DNA of 54,194 nt, from contig JAFGPR010000094.1 of the NCBI GenBank assembly GCA_016936095.1, positions 1 to 54,194 on the forward strand, read 5' to 3'. Within the stretch, counting starts at the first letter, position 1. Each line of letters begins with the position of its first letter. This stretch comes from Ignavibacteriales bacterium. GTDB taxonomy: Bacteria > Bacteroidota > Ignavibacteria > Ignavibacteriales > Melioribacteraceae. A model generated the notes under the pieces. The model was not told the origin of the DNA, did not search any database, and saw only the letters and a list, made by a program, of their open reading frames with translations. Positions 1 to 54,194 of the stretch are shown in pieces. Made by a program: the position numbers and the translations under genes.

Positions 1-53
1 AAATTTTATAAAATAATTAAAGTATCAAATTTTCGAGTTTTTCAAAGACTGCT

Positions 54-173
54 ATAGTTAAAGTCTCCTGATTATCCTTGACTATAAATATCCATAGTCA
101 AGGGAAATCCATTTAACTTGACTATAAATTATTATAGTTAAAGATAAGTCAATTCCCTTGACTATAAATTTGT
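54..173. repeat. 40-bp-period tandem array of CTTGACTATAAAT-N4-ATAGT(T/C)AA(A/G)G dyads
   Basis: ATAGT at 54, 94, 134 and CTTGACTATAAAT at 77, 117, 157 (exactly 40 bp apart); 76-85 CCTTGACTAT and 94-103 ATAGTCAAGG form a perfect 10-bp inverted repeat with an 8-nt spacer. Confidence 0.8.
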
Positions 174-278
174 TATTAAACTTATAAATATTTTCACTGA
201 TTAGTAAAAGCGTCAATTTCGGAACATTATTCTGAGATAACGAGGCAGAAAAGAAATCGGAAATTTGTTTTTGATGGT

Positions 279-308
279 TACCTAAAACCTTTTGATAGGT
301 AGTTTTTA
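279..308 (+). terminator. weak terminator-like hairpin before the helicase gene
   Basis: TACCTA-11 nt-TAGGTA followed by GTTTTTATG. Confidence 0.25.
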
Positions 309-408
309 TGTCAATTCAAAATTATTTTTAATTAAATTTGAATATAAAATGAGTATTTTTTTATAAATTAAAGAAAAAAAAATTTAATAACTTAAATAAT
401 AAAAAAAT

Positions 409-3400
409 ATGCTAATTGATAACAAAACCCAAAGAGAAAACTTTCCAAAAACTTTAATTGAATTTTTTCAAAAATATCTGGCAACGGGATCACTTGAAAC
501 AGTAACTGGTTATTTTTCAGTTCCCATGCTGGCTTACGCATTTGAGAATTTCAATGCTATTGAAAATTACAAACTAGTTCTTGGCAATCTTGTCAAAACT
601 GAAAAAGATAATGATAAAATTGTAAATTTATTACTTCAAGAAGAAGGATTATTTTCAACACTTAACCTCAGTGAGCAAGCAAAAAAAGCAGTAGACTTTT
701 TAAGACAAGAAATTGTCCAAGTAAAAACAGTGCGACCAAATTTTTGCCATGCTAAATCATATGTTTTTACAAGTAAGGATAATGATGCTCAAAAAAGTTT
801 CTTCATTATGGGAAGTTCAAATTTTACAGAATCAGGATTAGGTTTATATCCATCAAGTAATGTGGAGTTGAATTATGCCGATTTCGGAGGAAGCTCAGAT
901 TATAAGGAGATAAAAAACTGGTTTAATAACTTATGGAAATCTGAAGAAGCAAAAACTGAAATAGAAGTTGAAAGTAAAAAAATATCATATAAGGATTATC
1001 TCATCGAATTAATCAGCAAGTTGTTTAAGGAGTATTCACCTCAACAACTTTATTATAAGGTTTTATACGAATTATTTCGTGAAGAACTAATTGATTTTGA
1101 CCCACAGAGTTTGTTAAGTAAACAGATCGAACATTTACGCGATACAACTATCTACAATGTTTTATATCCATTCCAACAGAAGGGAGTACTCAGCTTAATA
1201 CAAAAACTACAAAATTATAATGGAGCAATCTTAGCAGATGCTGTTGGTCTTGGTAAAACATGGCAGGCGCTTGCTGTAATGAAATATTTTGAAATTCAGG
1301 GCTATAGAACTTTTCTATTTTGCCCTAAAAAACTTGAACACAACTGGCGCAGGTATTTAGAGGGACACGACTCAAAATTTGAATCGGATAAATTAAGATA
1401 CACAATAAGATATCATACTGATTTACAAGACGAAAGAATTAATGGTTATGATGACGGATTTACATTAGATAATCACTTTAAAAACAATCCTAAAATTTTA
1501 ATTATTATTGATGAAAGCCATAATCTTAGAAATGATAAATCAATTCGATATAAATTTTTAGTGGATAATATTTTATCAACAAATAAAGATGTGAAAGTAT
1601 TAATGCTTTCTGCGACACCGATAAATACTAAACTACTTGATATTAGAAATCAATTTAAGTTAATGGTAAAGGGCGATGATAAAGGTTTTGAAAATTCAGA
1701 ATTTGAAATTTCAAGTCTTCAATCATTATTCGCAAACGCACAAAAAGATTTCAACGAATGGCAGGAATTGGGAGACAGAAGGATAAGTGTATTTATTAAT
1801 AAATTACCACAACATTTCTTTTCACTTGCCGATGCAGTAATCGTTGCCCGAACAAGAGAACTTATTAAGAAAACAACAGAAAATGATGTCTTTGAATTTC
1901 CTAAAAAGGAAAAACCAACAAATGTATTTGTAAGCCCCAAAAGTATTGGCTCACTAAAATCATTTGAAGAAATTTTAGATGCACTAAGCATAAATCTAAC
2001 AGCATATAAACCTGCACAATATACTTCTGAAGAAAAAGTCAAATCTGTACTTGAAGATGAAAAACAAAGACAGAAATTTTTGGTTAAGATGATGTATATT
2101 TTGATGATAAAACGGCTTGAATCCTCATGGCATTCTTTTAAAATAACTGTTAATAATATTCTTGAACATCATAAAAATGCATTAGATAAGGTAAATGAAT
2201 ATTTGAAAACAAAAAAAGAAGAAAAGATAGAGTTAGAATTTAACGAGTCAGATACTGAAGATTTAACAGAAATTGCAAATGACCTTGAACAGCAAAATGG
2301 GATAACTTACGAAGATATAACTTTGGGTAAAAAGAACCCAATACCAATTTCGAGCATTACACAAATTAACTTATTCAAAAAACATCTTGAAGAAGATATT
2401 GAAAAATTTAATTCCTTAATGAATGACCTTAACGAATTATTTAAAAAGACTGAAGATGAAAAAAGAATTCCCAATAATTACAAAAGCGTTGATAATAAAC
2501 TAGAAAAATTGATTGAGTTAATTTTAGATAAAAGAAAAGAGAGAGAAAATAAAAAGGTTCTGATTTTTACTGTTTATACTGATACGGCAAAATATCTTTT
2601 TGAACAATTGAAAGCGAGGGGTTTTACAAGAATTGCTTATGTATCGGGTAGCGAAGGGAAATCAGATGATGGATATAGCAGCAAGAATTTTGAACCAATC
2701 CTCGAAAGATTTGCACCATATACTAAATTGTTCAACGAAAAGGATTGGTCTAAATATTACAGAACGGATGGAATATTAAAAATTGAAAATTTTGATGATT
2801 GGAAAAATTACATAATTACAAAAGATATAAAACTTAAAGAACAAATTGAAAATCCAATTGACATTTTGATTTCTACCGATTGCCTTAGCGAAGGACAAAA
2901 CTTACAAGATTGTGATTGCGTTATCAACTATGACATTCATTGGAATCCGGTGCGTTTAATACAAAGAATGGGTAGAATTGACCGGCTTGCTTCTCCAAAT
3001 AAAAGTATTATGGGAATGAATTTTTGGCCTGCTGATAGTTATGAACAATTTTTGACTTTACGAAAACGAGTCGAAGAAAGAATGGCTCTGCTTTCCATTG
3101 TTGGTGCTGAGATTGACCCGAATATTTCTCCTGATATGGAAGAAATAACAAAAGGTAATCCTTTAATTTCTCATCAAGAAGAAAAGATGCTTGAGCAACT
3201 GCAAATAAGTTGGGATGATATTGAAGATAATTCTGAAACTCTGGGATTTGATAAATTCTCTCTCGAAACATTTCGACAGGAACTTTACGAATTATACCAG
3301 CAAAAGAGAAAAGAACTTGAAGCAATTCCAAATGGTGTATATACGGGTTTTAAACAAAAATTAGATGTTATTTCAGAATCAAAAGAAAATGCTCTCGTTG

Positions 3401-3783
3401 CACTTATAGGATATCCCAAAAGAAATATTGATGAGAACGAATATAAATATGAGAAACTCCACTTGATTTATGCGGATGGAATTTTACCACCAAAATTTAT
3501 TAACGATGTAGAACTTTTAAACATATTAAGACAGCATAAATCTGACAAAAGGCTTGTTCCAAATAAGATAGACAAAATGGATAAGAAAGAAATTAAAAAT
3601 ATGCAATCGCTAATAAAAGATTGGTTGAATTGGAAAACAGGGAAAACAACTGTTGAATCTATTTCAGATTTATTTGAGAAAGGAGTAACAGAGCAGACGA
3701 AACCGAAAGTAAAAAAAATAGAAGATATTTATAAAGAAGAAAATTTTGATTTAATAACCTGGTTTGTGATTTCTAAAGATTAA
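409..3783 (+). CDS. PLD-nuclease (single HKD motif) fused to SNF2/superfamily 2 helicase; restriction/defence type
   Basis: N-term FCHAKSYVF...MGSSNFTESGLG (HxK...SN); ADAVGLGKTWQ Walker A; IIIDESHNLRN (DESH); LMLSATPIN; STDCLSEGQNLQDCDCVINYDIHWNPVRLIQRMGRIDR helicase C-terminal motifs. Confidence 0.9.
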   Translation: MLIDNKTQRENFPKTLIEFFQKYLATGSLETVTGYFSVPMLAYAFENFNAIENYKLVLGNLVKTEKDNDKIVNLLLQEEGLFSTLNLSEQAKKAVDFLRQEIVQVKTVRPNFCHAKSYVFTSKDNDAQKSFFIMGSSNFTESGLGLYPSSNVELNYADFGGSSDYKEIKNWFNNLWKSEEAKTEIEVESKKISYKDYLIELISKLFKEYSPQQLYYKVLYELFREELIDFDPQSLLSKQIEHLRDTTIYNVLYPFQQKGVLSLIQKLQNYNGAILADAVGLGKTWQALAVMKYFEIQGYRTFLFCPKKLEHNWRRYLEGHDSKFESDKLRYTIRYHTDLQDERINGYDDGFTLDNHFKNNPKILIIIDESHNLRNDKSIRYKFLVDNILSTNKDVKVLMLSATPINTKLLDIRNQFKLMVKGDDKGFENSEFEISSLQSLFANAQKDFNEWQELGDRRISVFINKLPQHFFSLADAVIVARTRELIKKTTENDVFEFPKKEKPTNVFVSPKSIGSLKSFEEILDALSINLTAYKPAQYTSEEKVKSVLEDEKQRQKFLVKMMYILMIKRLESSWHSFKITVNNILEHHKNALDKVNEYLKTKKEEKIELEFNESDTEDLTEIANDLEQQNGITYEDITLGKKNPIPISSITQINLFKKHLEEDIEKFNSLMNDLNELFKKTEDEKRIPNNYKSVDNKLEKLIELILDKRKERENKKVLIFTVYTDTAKYLFEQLKARGFTRIAYVSGSEGKSDDGYSSKNFEPILERFAPYTKLFNEKDWSKYYRTDGILKIENFDDWKNYIITKDIKLKEQIENPIDILISTDCLSEGQNLQDCDCVINYDIHWNPVRLIQRMGRIDRLASPNKSIMGMNFWPADSYEQFLTLRKRVEERMALLSIVGAEIDPNISPDMEEITKGNPLISHQEEKMLEQLQISWDDIEDNSETLGFDKFSLETFRQELYELYQQKRKELEAIPNGVYTGFKQKLDVISESKENALVALIGYPKRNIDENEYKYEKLHLIYADGILPPKFINDVELLNILRQHKSDKRLVPNKIDKMDKKEIKNMQSLIKDWLNWKTGKTTVESISDLFEKGVTEQTKPKVKKIEDIYKEENFDLITWFVISKD

Positions 3784-3811
3784 AAAATTAAAATAAAACA
3801 TGAACGCATAA

Positions 3812-4186
3812 ATGTTAGACATAAATGATTTAACATCAGGAATATTAAAATGTGCATACAAAGTTCACTCTGAACTTGGACCTGGACTTTTAGAAAGTGC
3901 TTATGAAGAGTGTTTATTTTATGAACTTGAACAGGCAGGATTTCGTGTTGAGAAGCAGAAGACATTACCTTTGGTTTACCACGATGTTAAATTAGATGCA
4001 GGATATAGAATTGATTTATTAGTTGAAAATAAAGTTGTGTTTGAAATTAAAGCTGTTGCATGTTTCAATGATGTTCATCTTGCACAAGTTTTGACTTATC
4101 TTAAACTATCTAAATGCAAAATCGGTTTACTCATAAATTTTAATGTTAAATCACTTAAAAACGGAATTAAAAGAGTAATTTATTAA
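3812..4186 (+). CDS. GxxExxY family protein
   Basis: GPGLLESAYEECLFYEL (GxxExxY) and DLLVENKVVFEIKAV nuclease-like core. Confidence 0.9.
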   Translation: MLDINDLTSGILKCAYKVHSELGPGLLESAYEECLFYELEQAGFRVEKQKTLPLVYHDVKLDAGYRIDLLVENKVVFEIKAVACFNDVHLAQVLTYLKLSKCKIGLLINFNVKSLKNGIKRVIY

Positions 4187-4189
4187 TTA

Positions 4190-4283
4190 CTCTGTGTGAC
4201 TCAGTGAAAACCTCTGTGCGACTTTGTGGTAAAAAATACTTAACCACAGAGTATCGCAGAGTAAGGCACAGAGTTTCACAGAG
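4190..4283. repeat. imperfect 41-bp-arm dyad of phased CTCTGTG motifs
   Basis: Left arm CTCTGTGTGACTCAGTGAAAACCTCTGTGCGACTTTGTGGT (4190-4230), 12-nt A-rich loop, right arm ACCACAGAGTATCGCAGAGTAAGGCACAGAGTTTCACAGAG (4243-4283). Confidence 0.85.
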
Positions 4284-4328
4284 AGAAAAAAAACTATAAA
4301 GGATTTTTATTATAAATCAAGAAGGAAT

Positions 4329-7300
4329 ATGAACCTACAAATTTTTAACAAAGAGAATCTTTTTAATTCATCTAATAATTTGTTCGAGCAGCTCGGAATT
4401 AAACTTAACTCCAGTACAAGCGAAAATATTCCAATCAAAGATGTCCTTAAAAATCATTACAAGGAAAACAATACTTTTAATTCCATCGGCAATACTTATT
4501 TTATTGGAATTATTGATGATTCAATATTTAAAGAAACTGGTATGTTCGATGAAAATTATTCTTTCAGCGATGCACTTGAGCAATCAGAAATAAATTATAA
4601 TGGTTTAATGCTTTTTGCAATTGAATTAAATAAAATTCCGACAAGAACTGAAATTTCCGATATTACACGAGCATTCAACCGAGTCAGCAAAAAAATGCCC
4701 GTTGCTGTTCTATTAAAATATTTTATTGATAATGAAGCGGTTATCTCTTTTGCTATAAGCGAAAGAATGTCCTACCACCAATCTTGGCGTGCTGGGGATA
4801 AGGTTGGTAAAATTACAATGTTAAAAGATATTAAAATAAATAAAACACATTCGGCTCATTTAAAAATACTTAGTGGTTTATCTATTTTAAATCAAAGACC
4901 TCCTATTCGTTCTTATAATGACCTACATAAATTTTGGCAACACGCTTTTTCAATTCAAGCATTAAATGAGAAATTTTATACTGATTTACAGGAATGGTTC
5001 TATTTTGCAGCACAAAATATTGAGCTTCCATTTAAACCTGATTATATTAATGAGAAAGAAAATATAAAAAATTTTCTTGTTCGTTTACTTGCGAGAATAA
5101 TGTTTTGTTGGTTCGTAAAGGAAAAAGGATTAATCAAATCTGAATTATTAGAAATAATAGATTGGAACGGCAGAAAGTATCTTTTAACAAATGATATTGA
5201 TGATAAAAATTTTCTATTTAGTAACTCATATTATAGAGGAATTCTACAAAATATTTTTTTTAATGCGCTTAATAAAAAAGATAAAAAATCAATTAAAGAT
5301 TTCAAATGGCTAAAATATTTAAATTCTAATTTTAATATTGAATGGTTGCTAAAAATACCGTATTTAAATGGTGGCATTTTTGATAAATTGGAAGAAGATA
5401 ACACAAAAGAAAGTATTGAAGATTCTGTAATAAAAATACCAAACTACTTATTCTATGGCATCGAGAAAGAAGAAGAGATAGTTACAGGGCGAAGAAGAAA
5501 TATAAAAAATATAAAGCATAAAGGATTAAATTGTATTTTAAATGATTATAAATTTACACTTGACGAAAACACACCTTTTGAAGAAGATATTGCACTAGAT
5601 CCGGAAATGCTCGGATTAGTTTTTGAAAATTTACTTGCCGAATTAGATCCTAATCTGGAAGAGAACACAAAAAGAAGTATTAGAAAACTAACCGGAAGTT
5701 ATTATACTCCTAGAAAGATCATTTACGAAATGGTAAATGATAGTTTATTTCTTTATCTCAATAAATTTATTCAAGAAAAATATAAAGATTTACCAAACAA
5801 TAAACAAAAAATTAATGATTTAATTTATTTTAACAAATTTGAAGATGATGATTCTACTTTCTCGGAAGCAGTAGTTGACTCATTAGATAAATTTAAAATT
5901 CTTGATCCAGCCTGCGGTTCGGGTGCTTTTCCAATGGGTATGTTGAATCGGATAGTAGAGATATTAAAAACAGTTGATTGTAAAAATGAAAGATGGATAA
6001 ATATAAAACTCAGGAATGTTGATTCAGCACAACAAAATGAATTTAAAAAAGTTTTAACAATTCATCTCGATGATTATAGTCGTAAGTTAGGTATTATTAG
6101 AGATAGTATTTATGCTATTGATATTCAACCAATGGCAGTTCAAATTACCAAACTGCGATTTTTTATTTCTTTACTTATAGACCAAAAAACAGAAAATATT
6201 ATTACTCCAATGCCGAACATTGAAACAAAAATAATATGTGCCGATAGTTTGAAAAACATACATTCCGACTTCTTTAATGAAGAAGCAATAAAAAAACTTA
6301 CGGAAGCAAGAAATATTTATTATCGACCTGATTTAACACAAGAAGAAAGGAATAGAATTACAGATGAAATAGTTATTATTCTAAATGATGCTTTCCCTGA
6401 TTTTCATAAAGATGTAACAGGTAAAAATCAACCGGTTAGGAATAAAGAACTTTTAAAAAAATGGTTTAAAGAAGCAGCCATCTCTGCTCCATTTTTTAAC
6501 TTAGAATTTTTCTATCCCGAATTAAAAGAACAAGGTGGTTTTGATTGTATTATTGGGAATCCACCTTATGGAGGGAATAAAGTTACTGATGATGTACGAA
6601 ATTCATTAGATATTGAGAGTAAGGATCCATACGGTGCGTTTATTGCTCGATTTCTTAATAATTATGATAAACCAACACCATTAAAACACGGTGGTGTACT
6701 GGCTTTTATAGTTAGTGATACTTTTATGACTATTAAAAGTCACTTAAAACTTCGAAAACATTTAATGCAAAATTATATCCATAAAATGGTTCGTGTCCAT
6801 CCGGATACTTTCAGAGCAACCGTAAATACTGTAATTATGGTTGCTGAACGTAATACAAAAAGAGAGTTTAATGAAGAACATATATGCTTAATGGCTGATC
6901 TAACTAATATAAGCATTCACGAAAATTATGAGAGATTTATACAAATACTAAACCTTACCAAAGTTGATGAATTTGACACGGATAAAAAGAATATTAGTAA
7001 TGAACAATTCGCAATATATAATTTTCCACAGTCACTTATTAAAACTAATAGTAATTTACCTTTCTTTGTTGCAAGTCCTAAACTATTTTCGCTTATGAAT
7101 GATTCCGGACCTGATTTAAAAAAGGAATGGAGAGAGATATCTGGTGTTAAAATATTGAATAGAAATTTGAAAATCAATAATAAAATTTTAGGAATCGTGA
7201 AATTAGGTGATGTTGAAAAAATCGCAAAAGGCATGGATAGTTGTATAAAGTATGTTTTTAGATCCGATAATAATGTACCAATCATTAGAACACACTATAA

Positions 7301-8027
7301 AATTGTTGATAAACAAAAAATTAGAAGCAAACACGAAATAACAATACTTACAGAAAAGGAGAAATTAAATGGTGTATCTGAGAAAGATTTTATTATACCA
7401 TTTAATAAAGGAGCTAGTTCAGATAGTTCTGATGGATGGTTACCAAATTATTATGTTCCAATAGAATATTATATTGATTGGTCTACAAAAGCTGTAGATG
7501 AGCACTACCACCGAAATAAAAATTTATATTTTTTGGACGGCTTGACTTTCTCATTTCGCGGAGAATATTCACCTACGTTTAGATTAAAAAACATAGGCCC
7601 ATTTGATGCGAATAGTTCATTCATTGGAACAAGAAATTTTGATCCTATTATATTACTTGGTGTATTGTGTTCAAAATTTATTAGGTACATTTTTAATGTC
7701 TACATACAACATACGATTGCTTCTGATATTGATAAAATTAAAGAAATTCCAATAAAATTAACACTTAGTAATAATAATATTTTAAATAAAATGATATTAG
7801 ATATAATTGATAAACAAAAAAGTACTTCAAGATATGACTATTCTAGTTATGAACAGATTGAAGTTGATAAAATAATTTACGATGAATACGGTCTCAATAT
7901 GGAAGATGTTCAAGAAGTAGAAAATTGGTATGCACGCAGATATCCAAAACTTGTTTCAGCCCAGAAGTCAAATCTACGGGCACTTGGTAAAAGCGATGAT
8001 TATTTAGTTTTATATGGTTTAAGGTAA
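4329..8027 (+). CDS. Eco57I/PglX-like N6-adenine DNA methyltransferase (with probable target-recognition region)
   Basis: ILDPACGSGAFPMGML motif I, IDIQPMAVQITKLRFFISLL, FDCIIGNPPYGG motif IV; 1232 aa. Confidence 0.9.
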   Translation: MNLQIFNKENLFNSSNNLFEQLGIKLNSSTSENIPIKDVLKNHYKENNTFNSIGNTYFIGIIDDSIFKETGMFDENYSFSDALEQSEINYNGLMLFAIELNKIPTRTEISDITRAFNRVSKKMPVAVLLKYFIDNEAVISFAISERMSYHQSWRAGDKVGKITMLKDIKINKTHSAHLKILSGLSILNQRPPIRSYNDLHKFWQHAFSIQALNEKFYTDLQEWFYFAAQNIELPFKPDYINEKENIKNFLVRLLARIMFCWFVKEKGLIKSELLEIIDWNGRKYLLTNDIDDKNFLFSNSYYRGILQNIFFNALNKKDKKSIKDFKWLKYLNSNFNIEWLLKIPYLNGGIFDKLEEDNTKESIEDSVIKIPNYLFYGIEKEEEIVTGRRRNIKNIKHKGLNCILNDYKFTLDENTPFEEDIALDPEMLGLVFENLLAELDPNLEENTKRSIRKLTGSYYTPRKIIYEMVNDSLFLYLNKFIQEKYKDLPNNKQKINDLIYFNKFEDDDSTFSEAVVDSLDKFKILDPACGSGAFPMGMLNRIVEILKTVDCKNERWINIKLRNVDSAQQNEFKKVLTIHLDDYSRKLGIIRDSIYAIDIQPMAVQITKLRFFISLLIDQKTENIITPMPNIETKIICADSLKNIHSDFFNEEAIKKLTEARNIYYRPDLTQEERNRITDEIVIILNDAFPDFHKDVTGKNQPVRNKELLKKWFKEAAISAPFFNLEFFYPELKEQGGFDCIIGNPPYGGNKVTDDVRNSLDIESKDPYGAFIARFLNNYDKPTPLKHGGVLAFIVSDTFMTIKSHLKLRKHLMQNYIHKMVRVHPDTFRATVNTVIMVAERNTKREFNEEHICLMADLTNISIHENYERFIQILNLTKVDEFDTDKKNISNEQFAIYNFPQSLIKTNSNLPFFVASPKLFSLMNDSGPDLKKEWREISGVKILNRNLKINNKILGIVKLGDVEKIAKGMDSCIKYVFRSDNNVPIIRTHYKIVDKQKIRSKHEITILTEKEKLNGVSEKDFIIPFNKGASSDSSDGWLPNYYVPIEYYIDWSTKAVDEHYHRNKNLYFLDGLTFSFRGEYSPTFRLKNIGPFDANSSFIGTRNFDPIILLGVLCSKFIRYIFNVYIQHTIASDIDKIKEIPIKLTLSNNNILNKMILDIIDKQKSTSRYDYSSYEQIEVDKIIYDEYGLNMEDVQEVENWYARRYPKLVSAQKSNLRALGKSDDYLVLYGLR

Positions 8028-8032
8028 AATTT

Positions 8033-8446
8033 ATGAAATATTGGGTTGTAAAATTTGCACCTTTCCGTTATTCTTGGTCGGATATATTGCTCAATGGAAA
8101 ATTTGAAATTTATTCTGTAAGAAATATTCAAGCTTGTAATAATCTAAAGCAAATGAAAGTAGATGATAAAGTACTTTTTTATCATAGTCAAATTGAAAAA
8201 CAAATCATGGGTATTATGAAAGTAATAGAAGAAGCTCATAAGGATAAAACTACTGCTAATAACAGATGGGTCTCTGTAACTTATGAACCTATTGAAAGTT
8301 TTAATAAACCTGTTTCATTAAATGAAATAAAAAACACAAATGAATTAGCGGACATTGGTTTAATAAGACAACCTCGACTTTCTGTTATGCCTATTAAAAA
8401 GGAATATTTTGATATTATTGTTAAGAAAGGTACAAAAATAATTTAA
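8033..8446 (+). CDS. EVE domain protein (PUA-like modified-base reader fold)
   Basis: MKYWVVKFAPFRYSWSDI...VRNIQACNNLKQMKVDDKVLFYHSQ...GIMKVIEEA...LIRQPRLSVMPI; starts 5 nt after methylase stop. Confidence 0.88.
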   Translation: MKYWVVKFAPFRYSWSDILLNGKFEIYSVRNIQACNNLKQMKVDDKVLFYHSQIEKQIMGIMKVIEEAHKDKTTANNRWVSVTYEPIESFNKPVSLNEIKNTNELADIGLIRQPRLSVMPIKKEYFDIIVKKGTKII

Positions 8447-8473
8447 TCAATTGAATAATATTAGGGATATCAA

Positions 8474-9331
8474 ATGATTTTTTTAAATATTTGGCAGGAT
8501 TTTTTTGGTGTATCAAATGATACCGTATTCACCGTATTTACAACTTTATCTATATTTTTTCTTGGTTTGATAATTAAATGGTGTTATTCTAAATACAAGA
8601 AAACGAAAAAAAATAAAAATATTAAAAAATTTATTATTGCTCAATTAGAGGTATTATCAAAAACCTCAATATTACAAAGAGATAAGTTTATTGAATATAA
8701 AAATAAACTGAGAGAAGAAAGAATACAAAATATAGAATTAGTGAAAGTTGCAAATTTAAATACAAGATATATTCGTGATATTAAATTTGACCAAATTTTT
8801 GAAGTACTTGTACTATCATACAAAAACAAAAAAAGAAATAATCTCGAAAATTTTAACAAGTTAGTTAAACAACTTGATTTGCTTGATGGCATAATTAATT
8901 TATCTTATGATGCTTTTATCAATACACATAATCTTTTATCTAGTTATGAAAATAAATGGAATAAAAACATTGAAGAAATTGGTGACTTCCACGATAAGTT
9001 GCTTAATGATATGACTTATAAGAACATAGACCCAAGGACAGATCCATTTTTAAAAGAATTCTATTCAATATATCACGATTGGACAAAAATGGATCATAGA
9101 CTCGATATGTACATTGCTATAGATTCGATTATAAATCCTATTTTGGAAAAAGCACGTGCTACACAACCGAATACTTTTGCTACTTACATTTTAAGAAATC
9201 TCTTAAGTTGTATTGATGCTTTTTCTAATCATAAAAATTTAAGAGAAATTATTATTAAGGAATTTGATAATTTTTCAACACAATTAGAAACAATAGCAAA
9301 AGATTTTTCGGAAATTAAAAATAATATATAA
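8474..9331 (+). CDS. membrane-anchored, coiled-coil-rich protein of unknown function
   Basis: N-terminal TM helix VFTVFTTLSIFFLGLIIKWCY followed by a Lys-rich stretch and helical C-terminus; 28 nt downstream of EVE gene. Confidence 0.65.
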   Translation: MIFLNIWQDFFGVSNDTVFTVFTTLSIFFLGLIIKWCYSKYKKTKKNKNIKKFIIAQLEVLSKTSILQRDKFIEYKNKLREERIQNIELVKVANLNTRYIRDIKFDQIFEVLVLSYKNKKRNNLENFNKLVKQLDLLDGIINLSYDAFINTHNLLSSYENKWNKNIEEIGDFHDKLLNDMTYKNIDPRTDPFLKEFYSIYHDWTKMDHRLDMYIAIDSIINPILEKARATQPNTFATYILRNLLSCIDAFSNHKNLREIIIKEFDNFSTQLETIAKDFSEIKNNI

Positions 9332-9366
9332 TTTCAACGTTTTGTTATTACTTCACCACCATAAAA

Positions 9367-9664
9367 GTAATAGCCCCTGGTATAGAGAAAATAACATCAG
9401 AAAAAGAATATGAAAATATAGAGGTATAAACTCTGTGTGTCTCTGTGAAAAACTCTGTGCGACTCTCCCGCCAAGTCGGGACAGGTGTGGTAAAAAAAAA
9501 CTTTACCACCGAGTATCGCGGAGTAAAGCATAAAGAAGTATAAACGATGCAGAGGTAAAAATAATAGACCCGGATATATAGAAAATAATATCAGAAAAGG
9601 AATATGAAAATATAGACATATAACCTCTGCGTAACTCTGCGTCCAACTTTGTGCCCTTTGCGGT
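9367..9664. repeat. ~194-bp-offset direct duplication containing two more CTCTG(T/C)G repeat copies
   Basis: 9371 TAGCCCCTGGTATAGAGAAAATAACATCAGAAAAAGAATATGAAAATATAGAGGTATAAACTCTGTG versus 9565 TAGACCCGGATATATAGAAAATAATATCAGAAAAGGAATATGAAAATATAGACATATAACCTCTGCG. Confidence 0.85.
9465..9485 (+). repeat. short GC-rich element inserted in second CTCTGTG repeat
   Basis: CTCCCGCCAAGTCGGGACAGG interrupts GCGACT/TGTGGT relative to copy 1 (GCGACTTTGTGGT). Confidence 0.6.
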
Positions 9665-9687
9665 AAAAAAAACTTAAGCGGACCTTT

Positions 9688-9705
9688 CCCTACTTGGCGG
9701 GTGAG
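9688..9705 (-). repeat. inverted copy of the short GC-rich element
   Basis: CCCTACTTGGCGGGTGAG is the reverse complement of CTCACCCGCCAAGTAGGG. Confidence 0.55.
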
Positions 9706-9803
9706 TTTCGCAAATTAAGTAGCAAATAAAAAAATGTAAGGAAAAGAATATGGTTTGCTGTAGGTAAAATAAAAAAGAAACCCCGAATTTCTTCAGGGGC
9801 AAA

Positions 9804-9822
9804 CTAATGATACTATCATTAG
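9804..9822. promoter_or_regulatory. perfect 9+1+9 palindrome, possible operator
   Basis: CTAATGATA-C-TATCATTAG, 165 bp upstream of the ImmA/IrrE gene. Confidence 0.4.
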
Positions 9823-9986
9823 CGCTGTAAAAATCTGTTGCAAAAATAACTACCATTATAATAATATAAAAATTATTTTCATTAAGATTGTTTTATTTAA
9901 GATACATTACGATAAAAATAAAATTTAAAGGAATTAGTTTGAAATATTTAATTTCATATTCACACAAAATTTACTAACTTTACATT

Positions 9987-11117
9987 ATGAAAATGGAAAT
10001 TAATGTAAACACAGATATTTTAGTTTGGGCAATAGAGCGTGCAGGTTACAATTTAGAGGAGATATCTTTAAAAGTGCCTAATATCTTTTCTTGGATTAGT
10101 GGAGATAAAAAACCAACGTTAAAGCAGTTAGAAAAGTTTGCTCAAAAAACCTATTTACCTTTCGGTTATCTATTTTTGGATAACCCACCCATTGAAAAAA
10201 ATCCAATTCCATTTTTTAGAACAGAGCAAGTTGGAGAACATAAAATAAGTTTAAATGTTTATGATTCTATCCTTATTGCTCAAGAAAGACAAGAATGGTT
10301 GGCGAACTATCTAAAAGAAAATGAATATCTACCATTGGATTTTGTAGGTAGATTTAAAAGCCACAGTGATATTAAGGAAATAGTAAAAGATATACGAACT
10401 ACCCTAAATCTTTCTGATTCATGGGCAAGTGAATTTCCTAATTGGGAAAAAGCAAGAGAATATTTAACTCAAGTAATAGAAGAAGTCGGTGTAATAATAA
10501 GTTCTAGTAGTATAGTTGGTAATAATGTATATAGAAAAATTAAAGTAAATGAATGTAGGGGGTTTGTTTTAATTGACAATTATGTCCCTTTTATGTTTAT
10601 CAATTCTTCTGATAGCAAATCTGCACAACTTTTTACAATTGCTCACGAAATAGCACATATTTGGATTGGTGAAAGTGCAGGTTTTGACTTTCGTAATCTT
10701 CAACCCGCTAATAATCATATCGAATTATTATGTAATAAAATTGCTGCCGAGCTTTTAGTACCTTCTGATCTATTAAAGAAAAAATGGGATGCTGAAAAAG
10801 GTATAGAATATTTAGCAAGAGAATTTAAAGTAAGTCAAATAGTTATCGCTCGCCGATTGCTTGATTTGAACAAATTGAATAAAAATGATTTTTTCAAATT
10901 TTACAATAACTATATTAACCTTGAAGTTCGTAGTAAAGAAACCGGTAATAACGGAGGCGATTTTTATAGTACTGCAAAAAAACGTCTCAATAAAAGATTT
11001 TTATATTTTGTTAATCAGGCAGTTAATGAAAGTAAACTTTTGATTAGGGACGCTTATCGTCTTACGGGTTTGCGAGGAGGCGCCTATAACAAATTGATAA
11101 AGGAGCATCTTCTCTAA
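9987..11117 (+). CDS. ImmA/IrrE family metallo-endopeptidase with N-terminal Xre-like region
   Basis: LFTIAHEIAHIWIGES (HExxH); N-term ISLKVPNIFSWISGDKKPTLKQLEKFAQKTYLPFGYLFLDNPP. Confidence 0.88.
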   Translation: MKMEINVNTDILVWAIERAGYNLEEISLKVPNIFSWISGDKKPTLKQLEKFAQKTYLPFGYLFLDNPPIEKNPIPFFRTEQVGEHKISLNVYDSILIAQERQEWLANYLKENEYLPLDFVGRFKSHSDIKEIVKDIRTTLNLSDSWASEFPNWEKAREYLTQVIEEVGVIISSSSIVGNNVYRKIKVNECRGFVLIDNYVPFMFINSSDSKSAQLFTIAHEIAHIWIGESAGFDFRNLQPANNHIELLCNKIAAELLVPSDLLKKKWDAEKGIEYLAREFKVSQIVIARRLLDLNKLNKNDFFKFYNNYINLEVRSKETGNNGGDFYSTAKKRLNKRFLYFVNQAVNESKLLIRDAYRLTGLRGGAYNKLIKEHLL

Positions 11118-11623
11118 TGTCCATTTTCATACTTGATAGCAATTTTTTTATTCAAGCACATAGAATAAATTATCCTATTGATGTTGCATTAGGATTTTGG
11201 AATCTTGTCAAATCAATTTCTATTGAAGGTAAAATAATTAGTATTGATAAAGTAAAAAATGAAATTTATAAAAATGACGATGAGTTGAAAAAATGGACAG
11301 AGAACAACTTACCATCCGATTTTTTCAAAAACACGAACCAAGAAATTGTATTGGAGAACTATAAAAAAGTAATTCTTTGGGCTGATTCCAAAAAAGATTT
11401 TTATTTACAAAAGGCGGTAAATGATTTTTTTGAATCTGAAAACGCTGATCCTTGGTTGGTTGCCTTTGCTCTTTCTTTATCTGAGAACTGTTCTATTGTT
11501 ACACATGAAATTAGCGAGCCAAATAGAAAGTCAAAAATTAAGATACCTGAAGTTTGTAATGCATTTAATGTTAATTATGTTAATACAATTCAAATGTTTA
11601 GGACGATAAATGTCACTTTTTAA
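11117..11623 (+). CDS. DUF4411-type PIN domain protein
   Basis: [37 protein letters not shown]; overlaps upstream stop (TAATG). Confidence 0.85.
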
Positions 11624-12119
11624 TTAACTCCAAAGACTTTTTATAATCCCCCTCCGAAAAGCAAACAAAAATCACTTTTTCAATAGTTTCGTCATTTTTC
11701 AAAAAATCTCTTACGGTTTTAATTGCTATTTGTGTTGCTCTTTCGAATGGAAATCTATAGACGCCAGTACTAATTGCCGGGAAGGCAATTGTCTTACAAT
11801 CATTTTCGACCGCTAATTTTAATGAATTCCTATAACAATCGGCAAGTAATTCATCCTCGTTTTTATTACCACCATACCAGACAGGTCCTACAGTATGGAT
11901 AACAAATTTAGCTGGTAAATTATAACCTTTAGTAATTTTTGCTTCACCTGTTTCGCAACCATTCAGTGTTTTGCATTCTGCCAATAATTCCGGACCGGCT
12001 GCACGGTGAATTGCTCCGTCAACACCTCCCCCACCCAATAGAGTCTTATTTGCCGCATTTACTATTGCATCGACCTTGACCGATGTTGTATCGCCAAGTA
12101 ATATCTCAATTTTATTCAT
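11613..12119 (-). CDS. macro-domain protein (O-acetyl-ADP-ribose deacetylase-like)
   Basis: [53 protein letters not shown]. Confidence 0.93.
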
Positions 12120-12137
12120 AAGAATATTATGGAAGAA

Positions 12138-12557
12138 TTATTTAATAAGTTCAGCAACTTCCAATTCGTTTTCCGAGAGAGATTTTGGATGGTTTTTAAT
12201 TATCTCTTGCAGATTTTTCATAAACCAGGTTTCCCCTAAACTATTTTCATTAGCAACATTCTTTAGCCATTCTAATTCCATCGGATCAATGTCCTTGTCT
12301 ACAATTGCAGTTTTCATTCCATCTTTGATAAAACTTTCAGCAATTATTCTTTCTGAAAATTTCGGTGGTTCATCTCCCAGATAAGGATTATCCAACAATT
12401 CGTCAATTGCATTTTCGCAAAATACTTTTTCAAATCCTAAAGTTTTCCCCACTTTCATTATATATTTTTTTTCTTCAGCAGTAATTTTTTTGTCTTTTCC
12501 TATTAATAAAAGTAGTCCTTTGAAGTATTGGCTTTTATCTATTATTTCCCATTGCAT
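12138..12557 (-). CDS. TerB-like helical protein
   Basis: GLLLLIGKDKKITAEEKKYIMKVGKTLGF and IDPMELEWLKNVANENSL resemble TerB-fold repeats. Confidence 0.5.
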   Translation of the reverse strand: MQWEIIDKSQYFKGLLLLIGKDKKITAEEKKYIMKVGKTLGFEKVFCENAIDELLDNPYLGDEPPKFSERIIAESFIKDGMKTAIVDKDIDPMELEWLKNVANENSLGETWFMKNLQEIIKNHPKSLSENELEVAELIK

Positions 12558-12635
12558 ATTTAAACTCGACAGATATTATTTGATTCTCAAATCTAAAATA
12601 GTAAAACAAATTTAATTAATAAATGAATAAATTTT

Positions 12636-13526
12636 TCACACAAGAAATAAAATTGCAACTCCGACAACAGCTAAAAAAGCACCCAAAATTGAAGCACTTG
12701 TCAGTTGCTCTTTATAGATGATTTTAACTAACGGCAACATTAGTATCGGAGGTGTAGCCATAATTGTTGAGGCAATTCCAACTTGTGTATTAGCAACGGA
12801 GATCAAACTAAAAGTTATTCCAAGAAATGGTCCGATTATCGAACCGATTAATGTAAAAAGCAATGCTTTTTTATCTTTTATAAATGTCTTAACAGCTTTT
12901 TGAATAATTTTTCTGTAAACAAAAAATGGGATAAGAACAAGAAATGAAATTACTATTCGGATAAATGCGGCAACAAAACCATTTATCTCACCTTCGTTGA
13001 ATGCAACTTTTGCAAAGATCAAACCTACACCCTGCCCTAACGCTCCACCCATTGCATATAAGATACCTATCTTATTAATTTTTTCTGATTGCTTTGCTCC
13101 GACTTCTCTCTGAGTAATTACTATCCCAATTCCGAATATCGTAATTATTATTCCGATGATTCCGACAATGCTTAAAGATTCATCAAGGAAAAAATATGCT
13201 AAAACTGCCGCAATCGGCGGAGCTAACGCCATAAACAGCATACTGATTCTTGCACCAAGTATTTGAAATGCTTTGAATAAGCAACTATCACCAAAAACTA
13301 ATCCAATAATTCCGCTGATAATTAAATTGATGTATTGAGTTGATGATAGATTAAACTCCAACTGGACAATTAAAATTACCAAGGAAAGTAAGACAATAGC
13401 AAAAAATAATCTTGTAATATTGACTAAAGCAGAACCGACTCTAATAGACGCTTCTGTAAAGACAATTGATGTACCTGACCAAAAAACTGCAGTTATAAGA
13501 GCTGCAAATTCACCCCAAAGTGGCAT
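12636..13526 (-). CDS. EamA/DMT family transporter
   Basis: 10-TM hydrophobic pattern, duplicated EamA domains. Confidence 0.9.
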   Translation of the reverse strand: MPLWGEFAALITAVFWSGTSIVFTEASIRVGSALVNITRLFFAIVLLSLVILIVQLEFNLSSTQYINLIISGIIGLVFGDSCLFKAFQILGARISMLFMALAPPIAAVLAYFFLDESLSIVGIIGIIITIFGIGIVITQREVGAKQSEKINKIGILYAMGGALGQGVGLIFAKVAFNEGEINGFVAAFIRIVISFLVLIPFFVYRKIIQKAVKTFIKDKKALLFTLIGSIIGPFLGITFSLISVANTQVGIASTIMATPPILMLPLVKIIYKEQLTSASILGAFLAVVGVAILFLV

Positions 13527-13659
13527 AAATCTTAAGATTTTTTATTAAATAATATTATAACATCGATATTTAAAAATACTTACTTAAATTTAAAAAACAA
13601 TATCTTTTGATAAAATTTAATTTTTCACTACCTTTAAAACCAATTTTTTGGAAAATTCT

Positions 13660-14535
13660 ATGATTTCAAGTATGACCGGTTTTGGGCGTGGAATAGTCAA
13701 ACATAATGATTTGATTATTGATGCCGAAATTAAATCACTAAATAACAGATTTTTAGATTTAATCGTAAAATTACCGCCTGAATTTAACGGGCTCGAATAT
13801 ACTATCAGAAAAATAGTATCGGAAAATATTACAAGAGGAAAGGTTGTATTAAATATTAATATTAAAAATAATGAATTTAATCACGGATATTTGACTTTTA
13901 ATCCGAACCAACTGAAGCAGGTAATTAAACTTGTAAATAATATTAAAAAGATTTCAAATGATAAAAGTACAATTGACTTAAATACTTTATTGAATTTCAA
14001 GGAATTATTTATATCTACCTCTATCCCTAATCCGCAGGATAATTACGATCTCATATTAAAAGCTGTTTTGTCTGCTGTTGATAATCTTAAAAAGATGAGA
14101 TTGAAAGAGGGTAAAGAATTAAAAGCGGATTTTATTTTAAGAATAAAAAAAATTCAGAATTATGTAACCGAAATAGAAAAGAAAACTAGAAGTTCAATTA
14201 ATGAATACTTTGAAAAAATCAAAGTTAGAAGCATTAAACTATTGGAACAACTAAAGCATAATGAAGACCTATTGAAGATGGAGTTAGCAATTCTAACTGA
14301 ACGACATGATATAACCGAAGAATGTGTCCGATTAAAAAGTCATTTGAAAATGTTTTTAAGTACTCTAAACTCTCCTGACGAAATTGGTCGTAAACTAGAT
14401 TTTATTAGTCAGGAAATGAACAGGGAAATAAATACTATCAACAGCAAAACTGTTTCTGCCGAGATAACAAAAAATGGCATCCTTATTAAAGAGGAATTAG
14501 AAAAAATAAGAGAGCAAATTCAAAATATAGAGTAA
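13660..14535 (+). CDS. YicC family protein
   Basis: MISSMTGFGRG start (ATG preferred over the track's TTG at 13648) and C-terminal GRKLDFISQEMNREINTINSK. Confidence 0.95.
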   Translation: MISSMTGFGRGIVKHNDLIIDAEIKSLNNRFLDLIVKLPPEFNGLEYTIRKIVSENITRGKVVLNINIKNNEFNHGYLTFNPNQLKQVIKLVNNIKKISNDKSTIDLNTLLNFKELFISTSIPNPQDNYDLILKAVLSAVDNLKKMRLKEGKELKADFILRIKKIQNYVTEIEKKTRSSINEYFEKIKVRSIKLLEQLKHNEDLLKMELAILTERHDITEECVRLKSHLKMFLSTLNSPDEIGRKLDFISQEMNREINTINSKTVSAEITKNGILIKEELEKIREQIQNIE

Positions 14536-14538
14536 GAT

Positions 14539-15096
14539 TTGAAAAGTTATAAACTCATTGTTTTTTCTGCGCCGAGCGGTTCAGGTAAAACAACTTTAGT
14601 AAAATATATATTAAATAAATTCCCTGATTTCGTTTTTTCTATTTCAGCCACCACTCGACCAAAAAGGGAAAATGAGGAAAATGGTGTAGAGTATTTTTTC
14701 CATTCAGAAAAGGAATTTGAAGAAAAAATAAAAAATAATGAATTTATTGAATGGGAAAGATTTTACGATTATTACTATGGAACTTTGAAAAGTTTTATTG
14801 AAGAAAAAATAGAACAAGAAAAAGTTGTTATATTTGAATTAGATGTAAAAGGTGCATTGAATTTTAAAAAAATTTATCCCGATTCAGTACTTGTTTTTAT
14901 TTCACCACCTGATTTCGAAACTTTAGAAAAACGGTTGACCGAAAGAGCGACTGAATCAAAAATTGATTTGATTAAAAGACTTGAAAGGGCAAAATTAGAA
15001 ATGTCATTTAAGGATAAATTTGATTATATTATTATGAACGATAATTTAGAGAAAGCAAAAAAAGAAATAATTGAAATAATTAAAAAAGAAATATAA
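14539..15096 (+). CDS. gmk: guanylate kinase
   Basis: LIVFSAPSGSGKTTLVKYIL, SATTRPKRENEENGVEYFF; TTG start. Confidence 0.96.
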   Translation: MKSYKLIVFSAPSGSGKTTLVKYILNKFPDFVFSISATTRPKRENEENGVEYFFHSEKEFEEKIKNNEFIEWERFYDYYYGTLKSFIEEKIEQEKVVIFELDVKGALNFKKIYPDSVLVFISPPDFETLEKRLTERATESKIDLIKRLERAKLEMSFKDKFDYIIMNDNLEKAKKEIIEIIKKEI

Positions 15097-15097
15097 T

Positions 15098-15412
15098 ATG
15101 GAGAATAAAATGAAATTAAAACCTGTAAATCTGGATACAATCCTTGAAAAAAGCGAAAGTGTGTATGAAGCTGCAATGATTTCAGCAAAAAGAGCTCGTC
15201 GTTTAATTGACGAAACCAAACTAGAGTATAACACATTAATAAATCAAATCATTATCAATCCTGAAGATGATCTTGAAGAAAAGCATAATCCTGAACAATT
15301 TAAAATCTCATTACAGTTTGAAAACAGACCAAAACCACATTTAGAGGCATTACGCGAATTAATAGAAGGTAAACTTTTATTCAAGTATCGAGATGATAAA
15401 GTAAAGCTATAA
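15098..15412 (+). CDS. rpoZ: RNA polymerase omega-like subunit
   Basis: YEAAMISAKRARRLIDETK; position between gmk and udg. Confidence 0.8.
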   Translation: MENKMKLKPVNLDTILEKSESVYEAAMISAKRARRLIDETKLEYNTLINQIIINPEDDLEEKHNPEQFKISLQFENRPKPHLEALRELIEGKLLFKYRDDKVKL

Positions 15413-15419
15413 ATAATTA

Positions 15420-16181
15420 TTGATGGAAGAAAATATTAAAAATAAAATAATTGAATCTCTGGAAATCCAAAAATTGATTTTTGGAGAGGAATTATATTCC
15501 AGAATTGAATTAACTGAAAAGCCAATAGAAAAAAAAACTTCTTCCATTTTAACTACTGCTGAAAAAATAACGATTGAATCAAGTAGTAATTTATTCGCGG
15601 CTGAATTCGAAAATGCTCAAACACTTGATGAATTATTCAAACTAATTCACACTTGCCAAAAATGTTCACTTGGACAGACAAGGAAAAATTTTGTTTTTGG
15701 TGCCGGAAATCCAAATGCAAATGCAATGTTAATAGGTGAAGCACCAGGAGCTGATGAGGATGAACAAGGTGAACCTTTTGTTGGGCGTGCTGGACAACTA
15801 CTAACAAAGATTTTGAGTGCAATTAATTTTCAGCGTGAAGATGTTTATATTGCGAATATTTTAAAGTGTCGTCCACCGAATAACAGGAATCCACTTCCAA
15901 TCGAAATGGATACTTGCCGTCCTTACTTATTAAAGCAAATTGAATTAATTAAACCAAAAATCATTTTATGTCTTGGACTTGTTGCAGCTAACAATTTATT
16001 AAATAAGAATTCAACATTAGGCAATTTAAGAAACAATATTTACGAATTAAATGGAATTAAAGTACTGGTTACTTTTCATCCTGCAGCTTTACTGCGTAAT
16101 CCTAATTGGAAAAAAGACTGCTGGATAGATGTCCAAAATTTCAGAAAACTATACGATGAATTAGTTAAGCAGAGCGATTAA
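15420..16181 (+). CDS. family 4-type uracil-DNA glycosylase
   Basis: [61 protein letters not shown]. Confidence 0.94.
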
Positions 16182-16184
16182 AAA

Positions 16185-17618
16185 TTGAAAGATGTAGATA
16201 AAATAAAAGATTCACCCCGACAACCACCCGCAGCGGTTGAGGTTGAGAAATATGTTCTCGGTGCAATGCTGCTCGAAGAAGAAGCTATATCAAAAGTCCT
16301 CGATATATTGAAACCCGAATGTTTTTATGATAGAAAAAACAGAATAATTTTTGAAGCAGTTTTTGGATTGTTTAATGCGAATGAACCTGTCGATACTATT
16401 TCTGTAATTGAGGAATTAAAGAAAGACGGAAAATTAACCTCAGCAGGTGGAGCTGGGTTTATCAGCAAATTAACAGAAGACATATCTTCAGCTGCCAACG
16501 TAGAGTATCACTCAAGAGTAGTTCTCGAAAAATGGATTTTACGTGAGTTGATTAGTACATCTTTAGAAATCGCCGGTTCTGCTTATGATGGAAGCGACGA
16601 TGTGTTTGATATAGTTGATGCTGCCGAAGCCAGAATGATGAATATATCCCAGGAGGGATTAAAATCCTCTAGTCAGCCAATCGGTAAAATAATGATGGAA
16701 GCGCTGGAAATTATTGAAGCAGTACATTCACGAAAAGGAACAAGTTTATTCATTCCTTCCGGTTATAAAGAACTTGATAATATTATTGCGGGATTTCACA
16801 AATCCGATCTGATAGTTATAGCAGGTAGACCTGCGATGGGTAAAACTGCCTTTGCATTGTCTGTTGCACGAAATATTGCAATAGAGCAAAAACTACCCAT
16901 TGCATTTTTCAGTCTGGAGATGTCCGATGTTCAATTAGTTACCCGTATTCTCGCTGGTGAGCTGAAAATGAATGCACATAATTTAAGAACAGGTAAATTC
17001 AAGAAAGAAGAATATAAAAATAAAATTGTCGCGGTTACGAAAAAATTAACCGATGCACCAATTTATATTGATGATACACCATCACTTAATGTTATGCAAC
17101 TTAAAGCAAGAGCAAGAAGGTTAAAAGCCGAGAAAAAAATTGAACTTGTTATAGTTGACTATCTTCAATTTATGAATCCTACACAGCAAAAGATGGACAG
17201 TAGAGAAAGAGAAATTTCTTTAATTTCCCGTTCATTGAAAACTCTTGCAAAAGAACTTAATATACCTGTAATTGCATTATCCCAATTGAGCCGTGCAACA
17301 GAAACTGAAAGAAAAGACCGCAGACCAATGTTATCTCATTTACGAGAATCAGGAGCAATTGAACAAGACGCAGACGTTGTAATGTTTTTATACAGACCAG
17401 AAGTCTACGGAATTGATAATTTTTCCGATGATAGCACTTCAACAGAAGGTATTGCTGAAGTTATTGTTGCAAAACAGAGAAATGGACCTATTGGCGAAAT
17501 TCGTCTCAAATTTATCAAGGAATTTGCTCGTTTCGAAAATCTTGAACTTCAGCTGAAGGAAATACCAATGACCAATATACCCAAAGGATTAAAGGAGGAT
17601 GATTTTCCATTTGACTAA
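16185..17618 (+). CDS. dnaB: replicative DNA helicase DnaB
   Basis: AGRPAMGKTAFALSVARN; LVIVDYLQFM; SQLSRATETERKDRRPMLSHLRESGAIEQDADVVMFLYR; no intein. Confidence 0.97.
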   Translation: MKDVDKIKDSPRQPPAAVEVEKYVLGAMLLEEEAISKVLDILKPECFYDRKNRIIFEAVFGLFNANEPVDTISVIEELKKDGKLTSAGGAGFISKLTEDISSAANVEYHSRVVLEKWILRELISTSLEIAGSAYDGSDDVFDIVDAAEARMMNISQEGLKSSSQPIGKIMMEALEIIEAVHSRKGTSLFIPSGYKELDNIIAGFHKSDLIVIAGRPAMGKTAFALSVARNIAIEQKLPIAFFSLEMSDVQLVTRILAGELKMNAHNLRTGKFKKEEYKNKIVAVTKKLTDAPIYIDDTPSLNVMQLKARARRLKAEKKIELVIVDYLQFMNPTQQKMDSREREISLISRSLKTLAKELNIPVIALSQLSRATETERKDRRPMLSHLRESGAIEQDADVVMFLYRPEVYGIDNFSDDSTSTEGIAEVIVAKQRNGPIGEIRLKFIKEFARFENLELQLKEIPMTNIPKGLKEDDFPFD

Positions 17619-17650
17619 TTAATTTTTTTTTCAAATAAAAAGAGGCCAAA

Positions 17651-18439
17651 ATGAAAAAATTATTTATCATACTAACAGCTCTATCTTTTATGTTTGTCGC
17701 TTGTGATAAAGATAAAAAAGACACACCCAACGATGAAAACACTCCTCACGAACAAACCCAAAGTGATGATGAGAATCTAAATGAATATGACACACAAGGT
17801 AATAACGGTGACGACACAAATGTTCCACAAAATGCAAAATATGACTGGGAAGAAATTAATTTGTATTGTTCTGAAGCAGGGATTAATATTTCCTCATCAG
17901 AATTAGATAACGATGACCCTTATGCATTCGGACCTTATGGTGTGCATAATTTATTTGACAACGATCTGACAAAATGCTGGGCAGAAGGCGTTTCAGGAAG
18001 TGGTATCGGTGAGTATTTTATTTTTGGCATTGAAGAAGGCGTAACAAAATTACGCATTGCTAATGGATATCATAAATCAAAATCTTTATATGAGAACAAC
18101 AATAGAGTAAAAAAGTTCAAAGCAACAATTTATGTGGGTATTGAAAATTATTTTAAGATGACTGAATTATATTGTTTTTACAATAGCGTGAAATATGATC
18201 AAGAATTTACAATTAGCTTACCCGACGAAATGAAGACACACGAAGTTATGTTTCCTGTTGATTGGGAAGAATTAATTGCATTCCGCGAAGCCGTTATTGA
18301 GGATTACATGGGAGATTATAGCGATCCTACGAAAGGTGAAATTACTGTTTGGTTCTTACTTAAACTTGAAATTGCTGATATTTACAAGGGTAAAAAACAT
18401 GATGACACTTGTGTCTCCGATGTATGGGTAGAATATTAA
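17651..18439 (+). CDS. lipoprotein with discoidin/NADase-type glycan-binding-like domain
   Basis: lipobox-like LSFMFVAC; FGPYGVHNLFDNDLTKCWAEGVSGSGIGEYF...NGYHKSKSLYENNNRVKKFKATIYV. Confidence 0.65.
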   Translation: MKKLFIILTALSFMFVACDKDKKDTPNDENTPHEQTQSDDENLNEYDTQGNNGDDTNVPQNAKYDWEEINLYCSEAGINISSSELDNDDPYAFGPYGVHNLFDNDLTKCWAEGVSGSGIGEYFIFGIEEGVTKLRIANGYHKSKSLYENNNRVKKFKATIYVGIENYFKMTELYCFYNSVKYDQEFTISLPDEMKTHEVMFPVDWEELIAFREAVIEDYMGDYSDPTKGEITVWFLLKLEIADIYKGKKHDDTCVSDVWVEY

Positions 18440-19134
18440 TTAATGTGTGTTTAAAATTGAAAATTAAATTATTTTTAGTATTAACAATTTTTTATTTTCC
18501 TCGTGATTTGAGTTTAAATATTTCTCCAAACACAAATCCAAATTACGAGGAAATTCTATTATTCTGTTCAAATACTAATCCTTACATAGCATCGTCTGAA
18601 TATGGGAATGAAGACATTCGTGGTTTCGGACCATACGGACCTCATAATTTATTCGATAAAAATCCTTCCACCTGCTGGACAGAAGGTTCAAACAACAAAG
18701 GGATTAATGAATATGTGTTTTGCGGGCTTCCTGAAAATTCACAAAAACTTCATTTCAGAAACGGTAACTGCAAAAGTCAAAGCGAATTCAGAAAGTCCAA
18801 CAGGTGCAGAGAAATATCAGTTCAAATTTATATTGCTGCACATATTCTTGGAAATGAGATAGAAGCCTTTTGTGTTTATGAAGGAATTAAATACGAAACA
18901 AAAATCTTTGCTGTAAAAGATACAAAAGATATACAGATATTCGACTTGAATATTGATTGGAGCAAATTAATCCAAAATAAAAATTCACTTTTGTCAAACT
19001 ATATAAAGTTATATGAGCTGATTGATCCAAGCGAAGCAATGGCTCTTTTCCTCGTAAAAATCCAAATTACCGATATCTATTCAGATACAGGAACTATCGG
19101 AACAAGCATTTCAGATATTTGGTTTTCTAAGTAA
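18424..19134 (+). CDS. secreted tandem paralog of preceding protein
   Basis: FGPYGPHNLFDKNPSTCWTEGSNNKGINEYV; start uncertain (ATG 18424 or TTG 18457). Confidence 0.65.
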   Translation: MGRILINVCLKLKIKLFLVLTIFYFPRDLSLNISPNTNPNYEEILLFCSNTNPYIASSEYGNEDIRGFGPYGPHNLFDKNPSTCWTEGSNNKGINEYVFCGLPENSQKLHFRNGNCKSQSEFRKSNRCREISVQIYIAAHILGNEIEAFCVYEGIKYETKIFAVKDTKDIQIFDLNIDWSKLIQNKNSLLSNYIKLYELIDPSEAMALFLVKIQITDIYSDTGTIGTSISDIWFSK

Positions 19135-19148
19135 ATAAAATACTTAGT

Positions 19149-19742
19149 CTATAAATCATCACTAACTGGTGGTGTTTTAATCCCAACAAAAAGACTACTG
19201 TAATTGGACGTTTTCCAAATCCCTTTATCGTTCTTTTTCATTATTATTGGACGTGGACTATCCGCACCGGAACATTCAATAAATAATTTAATTTCAGTTT
19301 CGCTAATTTGACTATAAGGATTTGTTGATAATTTTATTTGATAAGGTTTTGATGGTAAAACATATCCATCGGTGAATGTTGTATTTAATAAATAAGAGTT
19401 GGCCAGATAAGGTCTTGGCTGCAAATAATTCTGAACCATATAAGTAAAAGATTTATCAGGCTTAAAACCCTTATATCCTGAATTATCTTCAACAAGATTA
19501 TTTCTGTCCAGAGCTATAGTAAAAGCTTGGATACCAAGTTCTGCATTTTGAACATACATTAACATTGCAACAACAAATACTGAGGCCCCACCTTGAGGTG
19601 TAACGGATAATTCGTCTCTTAAACTTGTAAAACTTTCGATACTTGTTGGAACATCTGAAATTTCAACAGTATATACTTCGTTATTTTGAGAAAAGGAAAT
19701 AGTACATACAAATAATGATACTAAGAAAATTAATTTTTTCAT
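19149..19742 (-). CDS. secreted protein of unknown function
   Basis: signal peptide MKKLIFLVSLFVCTISFSQ. Confidence 0.65.
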   Translation of the reverse strand: MKKLIFLVSLFVCTISFSQNNEVYTVEISDVPTSIESFTSLRDELSVTPQGGASVFVVAMLMYVQNAELGIQAFTIALDRNNLVEDNSGYKGFKPDKSFTYMVQNYLQPRPYLANSYLLNTTFTDGYVLPSKPYQIKLSTNPYSQISETEIKLFIECSGADSPRPIIMKKNDKGIWKTSNYSSLFVGIKTPPVSDDL

Positions 19743-19936
19743 CTTTTAAACCTCTTTTTGTTAAATAAAATTATTTGCATTTAAAATATAAGATTTTTTT
19801 ATGTTTTTTTCAGTAATGACAGGATTAAAACAAATCTGCTTCATTAAATATATTTAAATAATTCTCATTTTCTTATTGATATTATAAAAATTTGGATGTA
19901 ATTTTACAATGCATCTTAAATATTTTCACTTACGAG

Positions 19937-19973
19937 CAGGAACCCGGACAATTTCCCCCAGTCTGGGTTCTTG
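19937..19973 (+). terminator. strong RNA hairpin (terminator or structured RNA element)
   Basis: CAGGAACCCGGAC-11 nt-GTCTGGGTTCTTG: 13-bp stem with two G-U wobbles in the + strand RNA. Confidence 0.5.
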
Positions 19974-20184
19974 TGTTTATATAGAATTTATTCTATTTCT
20001 AAAAATTAAAGTATTTTTCACATTATTTGTTAATTCTGTCAATTATATTCCTTTATTCATTTAATATACAAATTTTGTTATTTTTTGCATACAAATTTTG
20101 GGATTTAATAATTCATAATAAAAAAGGTTGCTCTTTTAAGATAACCCGGATTAAAATAAATAATATTTTACCCAAGGAGGATTT

Positions 20185-20499
20185 ATGAATAACGGAATTC
20201 AATTGTTGAAATCATTATTTAATCAAAAAATTTTTTTCTTTTTACTCTTTGTGATTATATTTTTATCAGGATGTGCAGATGCTATTGATTTATCAAATTG
20301 TGTTAAAGATGATGTATATGGATTCTGGGGTGGTTTGTGGCATGGAATAATTGCTCCTTTCAGTTTTATTGTTTCGCTTTTCGATTCTGAAACTGTTATG
20401 TATGCCTGTAACAACAACGGTGGCTGGTACGATCTCGGATTTGTTCTTGGAGCTGGAATTCTTTTTGGTGGAGGTTGCAAGGCAACTTGTAAAAGGTGA
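20185..20499 (+). CDS. small conserved-type lipoprotein, unknown function
   Basis: FLSGC lipobox; GFWGGLWHGIIAPFSFIVSLF...NNNGGWYDLGFVLGAG; AAGGAGG RBS upstream. Confidence 0.75.
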   Translation: MNNGIQLLKSLFNQKIFFFLLFVIIFLSGCADAIDLSNCVKDDVYGFWGGLWHGIIAPFSFIVSLFDSETVMYACNNNGGWYDLGFVLGAGILFGGGCKATCKR

Positions 20500-20636
20500 A
20501 AATATTTGTAAAACGAATATGAACAGAAATACTTTAACCAATATTTAATATTGCATTTTACAATTGTAAATTATTTCATATTTTTGAACACATAAAATAA
20601 TAATTTAATTATTAACCAAATTAAAGGAGAATTACA

Positions 20637-21029
20637 ATGAAGAATTACCTTCAAATGTTGCTTGTTCTTATTCTTGCAATGTTTTTAATTGTTGCTTGTG
20701 GCGACAAGAAAGAAAATCCAGAAATGGATGATGACAATCCAGAAATAGAAAATACTGATAAGGATTTACCTACTGAATTTTCTGCTAGTGGCGATTTTAA
20801 GGACATGTTAGAAGAATACGAAGAAATTATGGATGAATATGTTGAAGTACTTAAATCAAAAGATTATGTAAAAGCTGCAGACCTTGCAGAGAAAACAATG
20901 AAATGGGCTGAGAAATGGGAAGAAGCTACAAAGGATCTTGATTGGGAAGAAAACCAAGAGCTTTGGAAAGAGTTTGAAAGGTTAAGCGAAAAATACAATA
21001 AAGCTCTAAGTGAACTTGATTATCAATAA
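20637..21029 (+). CDS. small acidic lipoprotein
   Basis: lipobox FLIVAC; AAAGGAG RBS; Glu/Asp-rich. Confidence 0.7.
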   Translation: MKNYLQMLLVLILAMFLIVACGDKKENPEMDDDNPEIENTDKDLPTEFSASGDFKDMLEEYEEIMDEYVEVLKSKDYVKAADLAEKTMKWAEKWEEATKDLDWEENQELWKEFERLSEKYNKALSELDYQ

Positions 21030-21040
21030 TTAAATTTTTA

Positions 21041-21068
21041 AAAGCCACCTCCATAAGCGGTGGTTTTT
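21041..21068 (+). terminator. Rho-independent terminator
   Basis: GCCACC-TCCATAAGC-GGTGG followed by T7. Confidence 0.75.
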
Positions 21069-21446
21069 TTATATTGAAAAATACAAAGCAGAAAAGAATA
21101 CAGAAAATAACAATACCCAGATTCCGCATAATTTAATCGTCTCAATAATTGTTGTCTTTAGCAAATATTTAGCAATTGGTAAAGTCACTAAAAAACTTAA
21201 AACCAAATTTAAAAACATAGCTCCCAAAATTCCTGCTTCAGGTGGATATTTCGATTCGTTATATTCCCATAATATTATTAAAACTATAAAAACCATCGCA
21301 CAAACAAAAAATGCATTTAAGTAATTTATTTTTTTCTCTCTGAGAAATAATTTTCGTGATAATAAAATCATCGCTCCGCCAAATAGCGAGCTAATCAGAA
21401 TAATTATTACAAGTAGAACAAAATTAACTGTAAGAAATTCTTTCAT
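21069..21446 (-). CDS. four-helix membrane protein, unknown function
   Basis: multiple hydrophobic helices. Confidence 0.6.
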   Translation of the reverse strand: MKEFLTVNFVLLVIIILISSLFGGAMILLSRKLFLREKKINYLNAFFVCAMVFIVLIILWEYNESKYPPEAGILGAMFLNLVLSFLVTLPIAKYLLKTTIIETIKLCGIWVLLFSVFFSALYFSI

Positions 21447-21563
21447 AGTTTATATTAAAAATATTGTTATTAATGCAAGTTATTTAATTATTGACTTTTT
21501 TCAAAATCATAAATATTCGTAAATTTAAATTGTAATAAATAATTTTTACAAATTGGAGAAAAT

Positions 21564-22880
21564 ATGAAATTTAAAAGTATTGTCATTTGTTCATTTCTAT
21601 TTGTTTTTTCTTGTATGTTCGGACAGATACGCGAAATTGATTATGTAGAATTTGACCTTGATAATGGTCTACATGTAATTTTACATCAAGACAATTCAGT
21701 TCCACTTGTTGCTATTAATGTTCTCTATCACGTCGGATCAAAAAATGAGAAAGCAGACCGAACAGGTTTTGCACATTTTTTTGAGCATTTAATGTTCGAA
21801 GGTTCAGAAAACATTGCTCGAGGTGATTACGCTAAAATTTGTGAGGCTGCTGGAGGTCAAAATAATGCTTATACTTCTTTTGACCAAACTGTTTATCACG
21901 AATTACTTCCTTCGAATCAACTTGAATTAGGTTTGTGGCTCGAATCGGAAAGAATGCTTCACTTAAAAATTGATGAAATTGGTGTTGAAACACAAAGAAG
22001 TGTTGTTAAGGAAGAGAGAAAGCAAAATTATGATAATCAACCTTATGGCTCACTTCTAGAAGAAATATTTAACCATGCTTACAAAGTACATCCATACCGT
22101 TGGGTGCCTATTGGTTCTATTCAATACATTGACGAAGCTAAACTTGAAGAATTTATGGAATTTTATAAAACTTTCTATGTCCCTAATAATGCTACTTTGT
22201 CAATCGCAGGTGATATTGACATTGATAAAACAAAGGATTTAGTTAAAATGTATTTCGGTGATATTCCAAAAGGCACAAAAGATATTTACCGTCCAACAGA
22301 AGTTGAACCTGAACAAACTGTAGAAATCCGCGATACTGTATATGATAACATTCAACTTCCTGCTGTTATTCTTGCTTATCATATGCCAAAACAAGGAAGT
22401 GAAGATTATTATGCTCTTGATATGTTAACTAAAATTTTATCTGGTGGTCAAAGTGCCAGATTATATAAAGAACTTGTCGATAAACAACAACTCTCATTAC
22501 AGGTAGCTTCAATTCCACTGGCGTTGGAAGATCCCGGTTTATTTATAGTTTTTGGTCTACCAAATGTGGGGATAGATCCTTTAATGCTTGAAGAAGCAAT
22601 TAATATCGAACTTGAAAAAGTTAAAACTGATTTAGTGGATGAGAAAGAATTTCAAAAAATTCAAAATCAGATAGAAAGTCAATTCGTTAGCAGTAATTCA
22701 TCTGTAGCCGGTATTGCAGGAAGCCTTGCTAATTATCACGTTTTCTTTGGAGATGCAAATTTAATTAATACAGAGATTGAAAGATATATGAAAGTTACTC
22801 GAGAGGATTTGAAAAATGTAGCAATTAAATATCTCGTAAAAAATAACAGAGTCGTTTTATATTATTTACCAAAAATATAA
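21564..22880 (+). CDS. M16 family metallopeptidase (catalytic-type)
   Basis: HFFEHLMFEGSEN (HxxEH); VPLVAINVLYHVGSKNE; signal peptide. Confidence 0.95.
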   Translation: MKFKSIVICSFLFVFSCMFGQIREIDYVEFDLDNGLHVILHQDNSVPLVAINVLYHVGSKNEKADRTGFAHFFEHLMFEGSENIARGDYAKICEAAGGQNNAYTSFDQTVYHELLPSNQLELGLWLESERMLHLKIDEIGVETQRSVVKEERKQNYDNQPYGSLLEEIFNHAYKVHPYRWVPIGSIQYIDEAKLEEFMEFYKTFYVPNNATLSIAGDIDIDKTKDLVKMYFGDIPKGTKDIYRPTEVEPEQTVEIRDTVYDNIQLPAVILAYHMPKQGSEDYYALDMLTKILSGGQSARLYKELVDKQQLSLQVASIPLALEDPGLFIVFGLPNVGIDPLMLEEAINIELEKVKTDLVDEKEFQKIQNQIESQFVSSNSSVAGIAGSLANYHVFFGDANLINTEIERYMKVTREDLKNVAIKYLVKNNRVVLYYLPKI

Positions 22881-22919
22881 TAATTTTAAAGTAACTTTTT
22901 ATATAAGGAGAAAAATAAA

Positions 22920-24977
22920 ATGAAAAATAAAAATATTTTAATGATTGTTTTTATCTTTTTGTCAATATCTGTTTTTGGACAAATTGATAGGACAAAACAG
23001 CCCACACCGGGACCTGCACCGGAAATTAAAATTGGTGATTATGAATCTTTTCAGCTTGATAATGGACTGAAAGTATTTGTTATTGAGGATAATAAACAAC
23101 CAACCGTTGGTGTATACCTAATAGAAGATAGAGATCCAATCCTCGAAGGTGAATATGCTGGTTATGTTTCTATTGCTGGACAACTTATGATGACTGGAAC
23201 GAAAACCCGAACTAAAGCCCAGATCGATGAAGAGATTGATTTTATAGGTGGTTATCTTTATACATATCCTTCAGGAGCTTATGTATATGGTTTGAAGAAA
23301 CATAGTGAAAAATTGTTTGAGTTACTTGCTGATGTAGTTTTAAATCCAATCTTTCCGCAAGAAGAATTGGATAAATTAAAAAAGCAGACTTTATCAGGAT
23401 TAGCAGTTCAAAAAAATCAACCGGGCTATATTGTACAGAACGTTAGAAAGGTAATTCTTTATGGAAAAGATCATCCGTATGGCGAAATTCAAACAGAGGA
23501 AACAATTACAAAAATAACAGTTGATAAATGTAAAGAATTTTACAACACATATTTTTCACCGAACATTTCGCTTGTTGCTATAGTGGGAGATATTACTAAA
23601 GATGAAGCAAAAGATTTAATGCAAAAATATTTTGGTAATTGGCAGAAAAGGGATGTTCCGAAATTAGATTATAAAAAAGTAAAAGCGCCTCTCGTTCGTA
23701 AAGTTTGCATAGTTGATAGGCCAAATTCTGTTCAATCTTCTATCCGTGTATGTCAACCAGTTGATTTATTGATAGGAAGTGAAGATGTAATCAAAGCAGA
23801 TGTGATGAACGAAATTCTTGGTGGAGGATTATTCTCTGCAAGGTTAATTTCAAATATTCGTGAAGATAAGGGATTTTCCTATGGAGCATATTCTAGTCTA
23901 GCTGCAGATAAATTAGTCGGACATTTTACTGCTTCTTGCGAAACAAGTAACGAAACTACTGATAGCACCATTACGGAATTCCTAACAGAAATGAAAAGGA
24001 TTAGAGATGAGAAAGTAACAGACAACGAATTACAAACGATAAAAAATTTTATGAATGGAAGTTTTGCGCGTTCGCTCGAGCAATCAGAAACGATTGCAAA
24101 TTTTGCTTTGACAATCGAACGTTATAATCTTCCAAAGGATTATTATAAAAATTATTTGAAAAATCTTGAAGCAGTCACAATTGATGATGTTCATCAAATG
24201 GCAAATAAGTATCTCAATCCGAATAAAGTATATGTTGTTGTTGTAGGCAAAGCTGAAGAGATAGCTGATAACTTAAAACAATTTAGTGTTAGCGGAAAAA
24301 TTGACTACTACGATATCTACGGTGAGAAAGTTGATATTTCATTAAAACCCGTTCCTGAAGGCGTTACTGTTGAAACTGTGCTAGATAAGTATATCAATGC
24401 TATTGGTGGAAAAGAAAAGATGCTTTCGGTTGAAGATGTTACAATTAAAATGACTGCAGAAACTCAGGGAATGAAAATCACAATTACAAATTATAGTAAA
24501 ATCGATAACAAAGCATTGATCCTTGTTGACATCGGTGGAATGGGAACAATAAAAACTTCTTTCGACGGCATTGCAGGAAAAATGAGTGGGATGGGACAAG
24601 AAAAAATCTTCTCGGGTGCCGAGTTGGAATATTACAACATTAAAAACAGATTTGATATTCTATTTGAATATGAAAAATACGGTGTGAAGAATGAATTATT
24701 AGGAATTGAAAATGTCAGCGGAGTTGATGCATATAAAGTTGTAACGACCTATCCTGGTGATTTTAAGGAAACCGTATATTTTAATTGCGATACAGGATTG
24801 AAGATAAAAGAAATTACATCTGAAAGTGAAGTTAAATATGATGATTATCAAGAAGTTAACGGTATAAAATATCCACACAAGATATCTCAGCAGATGGGCC
24901 AAATGGTAATTGACTTATCCGTTGAGTCGGTTGAAACTAATAAAGGATTGGATGATTCATTATTCAAAGTTGAATAA
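22920..24977 (+). CDS. M16 family protein lacking HxxEH, with extra C-terminal LolA-like domain
   Basis: M16 fold (GLKVFVIEDNKQPTVGVYLI...) without HxxEH; C-term VLDKYINAIGGKEKMLSVEDVTIKMTAETQG. Confidence 0.9.
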   Translation: MKNKNILMIVFIFLSISVFGQIDRTKQPTPGPAPEIKIGDYESFQLDNGLKVFVIEDNKQPTVGVYLIEDRDPILEGEYAGYVSIAGQLMMTGTKTRTKAQIDEEIDFIGGYLYTYPSGAYVYGLKKHSEKLFELLADVVLNPIFPQEELDKLKKQTLSGLAVQKNQPGYIVQNVRKVILYGKDHPYGEIQTEETITKITVDKCKEFYNTYFSPNISLVAIVGDITKDEAKDLMQKYFGNWQKRDVPKLDYKKVKAPLVRKVCIVDRPNSVQSSIRVCQPVDLLIGSEDVIKADVMNEILGGGLFSARLISNIREDKGFSYGAYSSLAADKLVGHFTASCETSNETTDSTITEFLTEMKRIRDEKVTDNELQTIKNFMNGSFARSLEQSETIANFALTIERYNLPKDYYKNYLKNLEAVTIDDVHQMANKYLNPNKVYVVVVGKAEEIADNLKQFSVSGKIDYYDIYGEKVDISLKPVPEGVTVETVLDKYINAIGGKEKMLSVEDVTIKMTAETQGMKITITNYSKIDNKALILVDIGGMGTIKTSFDGIAGKMSGMGQEKIFSGAELEYYNIKNRFDILFEYEKYGVKNELLGIENVSGVDAYKVVTTYPGDFKETVYFNCDTGLKIKEITSESEVKYDDYQEVNGIKYPHKISQQMGQMVIDLSVESVETNKGLDDSLFKVE

Positions 24978-24996
24978 ATTATTTTTCAATATTATG

Positions 24997-25021
24997 GGCG
25001 TCCTACCAAGACGCCTTTTTT
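24997..25021 (+). terminator. Rho-independent terminator
   Basis: GGCGTC-CTACCAA-GACGCC-TTTTTT. Confidence 0.85.
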
Positions 25022-25027
25022 ACCTTT

Positions 25028-25537
25028 ATGAAAACTGATATGAAATATTGGTTTGCTTTTTATACAATGTCGAGGCACGAGTTTAAGGTTGCCAAGCGGA
25101 TTGAAGAAAAAAATATTGAAGTATATTTACCAACTATTTTTTCTCTCAGGCAATGGAGTGACAGAATAAAAAAAATTACTGTTCCTTTATTAAAGAATTA
25201 TGTGTTGATAAATGGAACTGAAAAGGAAAGATTGAATACCATTCAAACAGAAGGAGTAATCACGTGTGTTTCGTTTCAAGGGAAACCTGCTATTATTCCT
25301 AACCAGCAAATTGAAAACATTAAAAAGGCATTGGAATTTGAGAGAGAAAAAGTTGAAGTAAAAGATGGATTCGTCAAAGGTGAAAAAATAATCATTGCTG
25401 CAGGTCCTTTTGTTGGTGTCCAAGGAATTGTATACTTTAATGAAAAGAATGAAAAAAAATTAGCAATAACAATTGATATATTGAATCGTTCGGTAATTGT
25501 AACATTGCCACAGGAATCGGTTATAAAAATTTTATAA
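25028..25537 (+). CDS. UpxY-type NusG paralog (antitermination)
   Basis: WFAFYTMSRHEFKVAKRIEEKNIEVYLPT; KOW-like GPFVGVQGIVYF. Confidence 0.88.
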   Translation: MKTDMKYWFAFYTMSRHEFKVAKRIEEKNIEVYLPTIFSLRQWSDRIKKITVPLLKNYVLINGTEKERLNTIQTEGVITCVSFQGKPAIIPNQQIENIKKALEFEREKVEVKDGFVKGEKIIIAAGPFVGVQGIVYFNEKNEKKLAITIDILNRSVIVTLPQESVIKIL

Positions 25538-25543
25538 AATATT

Positions 25544-26551
25544 TTGAGTGTGTTTATGCTTGCAAAACAAAAATCATTAAAAGATATTTCTGTAAATGAG
25601 AAAGTTGATCATTATTTATTGCTAAACAAAATTGAAATTAAATTGACTAAAACAAATAAAGAATATCTGGATTTAGAGTTTAGGGATAAATCCTCTTTTA
25701 TTGTCGGTAGGATGTGGGATAATATTGACACTATTAAAAACATCACGAAAGAAGGAGATATTGTAAAGGTCTATGGGACTATTGAGAAATATCAAGAGCA
25801 ATTACAAATTAAAGTAGATAAAATAAAACTAACATTAGTAAAAGATAATATTTCAATTGAAGATTTCTTACCTCGAAGCGAAAGAGATTTTGACGAAATG
25901 ATAAAAGAATTAGACAATTTAATTGATTCCCTGAAAAATGAATATTTGAGAAATCTGACTAAGTCTTTACTAAAAGGCAAAAATTTGGAAAATTTTTTAC
26001 GTATGCCTGCTGGTAAGTCTTGGCATCATGCATATATTCACGGACTTCTTGAGCATACTCTTGAGGTAGCAAAATTATGTGATGTTATGCATTCATTTCA
26101 TCCTGACTTGAATCGTGATTTAATGATTACCGGTGCTTTACTTCACGATTACGGGAAAGTATTTGAATTGCAATATAAACCAACTTTTGATTATACAGAT
26201 AAAGGAAAATTAATGGGGCATATAGTAATTGTATCAATAGAAATAGAAAAAGCAACTGAAAAAATTCCGAACTTTCCTGAAGAATTGAAAAATCAAATTC
26301 AACATTTAGTTTTAAGTCATCAAGGTAAATTAGAGCAAGCTTCACCAGTCGAACCTAAGATGGCTGAGGCAATTGCACTTTACTATGCTGATGAATTAAG
26401 TGCCAAGACAAATGCATATAAAAATATAATCAAGGAATATAATAAAGAAAAAGGAGGATGGACTAATTTCGTGAAATTAGCTAACACATATTTTTATATT
26501 TCACCTAAAGAAACTAATGGAGATTATAAAGAATCGTTATTTGAGGAATAA
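25544..26551 (+). CDS. YhaM-like OB-fold + HD domain 3'-5' exoribonuclease
   Basis: OB-type N-term FRDKSSFIVGRMWDN; HHAYIHGLLEHTLEVAKLC; GALLHDYGK. Confidence 0.88.
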   Translation: MSVFMLAKQKSLKDISVNEKVDHYLLLNKIEIKLTKTNKEYLDLEFRDKSSFIVGRMWDNIDTIKNITKEGDIVKVYGTIEKYQEQLQIKVDKIKLTLVKDNISIEDFLPRSERDFDEMIKELDNLIDSLKNEYLRNLTKSLLKGKNLENFLRMPAGKSWHHAYIHGLLEHTLEVAKLCDVMHSFHPDLNRDLMITGALLHDYGKVFELQYKPTFDYTDKGKLMGHIVIVSIEIEKATEKIPNFPEELKNQIQHLVLSHQGKLEQASPVEPKMAEAIALYYADELSAKTNAYKNIIKEYNKEKGGWTNFVKLANTYFYISPKETNGDYKESLFEE

Positions 26552-26554
26552 AAT

Positions 26555-26577
26555 TTAAGGGGCAATATGCCCCTTAA
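26555..26577. terminator. bidirectional hairpin between convergent genes
   Basis: perfect TTAAGGGGCA-ATA-TGCCCCTTAA. Confidence 0.7.
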
Positions 26578-26595
26578 GGAATGAAAAATATATAT

Positions 26596-27756
26596 TTATC
26601 CACCCATTAGAAAACTCAAAAGAATACCAGCCGCAACTGCTGAACCAATGACACCTGCAACATTTGGAGCCATAGCGTGCATCAGTAAATAATTTGATGG
26701 ATCTTCTTTCTGCCCCATCATATGAGCAACTCTTGCACTGTCAGGAACTGCAGAAACACCAGCAGCACCTATCATTGGATTAATTTTGTTGCCTTCTTTT
26801 AAGAACAAATTCATAACTTTAGCAAATATAACCCCACCTGCAGTTGCGATCATAAATGATATCGCACCCAGAATGAATATAAATATTGATTGCGGTGTTA
26901 AAAATGTTGTTGCTTGCGTTGATGCACCGACCGTAACACCTAATATTATTGTAACAATATCAATGAGTGATTTACTTGCTGTATCACTTAATCGCTTAGT
27001 TACGCCCGATTCTTTTAAAATATTTCCAAAGAAAAGCATTCCAAGAAGTGGAAGACCACCTGGCGAAATCAAACAAGTCAATAGTAATCCAATTATAGGA
27101 AAAATGATTTTTTCTCTTCTTGAAACAGAGCGAGGAGGTTTCATCTTCATTAATCGCTCTTTTTTGGTAGTCAGTAATTTTATTATGGGTGGTTGAATTA
27201 GTGGAACTAAAGCCATGTAGGAATATGCAGCAATTGCAATAGCTCCTATCAATTCAGGTGCTAATCTTGATGCTAAAAATATAGCAGTAGGTCCATCAGC
27301 TCCACCAATTATTCCTATTGCAGCAGATTGTGGTAGAGTAAATCCCAATGTTAATGCAGCCATTAAAGTAAGGAAAATTCCTACTTGAGCAGCAGCACCT
27401 AACAATAATAATTTTGGATTTGATAATAGAGCCGAAAAATCAGTCATCGCACCAATACCAAGAAATATTAGTGGTGGATATATTCCTTTTACAACTCCAA
27501 AATATAAATAATTCAACACGCTCCCTTCTTCATAAATTCCGAGTTGTAGACCGATATTTTCGAAGAAAGGCATATTCCCAATTAGGATACCAAAACCAAT
27601 AGGAACAAGTAGTAATGGTTCGTATTCTTTTTTAATTGCAAGGAAAATAAAAATCAATCCAACAATAATCATAATTATATGACCAATGGTCATATGCGCA
27701 AAACCTGTGAATTTGATAAATTTATCTATATCATGAACAATGTTTTCCATTATCAA
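26596..27756 (-). CDS. mmdB: Na+-translocating decarboxylase beta subunit
   Basis: OadB/MmdB-type sequence: GIGAMTDFSALLSNPKLLLLGAAAQVGIF; AIGIIGGADGPTAIF. Confidence 0.93.
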   Translation of the reverse strand: MIMENIVHDIDKFIKFTGFAHMTIGHIIMIIVGLIFIFLAIKKEYEPLLLVPIGFGILIGNMPFFENIGLQLGIYEEGSVLNYLYFGVVKGIYPPLIFLGIGAMTDFSALLSNPKLLLLGAAAQVGIFLTLMAALTLGFTLPQSAAIGIIGGADGPTAIFLASRLAPELIGAIAIAAYSYMALVPLIQPPIIKLLTTKKERLMKMKPPRSVSRREKIIFPIIGLLLTCLISPGGLPLLGMLFFGNILKESGVTKRLSDTASKSLIDIVTIILGVTVGASTQATTFLTPQSIFIFILGAISFMIATAGGVIFAKVMNLFLKEGNKINPMIGAAGVSAVPDSARVAHMMGQKEDPSNYLLMHAMAPNVAGVIGSAVAAGILLSFLMGG

Positions 27757-28190
27757 CTCCCGATTTCAACTAATACATTTCCTTCGAGAACTGAATCCCC
27801 AACATTGACTTTAATATCAACGATTTTTCCCGCCTTATCTGCACGGATTGAGTTTTCCATCTTCATAGCTTCCATAACCATCAGGACATCACCGAACTTT
27901 ACTTCATCTCCAACTTTAACCTTAACCTCAAGGATTACTCCTGGTAAAGGGGCTTTAATAGATCCTGCTCCTTTCTTTTCTTCAGGTTTGCTTGTTTTTA
28001 TTTTATCACTCTCCCCTGTTGGAAAAACTTTGGAACGAGTTAGTACTGGTGTCTTTGCTATTTTGACTTCAGTTTGTATATCTATTTGATAAGGTGTACC
28101 ATTTACTTCGATTTCTGCTTGATTGTTTTCTATTTTTATTATGTCTACTTCGTATTGATTTCCTCTTATCGCGAATTTATATTTTTTCAT
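27753..28190 (-). CDS. mmdC: biotin carrier protein of methylmalonyl-CoA decarboxylase
   Basis: VMEAMKMENSI biotinylation motif. Confidence 0.88.
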   Translation of the reverse strand: MKKYKFAIRGNQYEVDIIKIENNQAEIEVNGTPYQIDIQTEVKIAKTPVLTRSKVFPTGESDKIKTSKPEEKKGAGSIKAPLPGVILEVKVKVGDEVKFGDVLMVMEAMKMENSIRADKAGKIVDIKVNVGDSVLEGNVLVEIGS

Positions 28191-28630
28191 TTAATACCTC
28201 TTGGATTTTGTCTTAATCCATAAATTTTTGAACTCCATGGAGAATATGTCTTTTGAATCTTTTTAATTGTTATAACTGTATTTTCTAAATCGTGAATTTC
28301 TTCAAAATGTAAATGTAATGCTAGTGATATGGCAGCAGTTATATCACCGCTGATATCAAATCCTTTTTTTTCTGTCGGAACTTCAGCAGTTTTATTGAAT
28401 TTACGTCTTAAATTAAAACTGATTATTTTTGTAAGACTTTTAAAAGCAATAAAAAGTAAAAGCAAAGCAATAAATACGACAGAATAACCAATAACGGTAA
28501 ACACTATTCCATTGCTGTTCCATAGTTTTGAAAGATCAAAAGTAATTTCGCTAATATTGCTTGCTGTAATTGCAACAGTATCCTCAACAGACTCTAAAGT
28601 ATCGCTTATTATCATGTTTAATGTATCCAT
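28187..28630 (-). CDS. OadG/MmdD-type small membrane subunit
   Basis: single TM VIGYSVVFIALLLLFIAF plus position between mmdA and mmdC. Confidence 0.75.
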   Translation of the reverse strand: MDTLNMIISDTLESVEDTVAITASNISEITFDLSKLWNSNGIVFTVIGYSVVFIALLLLFIAFKSLTKIISFNLRRKFNKTAEVPTEKKGFDISGDITAAISLALHLHFEEIHDLENTVITIKKIQKTYSPWSSKIYGLRQNPRGIK

Positions 28631-28642
28631 TTAACCTCCACT

Positions 28643-30202
28643 TTATAACGGTATGTTAGAATGTTTCTTTGGAGGATTTATATCTTTCTTGCTTGCTAAC
28701 ATTTGCAATGCTCTGATAACTCTAAACCTGGTATTTCGAGGTTCAATTACATCATCTATGTAACCAAATTTAGCCGCTACATAAGGATTAGCAAATTTCT
28801 GCTTATACTCTTCTTCTTTCTCCAATAAAAATTTCACTCTTAAAGCTTCATCTTTAATATCTTTCAATTCTCTCGAATGCAAAACTTCAATAGCACCTTT
28901 GGGTCCCATAACTGCAATTTCTGCGTTTGGCCAAGCATAATTGATATCACCACGCAAATGTTTTGAACTCATGACATCATAAGCACCACCATAAGCTTTA
29001 CGGAGTATAACAGTTATTTTTGGAACTGTTGCTTCACCATAAGCAAAAAGTAATTTTGCACCGTGTAGAATTATTCCACCATATTCCTGAGCAGTTCCTG
29101 GTAAAAACCCAGGTACGTCAACAAATGTAACTAATGGAATATTGAAAGCATCACAGAAGCGTACAAATCGGGCAGCCTTTCTTGATGCATTGATATCAAG
29201 CACCCCTGCCAAGACGCACGGTTGATTAGCGACGATACCAACAGGATAACCGTTAAATTTTGCAAAACCAGTTATCATATTACCAGCGTAATGTCTCTGA
29301 ACTTCTAAAAATTCATGTCTATCAACGACAGCATGAATTACATCTTTTACATCGTAGGGTTTATTTGGATTATCAGGAATAATAGAATTTAACTGATCCT
29401 CTAATCTATCTATCGGGTCATCACAATGAGTGGCTGGGGGATCCTCAAGATTATTTTGTGGGAGATAATTTATAAGTTTTCTTATTAACTGAATCCCTTC
29501 TTCTTCTGATTCTGCAACAAAATGTGTAACACCACTTTTTGTCGCGTGGACTGTCGCACCACCAAGTTCTTCCTCAGTTACTGTCTCACCTGTTACCGTT
29601 TTTACAACTTTTGGTCCTGTTACAAACATATAACTAGTTCCTTCCGACATAATAGTAAAATCAGTCAAAGCAGGTGAATAAACAGCACCACCGGCACATG
29701 GTCCAAATACCGCCGAAATCTGTGGAACAAGTCCCGATGCTAAAATATTTCGTTGAAAAATTTCAGCATAACCACCAAGACTTTTTACACCTTCTTGAAT
29801 GCGTGCTCCACCGCTATCATTTATTCCAATTATTGGTGCGCCAACTTTCATTGCTTTATCCATGATTTTACAAATTTTTGCAGCATACATTTCCGAAAGC
29901 GAACCGCCAAACACTGTGAAATCCTGCGAAAATAGAAATACCAATCTTCCATCAATTGTTCCATATCCGGTTACTACTCCATCAGACAGATAACTTTGTT
30001 TATCTAATCCAAAGTCAACTGTTCTGTGACTAACGAACATATCAAACTCTTCAAAACTTCCTTCGTCAAGTAACATAGCAATTCTTTCCCGTGCAGTATA
30101 TTTTCCTTTTTCGTGCTGAGCTTCAATTCTCTTTTCACCACCACCCAGCCGTGCTTTATTGCGCATATCCATCAATTCTTGGATCTTTGCTTCTAACGCC
30201 AT
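28643..30202 (-). CDS. mmdA: acyl-CoA carboxyltransferase/methylmalonyl-CoA decarboxylase alpha subunit
   Basis: [64 protein letters not shown]. Confidence 0.95.
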
Positions 30203-30237
30203 TATTTTTACCTCATCTTAAAAATTTATTTTTTTGA

Positions 30238-30651
30238 TTATTTTTTATCTGAACAAAATTCTATTAAAATACCCATAGTTGATTTAGGATGAAGGAAAGC
30301 AATATTCAATCCCTCTGCTCCTTTTCTTGGTTCCTTGTCAATTAGTTGGATACCTTTTCCTTCAACTTCCTTAAGCGAGCCCGAAATATCTTTTACTGCA
30401 AAAGCTAGATGATGAATTCCTTCACCTTTCTTTTCAATAAACTTGCTAATCGGTCCCTCCGGGTTTGTTGATTCAAGTAGTTCAATTTTTGTGTCGCCAA
30501 CTTTGAAAAATGCAGTCTTTACTTTCTGATCTGGGACCTCTTCAACAGCATAACATTTCAAACCAAGAATGTTTTCGTAATATTTAATACTTTCATCGAG
30601 ATTTTTGACTGCAATACCTATATGTTCGATGTGTGATATTTCCATTTTCAC
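30238..30651 (-). CDS. mce: methylmalonyl-CoA epimerase
   Basis: IEHIGIAVKNLDESIKYYENILGL; GEGIHHLAFAV. Confidence 0.93.
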   Translation of the reverse strand: MKMEISHIEHIGIAVKNLDESIKYYENILGLKCYAVEEVPDQKVKTAFFKVGDTKIELLESTNPEGPISKFIEKKGEGIHHLAFAVKDISGSLKEVEGKGIQLIDKEPRKGAEGLNIAFLHPKSTMGILIEFCSDKK

Positions 30652-30663
30652 CTCTTTTTTTTA

Positions 30664-31794
30664 TTAATTTTTAATTTTAAAATACAAGCTTATCAATTTC
30701 TGAGCCGCTGAGGTAGGCAATAAATTTCCTTTTTCTATGCTTTCTATTGAATTTTTTAATTCTTTTTTTATTTCTTTATTATTATAAAATTTGTCTTTAA
30801 TTTCATTGTTTATCATGTCGAACATCCAATCAATTGATTGCTGTTTTCTCCTTTCGTAAAAAATACCGGATTTTTTAATTTTATTCTCAAACTTTTGAAT
30901 TAAATTCCACAAATCTTCTACACCTTTTTTTGTTACTGCAGAACAAGTCATAGCAATTGGAATCCAGCCCTTTGTTGCTGGTAGCAAATAATGCAATGCG
31001 TTTGAATAATTATTACAAGACGTTTCAGCAAGTCGAATATTATCTCCATCTGCTTTATTTATTGCAATTGCATCAACTAATTCCATTATACCTTTCTTAA
31101 TTCCCTGCAACTCATCGCCTCCTCCTGGTATTAGAACTAATAAAAAGAAATCTACCATTGAACGGACAGTCACTTCATTTTGTCCGACTCCAACCGTCTC
31201 AATTAAAATGACATCATAACCAGCAGCTTCGCAAGCAATAATCGTTTCACGGGTTTTTCTTGCAACACCGCCTAACGTTCCACCAGAAGGAGAAGGTCGT
31301 ATAAAACAATTTTCCTCTCGCGATAACTGTTCCATTCTTGTCTTATCACCCAAAATACTTCCTTTCGTAACTGTACTACTTGGGTCAATAGTCAGAACAG
31401 CAACTTTATGATTATTTTTAATTAAAAATAATCCAAGTGATTCAATCAATGTGCTCTTACCTGCTCCGGGGACTCCTGTAATTCCAATTCGAATTGATTT
31501 ACAAGAATGGGGAATTAATTTAGTTAAAATTTCACGTGCATGTTCTTGATGTTTTTCTGATGCACTTTCTATTAATGTAATTGTTTTCGCAAGAATTGTT
31601 CTGTTGTTCTGTAATACTCCATCGACTAATTCTTCAGTAGAAAGAGTTTTTTTTGTCTTATGCAAATTCGTGTGTGGAATAGTAACTCTACTAACACCTT
31701 TTACAATTTTAACTGCAAATTCTTCGGCACCGGTTTTTGGATTCCAATCAGGTTTATATGAAAGGTTATCTTCTTCCTTATTCTTTGATGACAT
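30664..31794 (-). CDS. meaB: MeaB/ArgK family G3E-type GTPase
   Basis: GITGVPGAGKSTLIE; AVLTIDPSS; ETVGVGQNEV. Confidence 0.95.
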   Translation of the reverse strand: MSSKNKEEDNLSYKPDWNPKTGAEEFAVKIVKGVSRVTIPHTNLHKTKKTLSTEELVDGVLQNNRTILAKTITLIESASEKHQEHAREILTKLIPHSCKSIRIGITGVPGAGKSTLIESLGLFLIKNNHKVAVLTIDPSSTVTKGSILGDKTRMEQLSREENCFIRPSPSGGTLGGVARKTRETIIACEAAGYDVILIETVGVGQNEVTVRSMVDFFLLVLIPGGGDELQGIKKGIMELVDAIAINKADGDNIRLAETSCNNYSNALHYLLPATKGWIPIAMTCSAVTKKGVEDLWNLIQKFENKIKKSGIFYERRKQQSIDWMFDMINNEIKDKFYNNKEIKKELKNSIESIEKGNLLPTSAAQKLISLYFKIKN

Positions 31795-32016
31795 TACTTT
31801 TTACTTGACTTAACTCAACTTTTTGATAATTTTATGATAATTTTTTTCATTCGCAAAATTAGTTATAAAATAACAATATTAAAAATAAATCTAATAAAAA
31901 TGTGATTTTTCTCTGTTTTTTAAGCATTTGATTGCTCTTCTCTATTAACTCAGTGTTTTATTTAGGTGGAAAATCACTGAGTTCTTTTAAGTGCATTGCT
32001 TGTTATCTCTCAAGTC

Positions 32017-33144
32017 TTACAATTTTATTCCCATTTCCTTTAAAGTCTCTTCAATCACTAATAAAAGAATTCTCACATCCTCTTCAAAAATCCTTCCGAT
32101 ATTGCCGATTCTGAAACAATCAACTTGGCTTAACTTACCAGGATAAATTACTTGATTCTTTCCATTCAACAGTGAGTAAAATTTTTCAAAAGAGAATTTT
32201 GGATGTTTGGGATATAAAAATGATGTAATAATATATCCTTGTAATTTTGTTGGCACATATTCTTTAAATCCTAACTTTCTCATTCCTGAGATTAGAACGT
32301 CGTAATTTTTCTTGTATCTTTTTGCACGGCCAACAATAGAACCTTCTTCCTTTAATTCCTGCAATGCCTGCTTAAATGCCATCAGGGAATGAGTTGGAGG
32401 AGTAAATCGGAATTGTCCGTTGGTATCTAATCCAAACCATTGTTCGTATAAATCCAGACTAAGACTTCGTGAATATCCTTTTATCTCTTTTATCGAAGTT
32501 GTTTTTGCAATAATGAAAGAAAAACCGGGTACTCCTTCGATACATTTATTTGATGAAGAAACAATATAATCAATAGAACATTTTTCAACATCAATCGGAA
32601 CTGCACCGAAACTACTCATCGCATCCACAAAATATTTTCGTTTTGCATTTTTTACAATTGCTCCGATTTCTTTAATGGGATTAATTATACCCGTTGTTGT
32701 CTCGCAATGAACGACTGCAACATTTGTTATTTCCTTATCTTGTATAAGTATTTTCTTTATTTCCTTCAAATTGGGAATTGAATTTTCGGGATACTCTAAA
32801 GTTAAATATTTAATTTTGTAATAATTAGCAATCTTTACCATTCGATGACCATAAGCGCCATTGATAATAATTAGTATTTTCCCTTCTGGTGGAACGGTTG
32901 AAGATATTACCGATTCAACTCCGAATGTTCCACTGCCTTGCATTAAGATGGTTTCGTATTTTCCTTTTTTTGTGTTGCAAAGTGCTAACAAATTATTTCG
33001 TATCTCAGTAATTATTCCAATAAATTCTTTATCCCTTGAACCTAAATCTCTGAGCATTGCTTGTTTTATAGTTCTGCTTGTTGTCAATGGTCCAGGTGTG
33101 AATAAAGTTTTATCTTTTGAAATATTAAGTAATTTATTTTCCAT
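32017..33144 (-). CDS. phnW: 2-aminoethylphosphonate-pyruvate transaminase-like
   Basis: LFTPGPLTTS; VDAMSSFGAVPIDVEKCSIDYIVSSSNKCIEGVPGFSFIIA. Confidence 0.93.
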   Translation of the reverse strand: MENKLLNISKDKTLFTPGPLTTSRTIKQAMLRDLGSRDKEFIGIITEIRNNLLALCNTKKGKYETILMQGSGTFGVESVISSTVPPEGKILIIINGAYGHRMVKIANYYKIKYLTLEYPENSIPNLKEIKKILIQDKEITNVAVVHCETTTGIINPIKEIGAIVKNAKRKYFVDAMSSFGAVPIDVEKCSIDYIVSSSNKCIEGVPGFSFIIAKTTSIKEIKGYSRSLSLDLYEQWFGLDTNGQFRFTPPTHSLMAFKQALQELKEEGSIVGRAKRYKKNYDVLISGMRKLGFKEYVPTKLQGYIITSFLYPKHPKFSFEKFYSLLNGKNQVIYPGKLSQVDCFRIGNIGRIFEEDVRILLLVIEETLKEMGIKL

Positions 33145-33145
33145 T

Positions 33146-34225
33146 TTAATTCGTCTCCATAAATCTCTTCTTCAATTCTGCGGGACTTTCCTTCGGTCTT
33201 CCGATGTTGTGGTCAGTTTGATTTTTAACTTTGATATGCAAAAATGATAGAGAAGGATTTGCTTTCCATTTTTTAATAAATTCAGTTATTTCATCTTTTG
33301 ATTTGACTAATTTCACATTTTTGTAGCCAGCTGCTATTGCAACATCTGAAAGAATAATTTTAGTAGAAATGGTTGATTGTCCACCAGTCGATTCATAACT
33401 TTCATTATCAAGACAAATATGCAGCAATTTTTCCGGTTGATAATAACCAAGAGTAGCAAGTGTTCCCATTTTCAAAAGAACAGCACCATCACCATCAAAT
33501 ACTGCAACTTTCTTTTTCGTTTTTAAAAAATATCCGAATGCAATTGAACTAGTACATCCCATCGAACCTACTGTGTAAAAATTATTTTTTCTATCTTTCA
33601 CTTGATATATTTCGCGTGAAGGCATACCTGTGGTTGAAAATATGGGGATTTCATCTTCGATTTCAGATAAAGCAGTTTCGATGGCTTGCATTCTTGATAG
33701 CAATTCTTCGCTTACGGTTTGTTCAATTTTTTCTTTTTCAAAAATTTCTTTCCTACATATTATCGCACAAACCTTATTTTCATTTTTTGCTAAATCAATT
33801 AATCGTTTAATTTCTTTTTTGTCAGCTTCAAGCTCATCTGTAAGAATATGATACTCAATTTCAAAAACTTTCATTAGTTCAAGTAATGTTTTCCCGCTCC
33901 ATACATGCTGAGGCGCATCCTTAACACCCGGCTCACCACGCCAAGAAATAACAAGCAACGTTGGAAATTCATATAATTTCGTAAGTGAAGTTAGTGGATT
34001 AACAGTATTTCCAAAGCCATCATTCTGCATAAAGACAGCAGGAGTATTTCCACTTAAAGAGATTCCAGCAGCAATTCCCATTGCTTCCCCCTCTGATGAA
34101 GCAATAATATAATGTTCAGACTTTTCTAAATGATGAATTACTGGCTTAAAAGTTGAACAAGGGACACCAGTAAAATCACTAATTCCATTTTCTTTCAATG
34201 CGTTAATAAAATCAAGTGCTTTCAT
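33146..34225 (-). CDS. aepY: phosphonopyruvate decarboxylase
   Basis: ThDP enzyme: [52 protein letters not shown]; synteny with PepM and PhnW. Confidence 0.93.
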
Positions 34226-35859
34226 TGGTGATTTTCTCCTTGAAACAATTTAACAATGTATGTCAAATCTTCAATGCTATCAATATCTCTCCAATGCCCC
34301 TTGAAACTCAACTGCTTCACATCGTATTTTTTATTAATGAGATATTTAATAAATTCATTTAAGGATTTTTGTTTAATAAAATCAGAATCGTTTTTTTCTA
34401 AATATTCAAATTCTTTCTGGAAAACATCTGCACCTTTAGAACTCAATTTCATTAACCCGATAAATTCCCCATTGTATTTTTTTGCTTCTGCTAAGCTCTC
34501 AACTTTTTGAATGTCAAGAATTTTACAAATGTTTCTGGCGTGAAATTCATTAGAATATTTCTGTTCACCAATAACTAGATCTTTATCAATTTTCATATCT
34601 TTAATTTTTCTTGCATCGACAGCTAATAAAATATCCTCGTTGCTTAACATTAGTCTATTTAATATATCTTCCTCAAAAAGAATATCGCCAAATGAAATTA
34701 TTATATCACCTTTCAATTCGTCTTTTGCTAAATAAAGTGAATATAAAATTCCATTCTCATCAAAATGATCATTTGAAATATATTTCAGGTTAGGTAAGTT
34801 CACCGCTTCCTTTTTATAACCTACAACAACACTAATTTCCTTAATTTGTTGTGCATTAAAAGTTTTAACAATTTTTGAAAGAATAGTGTCCTCATCAATT
34901 TGTATCATTGCTTTTGGTTTATTGTCTGTAAGCGAACCAAAATTTTGTCCCTTACTAGCGGCAAGAATAATTCCCTTGTATGATTTCTTTTGAGGTAGGT
35001 ATGCTTCCTCAGCTTTTTTATATTCTTGCATATTCTGAAGTCTGAAAATTTCTTTTACAGGAACAACTTTCTTTTCAATACTTGCCAATGAATTCTCGGT
35101 ATAAATTATTTCAAGTATTTTCTGCATATTAGTAATTGAAGCACGTAACGTATGATTTGCCCAGATAATCAGAGAGATACCCATATCTTTAAATTTTTGG
35201 ACTGGCGTATTGTAATACATTGTCGGAACAATTACAATGGGTTTGGAATTATCCCATCTTTTCATAAATGCTTCGATGTCACTTTCATCAGCAATTTTAC
35301 TATGAATTAAAATTGCATCAGCACCGGCATCAGCATAAGCATTTGCCCTCTTCATAACCTCATCAATACCCCAGCCAGCGATGAATGCTTCTACCCTCGC
35401 AACGATAGAAAAATCAGGGTCAAGTTGAGTATCTTTACCTGCTTTAATTTTTCCGCAGAACTCATCGATTTCGGCTAATGGTTGCTTTTCGCCGCTGATA
35501 AAGGAATTTGTTTTTGGAAAGATTTTATCCTCAATACAAACACCAGCAATTCGTCTGTCTTCTAATTTTCTGACTAATCTTCTGAAACTATTAAAATTTC
35601 CAAAACCTGTATCACCATCAAGGAGAATTGGAATATTTGTAGCATCAGACATAAATTCACAGACTTCGAGAACTTGTGTCCAACTTGCTTCGTTGTTATC
35701 ACGAACGCCTAATGCTGCTGAAATACTAAGCCCACTTGCCCAAATACCTTTGAAGCCGGTTTCTTCAACAATTTTTGCAGATAAACCGTTGTGTGCTTCC
35801 ATAATAAATTCTAATTCAGGACTTATCAACATATTTTTAAGTTGAGTTGTTTTTTTCAT
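34222..35859 (-). CDS. phosphoenolpyruvate mutase fused to C-terminal nucleotidyltransferase
   Basis: [16 protein letters not shown] mutase signature; C-term [27 protein letters not shown] nucleotidyltransferase signature. Confidence 0.95.
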
Positions 35860-35951
35860 TTTAATCCTTCAGCATTTATTAATTATTTTTTGTTATTATT
35901 TAATCAAATAATATTGAAAAATTTAATTTGACTTATAAAAATAATAATATT

Positions 35952-37184
35952 TTACTTTTTATTAGGATAAAAAATTACCTTGCTCAGATTTGTTTCTGTA
36001 AGGAAACGATTTGCCGCCTCAATTATATGTTTCTCATTAACAGAATCAATATTTGTAATTATTTCTTTAAGTGGAAGGACTCTGTTGAAGTACAACAGAG
36101 ATTGTGCGGCTTGATTCATTCGGCTGGTTGGATTTTCCATAGAAAGCAATAAAGAACCCTTGAAATATTCTTTTGCACGTTTAAGTTCTTCTGAATTCAC
36201 TTTAAAATTTCTAATTTTATACAATTCTTTATTAATAATATCCAACGTTTTTTCAATATTTTTCGGATGAGTTGAAAGATATATACTAAACGCAGAAACC
36301 TCACTGAAAAAATTTATTGATGAACTAATTTGATAGGCTAATCCCATTTCTTCTCGTAAAATCTGGAATAATCGGCTACCACATCCCTCACCTAAGATTG
36401 TAGAAAGTAAGATTATTTCTCCCCTTCTTGGATCAGTCACTCCATCCGCTGGACACCCGATGACAATATATGATTGATTTGTATCCTTATTTTTTGTAAA
36501 TGTTTTTGGCTTGTAATTTTTTCTGAATTGTTTTCTTTCTTTTGAAATATTGAAGTTTTGAAAAAAATATTTTTCTGTCAAACCAACAAGTTCCATATGG
36601 TCAACAGCTCCTGAAGCAGAAATCACAAAATTATCCGAGCAATAATTATTCTTAAAAAATTTTAACAAATCAGAACGTGTAAGATTTTTAACCGTCTTTC
36701 TTTTTCCAAGAATAGGAAATCCAAGTGAGTCGCCATTAAAAAGTAATTCTTCAAATTTATCATAAATGATGATACTTGGATTATCTTCATAATCTTTAAT
36801 TTCATCAACAATTATGCTTGCTTCATTTATTATATCTTTTTCTTGAAATAACGAATTTTGGATCATATCAGACATAACAGCAAATGATTTTTCAAGATTT
36901 GTTTTATATCCATGACTGTAAATACATGTATGGTCTTTTTCTGTAAAAGCATTTATCTCGCCACCAAAAGATTCTATCTCATTTGAAATATCAGATGCTT
37001 TTCGTGTTTTCGTCCCTTTAAAAAGAATGTGCTCAATAAAATGACATATCCCATTGTTACTTTCATTTTCATCGCGTGAGCCGATATTAAACCAAAAACC
37101 TAGAGAAAAAGATTTGACATACGGAAGATTTTCTGATACAACTTTTATTCCTTTGTATAGTTCGGTAGTTTTGAAATGTTTCAT
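35952..37184 (-). CDS. M16 family zinc peptidase
   Basis: FWFNIGSRDENESNNGICHFIEHILFKGT. Confidence 0.95.
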   Translation of the reverse strand: MKHFKTTELYKGIKVVSENLPYVKSFSLGFWFNIGSRDENESNNGICHFIEHILFKGTKTRKASDISNEIESFGGEINAFTEKDHTCIYSHGYKTNLEKSFAVMSDMIQNSLFQEKDIINEASIIVDEIKDYEDNPSIIIYDKFEELLFNGDSLGFPILGKRKTVKNLTRSDLLKFFKNNYCSDNFVISASGAVDHMELVGLTEKYFFQNFNISKERKQFRKNYKPKTFTKNKDTNQSYIVIGCPADGVTDPRRGEIILLSTILGEGCGSRLFQILREEMGLAYQISSSINFFSEVSAFSIYLSTHPKNIEKTLDIINKELYKIRNFKVNSEELKRAKEYFKGSLLLSMENPTSRMNQAAQSLLYFNRVLPLKEIITNIDSVNEKHIIEAANRFLTETNLSKVIFYPNKK

Positions 37185-37196
37185 AAGTTGGATACT

Positions 37197-37916
37197 TTAT
37201 TTGTATTTAAATTTAATCACATTATTTTTACATACGTCAACACAGGTACCGCATAAAATACATTCTGCGTTTTCCATCTTGTTTATTTTTACCATCTCTT
37301 CAACAGACAGACTCATTGGACAATTTTCTGTGCAAGTACGACAATTATTACATTTATCTGAATTTGCATCAAGTCTAAGTGATGGTATCTTCAGCGTGTT
37401 GCTTATTTTTCTTCCAATTACCATAAACGGAGCCATCCAGCACAAATGATGACAGAAAGATCTTCGTCCGAAAATATATGCAGGTAAAATTATCAATAAC
37501 AAAATGAATAAATACATTAAAAAAATATATACATTCGTAATTGGAAACCAATTATCGTTTGGATAGGAAAAATCTATTTTTAAATATCCACCAGACTTAA
37601 TTGCAATAACAATTATTATAACAACCCACGGAATCCAAATCATCCATTTAATTAAATTTCCTTTTTTAACTTTTTTGCTTCTTATTTTCCCAACAAATTC
37701 TTGACACCCTGCAGCAGGACAAATCCAACCACAATAAGCCCGTCCTAAGAAAAACGAACTTATATACATAAGAAAAAAGATTATGAAACTGCCATTTAAA
37801 ATATTGTTTAAAGTTGCATCAATAATTAAGTATGGTGATAAATAAAAATAAATTGCAGGAAATAAAATAAAGGTAATAAGCAAAATGCTAGATCTGATTT
37901 TCTGTCTTTTTTTCAT
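37197..37916 (-). CDS. NapH-like 4Fe-4S membrane protein
   Basis: GRAYCGWICPAAGCQEF; CNNCRTCTENCP; CILCGTCVDVC. Confidence 0.85.
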   Translation of the reverse strand: MKKRQKIRSSILLITFILFPAIYFYLSPYLIIDATLNNILNGSFIIFFLMYISSFFLGRAYCGWICPAAGCQEFVGKIRSKKVKKGNLIKWMIWIPWVVIIIVIAIKSGGYLKIDFSYPNDNWFPITNVYIFLMYLFILLLIILPAYIFGRRSFCHHLCWMAPFMVIGRKISNTLKIPSLRLDANSDKCNNCRTCTENCPMSLSVEEMVKINKMENAECILCGTCVDVCKNNVIKFKYK

Positions 37917-37928
37917 TTTAATATTTTG

Positions 37929-38684
37929 TTAAAGGATGCTATTTTTCAGTTGTTGATATTTACTCTTACTCAAAGGTAATTTCAGGTCTTTATTGACAAT
38001 AATTATATAGGAATCTTTTCCATAGGGCTCAATTTGTTTTATCAAATCTATTCGGATTATATAAGAACGATGAATTCGTGAAAACACTTTCGGATCGAGA
38101 TTCTTCTCATAAAAGTTCATCGTTCCTTTTTTCATAAATTTTCCTTGCGTCGTCATGAACATTACATAATCGTCCTGTGCTTCGATGTATTCAATATCTT
38201 CAATGGGAATTACAAGAATTTTTTGGATTTTTTTTACAACAATTCTTTTTAAGTATTCACCACTTGTGATTACATTTTCTGACAATTTTTCTTTAATTAA
38301 GTTATGTGGTGAATCAGAATTTGCTTTTTTGATTGCCTTGTCTAATGCACTCTTAAATCTTTCTTCCGAAAAAGGTTTCAGCAAATAATCTATTGCATTC
38401 ACTTCAAATGCTTTTATTGCATATTGGTCGAATGCTGTTGTAAAAATTATCTCAGGAATTTCATCGAGTAGTTCTAACATTTCGAAGCCCGTAATCTTGG
38501 GCATTTGAACGTCCAAGAAAACAATGTCAGGTTTTAATTCTTGAATTGCTTTAAGACCATCAAAACCATTTTCACATTCAGCAATTATTTCAATATCGGA
38601 ATTATTTGACAACATATTTTTAACAATATCTCGTGCTAATTTTTCGTCGTCAATAATTATGCATTTAAATTTTCTACGATTCAT
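37929..38684 (-). CDS. LytTR family response regulator
   Basis: IVFLDVQMPKITGFEML receiver; C-term LytTR DYVMFMTTQGKFMKKGTMNFYE...IHRSYIIRIDLI. Confidence 0.95.
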   Translation of the reverse strand: MNRRKFKCIIIDDEKLARDIVKNMLSNNSDIEIIAECENGFDGLKAIQELKPDIVFLDVQMPKITGFEMLELLDEIPEIIFTTAFDQYAIKAFEVNAIDYLLKPFSEERFKSALDKAIKKANSDSPHNLIKEKLSENVITSGEYLKRIVVKKIQKILVIPIEDIEYIEAQDDYVMFMTTQGKFMKKGTMNFYEKNLDPKVFSRIHRSYIIRIDLIKQIEPYGKDSYIIIVNKDLKLPLSKSKYQQLKNSIL

Positions 38685-38686
38685 AA

Positions 38687-39742
38687 TTAATTACTTTCTA
38701 ATGGAATAAATATTATTGCGGTATATAAAGAATTTGTTTTCGCTATTTTTAATAAATTATCTTGTTTGTACATTAAGCTCAACCTGTTTTTAATATTTTG
38801 CAAACCGATTCCTTTACCTTTTTTGGGTAGTGCGTTATTATCAAAATTATTTTCAATTATTATTTTCAGATATTCATTCTCAGCACTGGTTGAAATTTTA
38901 ATTACAACTTTTTCATCACTTTCATAGACTCCGTGCTTTATTGCATTCTCAATAAGTGGTTGCAAAATCATACTTGGTATTTCAATATTCAAATATTTAC
39001 TATCAATATTTTCAAAAATCTCAAGCTTATCGGGAAATCTTATTTTTTCAATTTCAAGATACAGTTTAATATTATTAAGTTCTGTTTGTAAATCTCGTTT
39101 TTGCTTCTCATTAGTTGATAGTGTACTACGCAAATAATCTGAGAGTTTAATTATCATCTCGCGGGCTTTTGTTGGTTCAGAATATGTCAATGAGCTTATT
39201 GAATTTAAACTATTAAAAATAAAATGCGGATTTATTTGATATTTCAATGTCTTAAGTTCGCTTTCCTTAATCAGATTTTGTAATTCATATTCTTTAATAA
39301 TATTTTTTTTGAAATTGTCATAATAAATATTTGAATAATAGACTAACACAATAATTAAATAAAATAAAATTCCTATAATGAAACGATAAAGCAAAGACTT
39401 TTCTAAAAAAATAATTTCGTTTCCAGAAATTTTAATCACATAAATTAAAAGATAGTACCCTACATAAGTCCATAAAATTGAAGTCAATAATGCAACTATT
39501 GAATGATTAAGAATGATCTTCGAAAATTTATTCCTCTCAAAATTCATAAATTTTGTCGGATACCATAAACTAATACCAATAGAATAGAAAATTACATTGT
39601 ATGCGATACTATCTGTTATTGAATAATCCAGAGGCAGTTGTAGTATTTGGTTTAGAATAATAATTTGGACTAGAGAAATTACCACCCAAATTGTTGAGTA
39701 AATAAGAAAATTATTTTTTGTATTTATTATTGGATTATTCAT
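38687..39742 (-). CDS. LytS/YehU-type sensor histidine kinase
   Basis: LKYQINPHFIFNSLNSISSL; LQPLIENAIKHG; GIGLQNIKNRL. Confidence 0.95.
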   Translation of the reverse strand: MNNPIINTKNNFLIYSTIWVVISLVQIIILNQILQLPLDYSITDSIAYNVIFYSIGISLWYPTKFMNFERNKFSKIILNHSIVALLTSILWTYVGYYLLIYVIKISGNEIIFLEKSLLYRFIIGILFYLIIVLVYYSNIYYDNFKKNIIKEYELQNLIKESELKTLKYQINPHFIFNSLNSISSLTYSEPTKAREMIIKLSDYLRSTLSTNEKQKRDLQTELNNIKLYLEIEKIRFPDKLEIFENIDSKYLNIEIPSMILQPLIENAIKHGVYESDEKVVIKISTSAENEYLKIIIENNFDNNALPKKGKGIGLQNIKNRLSLMYKQDNLLKIAKTNSLYTAIIFIPLESN

Positions 39743-39773
39743 AATAACGATTTTTCAATGGACAAAAATACAT

Positions 39774-40487
39774 TTAATTTTTTATTTCGCCACCACCAAA
39801 AAGGAATGTACCCTTAAGTATAAGTACTTTGTTTTCAGGATATACCACATTCGGATCTTTCCTTCTTTCATCACCAAAACCGCCAAAGATAGGTGTAGTT
39901 TTTAATACTACTTTCCAATCTTTAGGGACGAATAAATCAACTCCACCGAACATTGCAAAAATATCAAGAATATTTTCACCCTCGGCAAGTTCACAATCTC
40001 TTAAATCTATTTCATATCCACCAAATATAGCTGTAACTTTTCCACCTTTGAAATTATTTGATTCTACAATTTTTTCTCCACCACCAAACATTACAAATTC
40101 ATCTAAATAGTCAGATGATAAATTTGCTTCCTTGCGTGGTGCTTCTCCAACATTTCCTTCGATGCGATGATGACGTCCAAAATGTTCTTTGTTTCTGAGT
40201 AAAATATACAACCCTATAACAACAAGAATAAGCGGCCATAAAGAATGCCAGTAACCAATAACACCAACTAAAATTAAAATTATGCCGGTCATTTTGTTAT
40301 TTCCAACGGCAAGTATTATTAAACCAATAAAAATTAATATGTATTGCCATTTGAAAATATAATCAGGGATATTAATATTAAATACATTGTAATTGTCTAA
40401 CAAGAATAATGAACCTAAGACAATTAAAATTGCTGCCACAACAATGCGGCCTGTTGATACATTTCGTTGAGACATTTTTTCCTCCAA
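39774..40487 (-). CDS. LiaF-like membrane protein
   Basis: N-terminal TM helices; C-terminal AIFGGYEIDLRDCEL...IFAMFGGVDLFVP...IFGGFGD. Confidence 0.85.
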   Translation of the reverse strand: MEEKMSQRNVSTGRIVVAAILIVLGSLFLLDNYNVFNINIPDYIFKWQYILIFIGLIILAVGNNKMTGIILILVGVIGYWHSLWPLILVVIGLYILLRNKEHFGRHHRIEGNVGEAPRKEANLSSDYLDEFVMFGGGEKIVESNNFKGGKVTAIFGGYEIDLRDCELAEGENILDIFAMFGGVDLFVPKDWKVVLKTTPIFGGFGDERRKDPNVVYPENKVLILKGTFLFGGGEIKN

Positions 40488-40550
40488 TTAATTATTTTAT
40501 TAAATTTCTGTTGCGAAAATATAATGTAAATACCAGCTCTAAAACTGATT

Positions 40551-40582
40551 ATAGGTAAACAAAAGAATATAATAGGTAAACA
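40551..40582. promoter_or_regulatory. 21-bp-spaced direct repeat (candidate LytTR box)
   Basis: ATAGGTAAACA at 40551 and 40572, ~65-95 bp upstream of the LiaF-LytS-LytTR operon start. Confidence 0.4.
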
Positions 40583-40744
40583 CATACTATAAAGAAGTAA
40601 GTAGTAATTGAAACAGAGAGCATCGACTTAAAACATAAGATAGCAGAAGGAAAAATTTGATTTATTGAATTATATAATACTAATCCTGTAATTTCTAATT
40701 GAGTATTATTATATTTGCAATCATTTTTGATAAATTTTACCACA

Positions 40745-43186
40745 ATGAGCACAAAACAAAAAGAAATAATAAAAAAACATATTTTGGGAATAGTATTCTC
40801 AATTATCGCGTTTATATCTTTCTTTTTTATTTTTTCAATAATAAAACTTAACAATTCACTTCCCGATTACAATAATGAAATAGATATTTCGGGATTAAAA
40901 TCATCAGTGAAAATTTACCGAGATAGTTGTGCAATTCCATATATAATAGCAGAAAATGATGAGGATGCAATGTTTGCTCTCGGTTATGTTCATGCACAGG
41001 AAAGAATGTTCCAGATGGATATGTTCCGCAGAGCAGGTGAAGGTCGTTTAAGTGAAATTTTTGGTTCTCAAACTGTTTTTTATGATAAGCTTTTTAAGAC
41101 ACTTGGACTTTACAAACTTATTAAAGAAAATTACAACAAATACAGCAATGAAAGTAAAAAATTTCTTGAAGCATATTCAAATGGTGTAAATGCTTTTATA
41201 AATAAAACAAATGGAAATTTTCCAATCGAATTCAAGCTACTTGAGTACGAGCCATACAAATGGAAACCAGAACACAGTTTATTGATTTTGAAAATGATGG
41301 CTTGGCAACTGAATATCAGCTGGTGGACTGATATCGTTTTTACACATCTTGTTCAAAAATTAGGTGCTGAGAAGGTCAGAGATATTTTGCCGGATTATCC
41401 TGAAAACACTCCGACAATAATTCCGACAAGCATTTCAAATTATCCAGAAGTTGCTTTAGACCTAATCAGACTTGATAGAGACTTCAGACAATTTATCGGA
41501 TTTAATGGAACACATATAGGTTCTAATAATTGGGTCATCAATGGAAAAAAGTCATCGAGTGGAAAACCGATAATGGCAAATGATCCACATCTTTCATTAA
41601 GTGCCCCTGGGCAATGGTTTGTTGTAGTTATAAAAAGTCCTCAATTGAACGCACAGGGTTTCACAATTCCCGGTGTACCGGGAATTGTAATAGGCAATAA
41701 CTCAGATATTTCTTGGGCGTTAACAAATATAATGGCAGATGATTGTGATTTTTATAATGAAATTTTCGATAGTACTGGAACAAAATATCTTTTTAACAAC
41801 GATTGGCATGAATTAAAAATTTACAGAGACTCAATCGTAATCAAAGATTCATTGACAATAGATTTTGAGATAAAAGCAACACATCGTGGACCGATAATAT
41901 CTGAAGTTCATACATTCAATAAATTATTTCCAAATGAATACCAGAATAAATCTCAAATGAGTATCAAATGGACAGCGTTAGATTTCAGTGATGAACAGCT
42001 AGCAATGATTAAATTGAATAAAGCAAAAAATTGGAATGATTTCAAGGATGGATTAAAGCATTATGTCGCACCTGGTCAAAATTTTATTTATGCTGATAAA
42101 GAAGGAAATATCGGGTATGTTTTTGGTGCAAGATTGCCAATCAGAGGTACGAACAACACATCATTTGTTTTCGATGGTACAACTGATTCTGATGATTGGA
42201 AAGGATACGTCCCTTACGATCAAGTTCCGAAATTATTTAATCCAACAAGAAATTTTATTGCAACAGCCAACAATAAAACTGATAAAAATTTTGAATATCA
42301 TATTACAAATTTGTGGGAACCGAATTCTAGGATTGAAAAAATTAATGAGTTGTTAATAAATAAAACAAAACATTCCGTTCAGGATTTTATGTCATATCAA
42401 ATGGATTTTTATTCGAATTATGCTAAAAATATTGTTCCTTATATTCTTAATGCATTTCAGGATTTTGAAATTAAGGATAAAAATTTGCTGTTATCGTTGG
42501 AGTTATTAAGTAAGTGGGATTTTATTATGCATGAAAACAATCAGACACCATTAATATATTCGGTTTTTTACAAATTCCTTTTGGAAAATATTTTCCTTGA
42601 CGAAATGGGAGATGCATTGTTTAATGAATATATTTTCGTTGCGAATATTCCTTACCGAGTAATAAATCAATTATTTGAGAAAAATGAATCAAGTTGGTTT
42701 GATAATATTACAACAAATAACTTTGAATCGAGAGATGACATTATTCGAAAAAGTCTATCAGAAGCACTTGATTATTTAGAAAAAAAATTCGGAAAGCACA
42801 TTGTTAATTGGCAGTGGGGTAATGCTCACCAGATTAGTTTTATGCATACTTTTCACGGTGTTTCTGATTTACTAAATGAGACATTTGATTTAGGTCATTT
42901 CAGAATAGGTGGGGATGGTACAACAATTTTTCTGTCTCAATACCAATTAAATGATCAATTTGATGTAATATTAGGACCATCAATGCGATACATTTATGAT
43001 TTTGCAAATCCTGATGAATTTTATTTTATTTTGCCAACAGGTCAATCAGGAAATGTACTGAGTGAACATTATAATGATATGATAGATTTTTGGTTAAAAG
43101 GTAAATATCATAAAATAAATACAAATATAAGAACAATTGAAAGCGGTGATAACGATTTGCTAATACTTAATCCTAAAAATAATTAG
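40745..43186 (+). CDS. penicillin acylase family (Ntn hydrolase) protein
   Basis: DEDAMFALGYVHAQERMFQMDMFRRAGEGRLSE; GSNNWVINGKKSSSGKPIMANDPHL; ATG 40745 preferred over TTG 40715; stop is TAG. Confidence 0.95.
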   Translation: MSTKQKEIIKKHILGIVFSIIAFISFFFIFSIIKLNNSLPDYNNEIDISGLKSSVKIYRDSCAIPYIIAENDEDAMFALGYVHAQERMFQMDMFRRAGEGRLSEIFGSQTVFYDKLFKTLGLYKLIKENYNKYSNESKKFLEAYSNGVNAFINKTNGNFPIEFKLLEYEPYKWKPEHSLLILKMMAWQLNISWWTDIVFTHLVQKLGAEKVRDILPDYPENTPTIIPTSISNYPEVALDLIRLDRDFRQFIGFNGTHIGSNNWVINGKKSSSGKPIMANDPHLSLSAPGQWFVVVIKSPQLNAQGFTIPGVPGIVIGNNSDISWALTNIMADDCDFYNEIFDSTGTKYLFNNDWHELKIYRDSIVIKDSLTIDFEIKATHRGPIISEVHTFNKLFPNEYQNKSQMSIKWTALDFSDEQLAMIKLNKAKNWNDFKDGLKHYVAPGQNFIYADKEGNIGYVFGARLPIRGTNNTSFVFDGTTDSDDWKGYVPYDQVPKLFNPTRNFIATANNKTDKNFEYHITNLWEPNSRIEKINELLINKTKHSVQDFMSYQMDFYSNYAKNIVPYILNAFQDFEIKDKNLLLSLELLSKWDFIMHENNQTPLIYSVFYKFLLENIFLDEMGDALFNEYIFVANIPYRVINQLFEKNESSWFDNITTNNFESRDDIIRKSLSEALDYLEKKFGKHIVNWQWGNAHQISFMHTFHGVSDLLNETFDLGHFRIGGDGTTIFLSQYQLNDQFDVILGPSMRYIYDFANPDEFYFILPTGQSGNVLSEHYNDMIDFWLKGKYHKINTNIRTIESGDNDLLILNPKNN

Positions 43187-43195
43187 AGGTATTAA

Positions 43196-43921
43196 ATGAA
43201 AATAAAAATTTTATTTATCAGTATTTTATTTGCAATCTTTTTAATTTCATGTAACACAGATTTATCACCTGAAGAGATAATAGAAAAATATCGTGAAGCA
43301 AAAGGGTGTGATAAACTGGAAAATGTCCAATCACTAATTGCAACAGAAAAAATTCAATTTGCTAATAATGACTCTTTGATTGCCTACAGCAGAATGATAA
43401 AGTCTCGACCTTTAAAATCAAGAATTGAATTTTTCGCAGGTTTAAGTCTGATAGAAATTTACAACGGTAAAGATGGTTGGTATCTTGATGAATTCTCTGA
43501 TATGAAAAATCCTGAAAAAATGTCACCTGAGAAGCTTATTGATGTTAGACAAAAAGCACATATTGATGATCCAGTTGGTTCATATAAGAAACTTGGTTAT
43601 TCAATCGAACTTGAAGAGACAGAGAAAATTAATGGCAGAGAAGCTTATGTGATAAAATTAACAACTGAGAAAGACAATTATGCTTTTTATTATATTGACA
43701 AAGAAAATTTTATGCTCTTAAAACATAAATTCAGTGGAAGTGGTGAATTTAAGGATTACACTTTTGAAAAAGTCTTTAGCGATTACAGGAAAGTTGAAGA
43801 TATATTGTTTGCGTATAGTATTGAGATGTACTTAAATGGTGTGCTACAGAATAAATCAACAGTTATGGAATTGCTACTAAATAAAAACGTTTCCGATTCT
43901 TTGTTCGAAAAGATTAGATAA
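43196..43921 (+). CDS. LolA-like lipoprotein
   Basis: lipobox FLISC; EIIEKYREAKGCDKLENVQSLIATEKI; GKDGWYLDEF. Confidence 0.7.
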   Translation: MKIKILFISILFAIFLISCNTDLSPEEIIEKYREAKGCDKLENVQSLIATEKIQFANNDSLIAYSRMIKSRPLKSRIEFFAGLSLIEIYNGKDGWYLDEFSDMKNPEKMSPEKLIDVRQKAHIDDPVGSYKKLGYSIELEETEKINGREAYVIKLTTEKDNYAFYYIDKENFMLLKHKFSGSGEFKDYTFEKVFSDYRKVEDILFAYSIEMYLNGVLQNKSTVMELLLNKNVSDSLFEKIR

Positions 43922-43956
43922 AACTTCTTAACTTTGCAATAAAAAAAATAAAAATT

Positions 43957-44907
43957 ATGAAGATTACCGAACATTTATCCAAAGCGAAAGAAACTTTAAT
44001 AAGTTTTGAAATTATTCCACCAAAGAGAGGGGGTGATATCAAATCTCTCCTTTCGACTCTTGATGATATTATTAAATATCACCCTCCATTTATTGACATA
44101 ACCAGTCATGCAGCAGAAGTCAATTATGAAGAAACCAAAGATGGAATAAAAATAAAAGTAAAAAGGAAAAGACCTGGAACTCTCGGCATCTGTGCTTTAA
44201 TACAAAACAAATACAATGTTGATGCAGTTCCTCACGTACTTTGCGATGGATTTACTAAGGAAGAAACTGAAGATTTTATTATCGAATTACGATATTTAGG
44301 TATTGATAATGTCATGGCGTTGAAAGGTGATACAAAAGATTTTAAAAAACCTGTAAAGTATGGTAGAACAACAAATAAATATGCCTCAGATTTAGTTGCT
44401 CAGATAACGGATTTAAAAAAAGGGAAATATTTAGAGGATACATTGCTGGATGCTGATCCTATGGATTTTTGTATAGGTGTAAGTGGTTATCCAGAAAAGC
44501 ATTTTGAATCACCAAACCTTAAAACAGACATACAATTTATAAAAAAGAAATTCGAATCAGGAGCTGATTATATTGTAACACAAATGTTTTTTGATAACAA
44601 AAAATATTTCGATTATGTTGAACTTTGCAGAGCGGAGGGAATAACCATACCAATTATTCCCGGCTTGAAAATAATAAATTTAAGAAGTAATGTCCTAAAC
44701 ATACCTCGAAGTTTTCATATCGACATACCCACTGAATTAGCAGACGAAGTCTTGGCATCTAAAGTTGAAGATGTTACTGATATCGGTGTTGAGTGGACTT
44801 TTAAGCAAGTTGAAGAACTATTGAATAAAAATGTTCCTGCAATACACTTTTATATCATGACAGAATCTACACCAATAAAGAAATTAATGATGAAAATAAA
44901 CAGATGA
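43957..44907 (+). CDS. metF: methylenetetrahydrofolate reductase
   Basis: ISFEIIPPKRGGD; NVMALKGD; ADYIVTQMFFDNKKYF. Confidence 0.95.
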   Translation: MKITEHLSKAKETLISFEIIPPKRGGDIKSLLSTLDDIIKYHPPFIDITSHAAEVNYEETKDGIKIKVKRKRPGTLGICALIQNKYNVDAVPHVLCDGFTKEETEDFIIELRYLGIDNVMALKGDTKDFKKPVKYGRTTNKYASDLVAQITDLKKGKYLEDTLLDADPMDFCIGVSGYPEKHFESPNLKTDIQFIKKKFESGADYIVTQMFFDNKKYFDYVELCRAEGITIPIIPGLKIINLRSNVLNIPRSFHIDIPTELADEVLASKVEDVTDIGVEWTFKQVEELLNKNVPAIHFYIMTESTPIKKLMMKINR

Positions 44908-45908
44908 AAATAACTAATAGAAAAAACAACAAATTAAAGTGGGGAGCTGCCGGTTGTGGTCGCTTCTTGGAAAATACTTTTATCCCATCTTTTCAGCAAT
45001 TAAAAAAAAGCAAGTTAGTTTCGGTCTATAGTGGAGACATTGAACGTGCAAAACACATTTCTAAAAAATTTCATATACCCTTTGCAAATAATAACTTTGA
45101 AGAATTTTTAAAAAGTGATTTTAATGTTCTTTATATTTCAAGTGTGAATGCTGATCATTACGAACAAGTTATTAAAGGAGCAAAAGCAGGGAAGCATATT
45201 TTGTGCGAAAAACCTTTAGCCCTAAATTCAAAACAAGCAAAAAAAATGGTGGAAGTTTGTAAAGAAAATAATGTTATGTTTTCTGTCAATTATGTTCATC
45301 GTTTCCATCCAATATTGATAAAGACAAAAGAACTTCTGAATAAAAATTTAATTGGAAGAATTATCAGTGTATCAGCGGATTTTTGTATTAACTTTCCTCC
45401 CGGCGGTAATTTCAGACATATCAAAAAACTCAGTGGTGGTGGTGCATTGCGGGATATTGGAACTCATATGATTGACATCCTAAGATTTCTATGTGGTGAG
45501 ATTAATGACATCATTGGTTATGTTGACAATATAATCTACAAAAGTGAAGTTGATGATTTTGCTTCTGCAATCATAAAATTTGATAATAATAATTACGGAC
45601 GATTTAACGTTTCGTATAGTGCAAAAAAAGCAGCTAATAGAATAGAAATCTTTGGACATGATGGATATATTTGTATTGATAATCTAATAGGTGCCAAAGG
45701 CGGTTCTGCCATTTTAACAATTAATACTTTCAACCAAACAAAAAAGGTTTTTCGTAAAAGAGCAAATAAACAACTTCAACTATTACGTGAATTTCAAAAA
45801 TCTATAATAAGAAAAACTCCTTTGAAAGTTACAGGTGAAGATGGTCTAAAAAATTTAGTTGTAATGGAAAAACTTGAAAAATATGCAAGCAAAAGAAGAG
45901 CTAGTTAA
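44904..45908 (+). CDS. Gfo/Idh/MocA family oxidoreductase
   Basis: KWGAAGCGRF; GKHILCEKPLALNSKQAKKMVE; GGGALRDIGTHMIDILRF. Confidence 0.94.
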   Translation: MKITNRKNNKLKWGAAGCGRFLENTFIPSFQQLKKSKLVSVYSGDIERAKHISKKFHIPFANNNFEEFLKSDFNVLYISSVNADHYEQVIKGAKAGKHILCEKPLALNSKQAKKMVEVCKENNVMFSVNYVHRFHPILIKTKELLNKNLIGRIISVSADFCINFPPGGNFRHIKKLSGGGALRDIGTHMIDILRFLCGEINDIIGYVDNIIYKSEVDDFASAIIKFDNNNYGRFNVSYSAKKAANRIEIFGHDGYICIDNLIGAKGGSAILTINTFNQTKKVFRKRANKQLQLLREFQKSIIRKTPLKVTGEDGLKNLVVMEKLEKYASKRRAS

Positions 45909-46545
45909 AATATGCCATAAGGTTTATGAGAAAGGTTACGTTTCGGCTTATGATGGAAATCTATCCTGCCGGATATCAGAAAATCAATTTCTAATTACCC
46001 CATCGGGAAAATGTAAAGGTGAAGTTGAAATTGATGATTTACTTATTGTTGATGAAAAGGGAAAATTGATAGATGGAAATGGGAAAGTCTCAACAGAAGT
46101 CAAACTCCATCTTATCATATATAATCGAAGAAAGGATATAAATTCAGTAATTCATTGTCATCCAATTTACTCAACAGCATTTGCAACAGCTGGAGAAGGA
46201 TTTACAAAACCGGTTTTTCCTGAAGTCGTTCTTGCTCTCGGAAAAGTTCCTCTCTGTAAATATGCAACTCCATCAACTGATGAATTACCTGATTCAATTA
46301 CACCTTATATTGATTTTTCTTGGGCATTTTTGCTTGAAAATCACGGAGCAGTAACAGTCGGGAAAACAATTAAAGGTGCTTATTACAGAATGGAAAAATT
46401 GGAGCATTCTGCTCATACTTTATTTATTGCAAGATTACTCGGAAGAGAAAAAACAATTCCATTGGTAAAATTAAAACAACTCTATTCCATTGCCGAAAAA
46501 ACTTATGATATAAAAATAGATGAAAGGAATAGATTAGATTACTAA
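45883..46545 (+). CDS. class II aldolase/adducin family protein
   Basis: GYVSAYDGNLSCRI; VIHCHPIYSTAFA; LLENHGAVTVG. Confidence 0.93.
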   Translation: MQAKEELVKICHKVYEKGYVSAYDGNLSCRISENQFLITPSGKCKGEVEIDDLLIVDEKGKLIDGNGKVSTEVKLHLIIYNRRKDINSVIHCHPIYSTAFATAGEGFTKPVFPEVVLALGKVPLCKYATPSTDELPDSITPYIDFSWAFLLENHGAVTVGKTIKGAYYRMEKLEHSAHTLFIARLLGREKTIPLVKLKQLYSIAEKTYDIKIDERNRLDY

Positions 46546-46612
46546 TTAATAAATTTTAATAAAATTATAAATTTTTAATTATCAAAAATTCATTTATTAC
46601 TTACTTAACTTT

Positions 46613-47635
46613 ATGACAAACAAAAATATTACAATCGGACTACTTGTCGGTGGTGCATCACCGGAAAGAGAAGTATCAAAAGACTCTTGTGTGAGCATTT
46701 TAAATGCATTGAAAAATCTCGGTTATAACTACGTTCTTATTGATCCTGCATATGGATTAGATCAACCAAAAGAGGAAAAAGATTTTTTTGAGCATAAAGA
46801 CTTATCAGAGATTTCTTATAAAAATTATGTCAAAGCAATCGATTCAAAAATCTTAGATAATGTTGATTTGGTTTTCATCGGATTGCACGGGAAATGGGGT
46901 GAAGATGGAACTGTTCAATCACTTATTGAATTGCGCGGATTGAAATATACAGGTTCAGGTGTCCTATCAAGTGCGTTGGCTATGGATAAGTCGGCTTCTA
47001 AAGTTATGTTCCAGCAGTACGGAGTAAGAACACCAAAGTGGTGTGTTGTCCAAAATAATTCAGTTGATTTAAAATTACTTGATAATAAAATAAAATTATT
47101 TTTTGGTTATCCTTGCATTGTAAAACCAAATGATCAAGGATCAACGATAGGTTTAACGGTCTGCCGAGGCGAAGTTGAGTTGAAAGCAGCAATTGAATCG
47201 GCGCTAAATTTTTCTGACAAAGCATTGATTGAGGAATATATTCCCGGACGAGAATTGACTGTTGGTGTTATGGATAAAGAAGTCCTTCCTGTTTTAGAAA
47301 TCAAACCAAAGCATGGTCTTTATGATTATGAATGCAAATACAGTAATGGAATGAGTGAGTATGAAGTACCAGCTAATCTCCCTTCTCGTTTAGCTAAGAG
47401 ATTAAAGCAACAGGCAATGTTAGCTTTTTCAGCATTAGGGTGTAAAAATTATGCTCGATGTGATTTCAGAGTCAACAAATGGAACAGGGCATATTGTCTT
47501 GAAGTTAATACGTTGCCGGGAATGACTTCGCATAGTCTTGTACCTAAGATGGCAAAATCAATTGGAATTGGATTTGACGAATTAATTGACAAAATAATTA
47601 AATTTGAATTAGAAGATGAAAATTCAAAAAAATAA
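46613..47635 (+). CDS. ddl: D-alanine-D-alanine ligase
   Basis: GGASPEREVSKDSC; GLHGKWGEDGTVQ; KPNDQGSTIGLT; EVNTLPGMTSHSLVPKMA. Confidence 0.95.
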   Translation: MTNKNITIGLLVGGASPEREVSKDSCVSILNALKNLGYNYVLIDPAYGLDQPKEEKDFFEHKDLSEISYKNYVKAIDSKILDNVDLVFIGLHGKWGEDGTVQSLIELRGLKYTGSGVLSSALAMDKSASKVMFQQYGVRTPKWCVVQNNSVDLKLLDNKIKLFFGYPCIVKPNDQGSTIGLTVCRGEVELKAAIESALNFSDKALIEEYIPGRELTVGVMDKEVLPVLEIKPKHGLYDYECKYSNGMSEYEVPANLPSRLAKRLKQQAMLAFSALGCKNYARCDFRVNKWNRAYCLEVNTLPGMTSHSLVPKMAKSIGIGFDELIDKIIKFELEDENSKK

Positions 47636-47903
47636 AATACTTCTATTTGTCTACGCAGGTATCTTGCTTATCATTTTAAGTTTTTTCATTTTCAGCGATT
47701 ATGGATTATTGCGTTTTTTAAGTTTAAGCAATGAAATTGATGAGTTGAATACCAAGATCGAAAAATCAGAGAAGAAAATAGATAAATCAAATAAAGAAAT
47801 TGATTCGTTAAAAACGAGTGATGCAAAAATCGAGAAGGTGGCGAGAGAAAGATATTATATGCGACGTGCTAATGAAAAAGTAATTAAGATTGATATTGAG
47901 TAA
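47616..47903 (+). CDS. FtsB/DivIC-like septum formation initiator
   Basis: single TM + coiled coil + VARERYYMRRANEKVIKI. Confidence 0.88.
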   Translation: MKIQKNKILLFVYAGILLIILSFFIFSDYGLLRFLSLSNEIDELNTKIEKSEKKIDKSNKEIDSLKTSDAKIEKVARERYYMRRANEKVIKIDIE

Positions 47904-47921
47904 TTCTTTATTTCTGTAGAG

Positions 47922-49265
47922 ATGAAGCATACTTTATCTTTACAATTCAAAATTCATTTCTACAAAAAAAATATGAAAATTCCAAATATTCCTTTACCCG
48001 AAAGAGTTAGACCAAAATCTCTTGATCAGTTTCAAGGACAAGAGCATTTAATAGGTGAAGGTAAGCCAATCAGGTCAATGATTGAAAAGGATAACTTGAG
48101 TTCTTTCATCTTGTGGGGTCCCCCCGGAACAGGCAAGACGACACTTGCTAAAATTATTTCTTTACAAACTAATTCCGAATTTTTCCAACTTAATGCTGTC
48201 TCTTCGGGAGTTGCAGAAGTTCGAAAAATTATTCAAAGAGCTAAGTTAAATCTTGATCATAATAAGCGGACAATACTATTTATTGACGAAGTACACCGCT
48301 TCAACAAAGCACAACAAGATGCATTTTTATCTTCTGTTGAATCAGGTGTAATAATTCTAATTGGCGCAACTACTGAAAATCCTTCATTTGAAATCATTCC
48401 TGCCTTACGTTCACGAGTAATGATTTACACCCTAAATGAACTGTCGAAACTTGATTTTGAGAACATACTTAATAATGCTATTGCTAATGACGAATTTCTC
48501 TCAAAATTAAATATTACAAACATTAATCGGGATTTTTTATTTTATGTATCTGGTGGAGATGCTCGAACGATGTTAAGTGTTTTCGAATCGGCTATTATTC
48601 AAGAAATTGACAAGTCAGAAATAGATATTTCAAAATCAGTAATTGAAAATGTAATTCAGAAGAAAAATATTCTTTACGATAAATCAGGTGAAGAACATTA
48701 CAATAATATATCTGCATTTATAAAAAGCATTCGTGGTAGCGACCCCGATGCAGCACTTTATTGGATGGCTCGAATGCTCGAGGGAGGAGAAGATCCTCTC
48801 TTTATTGCTCGTCGTATGATAATACTTGCTTCAGAAGATATTGGCAATGCTTCTCAAAATGCATTAGTGCTAGCAGTGGCAACCTTCAATGCAGTAGAAA
48901 AGATTGGAGTGCCCGAAGCAAGAATCCCATTAGCTCAATGTGCGACTTACCTTGCTTCTTGTCCTAAAAGTAATGCATCATATATTGGCATATCAAAAGC
49001 ACTTGGAGATGTAAAAGATAAACCACTTTACAATGTTCCGCTTCATTTAAGAAATGCACCAACAAAACTTATGGCAGAACTCGGATACGGAAAAGATTAT
49101 AAATATCCTCATGATCTTGACAAGAATTTTGTAGTTGAAAATTATTTGCCTGAAGAAATGAAAGGAGCACAATACTACAAACCAAGTGAAAATGGAAATG
49201 AAAAATCTATTAAGGAAAGGTTAAAAGAACTTTGGAAAGGTAAGAAGAGGTATTATTTTTTTTAA
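47922..49265 (+). CDS. rarA: replication-associated recombination protein A-type AAA ATPase
   Basis: [43 protein letters not shown]; start may be internal ATG 47973 ([14 protein letters not shown]). Confidence 0.95.
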
Positions 49266-49516
49266 TTAATTAAAGTTTTTGAGTTTTAAGTTGATGTAAT
49301 TTTATCTCTTCAATTTACTTTTTTATCTTTATCAATTGTTTTAATGATATATTCATACCTATGTCATCTCAGGAATATACTATTAGCTGAAAGGACGCCG
49401 AATTGTAAATGAATTGCTTTATTTCCATTAAGGGAATCCGAAATATATTTTTTGTAAGGTGAATTTAAAACTACAATTTGTTTTTAAATAAGTATTAAAA
49501 TCATGGGTGTATAAAA

Positions 49517-49568
49517 GCGAAACTCTATTTCGCCAAGCAAAAGAAAGGCAAGCATCTCTGCTAGCCTT
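49517..49568. terminator. two adjacent hairpins between convergent genes
   Basis: GCGAAA-CTCTA-TTTCGC (49517-49533) and AAGGC-A-AGC-ATCTCT-GCT-A-GCCTT (49545-49568). Confidence 0.45.
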
Positions 49569-49608
49569 ACTTTGTTTTCAATTCTTACCTATCGAGTTCC
49601 AATAATTC

Positions 49609-50979
49609 TTAATACCTATACGCTCCCTGTAAGAATACTTTAAGTTTCAACTTTAATCCAAGATACTCATATGCTCCCATATCAACTCTACCATTCCAAA
49701 TTCTCAGATTGCCATCTCTATCTGTTGAGGGTAAACCTGTTGGATCAGGGTCGCCTGTATCTATGCAAGGGGAACTACTTTTTAAACGCCAATTAGCTAG
49801 TAATCCATCGTAATCTTTTCCTGATCCACCACTGGGGGAGATGAACGATGGATCATCATTTATATTACCTTCACCTGACCATCCTCCCTGAATACAACTA
49901 TATTTCACTGTTAATACGCCCTCACCCGTAGAAATTATTTGCTCGTCAATAGTATCCCTCTTATTCCCCCAAAGTATCGTATTCCTTATTACTGGATTAT
50001 CACAACTTCTGTAAATCCCACTACCACCATAATAACCATTACAAAAGTTATTAGAAATTATGTTATTTATAATTTTGGAGTTTGAATGCATTAAGTATAT
50101 TCCACCACCATTTCCTGCACTATTATTAATTATAATATTGTTGATGATTTGCGGTGAGGACATATACACGCACATACCACCTCCGTATTCCGCAAAATTA
50201 TTATTTATGGTGTTTTTGTTTACATTTGGATTTGAATCCCACACGTAAATTCCTCCTCCATAATAAGTTGTATTATTATTACTTATGGTATTATTGTTTA
50301 TATCTGGATTTGAATCCCATAGGAAAATTCCACCTGCTTGACTATTTGCATTGTTATGACTTATTGTGTTGTTTGAGATTTGTGGTGAGGAACTTTCCAT
50401 ATAAATTCCGCCACCATCATAACTTACATTATTATTGATTATTGTGTTGTTTGAGATTTGTGGTGAGGAATACTCCAAATAAATTCCACCACCAGCCCAA
50501 CTTGCCTTATTATTACCTATATAATTATTTAATATTTTAATTTTGGAAAAAGTGAACACATAAATTCCACCTCCAAAATTTAATTCATCCCCTCCATCGG
50601 CTTAGCCAAATTCTATTCTGCAAAACGATATTATAGAACTATCGGCACCAGCGTTCATTGAACTAAAACGAATACCCTGCCAACCTCTATCTTTATCGTC
50701 TAGAGTAAATATTATTGAATCACCCGCTTGTCCCTAAGGCTAATAATCTTCCGTGCCTTGTATTTGTATATAGGTATCAGAAATAAAATAAACTACTACG
50801 CCTGCTTCAATAGTTAATTCTCCATCATCGTCAATGGTTACTAGTCCCTCTACCTTAATGGTATCTACCCCCTCCCAAACTACAGGTGTTGTGTAAGTTA
50901 TAGGTCCTAAGGTAATTGAGCTGCTATAAATGCCTGTAGAAAATATTACAAGAATTAAACACCATTTAAAATCCTTCAT
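49609..50979 (-). pseudogene. secreted right-handed parallel beta-helix protein interrupted by three in-frame stops
   Basis: Track ORFs 50740-50979 and 49609-50559 share one frame; bridging translation reads GTEDY*P*GQAGDSIIFTLDDKDRGWQGIRFSSMNAGADSSIISFCRIEFG*ADGGDELNFGGGIYVFTFSKI. Confidence 0.8.
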
Positions 50980-51099
50980 TTTATCTCCACTTTTAAAGTT
51001 AAATTTATTAAAACTAATAAAATATATACTTTGACTTTCGCTTTCTCAAATCATCAACAACTTATTTAATACACAATTTTCGCTATTGTCAAAATACTG

Positions 51100-51750
51100 T
51101 CATAAATTGATTCGATGCGAAAAACCTGCTGAAATAGTAAAAGAACCATTATATACTTCTGAAAATAAATCATTAAGATATGCTGATTTTGTAAAACCGT
51201 AATTATAGCGACAATCTATTGAAATTGTGACTTTGTTAAATGTCAAATTAAAGCCCAATCCAAATATCCAACCAACTTCAGTTGCTTTCGTCTCATCTTT
51301 TATGTTTTTTTCGTACGAAGAATCAATTTCATCAATAGTATATTTTGAATTCAAATTAATTCCAAAAGAAGGTCCTGTAAAAATATTTATTTGAGAATTT
51401 TTTGAAGTGGGTATATTATACTTAATTAATAAAGGAAATTCTAAATAACTTAAACTTATCTGTCGATTTAAATTAAATAGACTTGTATTGCTTTCTAACT
51501 TGGAACCTTTTTGAGAATAAAGCACCTCGCTTTGAAGCGAGAAGATTCCAAAATTAAAAGTAAAATACAAACCTCCAATTAGTCCACTTTCATTCTTTGT
51601 GGTTATTGATTCTAATTCCGGTTCAAATGAATTACTTGATAGATTAACTCCGGCCCGAATTCCAATATCTACACTTTGTGCCGAAATATTATTAAATATC
51701 AATATTACAAAAAATAATAAAAGTAACTTTTGAGAATTAAATTTGTACAT
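51100..51750 (-). CDS. PorT-type outer-membrane beta-barrel protein
   Basis: signal peptide; VDIGIRAGVNLSS; alternating beta strands; terminal FTISAGFSHRINL. Confidence 0.8.
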   Translation of the reverse strand: MYKFNSQKLLLLFFVILIFNNISAQSVDIGIRAGVNLSSNSFEPELESITTKNESGLIGGLYFTFNFGIFSLQSEVLYSQKGSKLESNTSLFNLNRQISLSYLEFPLLIKYNIPTSKNSQINIFTGPSFGINLNSKYTIDEIDSSYEKNIKDETKATEVGWIFGLGFNLTFNKVTISIDCRYNYGFTKSAYLNDLFSEVYNGSFTISAGFSHRINL

Positions 51751-51780
51751 TTTTATTTCCCGTTTTTAATAATTAAGTTT

Positions 51781-52938
51781 TCAATCTCCGTGTTCAATTT
51801 CTTTCATATTACCCATCCCTCCAATATTTATAGATAGAGAAAACTTTAAAGTATTGTCAAAGGGGTGAGTTGCTCCATATGAATGGGGTGCAGTTGTAAT
51901 ATAACCAAAATCAAAATTATAGATTTTATAAACTAATCCAGCACCAAAAGCGAAATATTGTCTATTTCCATAACTAGGATCCTCATAATGAAATCCAGTT
52001 CTTATTGCAAATCTGAAATCATCTGTCAGTTCGCACCAATATTCTAAACCTATAGCTGTGGTAATATCCCTTAACTCCTCGCTGAAAGATTGATCTCCCC
52101 AAGCAGTAAAAATTGAAGTCAAAAAATTATCTCTTGATTCTGTACTATCAACTCTTTGAACTAAAATCTTTGCAAAATCTAAAGTAGCAGTTAGAGAATG
52201 GTTATCAAGAGCTAAGACTTTTTTAGCAAAATTTAATCTGAAAGTTGTAGGTAAGGGATCTTCGATTGAATTTGTTGCATAACTTACATGAGGTCCTATA
52301 TTATTTATACTAATTCCAATACTCATTCGGTTTATAAATGTTCCAATCAATGGTATATAATATTTTGAAGGTCGCCACATAGCACCAATATCAAAACTAA
52401 AAGCAGTTGTGCTTGCACTTCCTCCAACACCTTCCTGTGGTTTGTCTGCTAATTTACTGTATATTATTCGTGTGTTCAAACCCAATCCCCAATCCGAGCC
52501 TATCTTTGTACCATAACCTAATGTAAAAGCTAACTCAAATGGGTGATAAGTACCCAATTGCTCATACGAATCTAAACCTGTACGAATAAATTCACCATAA
52601 TTTAAGTAGGTTATGCTTGATGATATTGAACCTCGAGCCCAATCGAAATATTGTTTATATGCAAGGTTTTCAAATAGAAAATCTATATCAGGTAAATTTG
52701 AGAACCAATTTGAATGACTAAACATAATATCCAAATTTTTGTTAAATGCAATCGCAGATGGATTCCAATATATAGAATTCGCTCCATCCATCAATGCTCC
52801 TCCAGATTCACCAAGTGATATAGAGCGAGCATCAGGGGATACTGTTAAGAAAGATAATGAGTTTCCCTGCCCTTTCAATAATTCGACCGAGGATATAAAT
52901 ATTAGCTGAACAATAATGATTTTAAGTATATGTCGCAT
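51781..52938 (-). CDS. PorV/PorQ family protein (type IX secretion)
   Basis: LSFLTVSPDARSISLGESGGALMDGANSIYWNPSAIAF. Confidence 0.93.
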   Translation of the reverse strand: MRHILKIIIVQLIFISSVELLKGQGNSLSFLTVSPDARSISLGESGGALMDGANSIYWNPSAIAFNKNLDIMFSHSNWFSNLPDIDFLFENLAYKQYFDWARGSISSSITYLNYGEFIRTGLDSYEQLGTYHPFELAFTLGYGTKIGSDWGLGLNTRIIYSKLADKPQEGVGGSASTTAFSFDIGAMWRPSKYYIPLIGTFINRMSIGISINNIGPHVSYATNSIEDPLPTTFRLNFAKKVLALDNHSLTATLDFAKILVQRVDSTESRDNFLTSIFTAWGDQSFSEELRDITTAIGLEYWCELTDDFRFAIRTGFHYEDPSYGNRQYFAFGAGLVYKIYNFDFGYITTAPHSYGATHPFDNTLKFSLSINIGGMGNMKEIEHGD

Positions 52939-52981
52939 TTATATTTCCTCCTATTTTATTTTTCTGTTTTCTTTTACTCAA

Positions 52982-54194
52982 TTACTTTACTAATGACATT
53001 TTCAAACTCTTAAACATTTTTTTATTACTTTGAGTTGATTCGGCATTTATTACTAAAACATATATGCCTGATCCAGCTTTATGACCAAATCCATCTGTAC
53101 CATTCCATTCATATCGGTAGGATCTTGCTTCTTGATATTCATTCAATAATTCTTTGACCATCTTACCGGATACATCGTATATTACTATTCGAACATTGCT
53201 GGGTTCAGGTAAATCGTATTCAATTGTCGTTGAATAAGCAAATGGATTAGGATAGTTTGGATGAATTACAAATCCTTCTGGTAATTCAATTTTAAAGGAG
53301 AATATACCAATAGTATCTGTTTCAGTACCTCTTTTCACAATAACTTTCCAGTAATAAGTCAGACCATTTATCAATTCACCTGTAAAGAATGTTGTGCTAT
53401 CTTGTATGAGTCCATTTACTAAATTGGTAGCTGAAAAATCTGTACCGAAATAAACGATGCTAGAGTCTCCGTTAGTTTCCCAAGTTAGAGTAACACCTGA
53501 ATTAGATAAATTTTCTTCTGCGTTAGTAGGCGAAACTAGAGTTATGAAAAGTTCTTCAATTTCAGTTGTAAAATTCCAAATGTTACTTGTATCAACTTGT
53601 TCGTCTATATATGCTACAATTTTCCAGTAATATTTTTTACCTTGTTGAAGTGGACCAGTAAATATTGATTGACTTATATATCTTGTGACCAAAGTATCTG
53701 TCAATGCCAGATTTGAATCTAAACCGAGATAGACATCAAATTCTATAGCATTTGAAAACCACTTTAAAGTATCACCTTCAAAAGAAATATCAATTGCGTT
53801 ATTAATAGGTGACACTAGATTGAATAACAATGAATCTCGTATAACAAAATTTGAATCACTCTCATCGAACAACAAATTATTTGTCGTACTTGTTATGCGA
53901 ATCTTATAATCTCTCCCACTTGTTAATCCTGATGGTATTGTCCAAGAGTAAGTTCCATGGCTTGGTGTCGAATTGATTATTGTGGAATTAAATACACCTC
54001 CCTTATACAACTCTATTTTAACATCCTCGCTTAGGTTATTATTCCAAGTTATTGAATAAGAAACATTTTTGTTAAGTATCTCGCCACCATTTGGATATGT
54101 GACAGTTATAGCGTCTTGTATTGAAAAATTTGAATCACTTTCATCATACAATAATCCATTTGTTACACTGGTTATTTTTATCCTGTAATCAGTT
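52982..54194 (-). CDS. T9SS type A sorting-domain protein with KNH-like repeats (partial, 5' end beyond window)
   Basis: C-term IHPNYPNPFAYSTTIEYDLPEPSNVRIVIYDVSGKMVKEL...GSGIYVLVI; repeated DESDSNF...VTYPNGGEILNKNVSYSITW; frame open to window edge. Confidence 0.92.
   Translation of the reverse strand, partial: TDYRIKITSVTNGLLYDESDSNFSIQDAITVTYPNGGEILNKNVSYSITWNNNLSEDVKIELYKGGVFNSTIINSTPSHGTYSWTIPSGLTSGRDYKIRITSTTNNLLFDESDSNFVIRDSLLFNLVSPINNAIDISFEGDTLKWFSNAIEFDVYLGLDSNLALTDTLVTRYISQSIFTGPLQQGKKYYWKIVAYIDEQVDTSNIWNFTTEIEELFITLVSPTNAEENLSNSGVTLTWETNGDSSIVYFGTDFSATNLVNGLIQDSTTFFTGELINGLTYYWKVIVKRGTETDTIGIFSFKIELPEGFVIHPNYPNPFAYSTTIEYDLPEPSNVRIVIYDVSGKMVKELLNEYQEARSYRYEWNGTDGFGHKAGSGIYVLVINAESTQSNKKMFKSLKMSLVK

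Follow-up and report, generated by a model that had tools for sequence, protein, structure and literature searches.

A conserved HKD-SNF2 helicase and Eco57I-type methylase gene pair as a probable two-gene restriction-modification system

The conserved unit within positions 409–9331 of the analysed Ignavibacteriales DNA is a pair of genes, encoding a helicase (409–3783) and a methylase (4329–8027), and not the five co-directional genes that the initial annotation had grouped into one defence locus. The pair probably constitutes a two-gene, ATP-dependent restriction-modification system, which would mark host DNA and cut unmarked foreign DNA. It appears to be widespread but essentially undescribed, having been noted once, in a 2018 paper on a Lactococcus plasmid (PMC6098607).

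Results

The window, i.e. the whole stretch of DNA that was analysed, comprises the entire contig JAFGPR010000094.1 (54,194 nt; contig C156 of a draft genome of 317 contigs, 77.7% complete), and nothing is readable upstream of base 1. The five ORFs at 409–9331, all on the forward strand, were reproduced exactly as annotated initially in coordinates and sizes. They encode a PLD(HKD)-SNF2 helicase (409–3783, 1124 aa; predicted restriction/translocation subunit), a GxxExxY protein of the PD-(D/E)XK-like PDDEXK_3 type (3812–4186, 124 aa), the Eco57I-type methylase (4329–8027, 1232 aa; predicted modification/specificity subunit), a stand-alone, Atu2648-like EVE-domain protein (8033–8446, 137 aa), and a single-span membrane protein with a helical cytoplasmic part (8474–9331, 285 aa). 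Since the 408 bases 5' of the helicase contain stops in all six frames, the helicase is suggested to be the first gene of the operon. Three imperfect repeats of 37–40 bp at 53–169 (no strand assigned; 240–350 bp upstream of the helicase) carry the inverted arms TATAGT(T/C)AA and TTGACTATA and represent a possible operator. A CTCTGTG/CACAGAG repeat cluster was found on the forward strand between the GxxExxY and methylase genes (4190–4284), and a second CTCTGTG cluster on the same strand 3' of the membrane-protein gene (9431–9460); as searched, the pattern formed these two clusters only in the whole genome. A GxxExxY-linked element was rejected as an explanation of the repeats, as the other GxxExxY copies have no such cluster. 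Searches of the window for Rfam families and tRNAs gave no matches.

The helicase contains the Pfam domains PLDc_2, SNF2-rel_dom, and Helicase_C. Its single N-terminal HKD (PLD-like) domain (H114-x-K116...G135-S-S-N138) and full set of SF2/SNF2 motor motifs, both claimed from the first reading of the sequence, are present, the latter as Walker A K283, a DEAH-type box at 368–371 (DESH), and RecA2 at about 815–860. A C-terminal region completes the protein. The AlphaFold models reached a modest pLDDT of about 62–64; that of the helicase matched an SNF2-type motor and nothing beyond, and the low-confidence PLD region provides no independent structural proof. The PADLOC model C3a139 ("HKD+Snf2") matched the window helicase over nearly its full length (3.7e-74, residues 66–1056). 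The scores for the DrmD family (128.7 bits vs. a cut-off of 610) and for the PLD anti-phage protein NF042964 (112.6 bits vs. 1100, with the strongest stretch confined to the helicase part) were far lower than required. A scan of the genome contigs with this single helicase as query returned one locus only.

The methylase matched Pfam Eco57I (1.3e-20) and consists of an N-terminal domain (about 1–205), a gamma-class N6-adenine methylase core, and a C-terminal target recognition domain (about 880–1232). The DPACGSG and NPPY motifs reported previously were located at residues 526–532 and 744–747.

Helicase and methylase genes occurred together in 57 of 61 methylase-bearing loci derived from genomes of the same phylum. 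All but one of the 57 pairs were co-directional, with 38 directly adjacent and 14 separated by one gene. The four exceptions include L264, which begins at the contig start, L272, where only a partial ORF of 208 aa precedes the methylase at the contig start, and L268, a weak homologue (214 bits). The linkage is far above chance. The initial annotation had made its reading depend on co-occurrence of the two genes in other genomes, and the result favours the pair. Pairs were also found on viral contigs and on plasmids from Lactococcus, Lactiplantibacillus, Parabacteroides, cyanobacteria, and one haloarchaeon. The window locus shows all features of the pair: adjacent genes, intact HKD, SNF2 motifs, DPACGSG, and NPPY.

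The HKD motif was intact in all full-length helicases paired with a methylase (59/59), and likewise in all 16 viral-contig rows (12 distinct). One nested helicase clade is accompanied by type III Mod/Res instead of the methylase. There the HKD motif is gone (54 of 54 viral-contig rows and every such genome or plasmid row), which reflects essentially one evolutionary transition and not 54 independent events. These helicases retain the helicase motifs, and the partner Res keeps its PD...ExK motif in 37/37 cases. On one Bacteroidales contig (L032), the reading frame of the helicase is broken and its motif reads HAI, with another residue instead of the HKD lysine. Because HKD is kept with the methylase and lost where Res supplies the nuclease, the helicase is most likely the restriction subunit. 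Neither Mod nor Res was found among the 8 scanned proteins of the window island.

Alternatively, the methylase alone might act as a Type IIG enzyme with the helicase as an accessory, as the PADLOC-DB and REBASE labels of its relatives imply. The PADLOC REase_MTase_IIG models cover such relatives nearly over the full length (1.9e-218 and 3e-187) and the window protein partly (1.1e-45), and a Lactococcus homologue is called Type IIG by REBASE, as quoted in PMC6098607. However, the N-terminal 205 residues, compared across 37 methylases, include no position that is >90% conserved, and 12 closer relatives share no invariant positions other than F6, L100, and L199; no conserved catalytic residues were found in either set. 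A fold search with the modest-confidence model of this domain gave no significant match, and the authors of PMC6098607 saw no restriction domain in the methylase either. As an intact-HKD helicase nearly always accompanies the methylase, the Type IIG assignment is unlikely.

The N-terminal domain instead tracks the helicase. Its distances correlated with those of the helicase, at rho 0.72 in the full set and 0.82 and 0.81 inside individual clades (0/300 in a permutation test), compared to rho 0.30–0.42 for the methylase core and 0.11–0.18, i.e. no co-divergence, for the target recognition domain. Downstream of the methylase, partial copies of its C-terminus in inverted orientation were located at L049, L071, L105, L117, L122, L150, L241, and L242. 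Inverted repeats were measured at the first six of these, and an adjacent serine recombinase (resolvase) was annotated or found at L049, L105, L117, L122, and L150. Judged from these sequences, recognition domains are exchanged or inverted in several pair loci.

Discussion

The pairing, the integrity of the motifs, the HKD loss in the type III-linked clade, the co-divergence of the N-terminal domain, and the exchange or inversion of recognition domains together led us to the two-gene system. We infer from them that the two proteins form a complex, methylate, translocate, and cut DNA, and defend against phages. In the proposed mechanism, the methylase would find an asymmetric target via its C-terminal recognition domain and methylate an adenine at N6 in host DNA. 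The complex with the HKD-SNF2 protein would be held mainly through the methylase N-terminal domain. On unmethylated DNA, it would begin ATP-driven translocation, and two converging or otherwise paired complexes might unite two HKD half-sites, whereupon the DNA would be cut.

The closest mechanistic parallel is provided by the Type ISP enzymes LlaGI and LlaBIII (PMC3874165). These likewise combine a motor, a gamma-methylase, and a C-terminal recognition domain, and by analogy a translocation and collision mechanism would be expected for the pair. In contrast, Type ISP enzymes are single polypeptides with an Mrr-like PD-(D/E/Q)XK nuclease, whereas two genes and an HKD nuclease were found in the window and the relatives examined. 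The components are thus distributed differently from Type ISP, as had been proposed. The earlier suggestion of a split restriction-modification-like system held insofar as nuclease and translocase reside in one protein and the methylase in the other; its extension to five genes did not, as the linkage of the extra genes is not conserved.

A similar arrangement has been noted on plasmid pLd8 of Lactococcus lactis FM03P, where orf33 (PLD + SNF2 + helicase) adjoins the N6-adenine methylase orf34 (PMC6098607). The authors placed the likely nuclease in orf33 and described a putative type II system on this single plasmid. As in the window, a helicase is combined with a methylase that has a recognition domain and no nuclease, and Lactococcus plasmid homologues belong to the pair family tested here (L122). 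The window locus, however, is only distantly homologous and has additional genes, and the pLd8 paper includes no family-wide analysis, no partner switch, and no test. Apart from it, no named two-gene SNF2/PLD and methylase system was found in the literature searched. Searches for C3a139 returned nothing, and those for DUF4391 and GxxExxY unrelated work only. C3a139 itself is a single-protein model without a methylase and scores best on an HKD-dead, type III-linked member (4e-138). The initial annotation had allowed that the arrangement might already be catalogued; there is no named system in PADLOC-DB or the papers searched, but the Lactococcus report precedes ours.

It is also improbable that the locus represents a BREX-, DISARM- or Hma/BR-like system in truncated or alternative form, with its remaining genes upstream of the contig end. 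The helicase and methylase belong to the same superfamilies as DrmD, BrxH, HmaA, DrmMI, and PglX, HKD-SNF2 helicases occur in Type-2 BR systems (PMC12839542), and archaeal operons combine SNF2-PLD, COG1743, DUF499, and EVE (PMC7641849). Like Type-2 BR/Hma systems, the pair joins an HKD + Swi2/Snf2 helicase effector to an N6-methylase. However, a DUF499 ATPase is the defining component of BR systems, to which Type-2 adds DUF3780 (PMC12839542). A DUF499 search of the host genome (78% complete) gave 0 matches, and a Pfam scan of 8 window proteins gave none to DUF3780. DISARM class 1 similarly contains an SNF2 helicase and a IIG-like methylase of the DrmD/DrmMI superfamilies; among the window proteins scanned, DrmA, DrmB, and DrmC were not found, and the matches to DrmD and DrmMI were distant and local, with the DrmD cut-off missed. 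Overall, scores fell far short of the family cut-offs. The scanned window proteins, cut off on the upstream side by the contig end, included no BREX PglZ or BrxC, and the sole PglZ-domain match in the host genome lies on a different contig, in a frame of 527 aa. Furthermore, the bases ahead of the helicase are non-coding, and around homologous pairs, many of them on longer contigs, the neighbours sampled were accessory genes and not DUF499, DrmA/B or PglZ. The kinship to BREX and DISARM proposed initially, like that to Hma/BR, does not go beyond shared helicase and methylase superfamilies.

The three extra genes look like local hitchhikers. The GxxExxY protein (Pfam PDDEXK_3/GxxExxY, 6e-43; TIGR04256, 2.6e-45) fills the slot between helicase and methylase also in L103 and L141, and further copies in the host genome neighbour cas1 and fall within two type I restriction operons. 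This placement was encouraging at first, but a defence role was rejected in view of the neighbours with family matches in a sample of 20 loci, which were metabolic or housekeeping genes (e.g. urocanase, carbamoyl-phosphate synthase, and AcrB). The gene is present in 73 of 109 genomes, with up to 9 copies each, and is located within many unrelated operons of the same bacterial class. We judge it to be an operon-inserting gene whose position here would be incidental. The EVE protein (Pfam, 7.7e-36) adjoins the pair in the window only, the other EVE matches reported being located elsewhere; it is possibly a modified-base reader of the common stand-alone type and not a conserved pair member. The membrane protein has one hydrophobic segment (residues 15–39), no Pfam match, and two distant relatives only among 396 genomes. 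The better one (L154) immediately follows the PglX gene of a BREX locus, the other (L155) lies beside an HSDR_N_2 protein, and none is next to any other pair. Both genes appear to be optional local additions, and neither the EVE reader nor the membrane component can be retained as part of the system. Given these distributions, a single five-gene system in which GxxExxY would serve as an additional nuclease and EVE would read modified bases to direct restriction is highly unlikely, despite the tight same-strand spacing, the recurrent GxxExxY placement, and the archaeal operons in which EVE accompanies SNF2-PLD, a methylase, and DUF499 (PMC7641849).

The helicase-methylase pair is most likely not a BREX, DISARM, Hma/BR or Type IIG system, and by analogy would operate as a Type ISP enzyme does, but divided between two proteins and with an HKD domain as the nuclease. 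On balance, and with somewhat less confidence than in the two-gene system itself, we favour the view that such pairs represent a distinct, widespread, and unnamed class of ATP-dependent restriction-modification systems, hidden as a Type IIG methylase and an orphan-model helicase. Type III systems would have taken over one branch as a motor with a dead nuclease, and specificity would be switched in many members through inversion of the recognition domain.

If this is true, genes that are labelled as Type IIG methylase and as helicase-related in many genomes together make up a single restriction system, which is overlooked by prediction tools. The HKD-dead, type III-linked branch would be a natural experiment in which the motor is kept when another protein supplies the nuclease, and would open to experiment the question of what a type III system gains from an additional motor. 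Recognition-domain inversion, in turn, would place the pair loci among the phase-variable methylomes.

The helicase-methylase pair

Profile searches and ORF calls confirmed the five ORFs and motifs from which the initial annotation had proposed a five-gene, methylation-linked defence locus. The conserved unit is the pair of the HKD-SNF2 helicase (409-3783, +) and the Eco57I-type methylase (4329-8027, +). Both proteins were searched against 396 genomes of the phylum and the methylase against 294 of the class; plasmids and viral contigs were also covered. Well over 60 pairs were recovered across genomes, plasmids, and viral contigs. A helicase of the same family was present at 57 of the 61 genome-derived methylase-bearing loci; of these 57 pairs, one strand was shared in 56, the order helicase-methylase was found in 54, and the genes were directly adjacent in 38 or separated by one gene in 14. 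The four exceptions are L264, which opens at a contig start; L272, also at a contig start, where a 208-aa partial ORF alone precedes the methylase; L268, a weak homologue; and L266, a methylase locus to which none of these circumstances applies. The intervening gene differs by locus (KilA-N or Bro-N, YhcG/DUF1016, DUF559, NYN, GxxExxY). On a Microcystis plasmid (L123:10185-11652), two proteins fill the slot between methylase and helicase: a nucleotidyltransferase and one with a SLATT domain. Within the operon they resemble a CBASS-like pair.

The helicase as putative nuclease subunit

In the genome and plasmid set, every full-length helicase paired with a methylase had an intact HKD motif (HxK...GSxN; 59/59), as did 12/12 distinct ones from viral contigs. 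In a tree, a fully supported clade of 21 rows lies nested among the methylase-paired helicases; its members are partnered by DUF4391 together with Mod and Res of type III systems. Here H, K, and N of the HKD are lost (54/54 in an independent set), the helicase motifs are retained despite this loss, and PD...ExK is kept in 37/37 Res partners. The loss is essentially one evolutionary transition and thus represents a natural experiment, not many independent events. This fits a reading of the HKD as the cutting site of the pair, which would be dispensable once Res supplies another. These HKD-dead helicases occur at L034-L045, L062-L070, and viral-contig loci L159-L234; together with DUF4391 and Mod/Res, they are found in many bacteria (plasmids of Listeria, Citrobacter, and Shewanella) and on an archaeal plasmid. 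Beside a partial methylase, the frame-split helicase L032:439-3891 has HAI replacing HxK (lysine substituted) and is a degenerate copy.

The methylase as putative specificity subunit

As alignment of relatives revealed no conserved catalytic residues in the N-terminal 205 residues of the methylase, its Type IIG label is doubtful. Over 46 pairs, divergence of this N-terminal domain followed that of the helicase (rho 0.72 overall, with 0.82 for the clade that includes the window and 0.81 for the remaining pairs), a correlation reached by 0/300 permutations. The catalytic core followed the helicase more weakly (0.30-0.42), and for the recognition domain there was scarcely any correlation (0.11-0.18). 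The simplest reading is that the N-terminal domain docks the helicase and that recognition domains are exchanged. Such exchange is directly supported by inverted partial methylase C-termini adjoining the methylase (L049, L071, L105, L117, L122, L150, L241, L242), accompanied by inverted repeats in L049, L071, L105, L117, L122, and L150, by resolvase-family recombinases in L049, L105, L117, and L150, and by a DNA invertase gene in L122. The same repeat analysis found no inverted partial C-terminus copy at the window locus. The methylase is the predicted specificity subunit of the pair.

Accessory genes and surroundings

GxxExxY (3812-4186) is present in five copies in this genome and in 73/109 genomes of the class (≤9 copies each). 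In a 20-locus sample, 31/35 neighbouring ORFs were co-directional, and family matches of the neighbours were metabolic or housekeeping genes. It behaves like a gene inserting into operons in general, and looks like a self-spreading, operon-inserting nuclease-fold gene. It lies between genes of unrelated operons in the window, L125-L128, and L243-L262.

The EVE protein (8033-8446), whose closest solved relative is Atu2648 (2e-20), has relatives in 154/396 genomes; none was found at the loci of other helicase-methylase pairs. For the membrane protein (8474-9331), 396 genomes yielded two weak relatives. One (L154:7967-8956) overlaps the end of pglX directly downstream in a BREX locus, with BrxC upstream, a lead rather than proof that proteins of this kind are an accessory common to defence systems based on DNA methylation.

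The window spans the whole of one contig from a draft genome, and the 408 bases left of the locus contain stop codons in every frame. Downstream, a Pfam search identified an ImmA/IrrE-like metallopeptidase and DUF4411 (9987-11623), which probably form a toxin-antitoxin-like module belonging to this island; a macro-domain-like ORF and ORFs reading as core genes come next. The metallopeptidase-DUF4411 pairing also stands 3' of the helicase-methylase pair in L104 (14215-15869). CTCTGTG/CACAGAG repeat clusters, found at just two places in this genome (4190-4284 and 9431-9460), flank the methylase-EVE-membrane block; a further cluster lies in the helicase-methylase gap of L104 (8034-8061). Located 5' of the helicase (53-169), a set of three imperfect repeats, each 37-40 bp long and bearing inverted TTGACTATA arms, is a possible operator array or recombination site.

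Proposed mechanism and relation to known systems

Single-HKD nucleases generally act as dimers. On this basis, and by analogy with Type ISP enzymes (PMC3874165), the methylase would most likely mark adenine at an asymmetric site and, at an unmarked site, load the motor. Translocation would then continue up to the encounter of two complexes, whose HKD half-sites would cut the DNA.

PADLOC-DB holds pieces, namely the single-protein "HKD+Snf2" model C3a139 and the REase_MTase_IIG models; the pair is absent from it as far as single-protein models show. The arrangement was noted in 2018 on a Lactococcus plasmid, with the PLD protein proposed as nuclease (PMC6098607). Type-2 BR/Hma (PMC12839542) and archaeal EVE-linked operons (PMC7641849) share the same kind of helicase, but both have DUF499 at their core, which a search of the draft genome did not detect. 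The literature search covered open-licence papers, so the pair could already be on record in a subscription journal or in REBASE; there is a fair chance that it deserves a class of its own.
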